Below are positions 1 to 42,153 of a stretch of DNA of 42,153 nt, one piece after another (positions within the stretch are counted from its first letter, which is position 1; each line of letters begins with the position of its first letter). The notes below the pieces were generated by a model that searched no databases, was not told the origin of the DNA, and saw only the letters and a list, made by a program, of their open reading frames with translations. The stretch comes from Clostridia bacterium (GTDB lineage Bacteria > Bacillota > Clostridia > Christensenellales > UBA1242). The position numbers were made by a program, and so were the translations under genes. The stretch lies in the NCBI GenBank assembly GCA_017467895.1, contig JAFUKB010000046.1, positions 1-42,153 on the forward strand, given 5' to 3'.

Positions 1-2
1 AA

Positions 3-3000
3 TATTTGTCATTTGATGTTAACGGCTTGGCAACTTTAAAGTTGGTTGATTCAAATTATAATCGTTTTTCAGTATACAAGGGTGCAACTCTTGATTCAAC
101 TTATGAGGGTTCTTATAAGTTTGAAATTATAAAAATTGCAAAAAACACTAATGGTGTATGGACTTTTGTAGATAGCAATAAATTAGTTAATTATGCTCAT
201 TTTGAAGACGGATCGTTGCTTGCAACAAATGGTATTTTAACAATTTCTAACACATTTAGTGATGGTGGTGTTCTTGGCAGTGCATTTAGAATAAAACTTA
301 AAGTAACAACCATGGGTGGTGCAGTAAGTTATTATTATGTTTCTGTTGGCGAACAAGTTCCTTTAACATTAATGCGTCAAAAAGGCTCAACTAACGTTTC
401 TGTTGGTACAACCGATTCAATAAGCGTATCGGCAAGCAAACATATTTTAATTGGTAGTGCAAACGGTGAGGGCTATTCATATGATGATGTTAACCCTGAA
501 GTTTATTATTATATTTCAAATACTGCATATAACAAAGAATTAAAATTTAGATTGTTTGACTCAAACAAAAACATTATTCCTGACGACCAAGTTGAAAGGT
601 ATGTAACAGTTGACAAAAATAAATTGACTATTGCCGTTCAACCAATGGGGATTAATTTTGTACTTCAAATATATACCTCATATGGAGTACTCTCAACAAT
701 AAATGTAACTGTTGAACCATCTATTTCAATTAACTTAACTTCTTCAACCATTTATTCTGGCTCTAGTTATGCTTACGCAGATATTATTAGCATTACAAAT
801 GGTGCAGGGGTAGGGACAGTAAGTTTTGTTAATGTTGAAAGTGCAACCACAAGCATATATTTCTCTTGCGAAGATGGATCAATTAACTTTATTGATATAC
901 CTGCAGGTGAAAGCAAAGTCTTTGATATGCATTTGCGCATATATGTTAAAATTGACGGAAAAGATTTTGATTTTGAACATACATTTAGTTCGGTAACATT
1001 AACCCCTAGAGTTGTTGCAAAGGTCTTTGGAGATGGCTTCTATAGAGATGAAACATCTAGTCAGTTAACAACATATACCGAAGATAGCGGAATGATTGAA
1101 CTAAGTAACCAAATTTGGAAAAACATGTTCATAGATTTAAAGGCTGGCACTGACTTGGCTGTTGAAAATGAATCTAACTTAGATTTCTATATTGATGGAG
1201 TTAAGGTAACGGAAAATGTTACTTCAAGCACAATTACATGGACCATTGCAAATGTTTTAACCGATGACGATGTTCGTAATTGGACATTTACAATAAAAAG
1301 CAAAAAAACCGATGAAGTTATTGCTTCGGCATATGCAAAAATTACAATTAAACCACAATATGATATTGTGTTAAAATATCCTGCTGTTGTTGACATGGTT
1401 GGAGATAGCGTTGTTGGGCTTACTGCAGAATATGTTCAAAACGGTTCATCAATAACATTTAGTGCTCCAAACTTCTCAAATACAGAAGCAAGGATTTCAG
1501 TATTCAAATCAAATTCAGGAACTTATGACATATTTGACGGCTTTGATATTGTTTATGAAGGCGCAGATGGCGTTTATGGTTCAAAAGTTACTGGCGACAA
1601 ATCAAGTGGCTTTACATTCAATTTTGAAGCAAGCGACTTTAGCAACAAAACAGAGATAGAGTGTAAGTTTAATGTGTTAATTGGAGATGGCGTAAATGCT
1701 AAAACATACGCAACATATATTGTAAAAGTATTAAAAGACTCTCCATTTACTCTAGATGCTGATTATTTAGATACCATATATTATGGTTATGGCAGTGAAG
1801 ATGCTGAATTATTTAAAACTGTCGATGTTATTGTTACGCTTCCAACTATTGCAACATTTGCAACTGGTCAAAAGATTGATTTGTATACAATGGTTAATGA
1901 TACAAAAACTAATATCGCAACTGAAGTATACTATAAGGCTGGCGATAAAATTCATGGGTTATTAAATGTAATCGCTTATTCAACAGATCTTAAAGTTTAT
2001 ATTTGCGAGGCTGGTGCAGGCGCTCCAGACACAGATATGTCTTGCGACTCAGTTGAGTTTAATGTTAGAGCAACATTAAAATATCATGGCTATCAGGTTC
2101 AATATAAAGATTATGCAAACATCATGGGCGATGCAGAATCGGCAGAAATTGCAAACTTAAACAATGTTCAAACATATTCTGTTAGTGTTGCGAAAAATAG
2201 TTCATTATCTATTGTAAGCAGTGAATATGTTGTTAGCGGTGTTTATGTTGATTTCACTTTTGATATAAACATTGATGATGACTATGCAACAAAAGAAACA
2301 GCGCTTGTATTAAATGCAAATCAAAACGAATATGGTCAATCATTTGTAAATTTATTTAATGTTACAGATTCGTTGGGAAATATGTTCTGGTATAACCAAT
2401 TAGGTGGAACAAGAAATACTTCGCTTTTAGTTAATGATATTGATGGCGCAATAGAATGTTTGCCTGTTTATCCACAAACAATAGAAGAAACCACATATAA
2501 GTATGATTATCTTCTTAAACCTTTGGGTGCAAAAAATAATGGCACTTATTGTGAGTTGACATTTACTTATACTTTTGAAAGTCTTGTATATACAAAAGTA
2601 TTATTTGTAAAAGTTGTGTCTGATATTGAGTTTGAAATTTATAATAATGATGGAACAACAACACCAAACAGTTCAACAAACCCATTAAAAATTGACGCAG
2701 GTTCAGAAGATATTTCATTCGTAAGTTTGGCACAAACAAAATATATTTACGCATATAGCAAATATTCTTCAGAGAAACCAAATGTGGCACAGTTGTTTAC
2801 TTACACTGTTCAAAAATTAACCGAAAGTGCAACAGATTTTATTACAGTTAAAAAACTTTCTAATCCTACAGCACTTATGTTAGATATAACTCCGGGGGCA
2901 TCGTTTGGTAACAAAACTATTGAACTTGTGTTAAAAGACATGTATGGTTTTGAAATACATTATTACATTGAACTTATTGCAGATATTAATGTAACCTCTA

Positions 3001-6000
3001 TTACAACAGTTGCTGGTAAGGTTTTTGAAGGTGATTCAATTAGCGTATATAATAAAAATGTTGCTGGTGCAAGTGGTACAAGTGGTTCGGTTGCATTAAC
3101 ATTAAACAATGGTGTAGATAAAGACACGGTTACCGAAATTGAAATTTTGCAAGCAACATTCTGGTTTAATGGTTCAACAAAATATTCTGCTAATGTAATT
3201 AATGGCATAATTGAAAATAATACAAAAGTATCATTCAATTTCTTGTCTTATGCAGATATTTGGGATACTACAAAGGGCTTAACTAATGGGGCAAGTTTTG
3301 TAGGAACACTCAATTTTGTAATTGTTAAAGCAGATCCTTTAATTCCTATAGCAAGCAGAGAAAAATATAGTTTTGAAGTTGGCTTTACACTTTATAAAAA
3401 ATATTCATTTGGTTTGCTTGCAGAAAACACCTTTGTTCGAGAAGATGTTGATATTGATTTAACCCACTTTGTCGATGTTTATGACTATAAGCAAGAAAAC
3501 TATTTGGGTAAACCAGTTCTTAGCAAAAATGAAGAAATTAAAGCATCGCTTTATTTGAACCAATCAGGGGATACAAAACAAGCAGGAACTACAACAGATT
3601 TACTTTCAAACGAAAACACTTTGTTGTATACCTATATTACAAGTCAACTTGCAACAATTAATGCTGCAACAAGCAAAGATTCGGTTGAATTGGCTTGGCA
3701 AAACCTTGCAGGTTGGGGAATTCAAGAAGAGTTTTCAAGTCAAGGATGTCCAGTTATTGCAGATGAAGTAGCATATGAAACAGGCTTGTATTCATCTTAT
3801 TTGATTAAACAAGACAATGAACTTTACACATACGCAGATAACGATCAAAACGGCACATATGAGTTGACAAAAGTGTCAGAAATTGTAAAAGAGGCTGGCG
3901 AAGAATATGTATATGTAAAAGATCAAAGAGGTGTCAAGGTTTATGCATATGTTGTTGCAAATGAAGCAGCGTATGAAACAGGCTTGTATTCATCTTACTT
4001 GATTAAACAAGACAATGAACTTTACACATACGCAGATAACGATCAAAACGGCACTTATGAGTTAACAAAAGTATCAGAAATTGTTAAAGAGGCTGACGAA
4101 AAATATGTATATGTAAAAGATCAAAGAGGAGAAAAGATTTATATTACAACCCATAGTGTTGATAATCTAGGCATGTTCTTAAGAATTAGGGCAACACATA
4201 AAACTAATGGCTCTACAGTAGAACGAGAATCATATCAATTAATAAATAAAACTGATGCTGGTGTTTATTACATAGAATATCGTGAACCTTTGGGTAACGA
4301 TTCGTCAACATTTGGCGCAAATATAACTACTCAAGATTATTATTTTGATATTTACCTTTGCAGTATTGGTGAGACTATTCAAAACAAAAAGAAAATTGCA
4401 ACAACAAAAGAGAGCGAACAAGGCTCGGCAAATGCTGTTGCTAATCAAATATTAACACCAATTACTTCAGGAAGTTTGTATACAGTTGAAATTACAAATA
4501 GTCAAAAATTGGTAGATAATGTAAACCTTGCATTCTGCTTAAACGAAAACACTGATGTGGTATATGTAATTAATAATTATAGAACATTGGGACAAGATGC
4601 CTCAATATCTCCAATAACTGCTGGATATAATGTATTTAATTTGTATGACGGCGAATATCAAAACGCTAAAAAATTTACAAAACAAGCAACAGATTGGACG
4701 GAAGAGTCAATTAACGAAATTACATTTGAAGGGCAAACAATTAGCCTGTTTACTGGAAAAATAAGAACAACTGAGTATGTTAATGGCTTATCAACCGCCG
4801 ACTCACAAAAAGCAAAAAATATTCTTTCTGCAAGTTATATGGAAGAAGGCGAAACTGTTGAGGGCTTAACATATAAAGGTTCTTTGTCTGGCAATGTATT
4901 TAGTTATGATGATGATTATGGCATATATTATCAAACAAGAACAATTTCTTCAGTTAATGTGTTGTATTATGAATATGGTTCGGTGGATGCTCCTGTTCAA
5001 GCCAACGCATTTGAAGCAAAGGATTTGCTCGTAAATGTTACATTAAAATATACGGGAGTTGACACTGATAACGCATATGTTGGTTCAACAATGCATTATG
5101 TGTATGTAAAAGGTTTAATTGTTAATGAAACCACAGGCGAGTTAGATAGCGATCTTAACATAAACTTTGCTCCATCTGGCAGTGATCCATATTGGGCTGA
5201 AGGATTTGCCTTAAAAACTGGCGTAGGTGTTGCAAATGTTTTGGCTGGGTTTGAAAATAAAGAATTTATCGGAAGCAACAAAGTTGATGGTATAGAAGAT
5301 CCAGTAGAAAACCGCTTAAGTTTGGCTTTTGAAGCGGGCGAAGTGAAAGGAGCGACTACAACTTCGGCAGCGTCACTGTTTGCTGTTGATGCAACAACTG
5401 GTAATGTCACATTGAAACAAGGATTTATTCCTAATAGTTATTATATTTCAGTTATTATTAAGGCTAGATATAATGGAACAGATAGCAGAGCAATAGGCAC
5501 AGTTTACTTGTCGTTTGTTGCTGTTGATGATATTGATATCTACAATATTGGTTCTAAACAATGGAAACTAAATATTACTGATTATGTTGGGACACAAGCA
5601 GAGGAAGACATAACTCTTGAAGCAGTTAAACTTGAGGGAGCAATAACTCAGTATGTCTATAAAGACGGAACAGACTGGTATGCAATTTTTGATAACTCAA
5701 ATGAGTCAATTAAAACTGGCAGAAGTCTGCTAAGTGTAGGAACGGTAAGCAAATATGTTTACTTAAATGTTCATGAAATTGCATTAAAAAATAATGCAAC
5801 AGTATTGAATATTTATAAGATAAATGGTTCAACTTATGCTATAAACGGTAACGATTTGCTCGTAACTCAAGAGGGTGTGCTTACGAAGTTGGCAGGAAGC
5901 GGATTTAGCGGAATCCTTACGCTTAATACGGTTCCATCAGATGCAATGCAAGTTCCAAACACAATAGTTTCTGGCAACTTTGTAGAAAATTCATACTTTG

Positions 6001-6392
6001 CATTTAGCACGCTAGATAACTTGGCAACAGGCATTTCAATTACAAATAATTCAACTTATTACATTGGATTAGATGGGGCTTATTGTAAAGTAACAGTTAA
6101 AATTCAAAATATGTTCGCAGATGAGTTAATATTAGATGGAACAGAAATTGATATAACTGGCAAAAATATTTATTTGGCTGATGGCTCTGAGTCGGATATG
6201 TTTACTTTCTTGGATAGTGAGTGCACCGATGCCAAACTTGATGGCCATTCAATAGCATTGTATAATGATGGAACAAAAAGATATATAACTAATTATACTT
6301 ATGAACTTTCTTCTCAATGGGTAGAATTAACATTTGTAGATAAAGACGAAGTTGCACAAACTCTTTTGATTAAAGTGGTAAAAGAGGCATAA
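3..6392 (+). CDS. giant secreted/surface protein, 5' end outside window
   Basis: The frame is open from the window edge, so the first visible TTG is probably not the start. About 2,129 residues are visible, ending at a TAA followed by a strong terminator. The protein is rich in Thr, Ser, Asn, Val and Tyr, low in Cys, and made of many beta-strand-like stretches ending in hydrophobic triplets, as in tandem Ig-like modules of large Firmicutes surface proteins. I cannot assign a named domain. Residues about 1250-1379 of the visible part are two 66-residue near-identical copies. There is no LPxTG motif and no C-terminal membrane segment: the end is polar beta-type sequence. If it is surface-attached, the anchor must lie in the missing N-terminal part or be non-covalent. 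An adhesin or stalk-like role is inference. Confidence 0.8.
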   Translation, partial: YLSFDVNGLATLKLVDSNYNRFSVYKGATLDSTYEGSYKFEIIKIAKNTNGVWTFVDSNKLVNYAHFEDGSLLATNGILTISNTFSDGGVLGSAFRIKLKVTTMGGAVSYYYVSVGEQVPLTLMRQKGSTNVSVGTTDSISVSASKHILIGSANGEGYSYDDVNPEVYYYISNTAYNKELKFRLFDSNKNIIPDDQVERYVTVDKNKLTIAVQPMGINFVLQIYTSYGVLSTINVTVEPSISINLTSSTIYSGSSYAYADIISITNGAGVGTVSFVNVESATTSIYFSCEDGSINFIDIPAGESKVFDMHLRIYVKIDGKDFDFEHTFSSVTLTPRVVAKVFGDGFYRDETSSQLTTYTEDSGMIELSNQIWKNMFIDLKAGTDLAVENESNLDFYIDGVKVTENVTSSTITWTIANVLTDDDVRNWTFTIKSKKTDEVIASAYAKITIKPQYDIVLKYPAVVDMVGDSVVGLTAEYVQNGSSITFSAPNFSNTEARISVFKSNSGTYDIFDGFDIVYEGADGVYGSKVTGDKSSGFTFNFEASDFSNKTEIECKFNVLIGDGVNAKTYATYIVKVLKDSPFTLDADYLDTIYYGYGSEDAELFKTVDVIVTLPTIATFATGQKIDLYTMVNDTKTNIATEVYYKAGDKIHGLLNVIAYSTDLKVYICEAGAGAPDTDMSCDSVEFNVRATLKYHGYQVQYKDYANIMGDAESAEIANLNNVQTYSVSVAKNSSLSIVSSEYVVSGVYVDFTFDINIDDDYATKETALVLNANQNEYGQSFVNLFNVTDSLGNMFWYNQLGGTRNTSLLVNDIDGAIECLPVYPQTIEETTYKYDYLLKPLGAKNNGTYCELTFTYTFESLVYTKVLFVKVVSDIEFEIYNNDGTTTPNSSTNPLKIDAGSEDISFVSLAQTKYIYAYSKYSSEKPNVAQLFTYTVQKLTESATDFITVKKLSNPTALMLDITPGASFGNKTIELVLKDMYGFEIHYYIELIADINVTSITTVAGKVFEGDSISVYNKNVAGASGTSGSVALTLNNGVDKDTVTEIEILQATFWFNGSTKYSANVINGIIENNTKVSFNFLSYADIWDTTKGLTNGASFVGTLNFVIVKADPLIPIASREKYSFEVGFTLYKKYSFGLLAENTFVREDVDIDLTHFVDVYDYKQENYLGKPVLSKNEEIKASLYLNQSGDTKQAGTTTDLLSNENTLLYTYITSQLATINAATSKDSVELAWQNLAGWGIQEEFSSQGCPVIADEVAYETGLYSSYLIKQDNELYTYADNDQNGTYELTKVSEIVKEAGEEYVYVKDQRGVKVYAYVVANEAAYETGLYSSYLIKQDNELYTYADNDQNGTYELTKVSEIVKEADEKYVYVKDQRGEKIYITTHSVDNLGMFLRIRATHKTNGSTVERESYQLINKTDAGVYYIEYREPLGNDSSTFGANITTQDYYFDIYLCSIGETIQNKKKIATTKESEQGSANAVANQILTPITSGSLYTVEITNSQKLVDNVNLAFCLNENTDVVYVINNYRTLGQDASISPITAGYNVFNLYDGEYQNAKKFTKQATDWTEESINEITFEGQTISLFTGKIRTTEYVNGLSTADSQKAKNILSASYMEEGETVEGLTYKGSLSGNVFSYDDDYGIYYQTRTISSVNVLYYEYGSVDAPVQANAFEAKDLLVNVTLKYTGVDTDNAYVGSTMHYVYVKGLIVNETTGELDSDLNINFAPSGSDPYWAEGFALKTGVGVANVLAGFENKEFIGSNKVDGIEDPVENRLSLAFEAGEVKGATTTSAASLFAVDATTGNVTLKQGFIPNSYYISVIIKARYNGTDSRAIGTVYLSFVAVDDIDIYNIGSKQWKLNITDYVGTQAEEDITLEAVKLEGAITQYVYKDGTDWYAIFDNSNESIKTGRSLLSVGTVSKYVYLNVHEIALKNNATVLNIYKINGSTYAINGNDLLVTQEGVLTKLAGSGFSGILTLNTVPSDAMQVPNTIVSGNFVENSYFAFSTLDNLATGISITNNSTYYIGLDGAYCKVTVKIQNMFADELILDGTEIDITGKNIYLADGSESDMFTFLDSECTDAKLDGHSIALYNDGTKRYITNYTYELSSQWVELTFVDKDEVAQTLLIKVVKEA
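3753..4142 (+). repeat. in-frame tandem duplication of 198 bp inside the giant gene
   Basis: Copy 1 runs 3753-3950 and copy 2 runs 3951 to about 4142, with an exact offset of 198 bp (66 codons). The copies differ at only a few bases, several of them synonymous, so the duplication is recent. Each unit contains ETGLYSSYLIKQDNELYTY and ends near YVYVKDQRG. It preserves the frame, as expected for modular surface proteins that vary in length by slippage or recombination. Confidence 0.95.
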
Positions 6393-6425
6393 AGCAAAAA
6401 ATAATTTGTCTTGTATATCATGTTA

Positions 6426-6463
6426 TTAAAAAATCAAACCGCATCTGCGGTTTGATTTTTTAA
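6426..6463. terminator. bidirectional intrinsic terminator
   Basis: A perfect 17-bp stem (left arm 6426-6442, right arm 6447-6463, core AAATCAAACCGC) closes a 4-base loop ATCT. A and T runs at the outer ends make it work in both directions. It separates the giant surface gene from the convergent cardiolipin synthase gene. Confidence 0.9.
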
Positions 6464-6492
6464 TGAATTAATATAAGTGATAAACATGTGTG

Positions 6493-7917
6493 TTACAATA
6501 TTTTAGAAATTAATTTATAAAAACAAATTGCAAAAAAATTATGTGATTTTAATTTAAAAAACTGCTTTTTTGTTAATAAAGTTGAATTTTTTATGTCATT
6601 TTTAATTATATTAATATTCTTGTTAATAAAATCCTTGTCATAACAAATGCACGTGTTTTCAAAGTTTAAATAAAAGGACCTGTTGTCAAAATTGCAAGAA
6701 CCAATGCTTATTGCACTTTCGGTTAAAAGAATTTTTGAGTGAATAAAACCTTTATATAAATAAATGGAAATTCCCCTTGTAAATAATTCGCTTAAATTTA
6801 TTAATGTGGCTCCATAAACAAGTTTTTTGTCGGGCTTTTGAGGAATAATAATGCTTATTTTTACCCCGCGCTTGTGAGCGCTTAATAATTCATTTTTTAA
6901 ACTGCTATCAATAACAAAATAAGGGGATTGTATAAAAATATATTCTCTACTTGTTTTAATAATGCACTTAAATGCCTCTAAAATGTTTTGCTTATCTTGT
7001 TCAGGACCACTGCTAATGATTTGTAATGCGTTGCTGTTTTGTATTTTTTTGTGACTTAAAAAGTCAAAAAAACACTGTTTAATAAATTCTTTTTTTAAAT
7101 TGGTGTTAGAACAAAAACTCCAATCATTTAAAAATATATCTTGCAGGGCATAAACACTTTTGCCATAGATTTTTAGTTGTGTGTCACGCCATGGCGATAA
7201 TTTTTTGTTTTTGTTCATGTGGTCATCTCTTAAATTTATTCCACCTGTAAATGCAACTTTGCCGTCTATGATTGCAATTTTTCTGTGATTTCGATAATTG
7301 ATTTTAAAATTTAAAAGTGAAAGTTTGTATATGGGAGGAAAAAAAGGAAAAACTTCAATATTGTTGCTCCTTAATTCACTCCAAAAATTTTTGGAGGTAT
7401 GTCTTGAGCCAAAAGCATCATAAATTACTTTAACTTTAACACCTTGCTTTGCTTTTTCAATAAGTGCATTGGCAATTTTTTGTCCGCAATCATCATCGGC
7501 AAAAATATAAAATTCTAAATGTATGTTGATTGTGGCTTTGTTGATGCAAACTAATAATTCATTTAAAAAATCTTGTCCGCAAGTGTATATTTTTACATCA
7601 TTGTTCTCCCAAAGTTCGCTTTGTTGATTGTTTTTAATAAATTCTGATATTTTGTTATATCTTATGTTATTTTTGTTGGCGTTTAATATATTTGCAACCT
7701 TTAAATAGTTTTTAGTTGATTTTTGCTTTTTTACTATTTGTTTTTTTGCTTTAAACTTTAATTGGTTGCCAAAAATAATGTAAAAAAGGAAGCCAAAAAT
7801 AGAAAATATAAAAATAATTGTTGCCCAAATTAAAAATTTTTTAAAATGTTTTATTTCAAAAATACCCATAATTAATATTAAAAACAAGTTAAAACTTAAC
7901 AAATATATAAAAAACAT
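6493..7917 (-). CDS. cls: cardiolipin synthase (phospholipase D superfamily)
   Basis: It makes cardiolipin from phosphatidylglycerol at the membrane. Two N-terminal membrane segments are followed by two PLD domains. HKD motif 1 is HRKIAIID followed by GKVAFTGG; motif 2 is HSKILLTE followed by GSCNFDNRSF, so the usual Asp of motif 2 is Glu here. The frame is open to a TTG at 7977, which would give 494 residues. I chose the ATG at 7917 (474 residues) because it starts directly at the first membrane helix, which matches the family. Neither start has a convincing Shine-Dalgarno. The TTG also overlaps the -35 box of the divergent gene at 8030. The gene is convergent with the giant surface gene. 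Confidence 0.88.
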   Translation of the reverse strand: MFFIYLLSFNLFLILIMGIFEIKHFKKFLIWATIIFIFSIFGFLFYIIFGNQLKFKAKKQIVKKQKSTKNYLKVANILNANKNNIRYNKISEFIKNNQQSELWENNDVKIYTCGQDFLNELLVCINKATINIHLEFYIFADDDCGQKIANALIEKAKQGVKVKVIYDAFGSRHTSKNFWSELRSNNIEVFPFFPPIYKLSLLNFKINYRNHRKIAIIDGKVAFTGGINLRDDHMNKNKKLSPWRDTQLKIYGKSVYALQDIFLNDWSFCSNTNLKKEFIKQCFFDFLSHKKIQNSNALQIISSGPEQDKQNILEAFKCIIKTSREYIFIQSPYFVIDSSLKNELLSAHKRGVKISIIIPQKPDKKLVYGATLINLSELFTRGISIYLYKGFIHSKILLTESAISIGSCNFDNRSFYLNFENTCICYDKDFINKNINIIKNDIKNSTLLTKKQFFKLKSHNFFAICFYKLISKIL

Positions 7918-7970
7918 ATTGTTATTTTGATTATTTATTAACAAAAAAATACAATCAATAAAAGCATGCG

Positions 7971-7999
7971 TTGACAAAATTAATTGGCTATATTAAAAT
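7971..7999 (+). promoter_or_regulatory. sigma-A-type promoter for the 8030 gene
   Basis: TTGACA at 7971-7976, a 17-bp spacer, then TAAAAT at 7994-7999. The predicted start near 8006 leaves a short leader with an AGGGGAG ribosome-binding site before the ATG at 8030. Confidence 0.75.
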
Positions 8000-8029
8000 A
8001 TTAATGCAGGTTTGCTTTAAAGGGGAGTT

Positions 8030-8509
8030 ATGAGAAAGGCAAAAACAATAAGCAAAGATGACAAACTTTGCTTTGCATTAGATTATTTGATTGTTCAAAA
8101 ACAGTACCAAAAAAACAAAAAAAGGCGTAATATAACAACCATTATAACGGCAGTAGTTGCTTCTGCTTGTGTAGTGATGGGGATTGCATCATATTTGCCA
8201 GTCGCAGTTGGCACGGCCATTTTTGGCAGTATGATTTTAGTGCCGTCAATGTATGTTTTTAATAGCAAAATGCGAGAAATAATTGACACTTCAACACGCT
8301 CTAACATAACATATAAGCAGTTTAAACAAATGGAGCGCTCAGGTGAACTTGAAACATTAATTCAAGAAGCAAAAGCACTACAATCAGCGCCCGCTTATGT
8401 TGGTATTCCAAAATTTAGTGTGCCAGTAACATCTGCCTCAACTGTTGGCGGTGCTTCGCAACAACATGCAAATACCACAAGCAAAAATAACGATGGCAGA
8501 AATGCTTAG
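8030..8509 (+). CDS. small two-helix membrane protein, unknown function
   Basis: 159 residues. A basic, polar N-terminus (KNKKRRN) precedes two membrane helices at about residues 35-55 and 57-77. A soluble C-terminal tail follows, predicted helical then Ser/Thr/Asn rich. The start has a good AGGGGAG ribosome-binding site and its own promoter. The next gene begins 21 bases downstream behind an AAAGGAG site, so the two are likely co-transcribed, and both encode small membrane proteins. I recognise no family and assign no function. Confidence 0.75.
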   Translation: MRKAKTISKDDKLCFALDYLIVQKQYQKNKKRRNITTIITAVVASACVVMGIASYLPVAVGTAIFGSMILVPSMYVFNSKMREIIDTSTRSNITYKQFKQMERSGELETLIQEAKALQSAPAYVGIPKFSVPVTSASTVGGASQQHANTTSKNNDGRNA

Positions 8510-8530
8510 TTGTGATTAAAGGAGAAAACC

Positions 8531-9175
8531 ATGAAAAAGATTGATGAAAAATATTTTATTAATACCAACGCCGGTGGCTATGAGAAAATTGAAGATATTA
8601 TTGGCGCCGATGAGCAAGTTTTGTGGAGAGGTAAACCAAAAAAATCAGCATATATGTTATCTACTATATTAAAAATGATGCCAGTGGCTCTTCTTTGGTT
8701 GGCATTTGATTCATTCTTTATTATCTCAATGTTTGCCTCAGATGCGTTAACCGAGGCGCCTTTGGGTGTTGTTATTTTCTTAATAGCGTTCTTTGCAATT
8801 CATTTGGCTCCAGTTTGGATTTGGGTTGGTAATATTGTTACTTCAACTCGCCAATATAAAAATTTGGAATATGTTTTTACAAATAAACGCATAATTATTA
8901 AGTCAGGCATTATTGGCATTGATTTTCAAAATATTTATTATCCAGACATAATTTCTATTAATTTAAAAGTAGGTTTGATTGATAAAATGCTAAAAGTTGG
9001 CGATGTTTATATAAACAGTGCCTCGGGGGCAAAAGTATTGTTTGATATAAACGACCCATATTTTGTAACTCAAAAATTGCAAGAAATTGTTATTGATATA
9101 AAGACAGATATAGAGTTCCCAAATGACTTTCGCCCAGAAGAAAATCATGGGTATAAAACCACATTAAAAAAATAA
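8531..9175 (+). CDS. membrane protein with bacterial PH (bPH2) domain
   Basis: 214 residues. Polar N-terminus with the typical entry motif EQVLWRGKPKKSAY, two membrane helices (about 46-68 and 79-102), then a bPH2-like domain at about 113-190 marked by YVFTNKRIIIKSGIIGIDFQ and IINL/GDVYI-type strands. Proteins of this build (YdbS/YdbT-like) are membrane-associated and poorly understood. The AAAGGAG site and 21-base gap after the 8030 gene suggest one transcript, ending at the hairpin at 9207-9237. Confidence 0.8.
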   Translation: MKKIDEKYFINTNAGGYEKIEDIIGADEQVLWRGKPKKSAYMLSTILKMMPVALLWLAFDSFFIISMFASDALTEAPLGVVIFLIAFFAIHLAPVWIWVGNIVTSTRQYKNLEYVFTNKRIIIKSGIIGIDFQNIYYPDIISINLKVGLIDKMLKVGDVYINSASGAKVLFDINDPYFVTQKLQEIVIDIKTDIEFPNDFRPEENHGYKTTLKK

Positions 9176-9206
9176 TACTAAAAAAATCAAGTGTTTTGGT
9201 TATATT

Positions 9207-9237
9207 AAAAAAACAGTAAGAAATTTACTGTTTTTTT
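9207..9237 (+). terminator. intrinsic terminator
   Basis: A 13-bp stem (AAAAAAACAGTAA with TTACTGTTTTTTT) around a 5-base loop ends in seven T residues. It follows the bPH2 gene. Confidence 0.85.
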
Positions 9238-9262
9238 GTGTTAATTGATTACTAATTTTATT

Positions 9263-9291
9263 AACCGAATATTGTCAAAAACAAACCGAAT
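9263..9291. promoter_or_regulatory. direct-repeat operator, probable LytTR site
   Basis: AACCGAAT occurs at 9263-9270 and again at 9284-9291, extended by R-T to about 10 bases, exactly 21 bp apart. LytTR proteins such as AgrA bind two roughly 9-bp direct repeats about two helical turns apart. The pair lies 60-90 bp upstream of a LytTR gene, so autoregulation is the simplest reading. Confidence 0.65.
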
Positions 9292-9350
9292 GTAATTTTG
9301 AAGAGATTTTTATATTAAAGTAGTGTAAGATAAGTGCATAAGGAGGAAAT

Positions 9351-9788
9351 ATGGAATTTAAAGTTATAGTCGATAAAGAATGCAAGGAGTCAGTTGTTGT
9401 AACCGTGCATAAAAAAACAAGCATTGTTGACCAAATACAGAAACTTGTAGAAAACGCTACAAGCGAAGCATTTATTACATGCTATGCAAATGAAGAAGTG
9501 ATAAATGTGAATAATAAAGATATAACTTGTTTTTTTACTAAGGACGCCAAAGTATACGCTTATGTAAATGACCAAATTTTGTATGTTAGGCAGAGATTGT
9601 ATCAACTTGAACAAATGCTAGACGATTCGTTTATTAAATTAAATCAAGGTTGTATTGCAAATATATCACAAATAAAAAGTTTTTCAACCTCGCTTGGTGC
9701 TTCAATAAAAGTAAATTTTAAAAATGGATACTTTGATTATGTTTCAAGACGCGAACTAAAAAATGTTAAAAGGAGATTAGGTTTATGA
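9351..9788 (+). CDS. LytTR-family DNA-binding transcription regulator
   Basis: 145 residues. A short N-terminal region (about 1-45) with no receiver domain precedes a LytTR DNA-binding domain. Diagnostic strings are DDSFIKLNQGCIANISQIKS, the FKNGYFDYVSRRE segment and the terminal NVKRRLGL. It has an ideal AAGGAGG site. Its stop overlaps the start of the DUF3021 membrane protein by 4 bases (ATGA). This pair is a known layout in which the membrane protein restrains or partners the regulator (LytTR regulatory systems). The upstream 21-bp-phased repeats are its likely target. Confidence 0.88.
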   Translation: MEFKVIVDKECKESVVVTVHKKTSIVDQIQKLVENATSEAFITCYANEEVINVNNKDITCFFTKDAKVYAYVNDQILYVRQRLYQLEQMLDDSFIKLNQGCIANISQIKSFSTSLGASIKVNFKNGYFDYVSRRELKNVKRRLGL

Positions 9789-10201
9789 AAACATCAGTAA
9801 AACAGTTTTTTTTAAGAGGAATGCTCTTTGGAGGGTTTGGTCCAATAATTGCAGGCATTGTATATTATGTTTTGTCATTTTCATTAAGCAATTTTTCCCT
9901 GTCTGGTTTGGAGGTTTTGTTGGCAATTATTAGTACTTATGTTTTGGCTTTTGTGCAGGCGGGTGCAAGTGTTTTTAATCAAATGGAAAGTTGGCCCTTG
10001 GCAAAATCTATTGCAATACATTTTTTAACAATATATCTTGCTTATGTTGTGTGTTATGTAATAAATAGTTGGATACCATTTAGATGGGAAGTTATTTTAA
10101 TTTTTACCGCCATATTCGCTATAGCATATTTTGTTATATGGTTGACTGTATATTTACTTCATAAAAGATTATCTAATAACTTGAATAAAAAGTTGAAGTA
10201 A
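9785..10201 (+). CDS. DUF3021-family membrane partner of the LytTR regulator
   Basis: 138 residues with four predicted membrane helices (roughly 13-33, 37-60, 76-95 and 104-126) and a basic C-terminal tail. Size, topology and translational coupling to a LytTR gene match the DUF3021 family. By analogy with LytTR regulatory systems it probably inhibits its regulator; the signal it senses is unknown. Confidence 0.8.
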   Translation: MKTSVKQFFLRGMLFGGFGPIIAGIVYYVLSFSLSNFSLSGLEVLLAIISTYVLAFVQAGASVFNQMESWPLAKSIAIHFLTIYLAYVVCYVINSWIPFRWEVILIFTAIFAIAYFVIWLTVYLLHKRLSNNLNKKLK

Positions 10202-10272
10202 GGTGCTATTATTATAATTTCGTTAAAACAATAAAATTTAAGGCGCAAATTTTAATTTTTTTTAAAAACCAC

Positions 10273-10301
10273 TTGACAAATGTGTAAAAATTACACATAA
10301 T
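10273..10301 (+). promoter_or_regulatory. promoter of the NrtR-like regulator gene
   Basis: TTGACA at 10273-10278, a 17-bp spacer, CATAAT at 10296-10301. The palindromic operator at 10280-10298 fills the spacer and overlaps the -10 box, so a bound repressor would block polymerase. Confidence 0.75.
10280..10298. promoter_or_regulatory. palindromic operator, copy 1
   Basis: ATGTGTAAAAATTACACAT has perfect 8-bp arms around 3 bases. The same arms recur at 11059-11077 before the next operon. It lies inside the promoter of the Nudix/winged-helix regulator, as expected for negative autoregulation. Confidence 0.8.
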
Positions 10302-10317
10302 ACAATCAGGAGGCTGA

Positions 10318-10995
10318 ATGAGGGTTGACGATAAACGATATGATAATCAGGGTTTGCATGTGGTTCTTTCTTTGTTTACAGTTGATAAAGGAAAGTTCAA
10401 GGTTTTGTTAATTAAGCGTAAGAATGAGCCTTATAAAAATAAATGGATTTTAGTTGGTGGGTGCGCATATAACACAGAAACTGGCGAGCAGGCAATGGAA
10501 CGCGAGTTGTTTGAAAAAACAAATATAAAAAATATTAAGTTTGATATGTTTGATGTCTTTACAAATCCCAATCGCTCTCCACTTAAGCGAATGATTGCAA
10601 TAGGCTATATTGGTGTTTGTGATGCAAGCATAATTGAAAACTTTAAGCAAACCGAAAAAGCCTCTGATGCAGATTGGTTTGTTATTGATAGAGTGCCAGA
10701 ACTTGGATATGACCACAAAGAAATATTAGACAAGGCAATTTCAACGCTTAAAAGAAGTATCTTTACAACAAACATTATGAAGCGACTCTTTCCAAATACA
10801 TTCACTTTGCCAGAACTTCAAATGACTTATGAACAAATTTTAGAAACAAAGTTAGATAGGCGCAATTTTCGAAAAAAACTAATTTCAGCCAATATTATTG
10901 AAGAAACAAATCAAACAATTAAAAATGAAAATGTAAAAACAACTAAACTCTATCGTTTTACAAACAATCAAACCGAGTTTAGTTTGTATAAATAA
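10318..10995 (+). CDS. NrtR-like transcription regulator (Nudix + winged helix)
   Basis: 225 residues with a CAGGAGG site. Residues 1-135 form a Nudix fold. The Nudix box (about 47-70, ending REL-FEKTNI) is degenerate: the second catalytic Glu is Lys and the conserved Gly is Asn. This points to ligand sensing rather than hydrolysis, as in NrtR. The C-terminal part (about 150-225) carries the NrtR winged-helix signature, FTLPELQMTYEQILETKLDR then RNFRKKL and a final LYRF. NrtR repressors classically sense ADP-ribose and control NAD genes. Here the matching palindromes precede this gene and the adjacent nucleotide operon, so the effector could be NAD-related or another nucleotide. The exact subfamily is inference. 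Confidence 0.85.
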   Translation: MRVDDKRYDNQGLHVVLSLFTVDKGKFKVLLIKRKNEPYKNKWILVGGCAYNTETGEQAMERELFEKTNIKNIKFDMFDVFTNPNRSPLKRMIAIGYIGVCDASIIENFKQTEKASDADWFVIDRVPELGYDHKEILDKAISTLKRSIFTTNIMKRLFPNTFTLPELQMTYEQILETKLDRRNFRKKLISANIIEETNQTIKNENVKTTKLYRFTNNQTEFSLYK

Positions 10996-10997
10996 AA

Positions 10998-11044
10998 TTT
11001 GCCGAGCATGCGAGATTAATTATGCTTGTGGTTTGCTCGGCAAA
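10998..11044. other. long hairpin between regulator and nucleotide operon
   Basis: TTTGCCGAGCA at 10998-11008 pairs perfectly with TGCTCGGCAAA at 11034-11044 around a 25-base loop that contains a smaller GCAT/ATGC pairing. No T run follows on either strand, so it is not a standard terminator. It may be a weak terminator or an mRNA end structure. Confidence 0.5.
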
Positions 11045-11058
11045 AAATTTGGCTACAA

Positions 11059-11077
11059 ATGTGTAAATTTTACACAT
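11059..11077. promoter_or_regulatory. palindromic operator, copy 2
   Basis: ATGTGTAAATTTTACACAT, extendable to 9-bp arms (AATGTGTAA/TTACACATT). It has the same arms and 3-base centre as the copy at 10280. It lies 31 bp before the start of the first operon gene. I see no clear -35/-10 pair here, so its exact relation to the promoter is open. Confidence 0.8.
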
Positions 11078-11107
11078 TAAGCATATATATTTAAAGGAGG
11101 AAAGTTT

Positions 11108-11683
11108 ATGAAAAAGTCCATTGTTATTAATTTAATGGGAGGTCCGGGGGCGGGCAAAAGCACCATGGCAAGCATGTTGTTTGCAAAGTTAAAAATGCAG
11201 GGAGTGCTATGTGAATATGTAACCGAATATGCAAAAGATATGGTGTGGGAGAATAGATATAATATTTTAAATGACCAACTGTATATTTTAGCCAAGCAGT
11301 TTAGAAGGCTGAATAGAATTAACGGGGAAGTTGATGTAATTATAACTGATAGCCCGCTGTTGGCCAGTTTGTATTATAACTCTGCAATTCAAAATCCAAC
11401 CGACCGCCTTAACGAGGAAACATTAAAAAACTTAATTTTAGAACTCAATGCAAAATTTAATAATATTTATTTCTTTGTTGAGCGCAGGCATAAATATGAA
11501 CAGCAGGGAAGATATCAAACAGAAAGTGAAAGCATACAAGTTGCTAAAAAAATTAGAAGCATGCTAGACGGGTTAGGAATTAACTACAAAGTTCTTCCAA
11601 GCGGAGAACCAAGCGTAGATTATATTGTTAATGAGATAAAAGGATTATTAAATGATAAACAAGATATGCTTCATCGCTCCTAG
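11108..11683 (+). CDS. P-loop NTPase, NadR/AAA_28-type nucleoside kinase-like
   Basis: 191 residues behind an AAAGGAGG site. The Walker A motif GGPGAGKS lies at residues 12-19, followed by an EYAKDMVWE-type segment, a Walker B-like VIITDSPLL and an ERR lid-like stretch. This pattern resembles the AAA_28 group that includes the ribosylnicotinamide kinase domain of NadR. A role in nucleoside or NAD-precursor phosphorylation fits the upstream NrtR-like operator, but the substrate cannot be read from sequence. It is the first gene of the operon and overlaps the next gene by 32 bases. Confidence 0.75.
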   Translation: MKKSIVINLMGGPGAGKSTMASMLFAKLKMQGVLCEYVTEYAKDMVWENRYNILNDQLYILAKQFRRLNRINGEVDVIITDSPLLASLYYNSAIQNPTDRLNEETLKNLILELNAKFNNIYFFVERRHKYEQQGRYQTESESIQVAKKIRSMLDGLGINYKVLPSGEPSVDYIVNEIKGLLNDKQDMLHRS

Positions 11684-12164
11684 TGGTTACGGCAAAACAA
11701 CTGCCATTAATTTATTGGCAAAAGACTATAATATTAAAAACATAAAAATTGCCGAACCGCTTTATGACTTGCAAAGTCGTTTTTATGACTATATTAACGC
11801 AAAACTAATAGGCGAACAGGATGGGGAATTGTTACAATTTTTTGGCGCTAAAATCCGAAAAATTAACTCAAACTTTTTGCTTGATAAGTTTATTGAACAA
11901 GTAAAAAAGTTAAGCAAACAGTTTTGCATAATCACTAATGATGACTGCAGAACTCCAGATTATTTAACGCTAAAAGATATTGGATTTACTTTTGTTGGCA
12001 TTCGTGGTTTTTGTAGAACTCGCATAGACCAAACTAAAGCAGATCCAAACAACAGTTTGGAATGGCAACAAATTGATTTTTGTGATTTTTATGTAAATAA
12101 CTTTGGAACAATGGACGAATATAAAGAAGAATTAAATAAATTAATGATAAAATTAAATGGATAA
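11652..12164 (+). CDS. deoxynucleoside monophosphate kinase-like protein
   Basis: 170 residues. A P-loop (APSGYGKTTA, residues 9-18) is followed by IAEPLYDLQSRFYDYI, LLQFFGAKIRKIN, NDDCRTPDYLTLKDIGFTFV and an arginine-rich lid-like region. The order matches phage-type dNMP kinases (T4 gp1 group), in which a D-x-R-x-x-x-E/D-x-x-x-L-K element follows the core. The start lies inside the preceding gene, so the two are translationally coupled. With dCTP-deaminase-like genes downstream, a deoxynucleotide supply or editing role is likely. Confidence 0.72.
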   Translation: MINKICFIAPSGYGKTTAINLLAKDYNIKNIKIAEPLYDLQSRFYDYINAKLIGEQDGELLQFFGAKIRKINSNFLLDKFIEQVKKLSKQFCIITNDDCRTPDYLTLKDIGFTFVGIRGFCRTRIDQTKADPNNSLEWQQIDFCDFYVNNFGTMDEYKEELNKLMIKLNG

Positions 12165-12167
12165 ATT

Positions 12168-12878
12168 ATGGAAAATAAATTAATTTTTAATAGAGTTTTA
12201 GGTTTAAAATTTTTATATGATAATTTTAAATATTATTATAATGATGAAAGAATAAAATTATATTTTGCAAATTCTAAAGATGAATTAATAAATTTAAAAA
12301 TTGCAGATAATTATTTCAATACCTTTGTTTTAAAGCGATGTGGAGATATTAATAAAATATATATTAGCGATATTAAATGCAAGGATAATAGATTTTTTAA
12401 TAATTTTAGTGAATTAAAAAATGGAATAAAAGAATTTAATGATAATTTTATTTTTTGTGTAGAATGCCATAAATTTAAGCATAATGAAAATTATTATAGT
12501 GATAGATTGGCTATTGCACAGTTTAGTACACAAATGGTTTTTGATGGCTGTGATATGTTGAGTTTTATTCCATCAATAGTTCCGGGAGTTTCTACAAGAG
12601 ATAATTCACCATACTTAATTTTATCCTATCCATATAATTCTGGAACAACATTTCATGTTAAATTTTCTCAAAAAGACCAAATAAAAAGCAACAACTTTTC
12701 TGATTATGATATTGCATACTTGGCAACTAAAATTCATGATATGATTTCTAACATTCGTGAATATCTTATTGAGTTAAATTGTCGCGATACTTTTCAGTTA
12801 ATTATTAGAATTGATTCATACTTAAATTTGTTACCAATAGATTTTAGAACAACAAGTGCATGGAAACAAATTAGATAA
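12168..12878 (+). CDS. unknown protein of the nucleotide operon
   Basis: 236 residues, starting 3 bases after the previous stop with only a weak ribosome-binding site, which suggests coupling. The first 150 codons are more AT-rich (runs of Asn, Lys, Tyr, Ile) than neighbouring genes. No signal peptide or membrane helix is visible. The middle has a conserved-looking FCVECHKFKHNENYY segment with a C-x-x-C-H cluster, and later PYLILSYPYNSGTTFHVKFS. I recognise no family. Its fixed place between kinases and dCTP-deaminase paralogues suggests it works on the same nucleotides. Confidence 0.7.
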   Translation: MENKLIFNRVLGLKFLYDNFKYYYNDERIKLYFANSKDELINLKIADNYFNTFVLKRCGDINKIYISDIKCKDNRFFNNFSELKNGIKEFNDNFIFCVECHKFKHNENYYSDRLAIAQFSTQMVFDGCDMLSFIPSIVPGVSTRDNSPYLILSYPYNSGTTFHVKFSQKDQIKSNNFSDYDIAYLATKIHDMISNIREYLIELNCRDTFQLIIRIDSYLNLLPIDFRTTSAWKQIR

Positions 12879-12892
12879 ATGGAGCACACAAA

Positions 12893-13411
12893 ATGATTTT
12901 AACCAAACATGAAATAAAAAAACAAGTTCAAAAAAATAGTATTCAAATTTTTCCATTTGAAGAAAGCATGCTTAATCCTAATAGTTATAACTATAGGTTA
13001 GATTATACTATTTTAGAAATTGAAAACAATATTGATGCGAAACAACCTTGCAAATTTAGAGTTATAACGCTTGATGATAACGGATATGTTTTGCAACCAA
13101 ACAAACTTTATTTGGCAAATACCTATGAGCAAATAGGTAGCAGTAAATTTGTAACTCAATTAATTGGAAGAAGTTCGGTAGGCAGACTTGGTTTGTTTTT
13201 GCAAATAACTGCTCCTCTTGGTCATGTTGGTACAAATCATAAATGGACATTAGAGTTAAATGTTGTGCAACCGTTAAAGATTTATCCCCTAATGAAAATA
13301 GGGCAAGTTACATTTTGGAGAACAAAAGGTAGAAAAACTTTAACATATTGCATGGGCGAATATAAAAAATATCAAACACCGCAAATAAGCAAGTTTTATA
13401 AGGAGTTATAA
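12893..13411 (+). CDS. dcd: dCTP deaminase paralogue A (keeps Glu, lost D-x-G-F-x-G)
   Basis: 172 residues, close to the usual length. NPNSYNYRL near residues 28-36 and GRSSVGRLGLF at 92-102 match the Dcd/dUTPase fold, including the Ser and Arg of the active site. The catalytic Glu is kept in WTLEL (E121), but the preceding loop, normally D-V/P-G-F-x-G, reads GHVGTNHK, and the usual HVTAG is QITAP. Normal reaction: dCTP to dUTP. The C-terminal GKYQ-Q-G tail is also degenerate. It is directly coupled to paralogue B (stop and start share one base), so a mixed trimer is plausible. Confidence 0.82.
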   Translation: MILTKHEIKKQVQKNSIQIFPFEESMLNPNSYNYRLDYTILEIENNIDAKQPCKFRVITLDDNGYVLQPNKLYLANTYEQIGSSKFVTQLIGRSSVGRLGLFLQITAPLGHVGTNHKWTLELNVVQPLKIYPLMKIGQVTFWRTKGRKTLTYCMGEYKKYQTPQISKFYKEL

Positions 13412-13944
13412 TGATTTTAACTGGAAATCAAATTGCCAAACAAGTTAAAAATGGCAAAATAACAATTTCGCCATTTGAAAACTCACAAGTAAATCCAAAT
13501 AGTTATAATGTTGAACTGGGCGATTATTTAAAGGTGTATTGCGATGATGTGTTAGACAGCAAAAAGCCATTAAAGACTAAAATCATTCAAATCCCAGATG
13601 ATGGCATTGTGTTACAACCAAATAAGATATATTTGGGATTTACAAAAGAGGTTGTAGGTAGTAATTATTTTGTTCCAACATTAACCGGCAGAAGTTCAAG
13701 TGGCAGGTTGGGGCTGTTTGTACAAATTACCGCCGATTTGGTTGATATTGGGTTTAAAGGAAATTTGACTTTTCAACTTCATGCAGTTCAACCATTAAAA
13801 ATATATAAGGGTATGAAAATTGGTCAAGTTATGTTTTGGAAACCAATGGGAAAAATTAAACTATATGATGGGAAGTATCAAAACAGTAAAGGTCCACAAG
13901 AAAGCAAAGTGTGGCAAGATTTTAAAAAGGGAGAATCAAAATGA
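13411..13944 (+). CDS. dcd: dCTP deaminase paralogue B (keeps D-x-G-F-x-G, Glu to Gln)
   Basis: 177 residues and close in sequence to paralogue A (MILT-x-x-x-I-x-K-QV start, NPNSYN, GRSSSGRLGLF). The loop VDIGFKG (111-117) and the C-terminal KYQNSKGPQESKVW are intact. The catalytic Glu is replaced by Gln in LTFQL (Q122), a change that removes deaminase activity in studied Dcd enzymes. With an Asp loop and no Glu it somewhat resembles dUTPases. Its stop overlaps the histidine phosphatase start by 4 bases. Confidence 0.82.
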   Translation: MILTGNQIAKQVKNGKITISPFENSQVNPNSYNVELGDYLKVYCDDVLDSKKPLKTKIIQIPDDGIVLQPNKIYLGFTKEVVGSNYFVPTLTGRSSSGRLGLFVQITADLVDIGFKGNLTFQLHAVQPLKIYKGMKIGQVMFWKPMGKIKLYDGKYQNSKGPQESKVWQDFKKGESK

Positions 13945-14501
13945 TATATTTATTAAGGCACAGCATAGATGATAATACGCGCAAAGGTGGTTGGAGTAGT
14001 GCAGAACTAACAGAAGAAGGTGTTAAACTGGCACAGGAAATAGTAGAAAAATTACACAAATTAAGAATAGACAAAATTGTGTGCAGCGACCTTGTTAGAG
14101 CAAAGCAAACATGCGAAATTATTAATAAAAAATTAAACTTGCCTGTTGTGTTTGTGCAAGATTTAAGAGAATTTAACGCCGGGGTTGTGTCAGGCATGAA
14201 ATATGATGAGGCAGATAGATTATATCCATTGCCTCCACAAGTTCATAAGGATATGAATTTTAAATATCCAAATGGCGAAACTCTGGGCGAATTTAAAAAT
14301 AGGGTTATAGAATTTTATAATAATACTATTAAACCAAGCGATAATGTTTTGTACATAACTCATCGCAATGTAATAAGCGTCATATATAATTATATTAATA
14401 ACTCTGAATGGAATTTTTTAGATAAAAAAATAATAAAAATTCAACATTGCTCGCTTTTTGCAATCAACACTATAAAAGGTCAAATTCATAAAGTTATTTA
14501 A
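13941..14501 (+). CDS. histidine phosphatase (phosphoglycerate mutase-like)
   Basis: 186 residues. The phosphohistidine motif is LLRHSIDD at residues 4-11 (RHS instead of the common RHG), with the second catalytic His in ITHRNVISV and a conserved VCSDLVRAKQT arginine segment. Substrates of this superfamily vary widely. As the last gene of a nucleotide operon, coupled by an ATGA overlap, a nucleotide or sugar-phosphate phosphatase is the best guess. Confidence 0.8.
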   Translation: MIYLLRHSIDDNTRKGGWSSAELTEEGVKLAQEIVEKLHKLRIDKIVCSDLVRAKQTCEIINKKLNLPVVFVQDLREFNAGVVSGMKYDEADRLYPLPPQVHKDMNFKYPNGETLGEFKNRVIEFYNNTIKPSDNVLYITHRNVISVIYNYINNSEWNFLDKKIIKIQHCSLFAINTIKGQIHKVI

Positions 14502-14542
14502 CAAATTTTTTATATATTTCTGATAATATATTATATATGTTT

Positions 14543-14983
14543 TTAACAAGTCCTTTCATCGTCAGTGAATCTATCTAACATCTTAATAAATCTTTCTGTT
14601 TCTTCTTTTATTGCTTGTTTATAGTGTGGACAATTTTTATTTATATAAATGTAAAGATAATCTTCCAATTGTTTTCTTTTATAAATTGGGGCAAAAGGGT
14701 TAAATGTTGAGTGTATATTTTCAAATTCAATTTTGAAAGGAGTGATTTTTATTCTAAATTGAAAATGTCCGCCCATTGGAAAACCTTTTACCGAAATAGA
14801 CTTCCAGCCCCATTCAACATTCCAAAAGCCATAATTATCATCCTCTATATATTTAATAAAATGAGCAGGGGGCTTATTAATATCGCTACTTTGCAAAATA
14901 TCGTGCCCGGCTAATCTATTTATTATTTTTTTAAAATCTTCTAAATTTAGATTTCTAAATTCGTTTTTAAATTGATCGTTCAT
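14543..14983 (-). CDS. hypothetical soluble protein
   Basis: 146 residues, convergent with the nucleotide operon. A GAGA-type ribosome-binding site lies just upstream of the ATG. The protein is hydrophilic with a central beta-rich section, YGFWNVEWGWKSISVKGFP, and a helical acidic C-terminus. No known family recognised. The shorter frame on the other strand at the same place looks like a shadow. Confidence 0.6.
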   Translation of the reverse strand: MNDQFKNEFRNLNLEDFKKIINRLAGHDILQSSDINKPPAHFIKYIEDDNYGFWNVEWGWKSISVKGFPMGGHFQFRIKITPFKIEFENIHSTFNPFAPIYKRKQLEDYLYIYINKNCPHYKQAIKEETERFIKMLDRFTDDERTC

Positions 14984-15060
14984 CTTTTAATCTCTTTTTT
15001 AAAATTTTATCATAATAAAAAAATAATATCAATAGGTAATTTGTTTAGGATATAAGTGAT

Positions 15061-15541
15061 ATTATCGGAAGTTTTGTCTGAATGCATGCAAAGCATATAT
15101 TCAAGCAAAACTGATGTTTATTCAAACTCGCAAGGTGCGAGCAGAGCGAGCGAGTTGCGACAGCAACTCAAAAATTTTGAGTAAACAAAATTTTACTTCC
15201 GATAGTTTATATTATCGGAAGTTGTCCAATGCTTAAGATAGTTTATTATGAGGAGCGAGAGGGCAAGCACCTTTAGGTATTTGCTAAATCGCGACGAAGT
15301 AACAAACTAGCGGAAATGCGAGTGATAACGAGCGAGTTGCGACAGCAACTCAAAAATTTTGAGTAAACAAAATTTTACTTCCGATAGTTTATATTATCGG
15401 AAGTTGTCGGCAAGCGAGGCGAAGCCACATTTGCCAGCAACTGATGTTTATACAAACAGTGATGCTGTTAGAATAACAGGGGTTGCGACAGCAAACTCGA
15501 TTTGCGAGAGAAATGAGCAAAGCGACATCACATAGTTTATA
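15061..15541. repeat. tandem array of three palindromic modules
   Basis: This fills the gap between the 14983 gene and tRNA-Lys. Three units (about 15061-15210, 15211-15392 and 15393-15541) each begin TATCGGAAGTT. The first two end AACTTCCGATA-like, so facing ends form ACTTCCGATA/TATCGGAAGT inverted repeats with an 8-base loop. An 80-bp stretch is identical at 15147-15226 and 15329-15408 (offset 182). It contains GAGTTGC/GCAACTC and ACTCAAAA/TTTTGAGT hairpins. Internal parts differ between units (GAGCGAG-rich islands, TGATGTTTAT in units 1 and 3). The array is much richer in G+C than its surroundings. No coding frame is convincing. Confidence 0.85.
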
Positions 15542-15589
15542 TTTAAAGTAAAAATTTTTTTTTAAGATTATAAATTTTGTTAATTTAAT

Positions 15590-15628
15590 AATAAAATAAA
15601 AATCCGAATGCATTGTGACATTCAGATT
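15590..15628 (-). terminator. terminator after tRNA-Lys
   Basis: On the minus strand a 10-bp stem (AATCTGAATG with CATTCGGATT, one G-T pair) is followed by a T-rich run, 10 bases past the tRNA 3' end. Confidence 0.75.
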
Positions 15629-15637
15629 CATGTTAAT

Positions 15638-15714
15638 TGGTGGACCTTCAGGGATTCGAACCCTGGACACCCTGATTAAGAGTCAGGTGCTCTGGCCAAC
15701 TGAGCTAAAGGTCC
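15638..15714 (-). tRNA. tRNA-Lys (anticodon CUU), CCA encoded
   Basis: The minus strand reads a complete cloverleaf: acceptor GGACCTT pairing with AAGGTCC, D-arm with AGCTCAGTTGG, anticodon stem CCTGA/TCAGG with loop CTCTTAA (anticodon CTT), T-arm with GGTTCGAATCC, and a genome-encoded CCA. The likely promoter is at 15914-15941, upstream of a detached copy of the tRNA 5' half, so the precursor would carry both. Confidence 0.95.
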
Positions 15715-15717
15715 ATA

Positions 15718-15837
15718 AACGGTTTATTAAAATAAAATTTGGGACGGGGTGTCCAGGGAGACCCTTCCGCTTCGCAATGGCTTGCTACGCATTTTTCGGA
15801 AAACTTGCCACTGGCAACTTTTCTATTTCGAAAAATT
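15718..15837. other. 120-bp GC-richer insert between tRNA-Lys and its 5'-half copy
   Basis: It contains GGGTGTCCAGGG at 15747-15758, an inverted copy of 15661-15672 (variable/T region of the tRNA), then CCCTTCCGCTTCGC and the palindrome TTGCCACTGGCAA flanked by AAAAC/CTTTT. Nothing coding is evident. A comparable insert of about 100 bp lies at the tRNA-Trp locus. Confidence 0.7.
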
Positions 15838-15885
15838 CCCTGATTAAGAGTCAGGTGCTCTGGCCAACTGAGCTAAAGGTCCATA
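15838..15885 (-). pseudogene. tRNA-Lys 5'-half fragment
   Basis: 48 bases identical to 15670-15717 (offset 168): the tRNA from 3 bases before its 5' end through the anticodon stem. The 3' half is absent. It sits between the likely promoter and the intact tRNA, so it should be transcribed. Confidence 0.9.
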
Positions 15886-15913
15886 GTGCTTAAAATTAAT
15901 CAAACAGTGTGAT

Positions 15914-15941
15914 TTTATATCTTGACACATAGTTTTGTCAA
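15914..15941 (-). promoter_or_regulatory. probable tRNA-Lys promoter
   Basis: On the minus strand: TTGACA (15941-15936), 16-bp spacer, TATAAA (15919-15914). The start near 15907 lies upstream of the tRNA fragment. Confidence 0.6.
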
Positions 15942-16022
15942 GTGTTTTTTGCAATCGGTTTATGCCAAATTATCAAATAGGCTCTAAGAGCAAGTAGAAC
16001 ATGGATTGTCTTACGAATTTTC

Positions 16023-16051
16023 TTGCGGTAAGAAGTTTTGTGTGATATAAT
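16023..16051 (+). promoter_or_regulatory. extended -10 promoter abutting the cca start
   Basis: TTGCGG at 16023-16028, 17-bp spacer, TGA-TATAAT at 16043-16051. The predicted transcript start coincides with the ATG at 16059, leaving no room for a Shine-Dalgarno. Confidence 0.65.
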
Positions 16052-16058
16052 CAAACCT

Positions 16059-17324
16059 ATGAACGAAAGTAAAGTTATTATAAGTGAAAATTTAGAAAGG
16101 TTGGCTCTTAAACTAAAAAACAGGGCAGACCTTTTTGTTGTTGGTGGCTATGTTCGCAATGCAATTTTGGGGTTATATCAAACAGATGTAGACCTTGCAA
16201 GTGAAATTACTCCTGATGAACTAAAGAAACTTTTAAAATATTCTGATTATAAAGTAATTGATAAAAGCAAAAAACTTGGCACGGTATTAATTAAAATTGG
16301 CGATGAAGAATATGAACACACAACCTTTAGAAAAGAAGAATATGACGGCACAGGCAAGCATCAACCAATGCAGGCTAGTTTTGTTGAAGATATACGCGAA
16401 GATGCAAAACGCCGTGATTTTTCCTGCAACTGTGTATATTACAATTTAACCCATAGGCGTTTTGTTGACATTTATTCTGGCACTTATGACATTGCTAAAA
16501 AAATAATAAAATGCGTAGAGACACCAAGTTTTGTCTTTGAAAACGACGGTTTGAGAATTTTGCGCATGATAAGGCAATCTGCTGAACTCAATTTTAAAAT
16601 TGATAAATTAACATATAACACGGCACGAAGCATGACTTATAGGCTAAAAGACATTTCTGGGCAAAGAAAACTTAATGAATTAAAACTTATTCTTTATGCA
16701 GACCAAAAATATACAGTAAGTAAGCCTAAAGCACACATTCGTGCTCTTAACATGTTTAACGATTTAAGGTTGTTTCCGCTTTTTTATGTTCCATGTGACC
16801 GCGTTAAATTAACAATGACAAAAAAAGTTAAATCTGAAGATAGGTTTATTGCTCTGTTAATTGATATTGTTAACGCAGTCAATCCAGACTGTGTTGAATA
16901 CTATTTGCAAGATCTTTTGGGGCAAAAAGGGCTTTGCATGGGCTCAAAAGCAAGTGAAGAATATATTAAAGTTGTTTGTGGCTATTTTGATGCATTGAAT
17001 CGTAGAAATAATAAAGAATATTTCTTTAAATATTTCGAAAACTTTAGTGTTATTAGAGAATATTTGAAGTATACAAATAAAAAATTGCATGAAAAATATA
17101 ATTTCTTTTATAGATACTTATTAAATCAAAAAATTCCTGTTCGAATTAAAGATTTAAATATAGATGGCAATGACATAAAAAAGGCACTTCCTAAAATAGA
17201 AGATAAGAATATTAGCAAAATTTTAAAGCACCTTTTAGATGAAGTGTTTGAAAATGAAATTGCTAATGATAAAACAAGTTTAATAAAAGAGGTAAAAAAA
17301 ATTGGTAATTCTTCAAGTTATTAG
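16059..17324 (+). CDS. cca: CCA tRNA nucleotidyltransferase (class II)
   Basis: It adds or repairs the 3' CCA of tRNAs. The N-terminal nucleotidyltransferase head shows GGYVRN (residues 29-34; the usual Asp after Arg is Asn), the metal-binding DVD (43-45), an RRDFSCN template motif (118-124) and the neck motif GQRKLNEL. 421 residues, a normal length. A frame 7 codons longer begins with TTG at 16038, but that runs through the TATAAT box, so the ATG at 16059 is preferred. No ribosome-binding site precedes it. It overlaps rmuC by 23 bases at its 3' end. Confidence 0.9.
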   Translation: MNESKVIISENLERLALKLKNRADLFVVGGYVRNAILGLYQTDVDLASEITPDELKKLLKYSDYKVIDKSKKLGTVLIKIGDEEYEHTTFRKEEYDGTGKHQPMQASFVEDIREDAKRRDFSCNCVYYNLTHRRFVDIYSGTYDIAKKIIKCVETPSFVFENDGLRILRMIRQSAELNFKIDKLTYNTARSMTYRLKDISGQRKLNELKLILYADQKYTVSKPKAHIRALNMFNDLRLFPLFYVPCDRVKLTMTKKVKSEDRFIALLIDIVNAVNPDCVEYYLQDLLGQKGLCMGSKASEEYIKVVCGYFDALNRRNNKEYFFKYFENFSVIREYLKYTNKKLHEKYNFFYRYLLNQKIPVRIKDLNIDGNDIKKALPKIEDKNISKILKHLLDEVFENEIANDKTSLIKEVKKIGNSSSY

Positions 17325-18612
17325 CATGTGCTTGATTATTGTTTTATTGACATTGATTATTGTTTTGCTGTGCAAAAGAAATAAATCAACAGGTAATGTA
17401 ACAATGAAAGAATATATGGAACTTAGGTCATATATTCAAATGTGTTTTGATGAGCAAAACAAATTAAATGGCAAAATTAATGAATTAATTATTAGAAGCA
17501 TGGAAAGTAATAATAATACTGTTATTAACGCAGTTTCAAAAAATTCTGAACTTTCTATGCAGCAATTAAATGATATTATGTCTAGGCTTAATGTTATGCT
17601 TGAAAGTGTTTCAAATAACATGAAAGGAGCAACTGCAGTGCTTCAAACAGGGCTAGAAAAGTTGCAAAAAGACAATGAAACAAAATTAGAACAAATGCGC
17701 CAAACTGTTGATGAAAAACTTAATGTGAGTTTAGAACGCAGATTAACCGATTCATTTAATGTAATTAACCAACGCTTGCAAAGTGTTTATGAGGGGTTGG
17801 GTGAAATGAAAACTTTGGCAAACGGCGTGGGCGACCTCAAAAAAGTGTTAACCAATGTTAAAACTAGAGGAATTTGGGGCGAAGTTCAACTTGGCAATTT
17901 GCTAGAGCAAATGATGTCTCCGGGGCAATATGCAAGCCAAGTTGCAATTAAGGCAGGTGTCAACGAAAGGGTTGACTATGTCATTAAACTTCCAGGAAAA
18001 AGTGGCGAAGAGGTTTATTTGCCTATTGATGCTAAATTCCCCATTGAAGATTACCAGCGTCTTTGTGATGCAAGTGAACAGGGTGACCAAGCACAAATTG
18101 ATATGTGTTTAAAGGCTCTTGAAAAGCGTGTTAAAGAAGAAGCAAAATCTATTCATGATAAATATATTGATGTCCCAAACACAACCGATTTTGCAGTCAT
18201 GTATTTGTCAATAGAGGGGCTATACGCCGAGGTGCTAAGACGCCCAGGGCTTGCAGAGTGCCTTCAACGCGATTTTAAAATTAATGTTTGTGGACCAACC
18301 ACTTTGGCATCATTATTAAACAGTTTGCAAATGGGCTTTAAAACTTTGACTATTGAAAAGCGCTCAAGCGAAGTTTGGAATTTGCTTGGTGCCATTAAAC
18401 AAGAGTTTGGCAAATTTGTAGATCTTTTAGCAAAAACTCAAAAAAAATTAAGTGAAGCAAGTAATACAATAGAATTTGCGACCAAAAAATCGCGAACTAT
18501 TGAGAAAAAATTAAAGAATATTGCTGTTGAAAACACTCAAGAAATTTTAGAAATTTCAAGCGAAATTAGTGTTGAAAACCCAAATGAAGATGTGGAGGAA
18601 GATGGTGAATAA
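17302..18612 (+). CDS. rmuC: RmuC-family DNA recombination protein
   Basis: 436 residues from a TTG start served by AAAGAGG nine bases upstream; an ATG 24 bases further in is the alternative. One N-terminal membrane helix (VISMCLIIVLLTLIIVLLC) precedes a long coiled coil (about 35-160). The RmuC nuclease-like domain follows, with TRGIWGEVQLGNLLEQM, LPIDAKFP and YLSIEGLYAEV signatures. RmuC limits sequence inversions and is thought to process DNA. Its start lies inside cca and its end overlaps the phosphomutase start, so these genes are co-transcribed. Confidence 0.9.
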   Translation: MVILQVISMCLIIVLLTLIIVLLCKRNKSTGNVTMKEYMELRSYIQMCFDEQNKLNGKINELIIRSMESNNNTVINAVSKNSELSMQQLNDIMSRLNVMLESVSNNMKGATAVLQTGLEKLQKDNETKLEQMRQTVDEKLNVSLERRLTDSFNVINQRLQSVYEGLGEMKTLANGVGDLKKVLTNVKTRGIWGEVQLGNLLEQMMSPGQYASQVAIKAGVNERVDYVIKLPGKSGEEVYLPIDAKFPIEDYQRLCDASEQGDQAQIDMCLKALEKRVKEEAKSIHDKYIDVPNTTDFAVMYLSIEGLYAEVLRRPGLAECLQRDFKINVCGPTTLASLLNSLQMGFKTLTIEKRSSEVWNLLGAIKQEFGKFVDLLAKTQKKLSEASNTIEFATKKSRTIEKKLKNIAVENTQEILEISSEISVENPNEDVEEDGE

Positions 18613-20245
18613 CAAATATTATCAAAAGTGGCTAAAGATAAACGATAGAGATATCAATAACAAACTAACCCAACTTTCTGATGAAGAAATAGCCAACCGC
18701 TTTTCTGGTGTTTTGTCGTTTGGTACTGCGGGTTTAAGAGGCAAAATGGAACTAGGAACCAACCGCATGAATGAAGTTAACATCTGTAAACTTGCATTTG
18801 CCATATTAAAATATTATAAGGCAAATAATTTGCAAAGCATTGTTATTGGGTTTGATACAAGACACAACTCAAAAACTTATTCTCGAATATTTGCAAAAGT
18901 GCTTGCAAGTGGTGGCATTAAGGTTAATTTGTATAAAAATTATGTTCCAACTCCTGTGCTAATTTTCTCCATTAAAGAGACAAATTCAGATATGGGTATA
19001 ATGATAACCGCAAGTCATAATCAAAAAATGTATAATGGTGTAAAGGTTAGTGGTAGTGACGGAATCCAAATTGCCGGTGATGTTGAAAAAACAATAAACT
19101 CTCTTTACGCAAAAATCGACGAGGTTGAGGCTTATAATGAATATCATGCAAAGTTGATGAAACAAAAAAATAATATATTCTATGTAAGCAAAAAAATAAA
19201 AGCCAAATTTTTGGGCGAGTTCTATAAAAATAAGATTAATAAAGAACTTAATATTATATATACTCCACTAAACGGAACAGCATATAAATATGTTCAAAAG
19301 GCGTTAAAAGGTACAGGTTTTAATAAAATAAAAACTCCATTTAGCCAAAAAATTGCAAATGGAAATTTTACCACATGTCCTTATCCTAACCCCGAATTTG
19401 TTGAGGCATATAAAGCAAGTTTAAAATGCACAGAAGAGTTTGATGCAGACATTATTGTTGCAACCGACCCGGATGGCGATAGGCTTGGAGCAATGATTAA
19501 AAGCACAAAAGGATATAAATTGCTTACAGGAAACGAGGTCGCATTTTTGCTCCTGAATTACATTTATGAAACTCGTTCGCGTGAAAAAAATTTGTTTGCA
19601 GTTTCTACAGTTGTTTCGTCGCCCATGTTTTTTGATATGTGTGAAGTATATGGAATAAAATATGAAAAAACATTAACAGGTTTTAAAAATATTGGAAGGG
19701 CAAAAAAAGCATTAGAAGAAAAGTTTGGCAAAGACGGCTTTATTTTGGCTTATGAGGAAAGTTGTGGCTATATTATTAAAGATAACTTGTATGATAAAGA
19801 CGGTATTTTTTCTTTAGTTAAATTGTGTGAAATTGCTAGTTATTTAAAAACTAGAGATAGCAGCATAGAAGAATACTTGAATGAGATTTATCAAAAATTT
19901 AATAATCTTTATTCGTTAAACTCAAGCATAGCGTTTGACGGTGAAAACGCGCTTGAAAGAATGAATAAAGCCGTTGACGATTTAAGAACAAACGGAATAA
20001 AAACCTTGTTAAAGAAAAAGATTTTAAAAACTGTAGACTATTTAAAAGATAAAACAGGGTTAGATAAGTCTAATTTTATAGAATATAAAACCGAATCATT
20101 TTCATTTATCATTAGGCCAAGCGGAACAGAACCTAAACTTAAGTTTTATATCCATGCAAAAGGCAAAACTCTTGATGCAAGCAAAAAACTTGCAAATGAT
20201 GTTTTGGTTGCAATAAAGAAGGAAATATTTAACATAAATGAATGA
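18602..20245 (+). CDS. pgcA: phosphoglucomutase/phosphomannomutase
   Basis: 547 residues from the ATG at 18602; the GTG one codon later (18605) is better spaced from GGAGG and may be used instead. Four hexomutase landmarks appear in order: FGTAGLRGKM near the N-terminus, the phosphoserine loop TASHNQ (136-141), the metal loop DPDGDR (289-294), and the C-terminal phosphate loop RPSGTEPK, with an EESCG sugar loop between. It interconverts hexose 1- and 6-phosphates for envelope glycans. The length fits the PgcA type. Its stop overlaps uvrC by 8 bases. Confidence 0.88.
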   Translation: MVNNKYYQKWLKINDRDINNKLTQLSDEEIANRFSGVLSFGTAGLRGKMELGTNRMNEVNICKLAFAILKYYKANNLQSIVIGFDTRHNSKTYSRIFAKVLASGGIKVNLYKNYVPTPVLIFSIKETNSDMGIMITASHNQKMYNGVKVSGSDGIQIAGDVEKTINSLYAKIDEVEAYNEYHAKLMKQKNNIFYVSKKIKAKFLGEFYKNKINKELNIIYTPLNGTAYKYVQKALKGTGFNKIKTPFSQKIANGNFTTCPYPNPEFVEAYKASLKCTEEFDADIIVATDPDGDRLGAMIKSTKGYKLLTGNEVAFLLLNYIYETRSREKNLFAVSTVVSSPMFFDMCEVYGIKYEKTLTGFKNIGRAKKALEEKFGKDGFILAYEESCGYIIKDNLYDKDGIFSLVKLCEIASYLKTRDSSIEEYLNEIYQKFNNLYSLNSSIAFDGENALERMNKAVDDLRTNGIKTLLKKKILKTVDYLKDKTGLDKSNFIEYKTESFSFIIRPSGTEPKLKFYIHAKGKTLDASKKLANDVLVAIKKEIFNINE

Positions 20246-22061
20246 TGTAATAAAGCAAAAACTTGCAAATATTACCGAAAACAGTGGCGTCTATATTATG
20301 AAAGACTCTAGTGCCACTGTTATTTATGTTGGAAAAGCAAAAAATTTAAAAAATCGAGTTAGTCAATATTTTCATAACTCGTCAAAGTTGCCAAAAGTTC
20401 AAGCCATGGTTGAACATATTGCCGATTTTGAATACTTTATTACACTTTCTGAACAAGATGCTTTTGCATTAGAAAATAATTTAATTAAGCAATATCAACC
20501 GTTTTATAACATTTTGTTAAAAGATTCAAAAACTTTTGCATATATCAAGGTAAATTTAAAGCAAGATTACCCAGTTTTTGAAATTACACGAAAACTGAAA
20601 AACGATGGCGCAAAATATTTTGGACCATATATAAACGGAATTTCTGCTAGAGAAGTTTTGGAACTGTTAAATCTTGCTTTTCCAGTTAGGAAATGTAAAG
20701 AAAAGATTGGAAAGAACAAAAAAAGGGCATGCCTAAATTATTCAATGGGACTTTGTAAGGCTCCCTGCATGAAATATATTTCAAAGGCAGAATATAGACA
20801 AATAGTAAATCAGGCAATAGAATTTTTAAAGGGCAACGAAAAAAGTATTGAAAGCATAATTAAAACAAAAATGGAAAATTATGCCAATGCTGAGAATTTT
20901 GAAAAAGCGCTTGAAATGCGTGAGCATTTAAAGATAGTGAAAAAACTTAAAGAAAAAGTTGTGGCAAATATTCCAAAAGATATTTCGTTTGATGCATTTG
21001 CATATGTGTCTGACGGCGAGGCTGGCGCTGTTTGTGTGTTAACTTTGCGCTCTGGCAAAATTTTGGGTGCACAAGACTTTTCGATAAATGACGCGTCAAT
21101 TTCTGATAGTGAGTCGCTTCAAAATTTTATTGTTGCTTATTATAAAAACAAGGCTTTTCCCGACCAAGTAATTGTTAATATTCAAATGGAAGATGAGCAA
21201 GCATTTGTTGAGTATTTGCAAACCATTGCAGGTAAAAAAATAAATGTTTATTATCCAAAAATTGCAGTTAAAAATAATATTATCAAAATGGCTGAAGAAA
21301 ACGCCCGTGAGCATTTGTTTAAACGGGTAAGAGAAGATAAATTAAAATTTAAACGCACATTAGGTGCTTTAATTGGCTTAAAAAATGTTTTGGGGTTAAA
21401 GCAGATACCAAAACGTATAGAGTGTTATGATATTTCAAACATAAGCGGAACAAATCAGGTTGCAAGCATGGTTGTGTTTGTAAATGGAGAGCCCGCTAAA
21501 AAAATGTATCGAAAATTTAAAATTAAAAATGTTGATGGCGCAAACGATTATGCAAGTCATCAAGAAACATTAACAAGAAGATTAAATGAACTAACAAAAG
21601 CAGAAGACGAAAGTTTTTCTCAAATGCCAAATCTTTTGGTTATTGACGGTGGCAAGGGACAACTGTCGGCAACATTAGAGGTATTGCAAAATAGTGAATA
21701 TAAAACAATTCCAATAATAAGTTTGGCAGAAAAATTTGAAGAAGTGTTTTTGCCGAACAAATCTTTGCCTCTTATGCTAAAGCGTTCAAGTGATGAATTA
21801 AAACTTTTGCAAAGGCTTAGAGATGAGGCACACCGTTTTGCAATAACATTCCATCGCACTTTGCGAGGTAAGGCACAAATAAGCGACCCCCTTGATCAAA
21901 TTGCAGGAGTTGGCAAAGTGCGAAGAGTAGCGCTTTATAGTCATTTTAAAACTCTTGAAGCAATAAAAAATGCAAGTATAGATGAACTTGCTATGATTGT
22001 ATCAAAAGATGTTGCTTTGAATATATTTAACCATTTTAACAAAGGAAACTCAAATGAATAA
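20238..22061 (+). CDS. uvrC: excinuclease ABC subunit C
   Basis: 607 residues with the full UvrC layout: GIY-YIG nuclease (GVYIMKDSSATVIYVGKAKN) for the 3' incision, a Cys cluster near 153-175, a UVR domain (about 205-240) that contacts UvrB, the RNase H-like domain (RIECYDISNISG and VIDGGKGQL) for the 5' incision, and a terminal helix-hairpin-helix (IAGVGKVRRVALYSHF). It starts within the preceding gene and overlaps thymidine kinase by 8 bases. uvrA and uvrB are not in the window. Confidence 0.95.
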   Translation: MNDVIKQKLANITENSGVYIMKDSSATVIYVGKAKNLKNRVSQYFHNSSKLPKVQAMVEHIADFEYFITLSEQDAFALENNLIKQYQPFYNILLKDSKTFAYIKVNLKQDYPVFEITRKLKNDGAKYFGPYINGISAREVLELLNLAFPVRKCKEKIGKNKKRACLNYSMGLCKAPCMKYISKAEYRQIVNQAIEFLKGNEKSIESIIKTKMENYANAENFEKALEMREHLKIVKKLKEKVVANIPKDISFDAFAYVSDGEAGAVCVLTLRSGKILGAQDFSINDASISDSESLQNFIVAYYKNKAFPDQVIVNIQMEDEQAFVEYLQTIAGKKINVYYPKIAVKNNIIKMAEENAREHLFKRVREDKLKFKRTLGALIGLKNVLGLKQIPKRIECYDISNISGTNQVASMVVFVNGEPAKKMYRKFKIKNVDGANDYASHQETLTRRLNELTKAEDESFSQMPNLLVIDGGKGQLSATLEVLQNSEYKTIPIISLAEKFEEVFLPNKSLPLMLKRSSDELKLLQRLRDEAHRFAITFHRTLRGKAQISDPLDQIAGVGKVRRVALYSHFKTLEAIKNASIDELAMIVSKDVALNIFNHFNKGNSNE

Positions 22062-22641
22062 ATTGTATTTTAAATATGGTGTAATGGGCTGTAGTAAAAC
22101 AGCAAGTGCACTTATGTGCAAATTTAATTATGAACAGCAAGGCTTTAAAGTTTTGTTGTTAAAATCTTTAATAGACTCTAGAAATATGCGAGACAATGAA
22201 ATAATTGTGCATTCGCGCATCGGCTTGGAAAGTAAGTGTATTGCATTTGCAAAAAATGATAATTTGGTTGAAATTTTTAATCAAAAACTTAAAGAACAAG
22301 AATATAATGTGATAATGGTGGACGAATGCCAATTTGCAACCGAGGCGCAAATTGAGCAATTAAAGGAACTTTCATTAAAAGTGCCAGTGCTTTGTTACGG
22401 GTTGCTTACAGATTTTAGAACAAGACTTTTTGAAGGAAGCAAGCGCTTAATAGAACTTGCTGACAAACTAGAAGAACTAAAAAGCGTTTGCAAATGTGGC
22501 AGAAAGGCATCGGTGAATGCACGCTTTGTTGACGGCAAACTAAATACAGTTGGCGATGTTGTTGCAATAGAAAACCAAAATAATGTTAGTTATCAAACTA
22601 TGTGTTATGCTTGCTATAATGAGTTAAAAAAGTTACAATAA
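22054..22641 (+). CDS. tdk: thymidine kinase
   Basis: 195 residues. The P-loop is GVMGCSKT (residues 9-16), a form common in Firmicutes type II thymidine kinases in place of GxMxSGKT. The Walker B/catalytic motif DECQF is at 90-94, and two Cys pairs (CKCG and CYAC) form the structural zinc site. The thymidine-binding lasso lies between them. It salvages thymidine to dTMP. Coupled to uvrC by overlap. Confidence 0.9.
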   Translation: MNKLYFKYGVMGCSKTASALMCKFNYEQQGFKVLLLKSLIDSRNMRDNEIIVHSRIGLESKCIAFAKNDNLVEIFNQKLKEQEYNVIMVDECQFATEAQIEQLKELSLKVPVLCYGLLTDFRTRLFEGSKRLIELADKLEELKSVCKCGRKASVNARFVDGKLNTVGDVVAIENQNNVSYQTMCYACYNELKKLQ

Positions 22642-22657
22642 TCAAGAGGTAAATTTA

Positions 22658-23020
22658 ATGAAAAAACGAACTCAAAATAAAATGAAAAATACAATTAAAA
22701 AAACAAGCACTTTTACAAAAGTTTTGTGCGTGTTTTTATTTGTTATTTGTTGTTGTGGTGGTGCTTATGCAACTTATTCTATTACCAAAAACGATACTTT
22801 TGAACTTATTGGCGAAAGTTTAATTGAACTAAGTATTGGCGAAGAATACATAGAACAAGGCGTTAAGGCCATTGCTTTCGGCAAAGATATTTCGTCACAA
22901 GTTATAAGAACTGGCACTGTTGATAAGCAAACAAAGGGCGAATATATATTAAAGTATACAGTAAATAATTTTAGATTTAAGGGTTACACGCTTTATAAAA
23001 AAGTTGTTGTAAGTGAGTAG
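22658..23020 (+). CDS. anchored DUF5011 (Ig-like) protein
   Basis: 120 residues behind AAGAGGT. A Lys-rich N-terminus and one membrane helix (about 24-42) are followed by a single Ig-like DUF5011 domain: ELIGESLIELSIGEEYIEQG, then GTVDKQTKGEYILKYTV. The domain would lie outside the membrane. Its stop is 7 bases before the next gene, another anchored extracellular protein, so they are probably made together. Confidence 0.78.
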   Translation: MKKRTQNKMKNTIKKTSTFTKVLCVFLFVICCCGGAYATYSITKNDTFELIGESLIELSIGEEYIEQGVKAIAFGKDISSQVIRTGTVDKQTKGEYILKYTVNNFRFKGYTLYKKVVVSE

Positions 23021-23027
23021 GAGGAAT

Positions 23028-24158
23028 ATGGCAACAAAAAAATATAATTCATTTGTTTCGTTTTTGTTGTGCGTTGTGTTTGCAGTTCTTGGCTTTGCAG
23101 TTGGTGCAGTCGGGCTTTATGTTTATAAAACACAAAAAGAAATTGCAAGCATTCAAGTGTATTCTGCAGGAGATATGTCATTTCATTTTTTAGAACTTGG
23201 CAATGAGTACACTGGAGATTGTACATATATAAAAGCAAATGGAGTAGATATATTAATTGACGCTGGGTCAAAAACATCATCAATTAGCACAATCACAGCC
23301 TATGTAAATCAGTATGTAACTGATAACAAATTGGAATATGTAATAGTTACTCATGCACATGAAGACCATTATGCTGGCTTTGCAACAAATGATGGTACAT
23401 CAAGCATTTTTGACCTTTATGAAGTTGGAACAATTATTGACTTTGCCCAAATAACCGATGGCAAAGAAGAACAAAAAATGTATAACAACTATTTGAGAGA
23501 AATCTCTGAAGCCAAGACACGTGGAGCAAAACATTATTCTGCACTTGAATGTGTGCAGGAAACAAACGGTGCAAAATCTACTTATGATTTGGGCTCAGAT
23601 ATGTCGTTTACAATTTTGAATCAAAGGTATTATAGCGAAGTTTCAACAACAGAGAATAATCATTCTGTTTGCACTTTGTTTACTCATGGCAATAAAAACT
23701 TTTTATTCACTGGTGATTTAGAAAAATTGGGCGAAGAAAGTTTGGCATCTCTTAATGACTTGCCTCATTGTGTGCTTTATAAGGCGGGGCACCATGGCTC
23801 AAAAACCAGTTCGCATAATGTTCTGTTGGAAGAAATAACACCCGAAATTTGTTGTGTTTGTTGTTGCGCTGGCAATGTGGAGTATACTCAAGATATGGAC
23901 AATACTTTTCCAACGCAAGATTTTATTGATAGAATAAGTGTTTATACGAGAAAAGTTTATGTTACAACTTTGGGCAAAATAATTTTTGATGAAGATAAGC
24001 AAAAATATGTTAACAATGGCTATGAATCTATGAACGGCAACATTGTTGTAACTTCAACAGCATCATCTACCGAGGTTAATTGTTCAAATAATAACACGAT
24101 TTTAAAAGATACAAATTGGTTTAAAAATAATAGAACCTGCCCATCTGCTTGGGCTTAA
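23028..24158 (+). CDS. anchored metallo-beta-lactamase-fold protein, ComEC-like
   Basis: 376 residues from the ATG at 23028, which has a TAGGAGG site; the frame extends 5 codons upstream without one. The N-terminal helix (about 9-33) is a signal anchor. The rest is a metallo-beta-lactamase domain: THAHEDHYAGF (metal ligands, HxHxDH at about 109-114), LFTGDLE and KAGHHGSKTSS, the pattern of the ComEC/Rec2 C-terminal domain. That domain is proposed to degrade one DNA strand during uptake. comM starts 18 bases downstream and dprA follows, so a DNA-uptake link is plausible but unproven. Confidence 0.82.
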   Translation: MATKKYNSFVSFLLCVVFAVLGFAVGAVGLYVYKTQKEIASIQVYSAGDMSFHFLELGNEYTGDCTYIKANGVDILIDAGSKTSSISTITAYVNQYVTDNKLEYVIVTHAHEDHYAGFATNDGTSSIFDLYEVGTIIDFAQITDGKEEQKMYNNYLREISEAKTRGAKHYSALECVQETNGAKSTYDLGSDMSFTILNQRYYSEVSTTENNHSVCTLFTHGNKNFLFTGDLEKLGEESLASLNDLPHCVLYKAGHHGSKTSSHNVLLEEITPEICCVCCCAGNVEYTQDMDNTFPTQDFIDRISVYTRKVYVTTLGKIIFDEDKQKYVNNGYESMNGNIVVTSTASSTEVNCSNNNTILKDTNWFKNNRTCPSAWA

Positions 24159-24175
24159 TAAACAAGGAGATAAAA

Positions 24176-25717
24176 ATGCTTGCAAAAGTGCTAAGTTATG
24201 GCCTTAATGGCTTAAATGGATTTTTGGTTGAAATTGAGGCTGATATTTCTGCTGGTCTTTCTAAGTTTGACATTGTTGGGCTGGCTGACACGGCTATTAA
24301 AGAAAGCAAAGATCGCGTTAAGTCGGCAATTAAAAATTCAAAACTAAATTATCCTATTGATGCAATAACCATTAATTTGGCTCCTGCCGATAAGAAAAAA
24401 GAGGGGCCACTTTATGATTTGCCTATTGCAATGGCACTTTTGTGCGCAAGCGGTGTTATTGACCAAGCAGTTATTAAAGACACTGTTATGTTTGGAGAAC
24501 TCTCGCTAGATGGCACAATAAAAAAGGTAAACGGAGTTTTGCCAATGCTTATATCGGCTCGTGAATGTGGTTATAAAAAGTTTATATTGCCAAACGAAAA
24601 CGCGCTTGAAGCAAGTTTTATTGATGGCATAGAGGTTAAAGTCGCTGATAATTTAATGCAGATTGTAGAAAGTTTTGCTTTAGAAAATCCAACACCTTTA
24701 AAGCAAATACAAATATCTGACTTTTTTTCAAATCAAAAAAGCAGATTTAAAGAAGTAATAGATTTAAAAAATGTAAAAGGTCAGGCTCAAGCAAAGCGTG
24801 CACTAGAAATTGCTGCGGCTGGTGGTCATAATGTTCTTATGATAGGTCCTCCAGGTAGTGGTAAAACGCTTTTGGCAAAATGCTTTGCGGGAATTTTGCC
24901 TGATTTGACTTTTGATGAAGCGCTAGAGGTAACAAAAATCCATAGCATTGCTGGTTATTTAGACGGCGAAAAAGGAATTATTACAAACAGACCGTTTAGA
25001 ACGCCACACCATACAGCAACAACTGTTGCATTGGCTGGCGGTGGCAAAGATTCTAAGCCGGGAGAGATAAGCCTTGCACATAATGGAGTATTGTTTTTAG
25101 ATGAGTTGCCTGAATATAAACGAGAATTTATTGAAGTTTTAAGGCAACCTCTTGAAGATGGGCAAGTTACGGTTTCTCGTGCAAAGCAAACAGTTACTTA
25201 TCCTGCGTCGTTTATATTGGTGGCAAGCATGAACCCATGCCCATGTGGCAATTATGGAAGCAAAACTCAAACATGCCGTTGCACTCCACAACAAATACAT
25301 AAATATTTAAGCAAGTTGAGTGGTCCAATTATGGACAGAATTGACCTCCATGTTGAAGTTGATTCAATATCTTATGACGACTTAGAAAACACAACAGAGC
25401 AAGAGGGGTCACTAGAGGTTCAACAACGAGTAAATAACGCAAGACAAATTCAAACAAAGCGTTTTAAAAACACAAATATTCATTGCAACGCAAAAATGAA
25501 TGTTGTGCAAACAAAGGCTAATTGTGTGCTTGAACCAGAGGCACAACAACTTTTAAAAATGGCTTTTGAAAGACTTAAACTTTCTGCCAGAGCACATGAT
25601 AGAATATTAAAAGTTGCCCGCACCATTGCTGATCTTGCAAATAGTCAAACAATTCAAGTTAATCATATTGCAGAGGCAATAAATTATAGGTCTCTTGATA
25701 GGAAATATTGGATATGA
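24176..25717 (+). CDS. comM: YifB/ComM-family AAA+ ATPase (Mg-chelatase-like)
   Basis: 513 residues from the ATG at 24176 with an AAGGAG site. The N-terminal Lon-like fold contains the FDIVGLAD segment; the AAA+ core has Walker A GPPGSGKT (224-231) and Walker B GVLFLDELPE. A Cys-rich insert reads NPCPCGNYGSKTQTCRC. The C-terminal Mg-chelatase domain ends near NYRSLDRKYW. ComM is a hexameric helicase that extends branch migration during natural transformation. Its stop overlaps dprA by 4 bases. Confidence 0.92.
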   Translation: MLAKVLSYGLNGLNGFLVEIEADISAGLSKFDIVGLADTAIKESKDRVKSAIKNSKLNYPIDAITINLAPADKKKEGPLYDLPIAMALLCASGVIDQAVIKDTVMFGELSLDGTIKKVNGVLPMLISARECGYKKFILPNENALEASFIDGIEVKVADNLMQIVESFALENPTPLKQIQISDFFSNQKSRFKEVIDLKNVKGQAQAKRALEIAAAGGHNVLMIGPPGSGKTLLAKCFAGILPDLTFDEALEVTKIHSIAGYLDGEKGIITNRPFRTPHHTATTVALAGGGKDSKPGEISLAHNGVLFLDELPEYKREFIEVLRQPLEDGQVTVSRAKQTVTYPASFILVASMNPCPCGNYGSKTQTCRCTPQQIHKYLSKLSGPIMDRIDLHVEVDSISYDDLENTTEQEGSLEVQQRVNNARQIQTKRFKNTNIHCNAKMNVVQTKANCVLEPEAQQLLKMAFERLKLSARAHDRILKVARTIADLANSQTIQVNHIAEAINYRSLDRKYWI

Positions 25718-26811
25718 TAAATTACACAGATAATGAACAAGCCCTCATTTTTATGAGTTGCTTAGAATTTTTTACTAGCAAGATTTTTGAAAAGGTTTGC
25801 CAGCAACTTTCTCATCCTAAAGATATTTTTGATGAAAATTTTGATGCGCAAATTTTAAAACCAATATTAAAATCAAACTTTTTGGCATTTGAGAGTGCTC
25901 TTGGTAACTTTAACAAAAAAACTTTTTTTGAAGCATTAAACAAAAGAGGCATAAAATGTTTAACCATTTTGTCTCAAAACTATCCTCAGCGCCTTTCAAG
26001 GCTAAATGATCCACCTTATGTTTTATTTATGGTTGGCAATGAACAACTTTTAAATTCAAACACAGTTGCAATGGTTGGTGCACGCAATCCGTCAACTTAT
26101 GGAAAACTTGTAACTCAAAAATTTGCAAAATCACTTGCTCAAAACGCGGTTACCATAGTTAGTGGGTTGGCAAGTGGGGTTGATAAATTGGCACACGAGG
26201 GAGCATTGGCTGTAAATGGGAATACAATAGCGGTTTTGGCAGGGGGCTTTGACCATATGTTTCCAGCAATGAATATAAATTTAGCGCGAGAAATAGCACA
26301 AAAAGGATTAATTATTACAGAACATTTTGTTACTCATAAGCCTACAAAATATTCGTTTCCAACGCGTAATAGAATTATCGCTGCACTGTCTGATGCAATT
26401 TTAATAACCGAGGCTGGCAAAAAGAGCGGGAGTTTATACACCAGTGAATTTGGTACCGAAATGGGCATTGATACTTATTGTGTTCCGGGTAATATAACAA
26501 ATGAGTTGTCATATTCTACTAATGATTTAATAAAAAAGGGCGCAGCAGCATGTGTAACAAGCCCTGACGACATTTTGTGTTTGTTTGGAATAACAAAAAG
26601 CGAAGCAAAAAAGCAAAATGTAATGCAAATGCAGTTGTCGTTTGAAGAAACTGCAATTTGTAATTTGCTAAAGGACGGAGAAAAGGATTTTATTTTTTTA
26701 CAAGAAAAAACAGGTTTTTCGACTCAAAACCTTAATATCGGTTTGACATCGCTCGAAATTCGTGGAATAATTAAAAAATTGGTCGGCAATGTATATGTGC
26801 TTTGTGAGTAG
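25714..26811 (+). CDS. dprA: DNA-processing protein DprA
   Basis: 365 residues from the ATG overlapping the comM stop; a TTG two codons earlier is possible. The Rossmann-like core has VAMVGARNPSTYG, IVSGLASGVDKLAH, VLAGGFDHMFP, FPTRNRIIAALSDA and TEAGKKSGSLYT, all hallmark DprA strings. A C-terminal winged-helix domain (about 300-365) follows. DprA loads RecA onto incoming single-stranded DNA. Followed by topA as in Bacillus. Confidence 0.95.
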   Translation: MINYTDNEQALIFMSCLEFFTSKIFEKVCQQLSHPKDIFDENFDAQILKPILKSNFLAFESALGNFNKKTFFEALNKRGIKCLTILSQNYPQRLSRLNDPPYVLFMVGNEQLLNSNTVAMVGARNPSTYGKLVTQKFAKSLAQNAVTIVSGLASGVDKLAHEGALAVNGNTIAVLAGGFDHMFPAMNINLAREIAQKGLIITEHFVTHKPTKYSFPTRNRIIAALSDAILITEAGKKSGSLYTSEFGTEMGIDTYCVPGNITNELSYSTNDLIKKGAAACVTSPDDILCLFGITKSEAKKQNVMQMQLSFEETAICNLLKDGEKDFIFLQEKTGFSTQNLNIGLTSLEIRGIIKKLVGNVYVLCE

Positions 26812-26845
26812 TTGTTGGCCGAATCAATAAATGTATCGGAGAAGT

Positions 26846-28918
26846 ATGAAGTTAGTAATAATTGAATCACCAAACAAACGCGAATCTTTAAAAAAATATC
26901 TGGGCGAAGGCTACGAGGTTATGTCAACTAAGGGGCATATTCGTGATTTGCCAGAAAAAAGTTTTGCTGTTGATATAAAAAACAACTTTGAGCCAACATA
27001 CGAAATTATGGCAGATAAAACCGCTTTGGTTAAAGAACTTAAGCGCACTGCAAAAACGGCGCAAGAAGTTTTAATAGCGTCCGACCCGGATAGAGAAGGA
27101 GAGGCAATCGCATGGCATATTGCCTATATTTTGGGCATTAATGGCGATCAAAAATGTAGAATTACATTTAATGAGATTTCAAAAGATGCCGTGCTTGATG
27201 CGGTAAAAAAACCAAGAATAATTGACCAAAATTTGGTTGACGCTCAACAGGCTCGTAGAATTTTGGATAGACTTGTGGGTTATAAGGTTTCTCCAATAAT
27301 TTGTAAAAAAATCAAGTCAAATTTGTCTGCAGGGCGTGTGCAATCAGTTTGCTTAAAATTGGTTGTTGACAGAGAAAGAGAAATAATAAACTTTAAACCA
27401 GAAGAATATTGGACGGTTTCTGCAGAATTAAATAAATTTGACGACCCAATTAAATTTAAGGCACTTGCCACATTATACAAAGGTAAAAAGGTTAAGTTTA
27501 AGTGTAAAGAAGATGTGGAAACAGCATGCCAAAACATAGAAAATGCAGAATTTAAAATAACAAAAATAAAGAGGTCGCACACAGCAAGTCATGCACCAGC
27601 ACCATTCACTACATCAACTATGCAACAAGAGGCACAAAACAAGGCGGGCTTAAGCACTGCAGCAACAACAAAAGTTGCCCAAATTCTTTATGAGGGTGTT
27701 GAAATCCCCGGTGAAGGCAAAACACCTTTAATTACATACATAAGAACTGACTCTACGCGCATTGCTGCTAACGCTATGGCAATGGCAAAAGAGTTTATTC
27801 AAAACGATTATGGGACAAAATATTTGCCTGCTAAACCAAATGTTTATTCAAGCAAAAAAGACGCACAAGACGCTCACGAGGCGATTAGACCAATTTCATT
27901 AAAACGTCGTCCTGCAGATTTAAAAGCAAGCCTAAAACCAGAGGTTTATAAATTATATAAACTTATTTATGAGCGCTTTTTGGCAAGCCAAATGGCGCCA
28001 GCCGAATATGATAATGTTGTAGTTGATATTCAGGCGAACGATATCACCTTTAGGGTCTCAGGCAAAACAATGACTTTTGCTGGTTGGACAAGCGCCTATA
28101 AGCAAATGGAAGAGGTTCAAGAAGATAGTGATGTTGCAGACAAACTGCCACAACTTAACGAAGGAGAAATTGTTAACTTTAACTCACTTAAAAAAGAGCA
28201 AAAGTTTACAAAACCACCCCAACGCTACACTGAATCAACCTTAATTAAGGCAATGGACGAACATGGAATAGGCAGACCAGCAACTTATGCGCCAACCATT
28301 GCCGTGCTGGCAAATAGAAAATATACCGAAAAAGATAAAAAATATTTGTATCCAACCGAAGTTGGCATGAATGTAACCGACTTTTTGCAAAAGTATTTTA
28401 GTAATGTGTTTAATATTGATTTTACTGCTGATATGGAGGCAAAATTAGATGATATTGCCGAAAACGAAGCCGATTGGCATCAAGTTATAAGCAAGTTTTG
28501 GCGCTTTTTAGAGCCACTTTTGACAACTGCAAACGGTGGTGAAAAAATGAAGGCAGAACCCGAAAAAACCGATATAAAGTGCGAAAAATGTGGTCACTTT
28601 ATGGTTATACGAGATGGAAGATATGGTAAATTTTTGGGGTGCTCTAATTTTCCCGCTTGTAAAAATATTCAACCGCTTGAACAAATAAAATATAAAGGTA
28701 TTTGCCCTCAATGTGGAAAACGCATGACTGAGCGTAAAAGTAAAGCAGGTAAAATATATTATTCGTGTGAAGATTATACAAACTGTAAGTTTATGAGTTG
28801 GGACGAACCAACTGGTAAAAAGTGCCCAAAATGTGGGCAACATATTGTAATAAAAACATTTAGAGGCAAAACTCAAACAAAATGTAGTAATAAGGATTGT
28901 GACTATATTGAAGAATAA
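26846..28918 (+). CDS. topA: DNA topoisomerase I
   Basis: 690 residues from the ATG at 26846, placed 5 bases after GGAG; an ATG 15 bases earlier lacks this spacing. The Toprim acidic cluster is ASDPDREGEA (80-86 core), the nucleophile Tyr is in ITYIRTDSTR (about Y298), and GRVQS and HEAIRP mark the core. Three C-terminal four-Cys zinc ribbons follow (CEKCG, CPQCG, CPKCG). It relaxes negative supercoils. Part of the dprA-topA-trmFO block. Confidence 0.95.
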   Translation: MKLVIIESPNKRESLKKYLGEGYEVMSTKGHIRDLPEKSFAVDIKNNFEPTYEIMADKTALVKELKRTAKTAQEVLIASDPDREGEAIAWHIAYILGINGDQKCRITFNEISKDAVLDAVKKPRIIDQNLVDAQQARRILDRLVGYKVSPIICKKIKSNLSAGRVQSVCLKLVVDREREIINFKPEEYWTVSAELNKFDDPIKFKALATLYKGKKVKFKCKEDVETACQNIENAEFKITKIKRSHTASHAPAPFTTSTMQQEAQNKAGLSTAATTKVAQILYEGVEIPGEGKTPLITYIRTDSTRIAANAMAMAKEFIQNDYGTKYLPAKPNVYSSKKDAQDAHEAIRPISLKRRPADLKASLKPEVYKLYKLIYERFLASQMAPAEYDNVVVDIQANDITFRVSGKTMTFAGWTSAYKQMEEVQEDSDVADKLPQLNEGEIVNFNSLKKEQKFTKPPQRYTESTLIKAMDEHGIGRPATYAPTIAVLANRKYTEKDKKYLYPTEVGMNVTDFLQKYFSNVFNIDFTADMEAKLDDIAENEADWHQVISKFWRFLEPLLTTANGGEKMKAEPEKTDIKCEKCGHFMVIRDGRYGKFLGCSNFPACKNIQPLEQIKYKGICPQCGKRMTERKSKAGKIYYSCEDYTNCKFMSWDEPTGKKCPKCGQHIVIKTFRGKTQTKCSNKDCDYIEE

Positions 28919-30224
28919 AGAAATTACAATTATAGGTGCTGGACTTGCTGGCTGTGAGGCTGCATTATATTTGGCAAATCATGGCGTTAAAGTAAAATTG
29001 TATGAAATGAAAAAAATTAAACGCACTCCAGCACAAAAAAGCGATTTTTTGGCTGAACTTGTTTGCTCAAACAGTTTAAAGTCAAACGATGAACTTAGTG
29101 CAAGTGGACTTTTAAAGTTAGAAATGCTAAAATTAGGATCCAATTTGCTTAAAATTGCTCAAGACTGTGCCGTTCCAAGTGGCGGTGCGTTGGCTGTTGA
29201 TAGAGATAAGTTTGCCAAAGAAGTAACAGAAAAGATTATTTCAAATGCAAATATTCAACTAATTGACCAAGTTGTTACAACCATAGACACAACAGTGCCA
29301 ACAATAATAGCGTGTGGACCATTAATTGACTCAGAACTTTTTAAAAATTTGCAGAAATTAGTGGGCGAAGATTCTTGTTACTTTTATGACGCGATAGCAC
29401 CAATAATTAGCACCGATAGTGTTGATATGTCAAGAGCATATTGGGGCAATAGATATGGGAAGGGCGATACGGCAGATTATTTAAACTGCTTGCTAACAAA
29501 AGATGAGTATTTTGAATTTTATAATAAACTTATAAATGCAAAAACTGTAGAACTTCATGAGTTTGAAAAATTAAAGGTTTTTGAGGGTTGTATGCCTGTT
29601 GAGGTTTTGGCAAAACGAGATGTTGACGCATTAAGATATGGACCAATGAAACCAGTCGGCTTAAATGATGGGCGTATGAATGAACGCGCATATGCCGCAG
29701 TGCAACTAAGAAAAGAAAATCTTTTAGGCAATAGTTTAAATATGGTCGGATTTCAAACAAACTTGTTGTTTTCCGAGCAAAAGGCGGTTTTTTCGTTAAT
29801 TCCCGCCTTAAAAAATGCAGAATTTTTAAGATATGGCACTATGCACAGAAATTCATATATTAATGCACCAAAGTGTATGAATGTTTATTCACAATTAAAA
29901 CAATATCCAAACATATTTGTTGCTGGTCAACTTTCAGGCGTTGAGGGCTATGTTGAAAGCATGGCAAGTGGATTATATGTTGCAATAAATATGTTGCAAT
30001 ATATTCAAGGCAAAAGTATGTTTGCATTGCCATCAACAACTGTGTTGGGGGCTATACAAAATTATATTGCTTTTGCACCAGAAAAAGATTTTCAACCTAT
30101 GAATGCAAATTACGGAATAGTGCAAGCAGAAAACATGCGTGATAAAACGCAAAAAAAGAAAAACATTTTACATATATCAATGCAAGAAATTGATAAATAC
30201 TTGCAAAAATTGAAGGAGAATTAA
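28908..30224 (+). CDS. trmFO: methylenetetrahydrofolate-tRNA (uracil-54-C5) methyltransferase
   Basis: The FAD-binding motif [12 protein letters not shown] at the N-terminus is followed by [15 protein letters not shown] (catalytic Cys region), [14 protein letters not shown] and [14 protein letters not shown]. It makes T54 in the T-loop of tRNAs using methylene-THF and FADH2. I chose the TTG at 28908 because [15 protein letters not shown] fits the family N-terminus. The GTG at 28899 is only 2 bases from the AAGGA site. Either start lies inside topA. About 438 residues, normal length. Confidence 0.93.
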
Positions 30225-30225
30225 A

Positions 30226-30765
30226 ATGGAAAATATGTTTAAGGGAACAACTATTTGCGCAGTAAAAAAAGATGGCAAAACTGTTGTTTGTGGCGACGGA
30301 CAAGTAACGCTCTCGCAAAGCGTAATTTTTAAAAACAATGCAGTAAAAGTCCGCAGATTATATAACGGCAAAGTTGTTATTGGTTTTGCAGGCTCTGTTG
30401 CTGACGCTTTTTCGCTTAGTGAACGCTTTGAAGAAATGCTTAACAAGTTCTCGGGTAATCTTATGAAATCGGCTGTTGAACTTGCATCGCTTTGGCGCAT
30501 GGATAAGGCACTTAGAAAACTTGAAGCAATGTTAATAGTTGCTGATAAGGACCAAATGCTTATTATTTCTGGCATGGGAGATGTTATTGAGCCACAAGAC
30601 GATGTATGTGCCATTGGAAGCGGTGGAAACTATGCATTGGCTGCAGCAAAGGCATTGAAAGAGAACACAAACCTTTCTGCCAGAGAGATTGCAGAAAAAG
30701 CACTTAATGTTGCTGGCGATATTTGTGTGTTTACAAATCATAACTTAACAATAGAGGAGGTGTAA
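30226..30765 (+). CDS. hslV: HslV/ClpQ protease subunit
   Basis: 179 residues with AAGGAG upstream. After removal of a short propeptide (MENMFKG) the N-terminal Thr of TTICAV would be the nucleophile. [20 protein letters not shown] and the cation-site region [11 protein letters not shown] are typical. It forms a double hexamer capped by HslU. It lies one base before hslU. Confidence 0.95.
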
Positions 30766-30766
30766 G

Positions 30767-32065
30767 ATGGAACTTACTCCAAAACAAATTGTAGAAGAAT
30801 TAGATAAATATATAATAGGCCAAAATGAGGCAAAAAAAGCAGTTGCGGTTGCTTTAAGAAATCGTTATAGACGCAATGCATTAAAAAAAGAAGTTCGAGA
30901 TGAAATAACACCAAAAAATATAATCATGAAAGGTCCAACTGGCGTTGGTAAAACAGAAATCGCTCGTAGGCTAGCAAAATTAGTAAAAGCACCATTTGTT
31001 AAAGTTGAAGCAACTAAATATACTGAAGTTGGCTATGTTGGCAGAGATGTTGAAAGCATGGTTCGTGATTTGGTTGCCGTTTCGGTTAATATGGTTAAAG
31101 AAGAAAAAACCAAAGAGGTTGAAACAAAAGCAGGCGTAATGGTGGCTAACCGTATTTGCGATAATTTGTTTAAACATCAAGTTGTACCAGATGGACAAGA
31201 TATAAAGAGTAAAGAAGCAATTAAGTTGGAATATTTTGATGGTAAACTTGACAAAGAGATTATTGAAATTGAAGTTTCCGAGGCCCCAAAAACCATGAAT
31301 GTTATGGAAGGCATGGGAGAAATAAATTTTGGTGGCATTTTGGGCGGAATTTTTCCAAACAAAAAGGTTCGCAAAAAAATGACGGTTGAAAAGGCTAGGG
31401 AGGTGCTTTTGTCTGAAGAGGCAGAAAAACTTATAGACATGGACGCTGTTAATGCCGAAGGTGTTCGCCGTGCCGAGGAAGAAGGTATCATCTTTATTGA
31501 CGAAATGGATAAAATAATTGGCAAAACATCAAGCAATGGTCCAGATGTTTCACGAGAGGGTGTTCAAAGAGATATTTTGCCTATTGTTGAAGGTTGCACA
31601 GTTAATACAAAATTTGGAAATGTTAAAACCGACTTTATTTTGTTTATTTGCGCAGGTGCTTTTCATGTTTCAAAAGTTGAAGATATGATTCCTGAACTTC
31701 AAGGTCGTTTTCCAGTAAAGGTTGAACTTAATAGTTTAACAAAAAAAGAGTTCAAAAGAATTTTAAGCGAGCCTAAAAATGCAATTACATTCCAATATGA
31801 AAGTTTACTTTCTGTTGACAAAGTTCATTTAGAATTTACCGATGATGCTTTGGAAGAAATAGCAAACTTAGCCGAAGAAGAAAATGAAACAACTGAAAAT
31901 ATAGGAGCAAGGCGACTTCATACAATTATGGAAAAATTGCTTGAAGATATTTCATTCACTGCAAATGGTGAAGAGGAGATTAATTTAAAGGTTACAGCAA
32001 ACTATGTTAAGCAAGTGTTTAAAGATAGCATAAAATCACACGATTTAAAAAAATATGTTTTGTAA
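30767..32065 (+). CDS. hslU: HslU/ClpY unfoldase ATPase
   Basis: 432 residues behind GAGGAGG. Walker A GPTGVGKTE (56-64), pore motif GYVGRDVES (89-97), I-domain about 110-230, Walker B IIFIDEMDK (241-249), sensor and GARRLHTIME arginine region, and the C-terminal tail DLKKYVL that docks into HslV. It unfolds substrates for the HslV peptidase. In Bacillus codY follows; here an idi gene follows. Confidence 0.95.
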   Translation: MELTPKQIVEELDKYIIGQNEAKKAVAVALRNRYRRNALKKEVRDEITPKNIIMKGPTGVGKTEIARRLAKLVKAPFVKVEATKYTEVGYVGRDVESMVRDLVAVSVNMVKEEKTKEVETKAGVMVANRICDNLFKHQVVPDGQDIKSKEAIKLEYFDGKLDKEIIEIEVSEAPKTMNVMEGMGEINFGGILGGIFPNKKVRKKMTVEKAREVLLSEEAEKLIDMDAVNAEGVRRAEEEGIIFIDEMDKIIGKTSSNGPDVSREGVQRDILPIVEGCTVNTKFGNVKTDFILFICAGAFHVSKVEDMIPELQGRFPVKVELNSLTKKEFKRILSEPKNAITFQYESLLSVDKVHLEFTDDALEEIANLAEEENETTENIGARRLHTIMEKLLEDISFTANGEEEINLKVTANYVKQVFKDSIKSHDLKKYVL

Positions 32066-32094
32066 TAACAAATCTAAAAAAATTGAGAAAAAAC

Positions 32095-32625
32095 ATGGAA
32101 GAAATCATTAAGGTAGACACAACCGACAAACAAATTGGCACGGTTGAAAAATTGCAAGCACATAAAACCCCTATTTTGCATAGGGCGTTTTCTGTATTTT
32201 TGTATGATGGCGACAAAATCTTGCTTCAAAGACGCGCAGATGGAAAATATCATTCTGGTGGGCTTTGGGCAAATTCGTGTTGCTCGCACCCAAGAGCGAA
32301 TAAAGAATTTTTTGATAGCGTTTATGATCGTTTGAACTTTGAGTTGGGAATAAAGCAAAAAATAAAACTGGAAGAGGTATTTACTTTTACTTATTTTTCA
32401 AAATATGCCGATGACTTGTTTGAGTATGAATATGACCATGTGTTGTTAGGCGAATTTAAAGAGCAAGAGGTTGCTTTTAATGAGGAAGAAATTGCTTGCG
32501 TTAAATGGTGGAGCATTGACGAATTAGAACAACAAATGGTGTTACAACCTCAAAATTTTGCAACATGGTTTTTAATTTGTGCACCAAAAGTAATTGCAAA
32601 AATAAAAGAAAAAACACATTTTTAA
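32095..32625 (+). CDS. idi: isopentenyl-diphosphate delta-isomerase, type I
   Basis: 176 residues from the ATG at 32095, with only a weak GAGA site; a TTG 4 codons earlier is possible. The Nudix-fold isomerase motifs are clear: LLQRRADGKYHSGGLWANSC then CSHPR (catalytic Cys), and FEYEYDHVLLG (catalytic Glu). It interconverts IPP and DMAPP. Most Firmicutes that have an IPP isomerase use the unrelated flavin type II enzyme, so a type I enzyme here is notable. It lies 29 bases after hslU. Confidence 0.92.
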   Translation: MEEIIKVDTTDKQIGTVEKLQAHKTPILHRAFSVFLYDGDKILLQRRADGKYHSGGLWANSCCSHPRANKEFFDSVYDRLNFELGIKQKIKLEEVFTFTYFSKYADDLFEYEYDHVLLGEFKEQEVAFNEEEIACVKWWSIDELEQQMVLQPQNFATWFLICAPKVIAKIKEKTHF

Positions 32626-32631
32626 TTAAAC

Positions 32632-32648
32632 TTGCATAAATTATGCAA
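32632..32648. promoter_or_regulatory. 17-bp palindrome at the start of the ymxH-like gene
   Basis: TTGCATAAATTATGCAA is a perfect palindrome with 8-bp arms, 3 bases before the GTG start at 32652. It could be an operator or an mRNA hairpin that masks the start. Confidence 0.5.
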
Positions 32649-32651
32649 TAA

Positions 32652-32951
32652 GTGGAAAGTTCTTTTTTAGAGTTAAGGTGCAAAGAAGTTATTAATGTGA
32701 CCGATGGTAAAAAACTCGGTCATATTGTTGACATTGTTTTTGATTTGCCTTCTGGAAGAATTAAAGGGCTTGTTGTCCCGCTTCCAAATTGTGGGTTTAG
32801 TTTGTTTAAAAGTCCAAAGCATCTTTTTGTACCTTATAATCAAATTTGTAAAATAGGCAATGATATTATTTTGGTAGAACTATATGGCGATGATGTTTAT
32901 AACATAACATATGTTTTAAATGAACCGTCAAAAACACAAAAAAATAAATAA
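32652..32951 (+). CDS. YlmC/YmxH-family PRC-barrel protein
   Basis: 99 residues from a GTG start. ELRCKEVINVTDGKKLGHIVD, then DLPSGRIKGLVVP and FVPYNQICKIGNDIILVEL, matches the YlmC/YmxH family of small PRC-barrel proteins linked to sporulation gene clusters in Clostridia and Bacilli. The function is not established. The start has no ribosome-binding site and abuts a perfect palindrome. Confidence 0.85.
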   Translation: MESSFLELRCKEVINVTDGKKLGHIVDIVFDLPSGRIKGLVVPLPNCGFSLFKSPKHLFVPYNQICKIGNDIILVELYGDDVYNITYVLNEPSKTQKNK

Positions 32952-33000
32952 TGTTTTAAACTTGTTTAATCTTGTTAAAAATATTTTTTAGAGGCAAGAT

Positions 33001-33225
33001 ATGAACAAGTTTTTTGATTTTTATAAAAATGGTAATTTAATAGTAAAGGTGCTTTTTTTAGGCGTAGCATTAATTATGGCATTGCTTTGGATTTTGGGAA
33101 GCCTGACAAAATTAGATAGACTTGTTATGTTTATGGTTGGAACAATAATTGGGGGCGTTTTAATTAACATTTTTTTATATGACTATGTTGTTGATGCAAT
33201 AAATTATGTTTCTGGATTATTTTAA
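33001..33225 (+). CDS. small two-helix membrane protein
   Basis: 74 residues behind AGAGGC. Two membrane helices (about 14-34 and 40-60) follow a basic N-terminus (MNKFFDFYKNGNLIVK). The second helix contains GTIIGGV. No family recognised. The gene ends at a terminator and closes the long co-directional block that began with cca. Confidence 0.7.
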   Translation: MNKFFDFYKNGNLIVKVLFLGVALIMALLWILGSLTKLDRLVMFMVGTIIGGVLINIFLYDYVVDAINYVSGLF

Positions 33226-33258
33226 AAAAACACATGCTAAAGTGGCATGTATTTTTTT
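33224..33258 (+). terminator. intrinsic terminator
   Basis: ACATGC (33232-33237) pairs with GCATGT (33245-33250), flanked by A7 and T7 runs that extend the stem. It lies immediately after the 33225 stop. Confidence 0.8.
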
Positions 33259-33262
33259 GAGA

Positions 33263-33302
33263 ATGCAAGAATAATACGAACGTAATGAGTGTTTTCTTGT
33301 AA
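33263..33302 (+). repeat. 40-bp dispersed element, copy 1
   Basis: It begins ATGCAAGAATAATACGAA and ends ATGAGTGTTTTCTTGTAA. The same 40-bp layout recurs at 38560-38599 and, inverted, at 41862-41901. It lies just after a gene terminator. Confidence 0.85.
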
Positions 33303-33309
33303 GCATAAT

Positions 33310-33786
33310 TTATTTTTCTGCTCCGTTTTGCTTGTCAAGTTTTTTGTTGTTTCTAGTAACCCATTTGTTATATCGTATGCGATATTTTTCACCAAATTTT
33401 TTGTACATAAATTGAGCAAATTTGTTTTGCAACTCGCTAGCGTTTTGTTCAATGCTCATAAAATTAATAATTTCAAAATCTTTTATAACAATAAAAGAAG
33501 TGTTATATTGTCTAAGAGCACTATTCAATAACAATGGCATTTTAAAGGCAAGGGCATTCATTATTTGTTCGCTAAATTCGTTAATAGCACAAACCTCAAT
33601 AATGATTTTGCGATTGCGAGAATCATATCTTCTTGTAATTGGTTTTCTTGCTCCATCTGACTTGCTTTCAATATTTATGTCTAATTTGTATCCGCATTCG
33701 TTTAATAAACAAATAATGTCTTCATCTGTTAAGTATGCTAAAAATGAAGTTTGTTTTGCTTTTTCTAAAATTTCGTTGTTAATCAT
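33310..33786 (-). CDS. hypothetical protein, possibly leaderless
   Basis: 158 residues, hydrophilic, predicted mostly helical, with a very basic C-terminus (YRIRYNKWVTRNNKKLDKQ). No family recognised. TTGACA, an 18-bp spacer and TAAAAT lie directly upstream, so transcription should start at or within a base or two of the ATG; there is no ribosome-binding site. Two open frames on the opposite strand look like shadows because they lack this promoter and have poor composition. Confidence 0.7.
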   Translation of the reverse strand: MINNEILEKAKQTSFLAYLTDEDIICLLNECGYKLDINIESKSDGARKPITRRYDSRNRKIIIEVCAINEFSEQIMNALAFKMPLLLNSALRQYNTSFIVIKDFEIINFMSIEQNASELQNKFAQFMYKKFGEKYRIRYNKWVTRNNKKLDKQNGAEK

Positions 33787-33792
33787 GTTAAT

Positions 33793-33822
33793 ATTTTAAA
33801 ATGATATCATATATTTGTCAAT
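33793..33822 (-). promoter_or_regulatory. promoter at the start of the 33786 gene
   Basis: Minus strand TTGACA (33822-33817), 18-bp spacer, TAAAAT (33798-33793), then 6 bases to the ATG. Confidence 0.7.
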
Positions 33823-33845
33823 ATATTAAATTTGGCATTGGTTGA

Positions 33846-33874
33846 TTGACAATATTTTTTGCTTGTGTTATATA
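33846..33874 (+). promoter_or_regulatory. trpS leader promoter
   Basis: TTGACA at 33846-33851, 17-bp spacer, TATATA at 33869-33874, with a good AT-rich continuation. The start near 33881 precedes an AAGG site and the short leader frame. Confidence 0.7.
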
Positions 33875-33894
33875 TAAAATTAAGGTAAATGATT

Positions 33895-33951
33895 ATGAAC
33901 AAAGTATCTTTTGATATTAAATATTTTGCAAAAGCCTGGCGTAAAGCCTAA
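33895..33951 (+). CDS. candidate leader peptide upstream of trpS
   Basis: An 18-codon frame MNKVSFDIKYFAKAWRKA behind AAGGT (9-base spacing) lies in the 170-base leader of trpS. It has one Trp codon (33937-33939) close to the stop. AAAGCC occurs twice around it (33931-33936 and 33943-33948), and either copy could pair with GGTTT at 33952-33956, just before a T6 run, so alternative hairpins are possible. This resembles ribosome-mediated attenuation but is weak: a single Trp and a 5-6-bp stem. No T-box motif is present. Confidence 0.4.
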   Translation: MNKVSFDIKYFAKAWRKA

Positions 33952-34054
33952 GGTTTGTGTTTTTTGACGCATTTGTTTGCGTATTAGATTTAGTTAACTA
34001 AAAGTAAAATTAATTTAAAACAAGCAAAATATTAAAATATTAGGAGATTTTTTT

Positions 34055-35107
34055 ATGAAAAATATAATTTTAACTGCCGACCGCCCTACAGGTTGTTTGC
34101 ATATTGGGCATTATGTTGGCTCATTAAAAAACAGAGTTGCAATGCAAAACAAGGGCGATTACGACAAAATGTATGTTATGATTGCTGATTCTCAAGCCTT
34201 AACCGATAATTATGGCAATGTGCAAAAAGTTCGTGATAACATATTGCAAGTTGCTTTGGACTATTTGGCGGTTGGCTTAGACCCAAACAAGGTTACAATG
34301 TTTATTCAGTCAGAAGTGGCAGAACTAACCGAGTTTACTTTTTATTATATGAACTTAGTAACACTTGCAAGGCTTCAACGCAATCCAACAGTTAAAACTG
34401 AGATTGCGCAAAAAAACTTTCATGAAAGTATACCTGCTGGTTTTTTGTGTTATCCAATTAGCCAAGCGGCTGACATAACGGCATTTAATGCAAACTTAGT
34501 GCCAGTTGGAGAAGATCAACTGCCATTAATTGAACAATGCCGTGAAATTTGTCGCACATTTAATAATTTGTATGCCGATATTCTAATTGAACCTAAAGGT
34601 GTTTTGCCAGATAACGAAGCATGTTTGCGCCTTCCGGGTTTAGATGGCAAGGCAAAAATGAGCAAATCGCTTGGAAACTGCATTTTCCTATGTGATGAAC
34701 CTGAGGTTATAAAGCAAAAAGTTATGAGTATGTATACTGATCCAGATCATATCAAGGTTTCGGATCCGGGCAAGGTTGAGGGTAATGTTGTGTTTACCTA
34801 TTTAGATGCTTTTTGTTGCCCTGAACACTTTGAAAGATTTTTGCCTGAATATGCAAGCCTCGATGATTTAAAAGCACATTATATGCGTGGTGGCTTGGGA
34901 GATGTTAAAATAAAACGCTTCCTTAACGAAATTTTGCAAGAGGAATTGGCTCCAATTAGAGAAAGAAGAAAAGAACTTGCCAAAGACCCGCAAAAAATAT
35001 TTAATATGCTCTTTAAAGGCTCTGATGAAGCAAGGCGAGTTGCAGGTAATAACTTGCAAAAATTAAAACAAGCAATGGGAATTGATTATAGAAATATGAT
35101 GATATAA
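34055..35107 (+). CDS. trpS: tryptophanyl-tRNA synthetase
   Basis: 350 residues behind TTAGGAG. Class I signatures: HIGH in [10 protein letters not shown] (16-19) and KMSKS at 201-205. The N-terminus ILTADRPTG differs from the IFSGIQPTG of the B. subtilis type and marks the other bacterial TrpRS branch. It charges tRNA-Trp; the tRNA-Trp gene lies 1.2 kb downstream. The long leader with a short Trp-containing frame suggests regulation. Confidence 0.95.
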
Positions 35108-35141
35108 TAATTTTATAATGAAGCTGTTCATTTTTGAAATC

Positions 35142-35168
35142 AAAAAGTCCCTATAATGCGGGCCTTTT
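35142..35168 (+). terminator. terminator-like hairpin after trpS
   Basis: AAAAGTCCC (35142-35150) pairs with GGGCCTTTT (35160-35168) with one internal T/C mismatch and a 9-base loop. The T run is short. Confidence 0.5.
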
Positions 35169-35182
35169 GATGTTTTTAGACG

Positions 35183-35256
35183 TGTCCACCAAGCCAAAAT
35201 GTCCACGAAATGTCCACTGTGATTTGAGCTGGTGGACACTTTTGGTAAATTTTGAG
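35183..35256. repeat. left TGTCCACC repeat cluster of the small cassette
   Basis: TGTCCAC at 35183, 35200 and 35211 (the last two 11 bp apart), then an inverted GGTGGACA at 35231. GGTGGACACTTTT at 35231 opens a 26-bp segment that closely matches 35983-36008 on the right side. This looks like a recombinase-recognition array (core plus phased arms). Confidence 0.75.
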
Positions 35257-35320
35257 AAAAAAATTCGCAATTGACAGAACTTATTGACACTTGTCCAATG
35301 TATATTTTTTTTAATTAGTA

Positions 35321-35349
35321 TTGAAATTCCTTAATAAATATGTTATACT
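35321..35349 (+). promoter_or_regulatory. promoter of the small cassette genes
   Basis: TTGAAA at 35321-35326, 17-bp spacer, TGT-TATACT at 35341-35349. It lies inside the repeat-bounded segment, so the cassette carries its own promoter. Confidence 0.75.
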
Positions 35350-35372
35350 ATTGTTGCAATAAAGGAATTAAT

Positions 35373-35597
35373 ATGGATAAACAACAAATAGCACATATTC
35401 TTGAAAAAGAAATAGCCATGATAGATATAAATATAAAAAGATTGCATAGAGTTTATATGCAAGAAATAGACTCACACCAACAAAGACTTATTTACGATTC
35501 AATACAAGATTTAACACATAGTAAAAAAGAGTTGGAAAAAGTCATTGAAAACATTGTAGAGGACGCTAGAAATTATAGTCCACTTATAAGGAGTTGA
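35373..35597 (+). CDS. cassette small helical protein 1
   Basis: 74 residues from the ATG at 35373, served by AAAGGA; the longer frame from 35340 runs through the -10 box. All-helical and charged (MDKQQIAHILEKEIAMIDIN then HSKKELEKVIENI), coiled-coil-like. It resembles its downstream neighbour at MDK-x-x-I/V-x-H-x-L-x-x-EI, a shared D/IK region, DS and a final DA. No family recognised. It lies between TGTCCACC repeat clusters. Confidence 0.7.
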   Translation: MDKQQIAHILEKEIAMIDINIKRLHRVYMQEIDSHQQRLIYDSIQDLTHSKKELEKVIENIVEDARNYSPLIRS

Positions 35598-35600
35598 TAT

Positions 35601-35936
35601 ATGGATAAAAATGAAGTTAGACACAAATTATACGACGAAATCTGTGCATTAGATACGGCTATAAAACAATTAGCAAGTATTCGTCCTTATGTGGATACAG
35701 TTACTAAGAGAGATAGATTTGATAGTTCACTTGATATTGTAATAGGCGTTAAAAATGATATGGTTAAAACATTAAACGAACTAAAAAAAGATGCAACAAA
35801 ACAATCTCGAGCAGACCTAATTGTTGAAGCTTTTAGAAAAAATTTTGAAGCAATGTCATATGAAGAAAGAGAAGAATATTTAAAAAAACACGGATTTGAT
35901 TTTGGTTCATCTGATGAAACTACATCAGGAAGATAA
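35601..35936 (+). CDS. cassette small helical protein 2, paralogue of protein 1
   Basis: 111 residues with an AAGGAG site, 3 bases after protein 1. MDKNEVRHKLYDEICALDTA aligns with protein 1 through about residue 65. An extra tail (about 66-111) contains FEAMSYEEREEYLKKHGFDF and a Ser/Thr-rich end. Both are soluble and helical. Two tandem paralogues in a repeat-bounded segment suggest accessory cargo such as an element-maintenance or defence-type function; nothing in the sequence fixes which. Confidence 0.7.
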   Translation: MDKNEVRHKLYDEICALDTAIKQLASIRPYVDTVTKRDRFDSSLDIVIGVKNDMVKTLNELKKDATKQSRADLIVEAFRKNFEAMSYEEREEYLKKHGFDFGSSDETTSGR

Positions 35937-35941
35937 ATTAC

Positions 35942-35978
35942 AAGACATTCAAATTAAATTTTGAGTGTCTTTTTTTTG
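35942..35978 (+). terminator. intrinsic terminator of the cassette
   Basis: A 12-bp stem, AAGACATTCAAA with TTTGAGTGTCTT (one G-T pair), followed by a run of T. It ends the two-gene unit. Confidence 0.85.
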
Positions 35979-35982
35979 CTAT

Positions 35983-36027
35983 GGTGGACACTTTTAAAAA
36001 TTTTGACATGTCCACCAAATGTCCACC
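35983..36027. repeat. right TGTCCACC repeat cluster of the small cassette
   Basis: GGTGGACACTTTT from 35983 (matching 35231), then TGTCCACC at 36009 and 36020, 11 bp apart. The remaining stretch to tRNA-Trp (36028-36313) is non-coding, AT-rich, with several TATAAT-like boxes (for example near 36090 and 36165) but no frame I can support. Confidence 0.75.
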
Positions 36028-36267
36028 CTGTACAAATGACGATGGGTGTTTATAAATGTTTTGTAGTGATGATAAATGATATGCTTGTTATATAATGCAC
36101 GCAAAATCAAGGGGAAAATGATTGTGTATGAAAATAAGTGATACAAAATGAAAAAAGTGTGATATAATCAATATAAATATTATTTTTTAGCGTTAAGTTT
36201 TTGCATATTTAGAGCAAATTCTATTAATTAACTTGCTGTTTTGAACTTATCTTTTATAGCAAAATAC

Positions 36268-36296
36268 TTGACATTATTTTTTAAACAATATAAAAT
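36268..36296 (+). promoter_or_regulatory. tRNA-Trp promoter
   Basis: TTGACA at 36268-36273, 17-bp spacer, TAAAAT at 36291-36296, 18 bases before the mature tRNA. Confidence 0.8.
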
Positions 36297-36313
36297 GTTC
36301 AAGTATTTAGTTT

Positions 36314-36389
36314 AGGAGTATAGCTCAGTTGGTAGAGTCGCGGTCTCCAAAACCGTTGGTCGTGGGTTCGAGTCCTACTGCTCCTGCCA
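36314..36389 (+). tRNA. tRNA-Trp (anticodon CCA), CCA end encoded
   Basis: Complete 76-base cloverleaf: acceptor AGGAGTA with TGCTCCT, D-arm AGCTCAGTTGGTAGAG, anticodon stem GCGGT/ACCGT around loop CTCCAAA, T-arm GGGTTCGAGTCC, then GCCA. It reads UGG only, supporting the standard code. An intrinsic terminator follows directly. Confidence 0.95.
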
Positions 36390-36419
36390 AAAGATCCTCT
36401 AGTTCCGGGGGTCTTTTTT
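36390..36419 (+). terminator. terminator after tRNA-Trp
   Basis: AAAGATCCTC pairs with GGGGGTCTTT (some G-T pairs) around a 7-base loop, ending in T6. Confidence 0.75.
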
Positions 36420-36436
36420 GTTTATATCAAAATTTT

Positions 36437-36490
36437 AGGACTCGAACGGTTTGCCCAGTGGGCAAACCAGGCGTGATAGCGTTAGCGGAG
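36437..36490. other. GC-richer hairpin insert before the tRNA-Trp 3' fragment
   Basis: It starts with AGGACTCGAAC, an inverted copy of the tRNA-Trp T-arm (36366-36376). A palindrome GGTTTGCCCAGTGGGCAAACC and a GCGTGATAGCGTTAGCGGAG island follow. AGGACTCG and the CGAGTCCT of the following fragment can close a large hairpin. It is comparable to the insert at the tRNA-Lys locus. Confidence 0.7.
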
Positions 36491-36511
36491 CGAGTCCTAC
36501 TGCTCCTGCCA
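36491..36511 (+). pseudogene. tRNA-Trp 3'-end fragment
   Basis: 21 bases identical to 36369-36389, the T-arm half and acceptor with CCA. Its own terminator follows at 36523-36558, as if this were the original 3' end of the tRNA gene. Confidence 0.85.
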
Positions 36512-36522
36512 TTATCAATTTG

Positions 36523-36558
36523 CTCAATCCCTTTAAAAATAAGGGGTTGAGTTTTTTT
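36523..36558 (+). terminator. intrinsic terminator after the tRNA-Trp fragment
   Basis: CTCAATCCCTT pairs with AAGGGGTTGAG (one G-T pair) around 7 bases, then T7. The stretch from here to 36800 is AT-rich and non-coding; it contains GTATCA/GGTATCA repeats at 36609-36625. Confidence 0.9.
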
Positions 36559-36608
36559 ATGCTTTATTTTATGTTTGCAGGATTTTTAATAAAACAAATA
36601 TATTTTTT

Positions 36609-36625
36609 GTATCAATTTGGTATCA
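36609..36625. repeat. 11-bp-phased GTATCA direct repeats
   Basis: GTATCA at 36609-36614 and again at 36620-36625, the second within GGTATCA (36619-36625), 11 bp apart and separated by ATTTG. A related sequence, TTGATACCAATTTTGATGC, lies next to the recombinase relic at 42087-42105. The spacing matches the TGTCCACC pairs, suggesting arm-type sites of a second integrase. Confidence 0.5.
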
Positions 36626-36800
36626 CTTTCATTCTTTTATATAATAAAAATTATTATAAAATTCTAAAATTTTTTTACAAATTGTAGTTAAAACGTACAA
36701 GATAACTTATTATAAAATTTAAGTTGTTTTAATGTAACAAATTGGTACTTTATTTTTATGAAATAATATGTTATAATACTTGCATAAGGGGGTTGTATTT

Positions 36801-37961
36801 GTGGAAAATAACAATCAAAATTTGGAAGCAGAGCAAAATTATACTCAAGCAGTTGAGCAATTCTTAAGCATATATTGTTCAAAACAAACGGTTTTCGCTC
36901 TTAGTAATTTATATTTTTGTGGTGCAAATGCAGAAGAAGTTGCTTACATAAATAATATTAACGAGCAAATTGGGCAAATAGCGCAACAAAGAAACAAATC
37001 CTTGGAAAGGGTAACTGCTTTTGTTGAAGGTGTTCTTGCTAGATTTAACGCAAAATTTCAGTTGACGGGTTCAATGCTTGATGATTCACTTAAAACATTA
37101 ACAATTAATGGTATAACTTACAGCATATGGGAAAGTAATATTGATTTTGATTATATTGAAACCGTAAAAATGATAAGTGGATTGCTCGCTAATTATGAAG
37201 AATATTCAAAACTTCCAAAAGTAATTGAGTATGAAAACTTGCTTACAAAAATGAATGGAAAAGGAATTTTTTCGGGTATAACTAGGGCAGTTGCAGAGTT
37301 AAAAATGAATGACCTTAAAAAAGATCCTTATGTTAAGGCATATTTAGATATAAAGAATAATCTAGATGTTTTAACGCGACTAGATAGAGTTTTTAAATCT
37401 AATGAATTTAGATTATTAGCAAAAAACGCATCTACTGCACAAGAACAATTAATAAAGTCAGAACAATATGTTCAAAAAATTGATAGCAAGCATAAAGCCA
37501 GAGCGTATGATGCTTTATCTTTGGCTTTTATAAGGTTGTATTTACAAAATCAAGACCACTTAAGAGCAAAAGGTTCAAAACCACTTCAAACATTGTTGAA
37601 TGATGTGCAACAAGGCGCAGACATGTCAACTAAGAATATGCTGAATAAAATAGTAAATGATTTTGGTTTATTGTTGCCAGCATATGAACAAGCAGTTTTA
37701 AACCATGAAAATTTTAGAAAATGTCGCATAAAAGAAGATGGAATCGTTGAGGCAGATTGGAGACCAATTCAAGATGCTACATATGTTATAAAACTTCAAC
37801 AAATGGAAACTTTGCCTGAAAATATTAGATTAAATAATGGTATTTATGAGCAAGATGTCGCAAACTCGTCTTTTGATGAATTAAGTTTAGATTTTCAACT
37901 GGTTGCTTTTAGAGAACAAATTGCCAATAACACAAAAAATATTGATAATGGCAGACAATAA
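36801..37961 (+). CDS. hypothetical helical protein
   Basis: 386 residues from the GTG at 36801, 8 bases after a GGGGG ribosome-binding stretch; an upstream TTG at 36780 overlaps the promoter. A TGT-TATAAT box (36769-36777) gives a short leader. The protein is soluble, mostly helical, rich in Asn, Gln and Glu, without signal or membrane segments. No family recognised. Confidence 0.75.
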   Translation: MENNNQNLEAEQNYTQAVEQFLSIYCSKQTVFALSNLYFCGANAEEVAYINNINEQIGQIAQQRNKSLERVTAFVEGVLARFNAKFQLTGSMLDDSLKTLTINGITYSIWESNIDFDYIETVKMISGLLANYEEYSKLPKVIEYENLLTKMNGKGIFSGITRAVAELKMNDLKKDPYVKAYLDIKNNLDVLTRLDRVFKSNEFRLLAKNASTAQEQLIKSEQYVQKIDSKHKARAYDALSLAFIRLYLQNQDHLRAKGSKPLQTLLNDVQQGADMSTKNMLNKIVNDFGLLLPAYEQAVLNHENFRKCRIKEDGIVEADWRPIQDATYVIKLQQMETLPENIRLNNGIYEQDVANSSFDELSLDFQLVAFREQIANNTKNIDNGRQ

Positions 37962-38037
37962 TTAGTAAAAATTTTAAATGTTAGATTGCGTACTGGCAGA
38001 GGATATTATTGTCAAAAGTTGTTTTTAGTGGGGTTTT

Positions 38038-38520
38038 ATGGGAGAATATTTTTATAAAAAGTCAAAAATGTATTATGATAATTACATTGCGGGCAAACTG
38101 ACAAAAAAGGTTGGAAGCATTGTAAAAGATGGAAATAAATACCTTACAATTTTAAGAACAGGGAAAAGACCAATGTTTGCAGGTGGTAGCGTTGACGATG
38201 GCGAAACTACTCGTCAGGCCATTGCAAGGGAGGTTTTAGAAGAAACGGGTGCAAAGGTTACAAAACTTAAATATATTGCAAAAGAATACTATTCAGTAGA
38301 TTGGCAGTTTGAAGGAAAAACATTTCCAAACAAAAGGGTAGAATACACTTATCTGTGCGAGGTTGAAAAAGGCAATTACTCCGCAATGGGCTTAGAGGGC
38401 GAATTTGATAAAGACACAACTGTAAAATGGTGTACATTAAAAGAACTTGAAGAGTTGGGTATGTGGGGACCAACACTTGAACTTGTTAAAAAAATAGAAA
38501 GAGATAATATAGAGATTTAA
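38038..38520 (+). CDS. Nudix hydrolase
   Basis: 160 residues behind GTGGGG. A complete Nudix box runs from GGSVDDGE through AREVLEETGA (G-x5-E-x7-RE-x-x-EE-x-G), so catalysis is expected, unlike the regulator at 10318. An N-terminal polar extension precedes the fold. Substrate unknown; the family cleaves nucleoside diphosphate derivatives. It ends at its own terminator. Confidence 0.88.
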   Translation: MGEYFYKKSKMYYDNYIAGKLTKKVGSIVKDGNKYLTILRTGKRPMFAGGSVDDGETTRQAIAREVLEETGAKVTKLKYIAKEYYSVDWQFEGKTFPNKRVEYTYLCEVEKGNYSAMGLEGEFDKDTTVKWCTLKELEELGMWGPTLELVKKIERDNIEI

Positions 38521-38524
38521 AATG

Positions 38525-38551
38525 CACAATCAAACATGATTGTGTGTTTTT
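38525..38551 (+). terminator. intrinsic terminator
   Basis: CACAATC (38525-38531) pairs with GATTGTG (38538-38544), 6-base loop, then TGTTTTT. Confidence 0.75.
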
Positions 38552-38559
38552 CTTTAAGG

Positions 38560-38599
38560 ATGCAAGAATAACACGAATATTATGAGTGTTTTCCTGTAA
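38560..38599 (+). repeat. 40-bp dispersed element, copy 2
   Basis: Begins ATGCAAGAATAACACGAAT and ends ATGAGTGTTTTCCTGTAA; same length and order as 33263-33302, differing at about 6 positions. It again lies just past a terminator. Confidence 0.85.
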
Positions 38600-38716
38600 A
38601 ATTTTCTATATTAATTTTTATTCGCTAAATGGGGGCATTAATTGTAACAAAAAAACAAATTTATGAATAATGTTATTAATTGTAATAAATAGGGTATTCC
38701 CTTTTTTGTTTAGTTG

Positions 38717-38725
38717 TGCTATAAT
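38717..38725 (+). promoter_or_regulatory. extended -10 promoter
   Basis: TGC-TATAAT at 38717-38725 with only a weak -35. It gives a short leader to the AGGAGG site of the 38744 gene. Confidence 0.55.
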
Positions 38726-38743
38726 GCCACGCAGGAGGTAAAT

Positions 38744-39145
38744 ATGGGATTAATGGGAACATTAGAGCAAAGAAAATTGCATAGAGAAATGATTGAATAT
38801 ATGCGTGCTTTAAGTTTGGAAGTTACTGAAGATTATTCTATGTTGTATTATCCAGATAGCGACATGGCAAAATCTAGCCAAAGATATGCTGGTATATTGC
38901 TTGAACTTATTAAATCAACTGAAGAAACAAACAATGCCAAAGCATTTATGCAGATTAAAGCAATTATTGAAGCATATGGTAAAAGACAACAAATAAGAAA
39001 TGTTCGCACATCGACACAATCAAAAATTTGTTTGCGCTTGCCAAAACATATACAGGAAAAATTAGATTCAATGTATAAGCGCCATTTGGAATGCCAAAGA
39101 CATAAAAGTTGCTTATTTTCAAAAACAGATTCTATTTCTCGCTAG
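38744..39145 (+). CDS. hypothetical protein, basic C-terminus
   Basis: 134 residues from the ATG at 38744 with an ideal AGGAGGT site; upstream extension crosses the -10 box. It is helical and soluble. The second half is basic (GKRQQIRNVRTSTQSKICLR then LPKHIQEKLDSMYKRH) and could bind nucleic acid, but no named domain is visible. Ends at a hairpin terminator. Confidence 0.72.
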   Translation: MGLMGTLEQRKLHREMIEYMRALSLEVTEDYSMLYYPDSDMAKSSQRYAGILLELIKSTEETNNAKAFMQIKAIIEAYGKRQQIRNVRTSTQSKICLRLPKHIQEKLDSMYKRHLECQRHKSCLFSKTDSISR

Positions 39146-39178
39146 TAATTTATATAATTTTTAAGACTGTAAACAAAT

Positions 39179-39204
39179 CCGTACTAAATTGGTATGGTTT
39201 TTTT
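39179..39204 (+). terminator. intrinsic terminator
   Basis: CCGTAC (39179-39184) pairs with GTATGG (39192-39197, one G-T pair), then T7. Confidence 0.65.
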
Positions 39205-39255
39205 ATGCATTTTTTACGCCTTTTTGCTTAACAAATAAGGCATTTAGCAATTTTA

Positions 39256-39284
39256 TTGACAAATAACATAATTAGTATTAAACT
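39256..39284 (+). promoter_or_regulatory. serS promoter
   Basis: TTGACA at 39256-39261, 17-bp spacer, TAAACT at 39279-39284; 27 bases before the ATG with TAGGAG between. No T-box leader. Confidence 0.65.
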
Positions 39285-39311
39285 ACTTGTAATTTTTGCT
39301 AGGAGAAAAGT

Positions 39312-40601
39312 ATGATAGATATAAACATTGTTAGAAACAATCCAGAACTTGTTAGAGAAAACATTAAAAAGAAATTTCAAGACGCAAAACTTCCACTTGT
39401 AGACGAAGTTCTTGCGCTTGATAAAAAGAATAGAGAATTAAAACAACAAGGTGATGATTTGCGTGCTCAGCGCAAAACATTATCCGCCAAAGTTGGCATG
39501 CTTATGAAAGAGAAAAGAGTTGCTGAGGCTGAAGAAATAAAAGCACAGGTTAAGGCTGGGGCTGATAGACTTTTGGAAATAGAAAAAGAGCAGGCAGAAA
39601 TTGACGAAAAAGTTAAAAAAATAATGATGACAATCCCAAACATAATTGACTCATCTGTACCTATCGGCAAAGACGATAGCGAAAATGTTGAAGTTCAACG
39701 TTTTGGTGAAGCCAAGGTTCCAGAGTATGAAATTCCATATAATGCAGATATTTTGGAAAGTTTTTGTGGCTTAGATAAGGAAAGTGCGGGCAGAACTTCT
39801 GGTAATGGATTTTATTATTTGATGGGTGATGCGGCTCGACTTGTAACCGCCATGATTTCTTACGCAAGAGATTATATGATTGATAAAAACTTTATTTATG
39901 CAATCCCACCATTTATGATTCGCAGTGATGTTGTTACAGGTGTTATGAGTTTTGCAGAAATGGACGCAATGATGTACAAAATTGAGGGTGAAGATCTTTA
40001 TTTGATTGGCACAAGCGAACACTCTATGATTGGCAAGTTTAAGGACCAAATTTTAAAAGAAACTGAACTCCCAATAACCATGACATCATACTCTCCATGC
40101 TTTAGAAAAGAAGTGGGCGCTCATGGAATTGAAGAAAGAGGCATATATAGGGTTCACCAATTCGAAAAACAAGAAATGATTGTTATTTGCAAACCAGAAG
40201 AAAGCATGCAATGGTACGAAAAAATGTGGCAATACACTGTTGAAATTTTCCGTAACTTAAATATTCCTGTTCGCCAACTTGAGTGTTGCTCAGGAGATTT
40301 GGCTGACTTAAAGGTAAAATCATGTGATATTGAAGCATGGAGCCCTCGTCAACAAAAATTCTTTGAGGTTGGCTCTTGCTCAAATTTAAGTGATGCTCAA
40401 TCACGCAGACTTGCAATTAGAACAAAAGGCGAAAACGGAAATTATTATCCTCATACGCTCAATAACACAGTGCTTGCATCTACTCGTGCATTAATTGCTC
40501 TCTTAGAAAACAATTATAACGCAGATGGTTCGGTAACTGTTCCTGAAGTTTTGCGACCATATATGGGTGGTAAAGCGGTTATTACTCCAATCAAAAGGTA
40601 A
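39312..40601 (+). CDS. serS: seryl-tRNA synthetase
   Basis: 429 residues behind TAGGAG. An N-terminal helical arm (about 25-100, coiled coil reading KKNRELKQQGDDLRAQRKTL) binds the long variable arm of tRNA-Ser. The class II core has motif 2 CFRKEVGAHGIEERGIYRVH then QFEKQEM, and motif 3 NNTVLASTRALIALLEN. Normal length, no missing residues noted. Confidence 0.95.
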   Translation: MIDINIVRNNPELVRENIKKKFQDAKLPLVDEVLALDKKNRELKQQGDDLRAQRKTLSAKVGMLMKEKRVAEAEEIKAQVKAGADRLLEIEKEQAEIDEKVKKIMMTIPNIIDSSVPIGKDDSENVEVQRFGEAKVPEYEIPYNADILESFCGLDKESAGRTSGNGFYYLMGDAARLVTAMISYARDYMIDKNFIYAIPPFMIRSDVVTGVMSFAEMDAMMYKIEGEDLYLIGTSEHSMIGKFKDQILKETELPITMTSYSPCFRKEVGAHGIEERGIYRVHQFEKQEMIVICKPEESMQWYEKMWQYTVEIFRNLNIPVRQLECCSGDLADLKVKSCDIEAWSPRQQKFFEVGSCSNLSDAQSRRLAIRTKGENGNYYPHTLNNTVLASTRALIALLENNYNADGSVTVPEVLRPYMGGKAVITPIKR

Positions 40602-40612
40602 TAAGAACAATA

Positions 40613-40640
40613 TTGACAAAAAAAACATATAATGTTAAAC
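40613..40640 (+). promoter_or_regulatory. rnpB promoter
   Basis: TTGACA at 40613-40618, 16-bp spacer, TGT-TAAACT ending at 40640. The start would lie within about 10 bases of the predicted RNA 5' end. Confidence 0.7.
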
Positions 40641-40649
40641 TAGAAACAT

Positions 40650-41014
40650 AGTTAGCCAGACGGTTGCTGCGTTGCTGTAATGGCAACGGAGAGGAAAGTC
40701 CGAGCCTTTAAAGGAAAAAATGCCGGAGAAATCCCGGTGGAGGCGACTCTAAGGAAAGTGCAACAGAAAATAACTACCAAGTGCTTTTGCATTTGGAAAA
40801 GGTGAAAAGGTGGGGTAAGAGCCCACCGCAAAACTGGAGACAGTTTTGGCAATGCAAACCCCATTTAAGGCAAGATTAAGTCACCACATTACAAGCGTGT
40901 CCTTTCGCGTGGTGCAAAAATATCGCTAATTGATGAAAATATCAGACGATTATATTGGAAACAATATAACTAGAAAGATGACCGTTTAATACAGAACTCG
41001 GCTTATAGACTAAC
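40650..41014 (+). ncRNA. rnpB: RNase P RNA, type A-like
   Basis: About 365 bases. The universal core is present: GAGGAAAGTCCGAGC (P4 5' side, CR I), ACAGAAAATAACTACC (CR II/III region), GGTAAGAGCCCACCGC, and the 3' block AGAAAGATGACCG then ACAGAACTCGGCTTATAGAC (CR V and P4 3' side). The ends pair as P1 (GTTAG with CTAAC). The GCCCACCGC and GGCAAGATTAAG segments look like ancestral type A rather than Bacillus type B, supporting a Clostridia-like host. Confidence 0.93.
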
Positions 41015-41023
41015 TAAAAAAAT

Positions 41024-41049
41024 CAGTCCTTACAAGGGGCTGTTTTTTT
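41024..41049 (+). terminator. rnpB terminator
   Basis: CAGTCCTT (41024-41031) pairs with AGGGGCTG (41035-41042, two G-T pairs), then T7. Confidence 0.8.
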
Positions 41050-41131
41050 GTAAAAAAGTTGCATAAAGCAGTAAAATTTTATAGAATTAAATTGAATTAA
41101 TACATTTGTATTTGATAAATGGCGGTTGTTT

Positions 41132-41845
41132 ATGAATCCAGTTTTGTTTGGAAAAGAGCATATTATTTATATTGTTATTAGCATAATTGTTGCAACAGTT
41201 GTGTGTATTTGTGCAAAAAAGTTTGCTAAAACTGAAAAGTCTCAAAAAATATTGATGAGATGTTTAGGTGGCGTTTTGTTGGCAATTATTTTTTTTAACC
41301 GAGTTGCGCTTGTGTTTGAAGGGCAAAACCCAAATTGGCTTAAGTTATTGACAGATAGTTTCTGTAGCACCTCAAGTTATGTTTTGTCACTTTCACTAAT
41401 TTTTGGTAAAAAAGATAATAATGTTCTTCATTTTGTATGGCTAATATCGTTGGCTGGTGGTGTGATTACAACTTTTGCACCAGATTTTATTGGGCAAAAT
41501 CCATCTTTTTTGTATCCTCCAACAATTTTGGGGTTAATGCACCACACATGGTCGGCAATTTTAGTGATATTGATGTTTATTTTTAAATATATTAATATTA
41601 CATATAAAAAGTGGTATTGTACATTAATAGGCTTTTTATCATACTTTACATATGGTGCATTTTTAATGTGTGTATTGAACTTTGGAAATCCATTTTATAT
41701 GGTGAGGCCAGCACTTTCAGGAACTCCGCTAACTGCCTGGGTAATCGCCCCAATCTATATCGTTGTTTATGCGATTGTTTTGCTTGTTGTTGAACTGGTG
41801 CGCAAAAGAAGAAAAAATAATAAGCAAAAAATAGAGGAGATATAA
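41132..41845 (+). CDS. YwaF-family (TIGR02206-like) integral membrane protein
   Basis: 237 residues from the ATG at 41132; a TTG two codons earlier is possible. The ribosome-binding site is weak (GGCGG). Six to seven membrane helices, with the family-typical LMHHTWSAILVILM and the pattern FCSTSSYVLSLSLIFGK, and a basic C-terminal tail (RKRRKNNKQK). The family is uncharacterised. Last complete gene in the window. Confidence 0.82.
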   Translation: MNPVLFGKEHIIYIVISIIVATVVCICAKKFAKTEKSQKILMRCLGGVLLAIIFFNRVALVFEGQNPNWLKLLTDSFCSTSSYVLSLSLIFGKKDNNVLHFVWLISLAGGVITTFAPDFIGQNPSFLYPPTILGLMHHTWSAILVILMFIFKYINITYKKWYCTLIGFLSYFTYGAFLMCVLNFGNPFYMVRPALSGTPLTAWVIAPIYIVVYAIVLLVVELVRKRRKNNKQKIEEI

Positions 41846-41861
41846 GAATTATAGTTATTAA

Positions 41862-41901
41862 TAAAAAGAAAACACTCATTGCATTCGTGCTGTTCATGCA
41901 T
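41862..41901 (-). repeat. 40-bp dispersed element, copy 3 (inverted)
   Basis: On the minus strand it begins ATGCATGAACAGCACGAAT and continues to ATGAGTGTTTTCTT. Compared with copies 1 and 2 the middle and the GAGTGTTTTC block are best conserved. It lies between the YwaF-like gene and the next terminator. Confidence 0.75.
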
Positions 41902-41910
41902 TTTTAAATA

Positions 41911-41947
41911 AAAAATCCAAACAATGTTTTGTTGTTTGGATTTTTTT
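41911..41947 (+). terminator. intrinsic terminator
   Basis: A perfect 14-bp stem AAAAATCCAAACAA/TTGTTTGGATTTTT around a 7-base loop, then more T. It ends the YwaF-like transcript and overlaps the left edge of the recombinase relic. Confidence 0.9.
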
Positions 41948-41948
41948 G

Positions 41949-42083
41949 ACAGTAGGTAGTATTCAAGAGTGGTTAGGTCATGGCAGTATTTCGATAACTC
42001 TGGACACATACACTGACATTGACAAAACAGCCACAAAAGAAAAAATTTTAGAGTTATATAATAGTTTTTTTTACATGCCTTGA
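41949..42083 (+). pseudogene. tyrosine recombinase (phage integrase), C-terminal relic
   Basis: About 44 codons ending at a TGA encode VGSIQEWLGHGSISITLDTY followed by TDIDKTATKEKILELYN. This is the end of the catalytic domain of tyrosine recombinases, with the H in LGH and the nucleophile Tyr in TLDTY. No start codon, ribosome-binding site or N-terminal domain is present; a terminator sits where the rest should be. TGATACC/TGATGC direct repeats follow at 42088-42105 and AGTATTGATA repeats at 42083 and 42107, possible former attachment sites. The remaining bases to the window end show nothing else. Confidence 0.85.
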
Positions 42084-42153
42084 GTATTGATACCAATTTT
42101 GATGCAAGTATTGATAATAGAATTTTCATAAAACGCAAAATGAAAATATATAC

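Follow-up and report, generated by a model that had tools for sequence, protein, structure and literature searches.

Enzymes of the dUTPase superfamily are textbook homotrimers with active sites at the subunit interfaces. Motif III of each such site comes from one subunit, and motifs I, II, and IV come from the adjacent one (PMC12524310). The closest solved relatives of the two proteins described here are the bifunctional dCTP deaminase-dUTPases of M. jannaschii (1ogh/3gf0), M. tuberculosis (2qxx/4a6a), and B. halodurans (4xjc), homotrimers of a single chain that carries both an Asp and a Glu in motif III. Archaeal dUTPases with the DCD fold (P. furiosus/P45 9ln0, T. pacificus 8y1w, and S. tokodaii 2zdc) keep the Asp and have replaced the Glu. 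Specifically, 8y1w and 9ln0 read VDPGWDGNLTLML, with Met for the Glu, and 2zdc has Ala. To our knowledge, these archaeal proteins stand alone, with no partner like protein A below. One P. furiosus protein annotated as a dCTP deaminase is in fact an efficient dUTPase without deaminase activity (PMC5122711). The two-domain alphaproteobacterial dCTP deaminase (2r9q, Pfam DCD_N) belongs to the same family but has roughly double the length in one covalent chain.

We analyzed a 42,153-nucleotide stretch of DNA (the window), which is host chromosome of a small bacterial genome (871 kb, 48 contigs). Two DCD-family genes, A and B, lie side by side in it (Table 1). The encoded proteins share the fold, motif II, and hairpin layout of the bifunctional enzymes, but the Asp and the Glu are found on two chains, each missing one. 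The monomeric dUTPases of herpesviruses (EBV type) likewise reflect a superfamily duplication followed by unequal motif loss, although there one fused chain contains both copies and only one active site, whereas A and B are separate genes (PMC12524310). No description of such a pair, or of the gene clusters that contain it, was found in the open-licence literature. Close relatives occur in genomes labelled as Clostridia or Bacilli, several of them from gut samples.

Table 1. Genes and palindromes around the DCD gene pair (window coordinates)
Feature	Position	Strand	Details
Palindrome, copy 1	10280..10298	.	ATGTGTAAAAATTACACAT; overlaps the -10 hexamer of a promoter-like site preceding the regulator gene
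NrtR-type regulator (NUDIX domain + winged helix), 225 aa	10318..10995	+	PF21906 1.7e-19, PF00293 5.5e-12; conserved in nine relatives
Palindrome, copy 2	11059..11077	.	ATGTGTAAATTTTACACAT; precedes the kinase-A-B operon
AAA_28 P-loop kinase-like protein, 191 aa, optional member	11108..11683	+	PF13521 4e-15; phrog_2107 thymidylate kinase 2e-22; otherwise in L026 only
P-loop kinase related to dNMP kinases, 170 aa	11652..12164	+	phrog_139 dNMP kinase 7.5e-9; homologs adjoin A-B in other phyla
Conserved 236-aa protein	12168..12878	+	57-61% identical in six relatives
Gene A, DCD family, 172 aa	12893..13411	+	Deaminase-type; E121 kept; GHVGTNH where D-x-G-F-x-G is expected
Gene B, DCD family, 177 aa	13411..13944	+	Hydrolase-type; ATG at 13411; D112 kept; Q122 replaces Glu
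Histidine phosphatase, 186 aa, optional member	13941..14501	+	PF00300 5e-33; 4-base overlap with the end of B; also in L028, L030, L032

Both reading frames are intact and have one base in common, as the initial annotation of this DNA had stated. A profile search placed A (E = 3e-30, 105.7 bits) and B (E = 9e-38, 130.2 bits) in the Pfam DCD family (PF22769), well above its curated cut-off of 27 bits. A weak DCD_N match was also found in B (4.8e-5). The two proteins match DCD families only, and the zinc cytidine-deaminase fold (PF00383) is not matched by either. They are approximately 50% identical to each other. With the NCBIfam model for dCTP deaminase (TIGR02274, equivalog cut-off 92.8 bits), the copy that lacks the catalytic Glu passes (B, 113.5 bits) and the copy that has it fails (A, 84.5 bits). 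AlphaFold models of the A and B monomers, in which the motif III hairpin is of low confidence, have chains of bifunctional dCTP deaminase-dUTPases as their best Foldseek matches (E ~1e-11 to 1e-12).

The initial annotation had also read the two proteins as carrying complementary losses, and the sequences bear this out. The motif III region of A is LQITAPLGHVGTNHKWTLEL, in which the catalytic Glu of dCTP deaminases (E138 in E. coli, E145 in M. jannaschii) is present as E121, and the segment GHVGTNHK, including H111, takes the place of D-x-G-F-x-G. The corresponding region of B is VQITADLVDIGFKGNLTFQL, with VDIGFKG and its Asp (D112) kept and with Q122 for the Glu. Alignment to 1ogh and 3gf0 places E145 at Q122 of B, which supports the assignment of this position; wild-type 1ogh reads TLEI there, and 3gf0, the engineered E145Q variant of the M. 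jannaschii enzyme, reads TLQI. Motif II is kept in both proteins of the window lineage and reads GRSSSGR in B. A further remark, that both proteins have Gln where HVTAG-type enzymes have His, is true of A and B but is not diagnostic, because this position is H or E in other pairs and Gln in the Bacillus halodurans enzyme.

Relatives were then gathered from whole genomes, genome contigs, plasmids, and viral contigs. All 34 distinct A sequences keep the Glu and have lost the Phe, and their Asp position is occupied by His (28 sequences), Asn (5), or Gln (1). Conversely, the Asp is present in 34 of 34 distinct B sequences, and the Glu position holds Gln (24) or Met (10), the latter as in 8y1w and 9ln0 and found in Streptomyces B. 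Two sequences were unmatched, one at a contig end (L039) and the other an identical duplicate (L008). Every A is adjoined by a B except at a contig end, and the pair is spread over Bacillota, Actinomycetota, and Rhizobium plasmids. In no pair does either chain combine the Asp and the Glu of the bifunctional enzymes, and the co-occurrence of the two losses that the initial annotation had anticipated is seen in every intact pair. Reciprocal loss is thus a conserved rule rather than a local oddity or a chance event.

Single-copy relatives (n = 36; 13, 19, and 4 viral sequences from three sets) keep the Asp in 35 cases and the Glu in 35 cases. The initial annotation had expected its proposal to fail if single-copy relatives carried both residues; such relatives do exist, although none belongs to the A or the B clade. 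The exception at the Asp (L043) has Glu there. The exception at the Glu (L015) has Gln there, and its row includes genes that, judged by a look at the sequence, encode thymidylate synthase and dCMP deaminase, a setting in which the DCD protein would not need to deaminate. In a related genome (G090), a single-copy DCD protein at L066 4960-5535 has WTFQL, again beside apparent thymidylate synthase and dCMP deaminase genes, and this Gln-for-Glu protein is likely an independent switch to a dUTPase-only enzyme.

Additional features separate A from B. All 25 A sequences that are not of the Streptomyces chromosomal type have an A-specific His116 (GHxGxxHxWTLE). In that chromosomal lineage itself, motif II is lost in A (GDRTxGA/S) and kept in B (GRSSVGR). 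The canonical KYQ-type C-terminal tail (GKYQ..GPxES) occurs in all B and single-copy sequences and is lost from most A sequences. A natural chimera on an Embleya plasmid (L056 10001-10696), left out of the above counts, joins a complete A core to the C-terminal tail of B, and a further B-type match lies about 10 kb off. A different DCD arrangement (L073 3508-6805, genome G433) consists of a single DCD protein with GEAGF and a distant 266-aa DCD/dUTPase-like protein, together with a radical SAM protein; its AAA_28 kinase shares 33% identity with that of the window.

Phylogenetic analysis places A in one clade spanning Bacillota, Actinomycetota, and Rhizobium (support 95/81), with a single origin in 96% of bootstrap trees, and B in one or two clades. 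The distance matrices of A and B are strongly correlated (r = 0.92 over 33 pairs, a value reached by 0 of 5000 permutations), and this mirror correlation is 0.86-0.87 inside each of three lineages. Values of dN/dS are 0.02-0.19 for A and for B, and both genes are under purifying selection. A precedes B in gut and plasmid loci, and B precedes A in Streptomyces chromosomes. Given the A clade, the mirror correlation, and the low dN/dS, a single, ancient origin of the pair is most likely, after which it has been retained and transferred as a unit. The proposal in the initial annotation that A and B work jointly gains from these data, because co-inheritance, adjacency, and purifying selection argue for joint function. 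A degenerate duplicate was rejected on the basis of dN/dS and of conservation across phyla. Likewise, we rejected a phage origin because the only relatives among viral contigs and phage records are distant and single-copy, and because the window otherwise resembles host chromosome.

The gut genomes have a shared gene order: the NrtR-type regulator, the optional AAA_28 kinase, the dNMP-kinase-like protein, the 236-aa protein, A, B, and the optional histidine phosphatase. Among 297 genomes of the host family, the eight that carry the pair are exactly those with the dNMP-kinase-like gene (Fisher p = 7e-16), and both are missing from the four other members of the genus, whose genomes are 97-100% complete. 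The 236-aa protein has no relative in Pfam, PHROG, NCBIfam, or PDB. Its slot is filled by a radical SAM protein in L029-L032, of which the L029 protein matches viperin models weakly and MoaA better, and by a methyltransferase in L033. The histidine phosphatase scores under all NCBIfam cut-offs, with alpha-ribazole phosphatase as the best model. Elsewhere in the window, an open frame of 2128 aa enters from the window edge (6-6392) and has no Pfam match at E 1e-5.

Outside the gut genomes, the pair sits in other clusters. Actinomycete plasmids carry the kinase, A, B, a cytidine-deaminase-like protein, a SAM methyltransferase, sugar-nucleotide enzymes, a GT4 protein, and a HAD phosphatase, and some add a radical SAM protein. 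Rhizobium plasmids encode the kinase as a fusion with a cytidine-deaminase-like domain, downstream of A, B, and a methyltransferase. Streptomyces chromosomes have a MurA-like enolpyruvyl transferase, a metallophosphoesterase, B, A, a GT4 protein, and a serine hydrolase. Epimerase genes are also among the neighbors of the pair. Homologs of the kinase accompany the pair in Bacillota gut loci and on the actinomycete and Rhizobium plasmids and are absent from the Streptomyces chromosomal clusters and from L050; for one plasmid homolog, no DCD gene is annotated within 6 kb on either side. The recurrence of the pair in small nucleotide-processing clusters of three phyla suggests that the two proteins make up one enzyme of an undescribed nucleotide pathway. 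Genes for peptidase S66 proteins (LD-carboxypeptidase family) lie near the pair in two unrelated cluster types (L033 3601-4653 and L050 22351-23307). Some S66 peptidases are self-immunity enzymes against peptide-nucleotide antibiotics.

The explanation we prefer, to which we assign somewhat less than an even chance, is that a bifunctional deaminase/dUTPase was duplicated and split, leaving a deaminase-type A and a hydrolase-type B that together process a dedicated nucleotide. The duplication, of a (bifunctional) dCTP deaminase-dUTPase, would be ancient, with the chemistry since divided between A and B. A would have kept the deamination center (Glu121) and lost both the Asp that positions the hydrolytic water and the Phe that packs against the sugar, and B would have kept the Asp and lost the deamination Glu. 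An amino-pyrimidine triphosphate would first be converted by A to the oxo-pyrimidine triphosphate, which B would then cleave to the monophosphate and pyrophosphate, and the assembly is probably a mixed A/B trimer. From sequence comparisons, we infer the reaction of each subunit, the heteromer, and a substrate other than plain dCTP. A more specific proposal, which we hold with greater doubt, makes A and B the obligate partners of a heteromeric enzyme, the first in the dCTP deaminase/dUTPase superfamily; its substrate would be a modified nucleotide, and it would belong to an undescribed pathway of nucleotide or nucleoside biosynthesis shared by gut Bacillota, actinomycetes, and rhizobia.

This assignment of roles is preferred because A lacks an Asp whose replacement disables two known dUTPases and because B shares the state of the archaeal dUTPases. 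Changing the motif III Asp to Asn abolishes hydrolysis by human dUTPase (D102N, PMC4827122) and inactivates the M. tuberculosis dUTPase (D83N, PMC5519681), and Asn is exactly the residue found at this position in five A sequences. B has kept the Asp and motif II and lost the deamination Glu, the combination known from archaeal DCD-fold dUTPases (PMC5122711), so that the suggestion in the initial annotation of one dUTPase-like copy is well supported for B. Public records label members of the pair "dCTP deaminase", a name that B probably does not deserve. The strongest sequence argument for a joint complex comes from Streptomyces chromosomes, where A lacks motif II and B has it: the Glu hairpin of A could be completed only by B, and a composite A/B site via motif II of B is suggested. 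The Phe loss and the conserved His116 suggest that the substrate of A is other than plain dCTP. Both the Asp and the Phe have sugar-recognition roles in the family.

Several observations weigh against a split into deaminase-type and hydrolase-type subunits. With the Asp, A may have given up more than hydrolysis: this residue is retained in monofunctional deaminases such as E. coli Dcd, and we know of no deaminase without it. In the window lineage, where motif II is present in both proteins, nothing in the sequence forces a heteromer. The loss of the Phe and, in most A sequences, of the tail would also fit a changed substrate or inactivity, and the hairpin has low confidence in both monomer models. 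Furthermore, the kinase is not constant, given the Streptomyces chromosomal type, L050, and the plasmid homolog noted above.

Some of these observations would be accommodated by a heterotrimer in which only the hairpin sites of A are catalytic and B is a dead activator whose contribution is motif II, the C-terminal tail, or a sensing site. We regard this as unlikely, though worth keeping in view. Motif II persists in B where Streptomyces A has lost it, the tail absent from most A sequences persists in B as well, and DCD sites communicate through a central channel (PMC4827122). By analogy, an impaired or catalytically dead paralog forms one complex with its partner in trypanosomatid deoxyhypusine synthase and in AdoMet decarboxylase/prozyme (PMC3663545, PMC5201418), although these folds are unrelated to DCD. 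However, the Asp, fold, and tail of B are fully conserved, which a working hydrolase fits at least as well, and two subunit types in a trimer would create unequal interfaces.

Less probable again is new chemistry, with A retuned for a sugar-altered modified nucleotide or a ribonucleotide from nucleoside-type clusters; its marks would be the joint loss of Asp and Phe and the gain of a conserved His116 outside the Streptomyces chromosomal type. Clusters that include radical SAM, SAM methyltransferase, GT4, epimerase, and HAD or metallophosphoesterase genes are consistent with such a role, although the operon in the window has no glycosyltransferase. The MurA-like protein of the Streptomyces type may offer a parallel to NikO and PolA, which make 3'-enolpyruvyl-UMP in nikkomycin and polyoxin biosynthesis (PMC5365060).

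Housekeeping dUMP supply and anti-phage nucleotide depletion both agree with family membership, and prokaryotic dCTP deaminases take part in phage defense (cited in PMC12088426), but we consider either role highly improbable. The former was rejected because the four nearly complete congeners lack the pair and genome G000 has a separate dUTPase-like gene, and also cytidine-deaminase-family genes, besides it. The latter was rejected because PADLOC gave no convincing match for A or B, and the neighbors are biosynthetic rather than defensive. Finally, the composite site envisaged in the initial annotation, in which the Glu of A and the Asp of B complete one canonical site of a mixed trimer, fits the reciprocal loss, adjacency, and co-inheritance but is scarcely credible, because each site takes motif III from a single subunit (PMC12524310) and the two residues, ten positions apart on the same hairpin of one chain, cannot meet in one canonical site.

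If the preferred division of a bifunctional enzyme into A and B is correct, an obligate version with two genes would reveal how paralogs can partition a bifunctional site, and the split pair would test directly whether deamination and hydrolysis can run in separate sites of one assembly. The pair is also a useful marker of nucleotide-processing clusters, be they on linear plasmids of actinomycetes, on rhizobial plasmids, in Streptomyces chromosomes, or in gut genomes.

The palindrome ATGTGTAAAWWTTACACAT precedes both the regulator gene and the operon (Table 1). Allowing 3 mismatches, the window contains 5 matches compared to 0.3 expected, and a search of the whole genome (871 kb) with at most 2 mismatches returned these two sites only. 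Forms of the palindrome also precede the regulator gene in L024-L028. From this position and recurrence, we infer that the NrtR-type regulator acts at the palindromes. In L029, another palindrome is present at both places.
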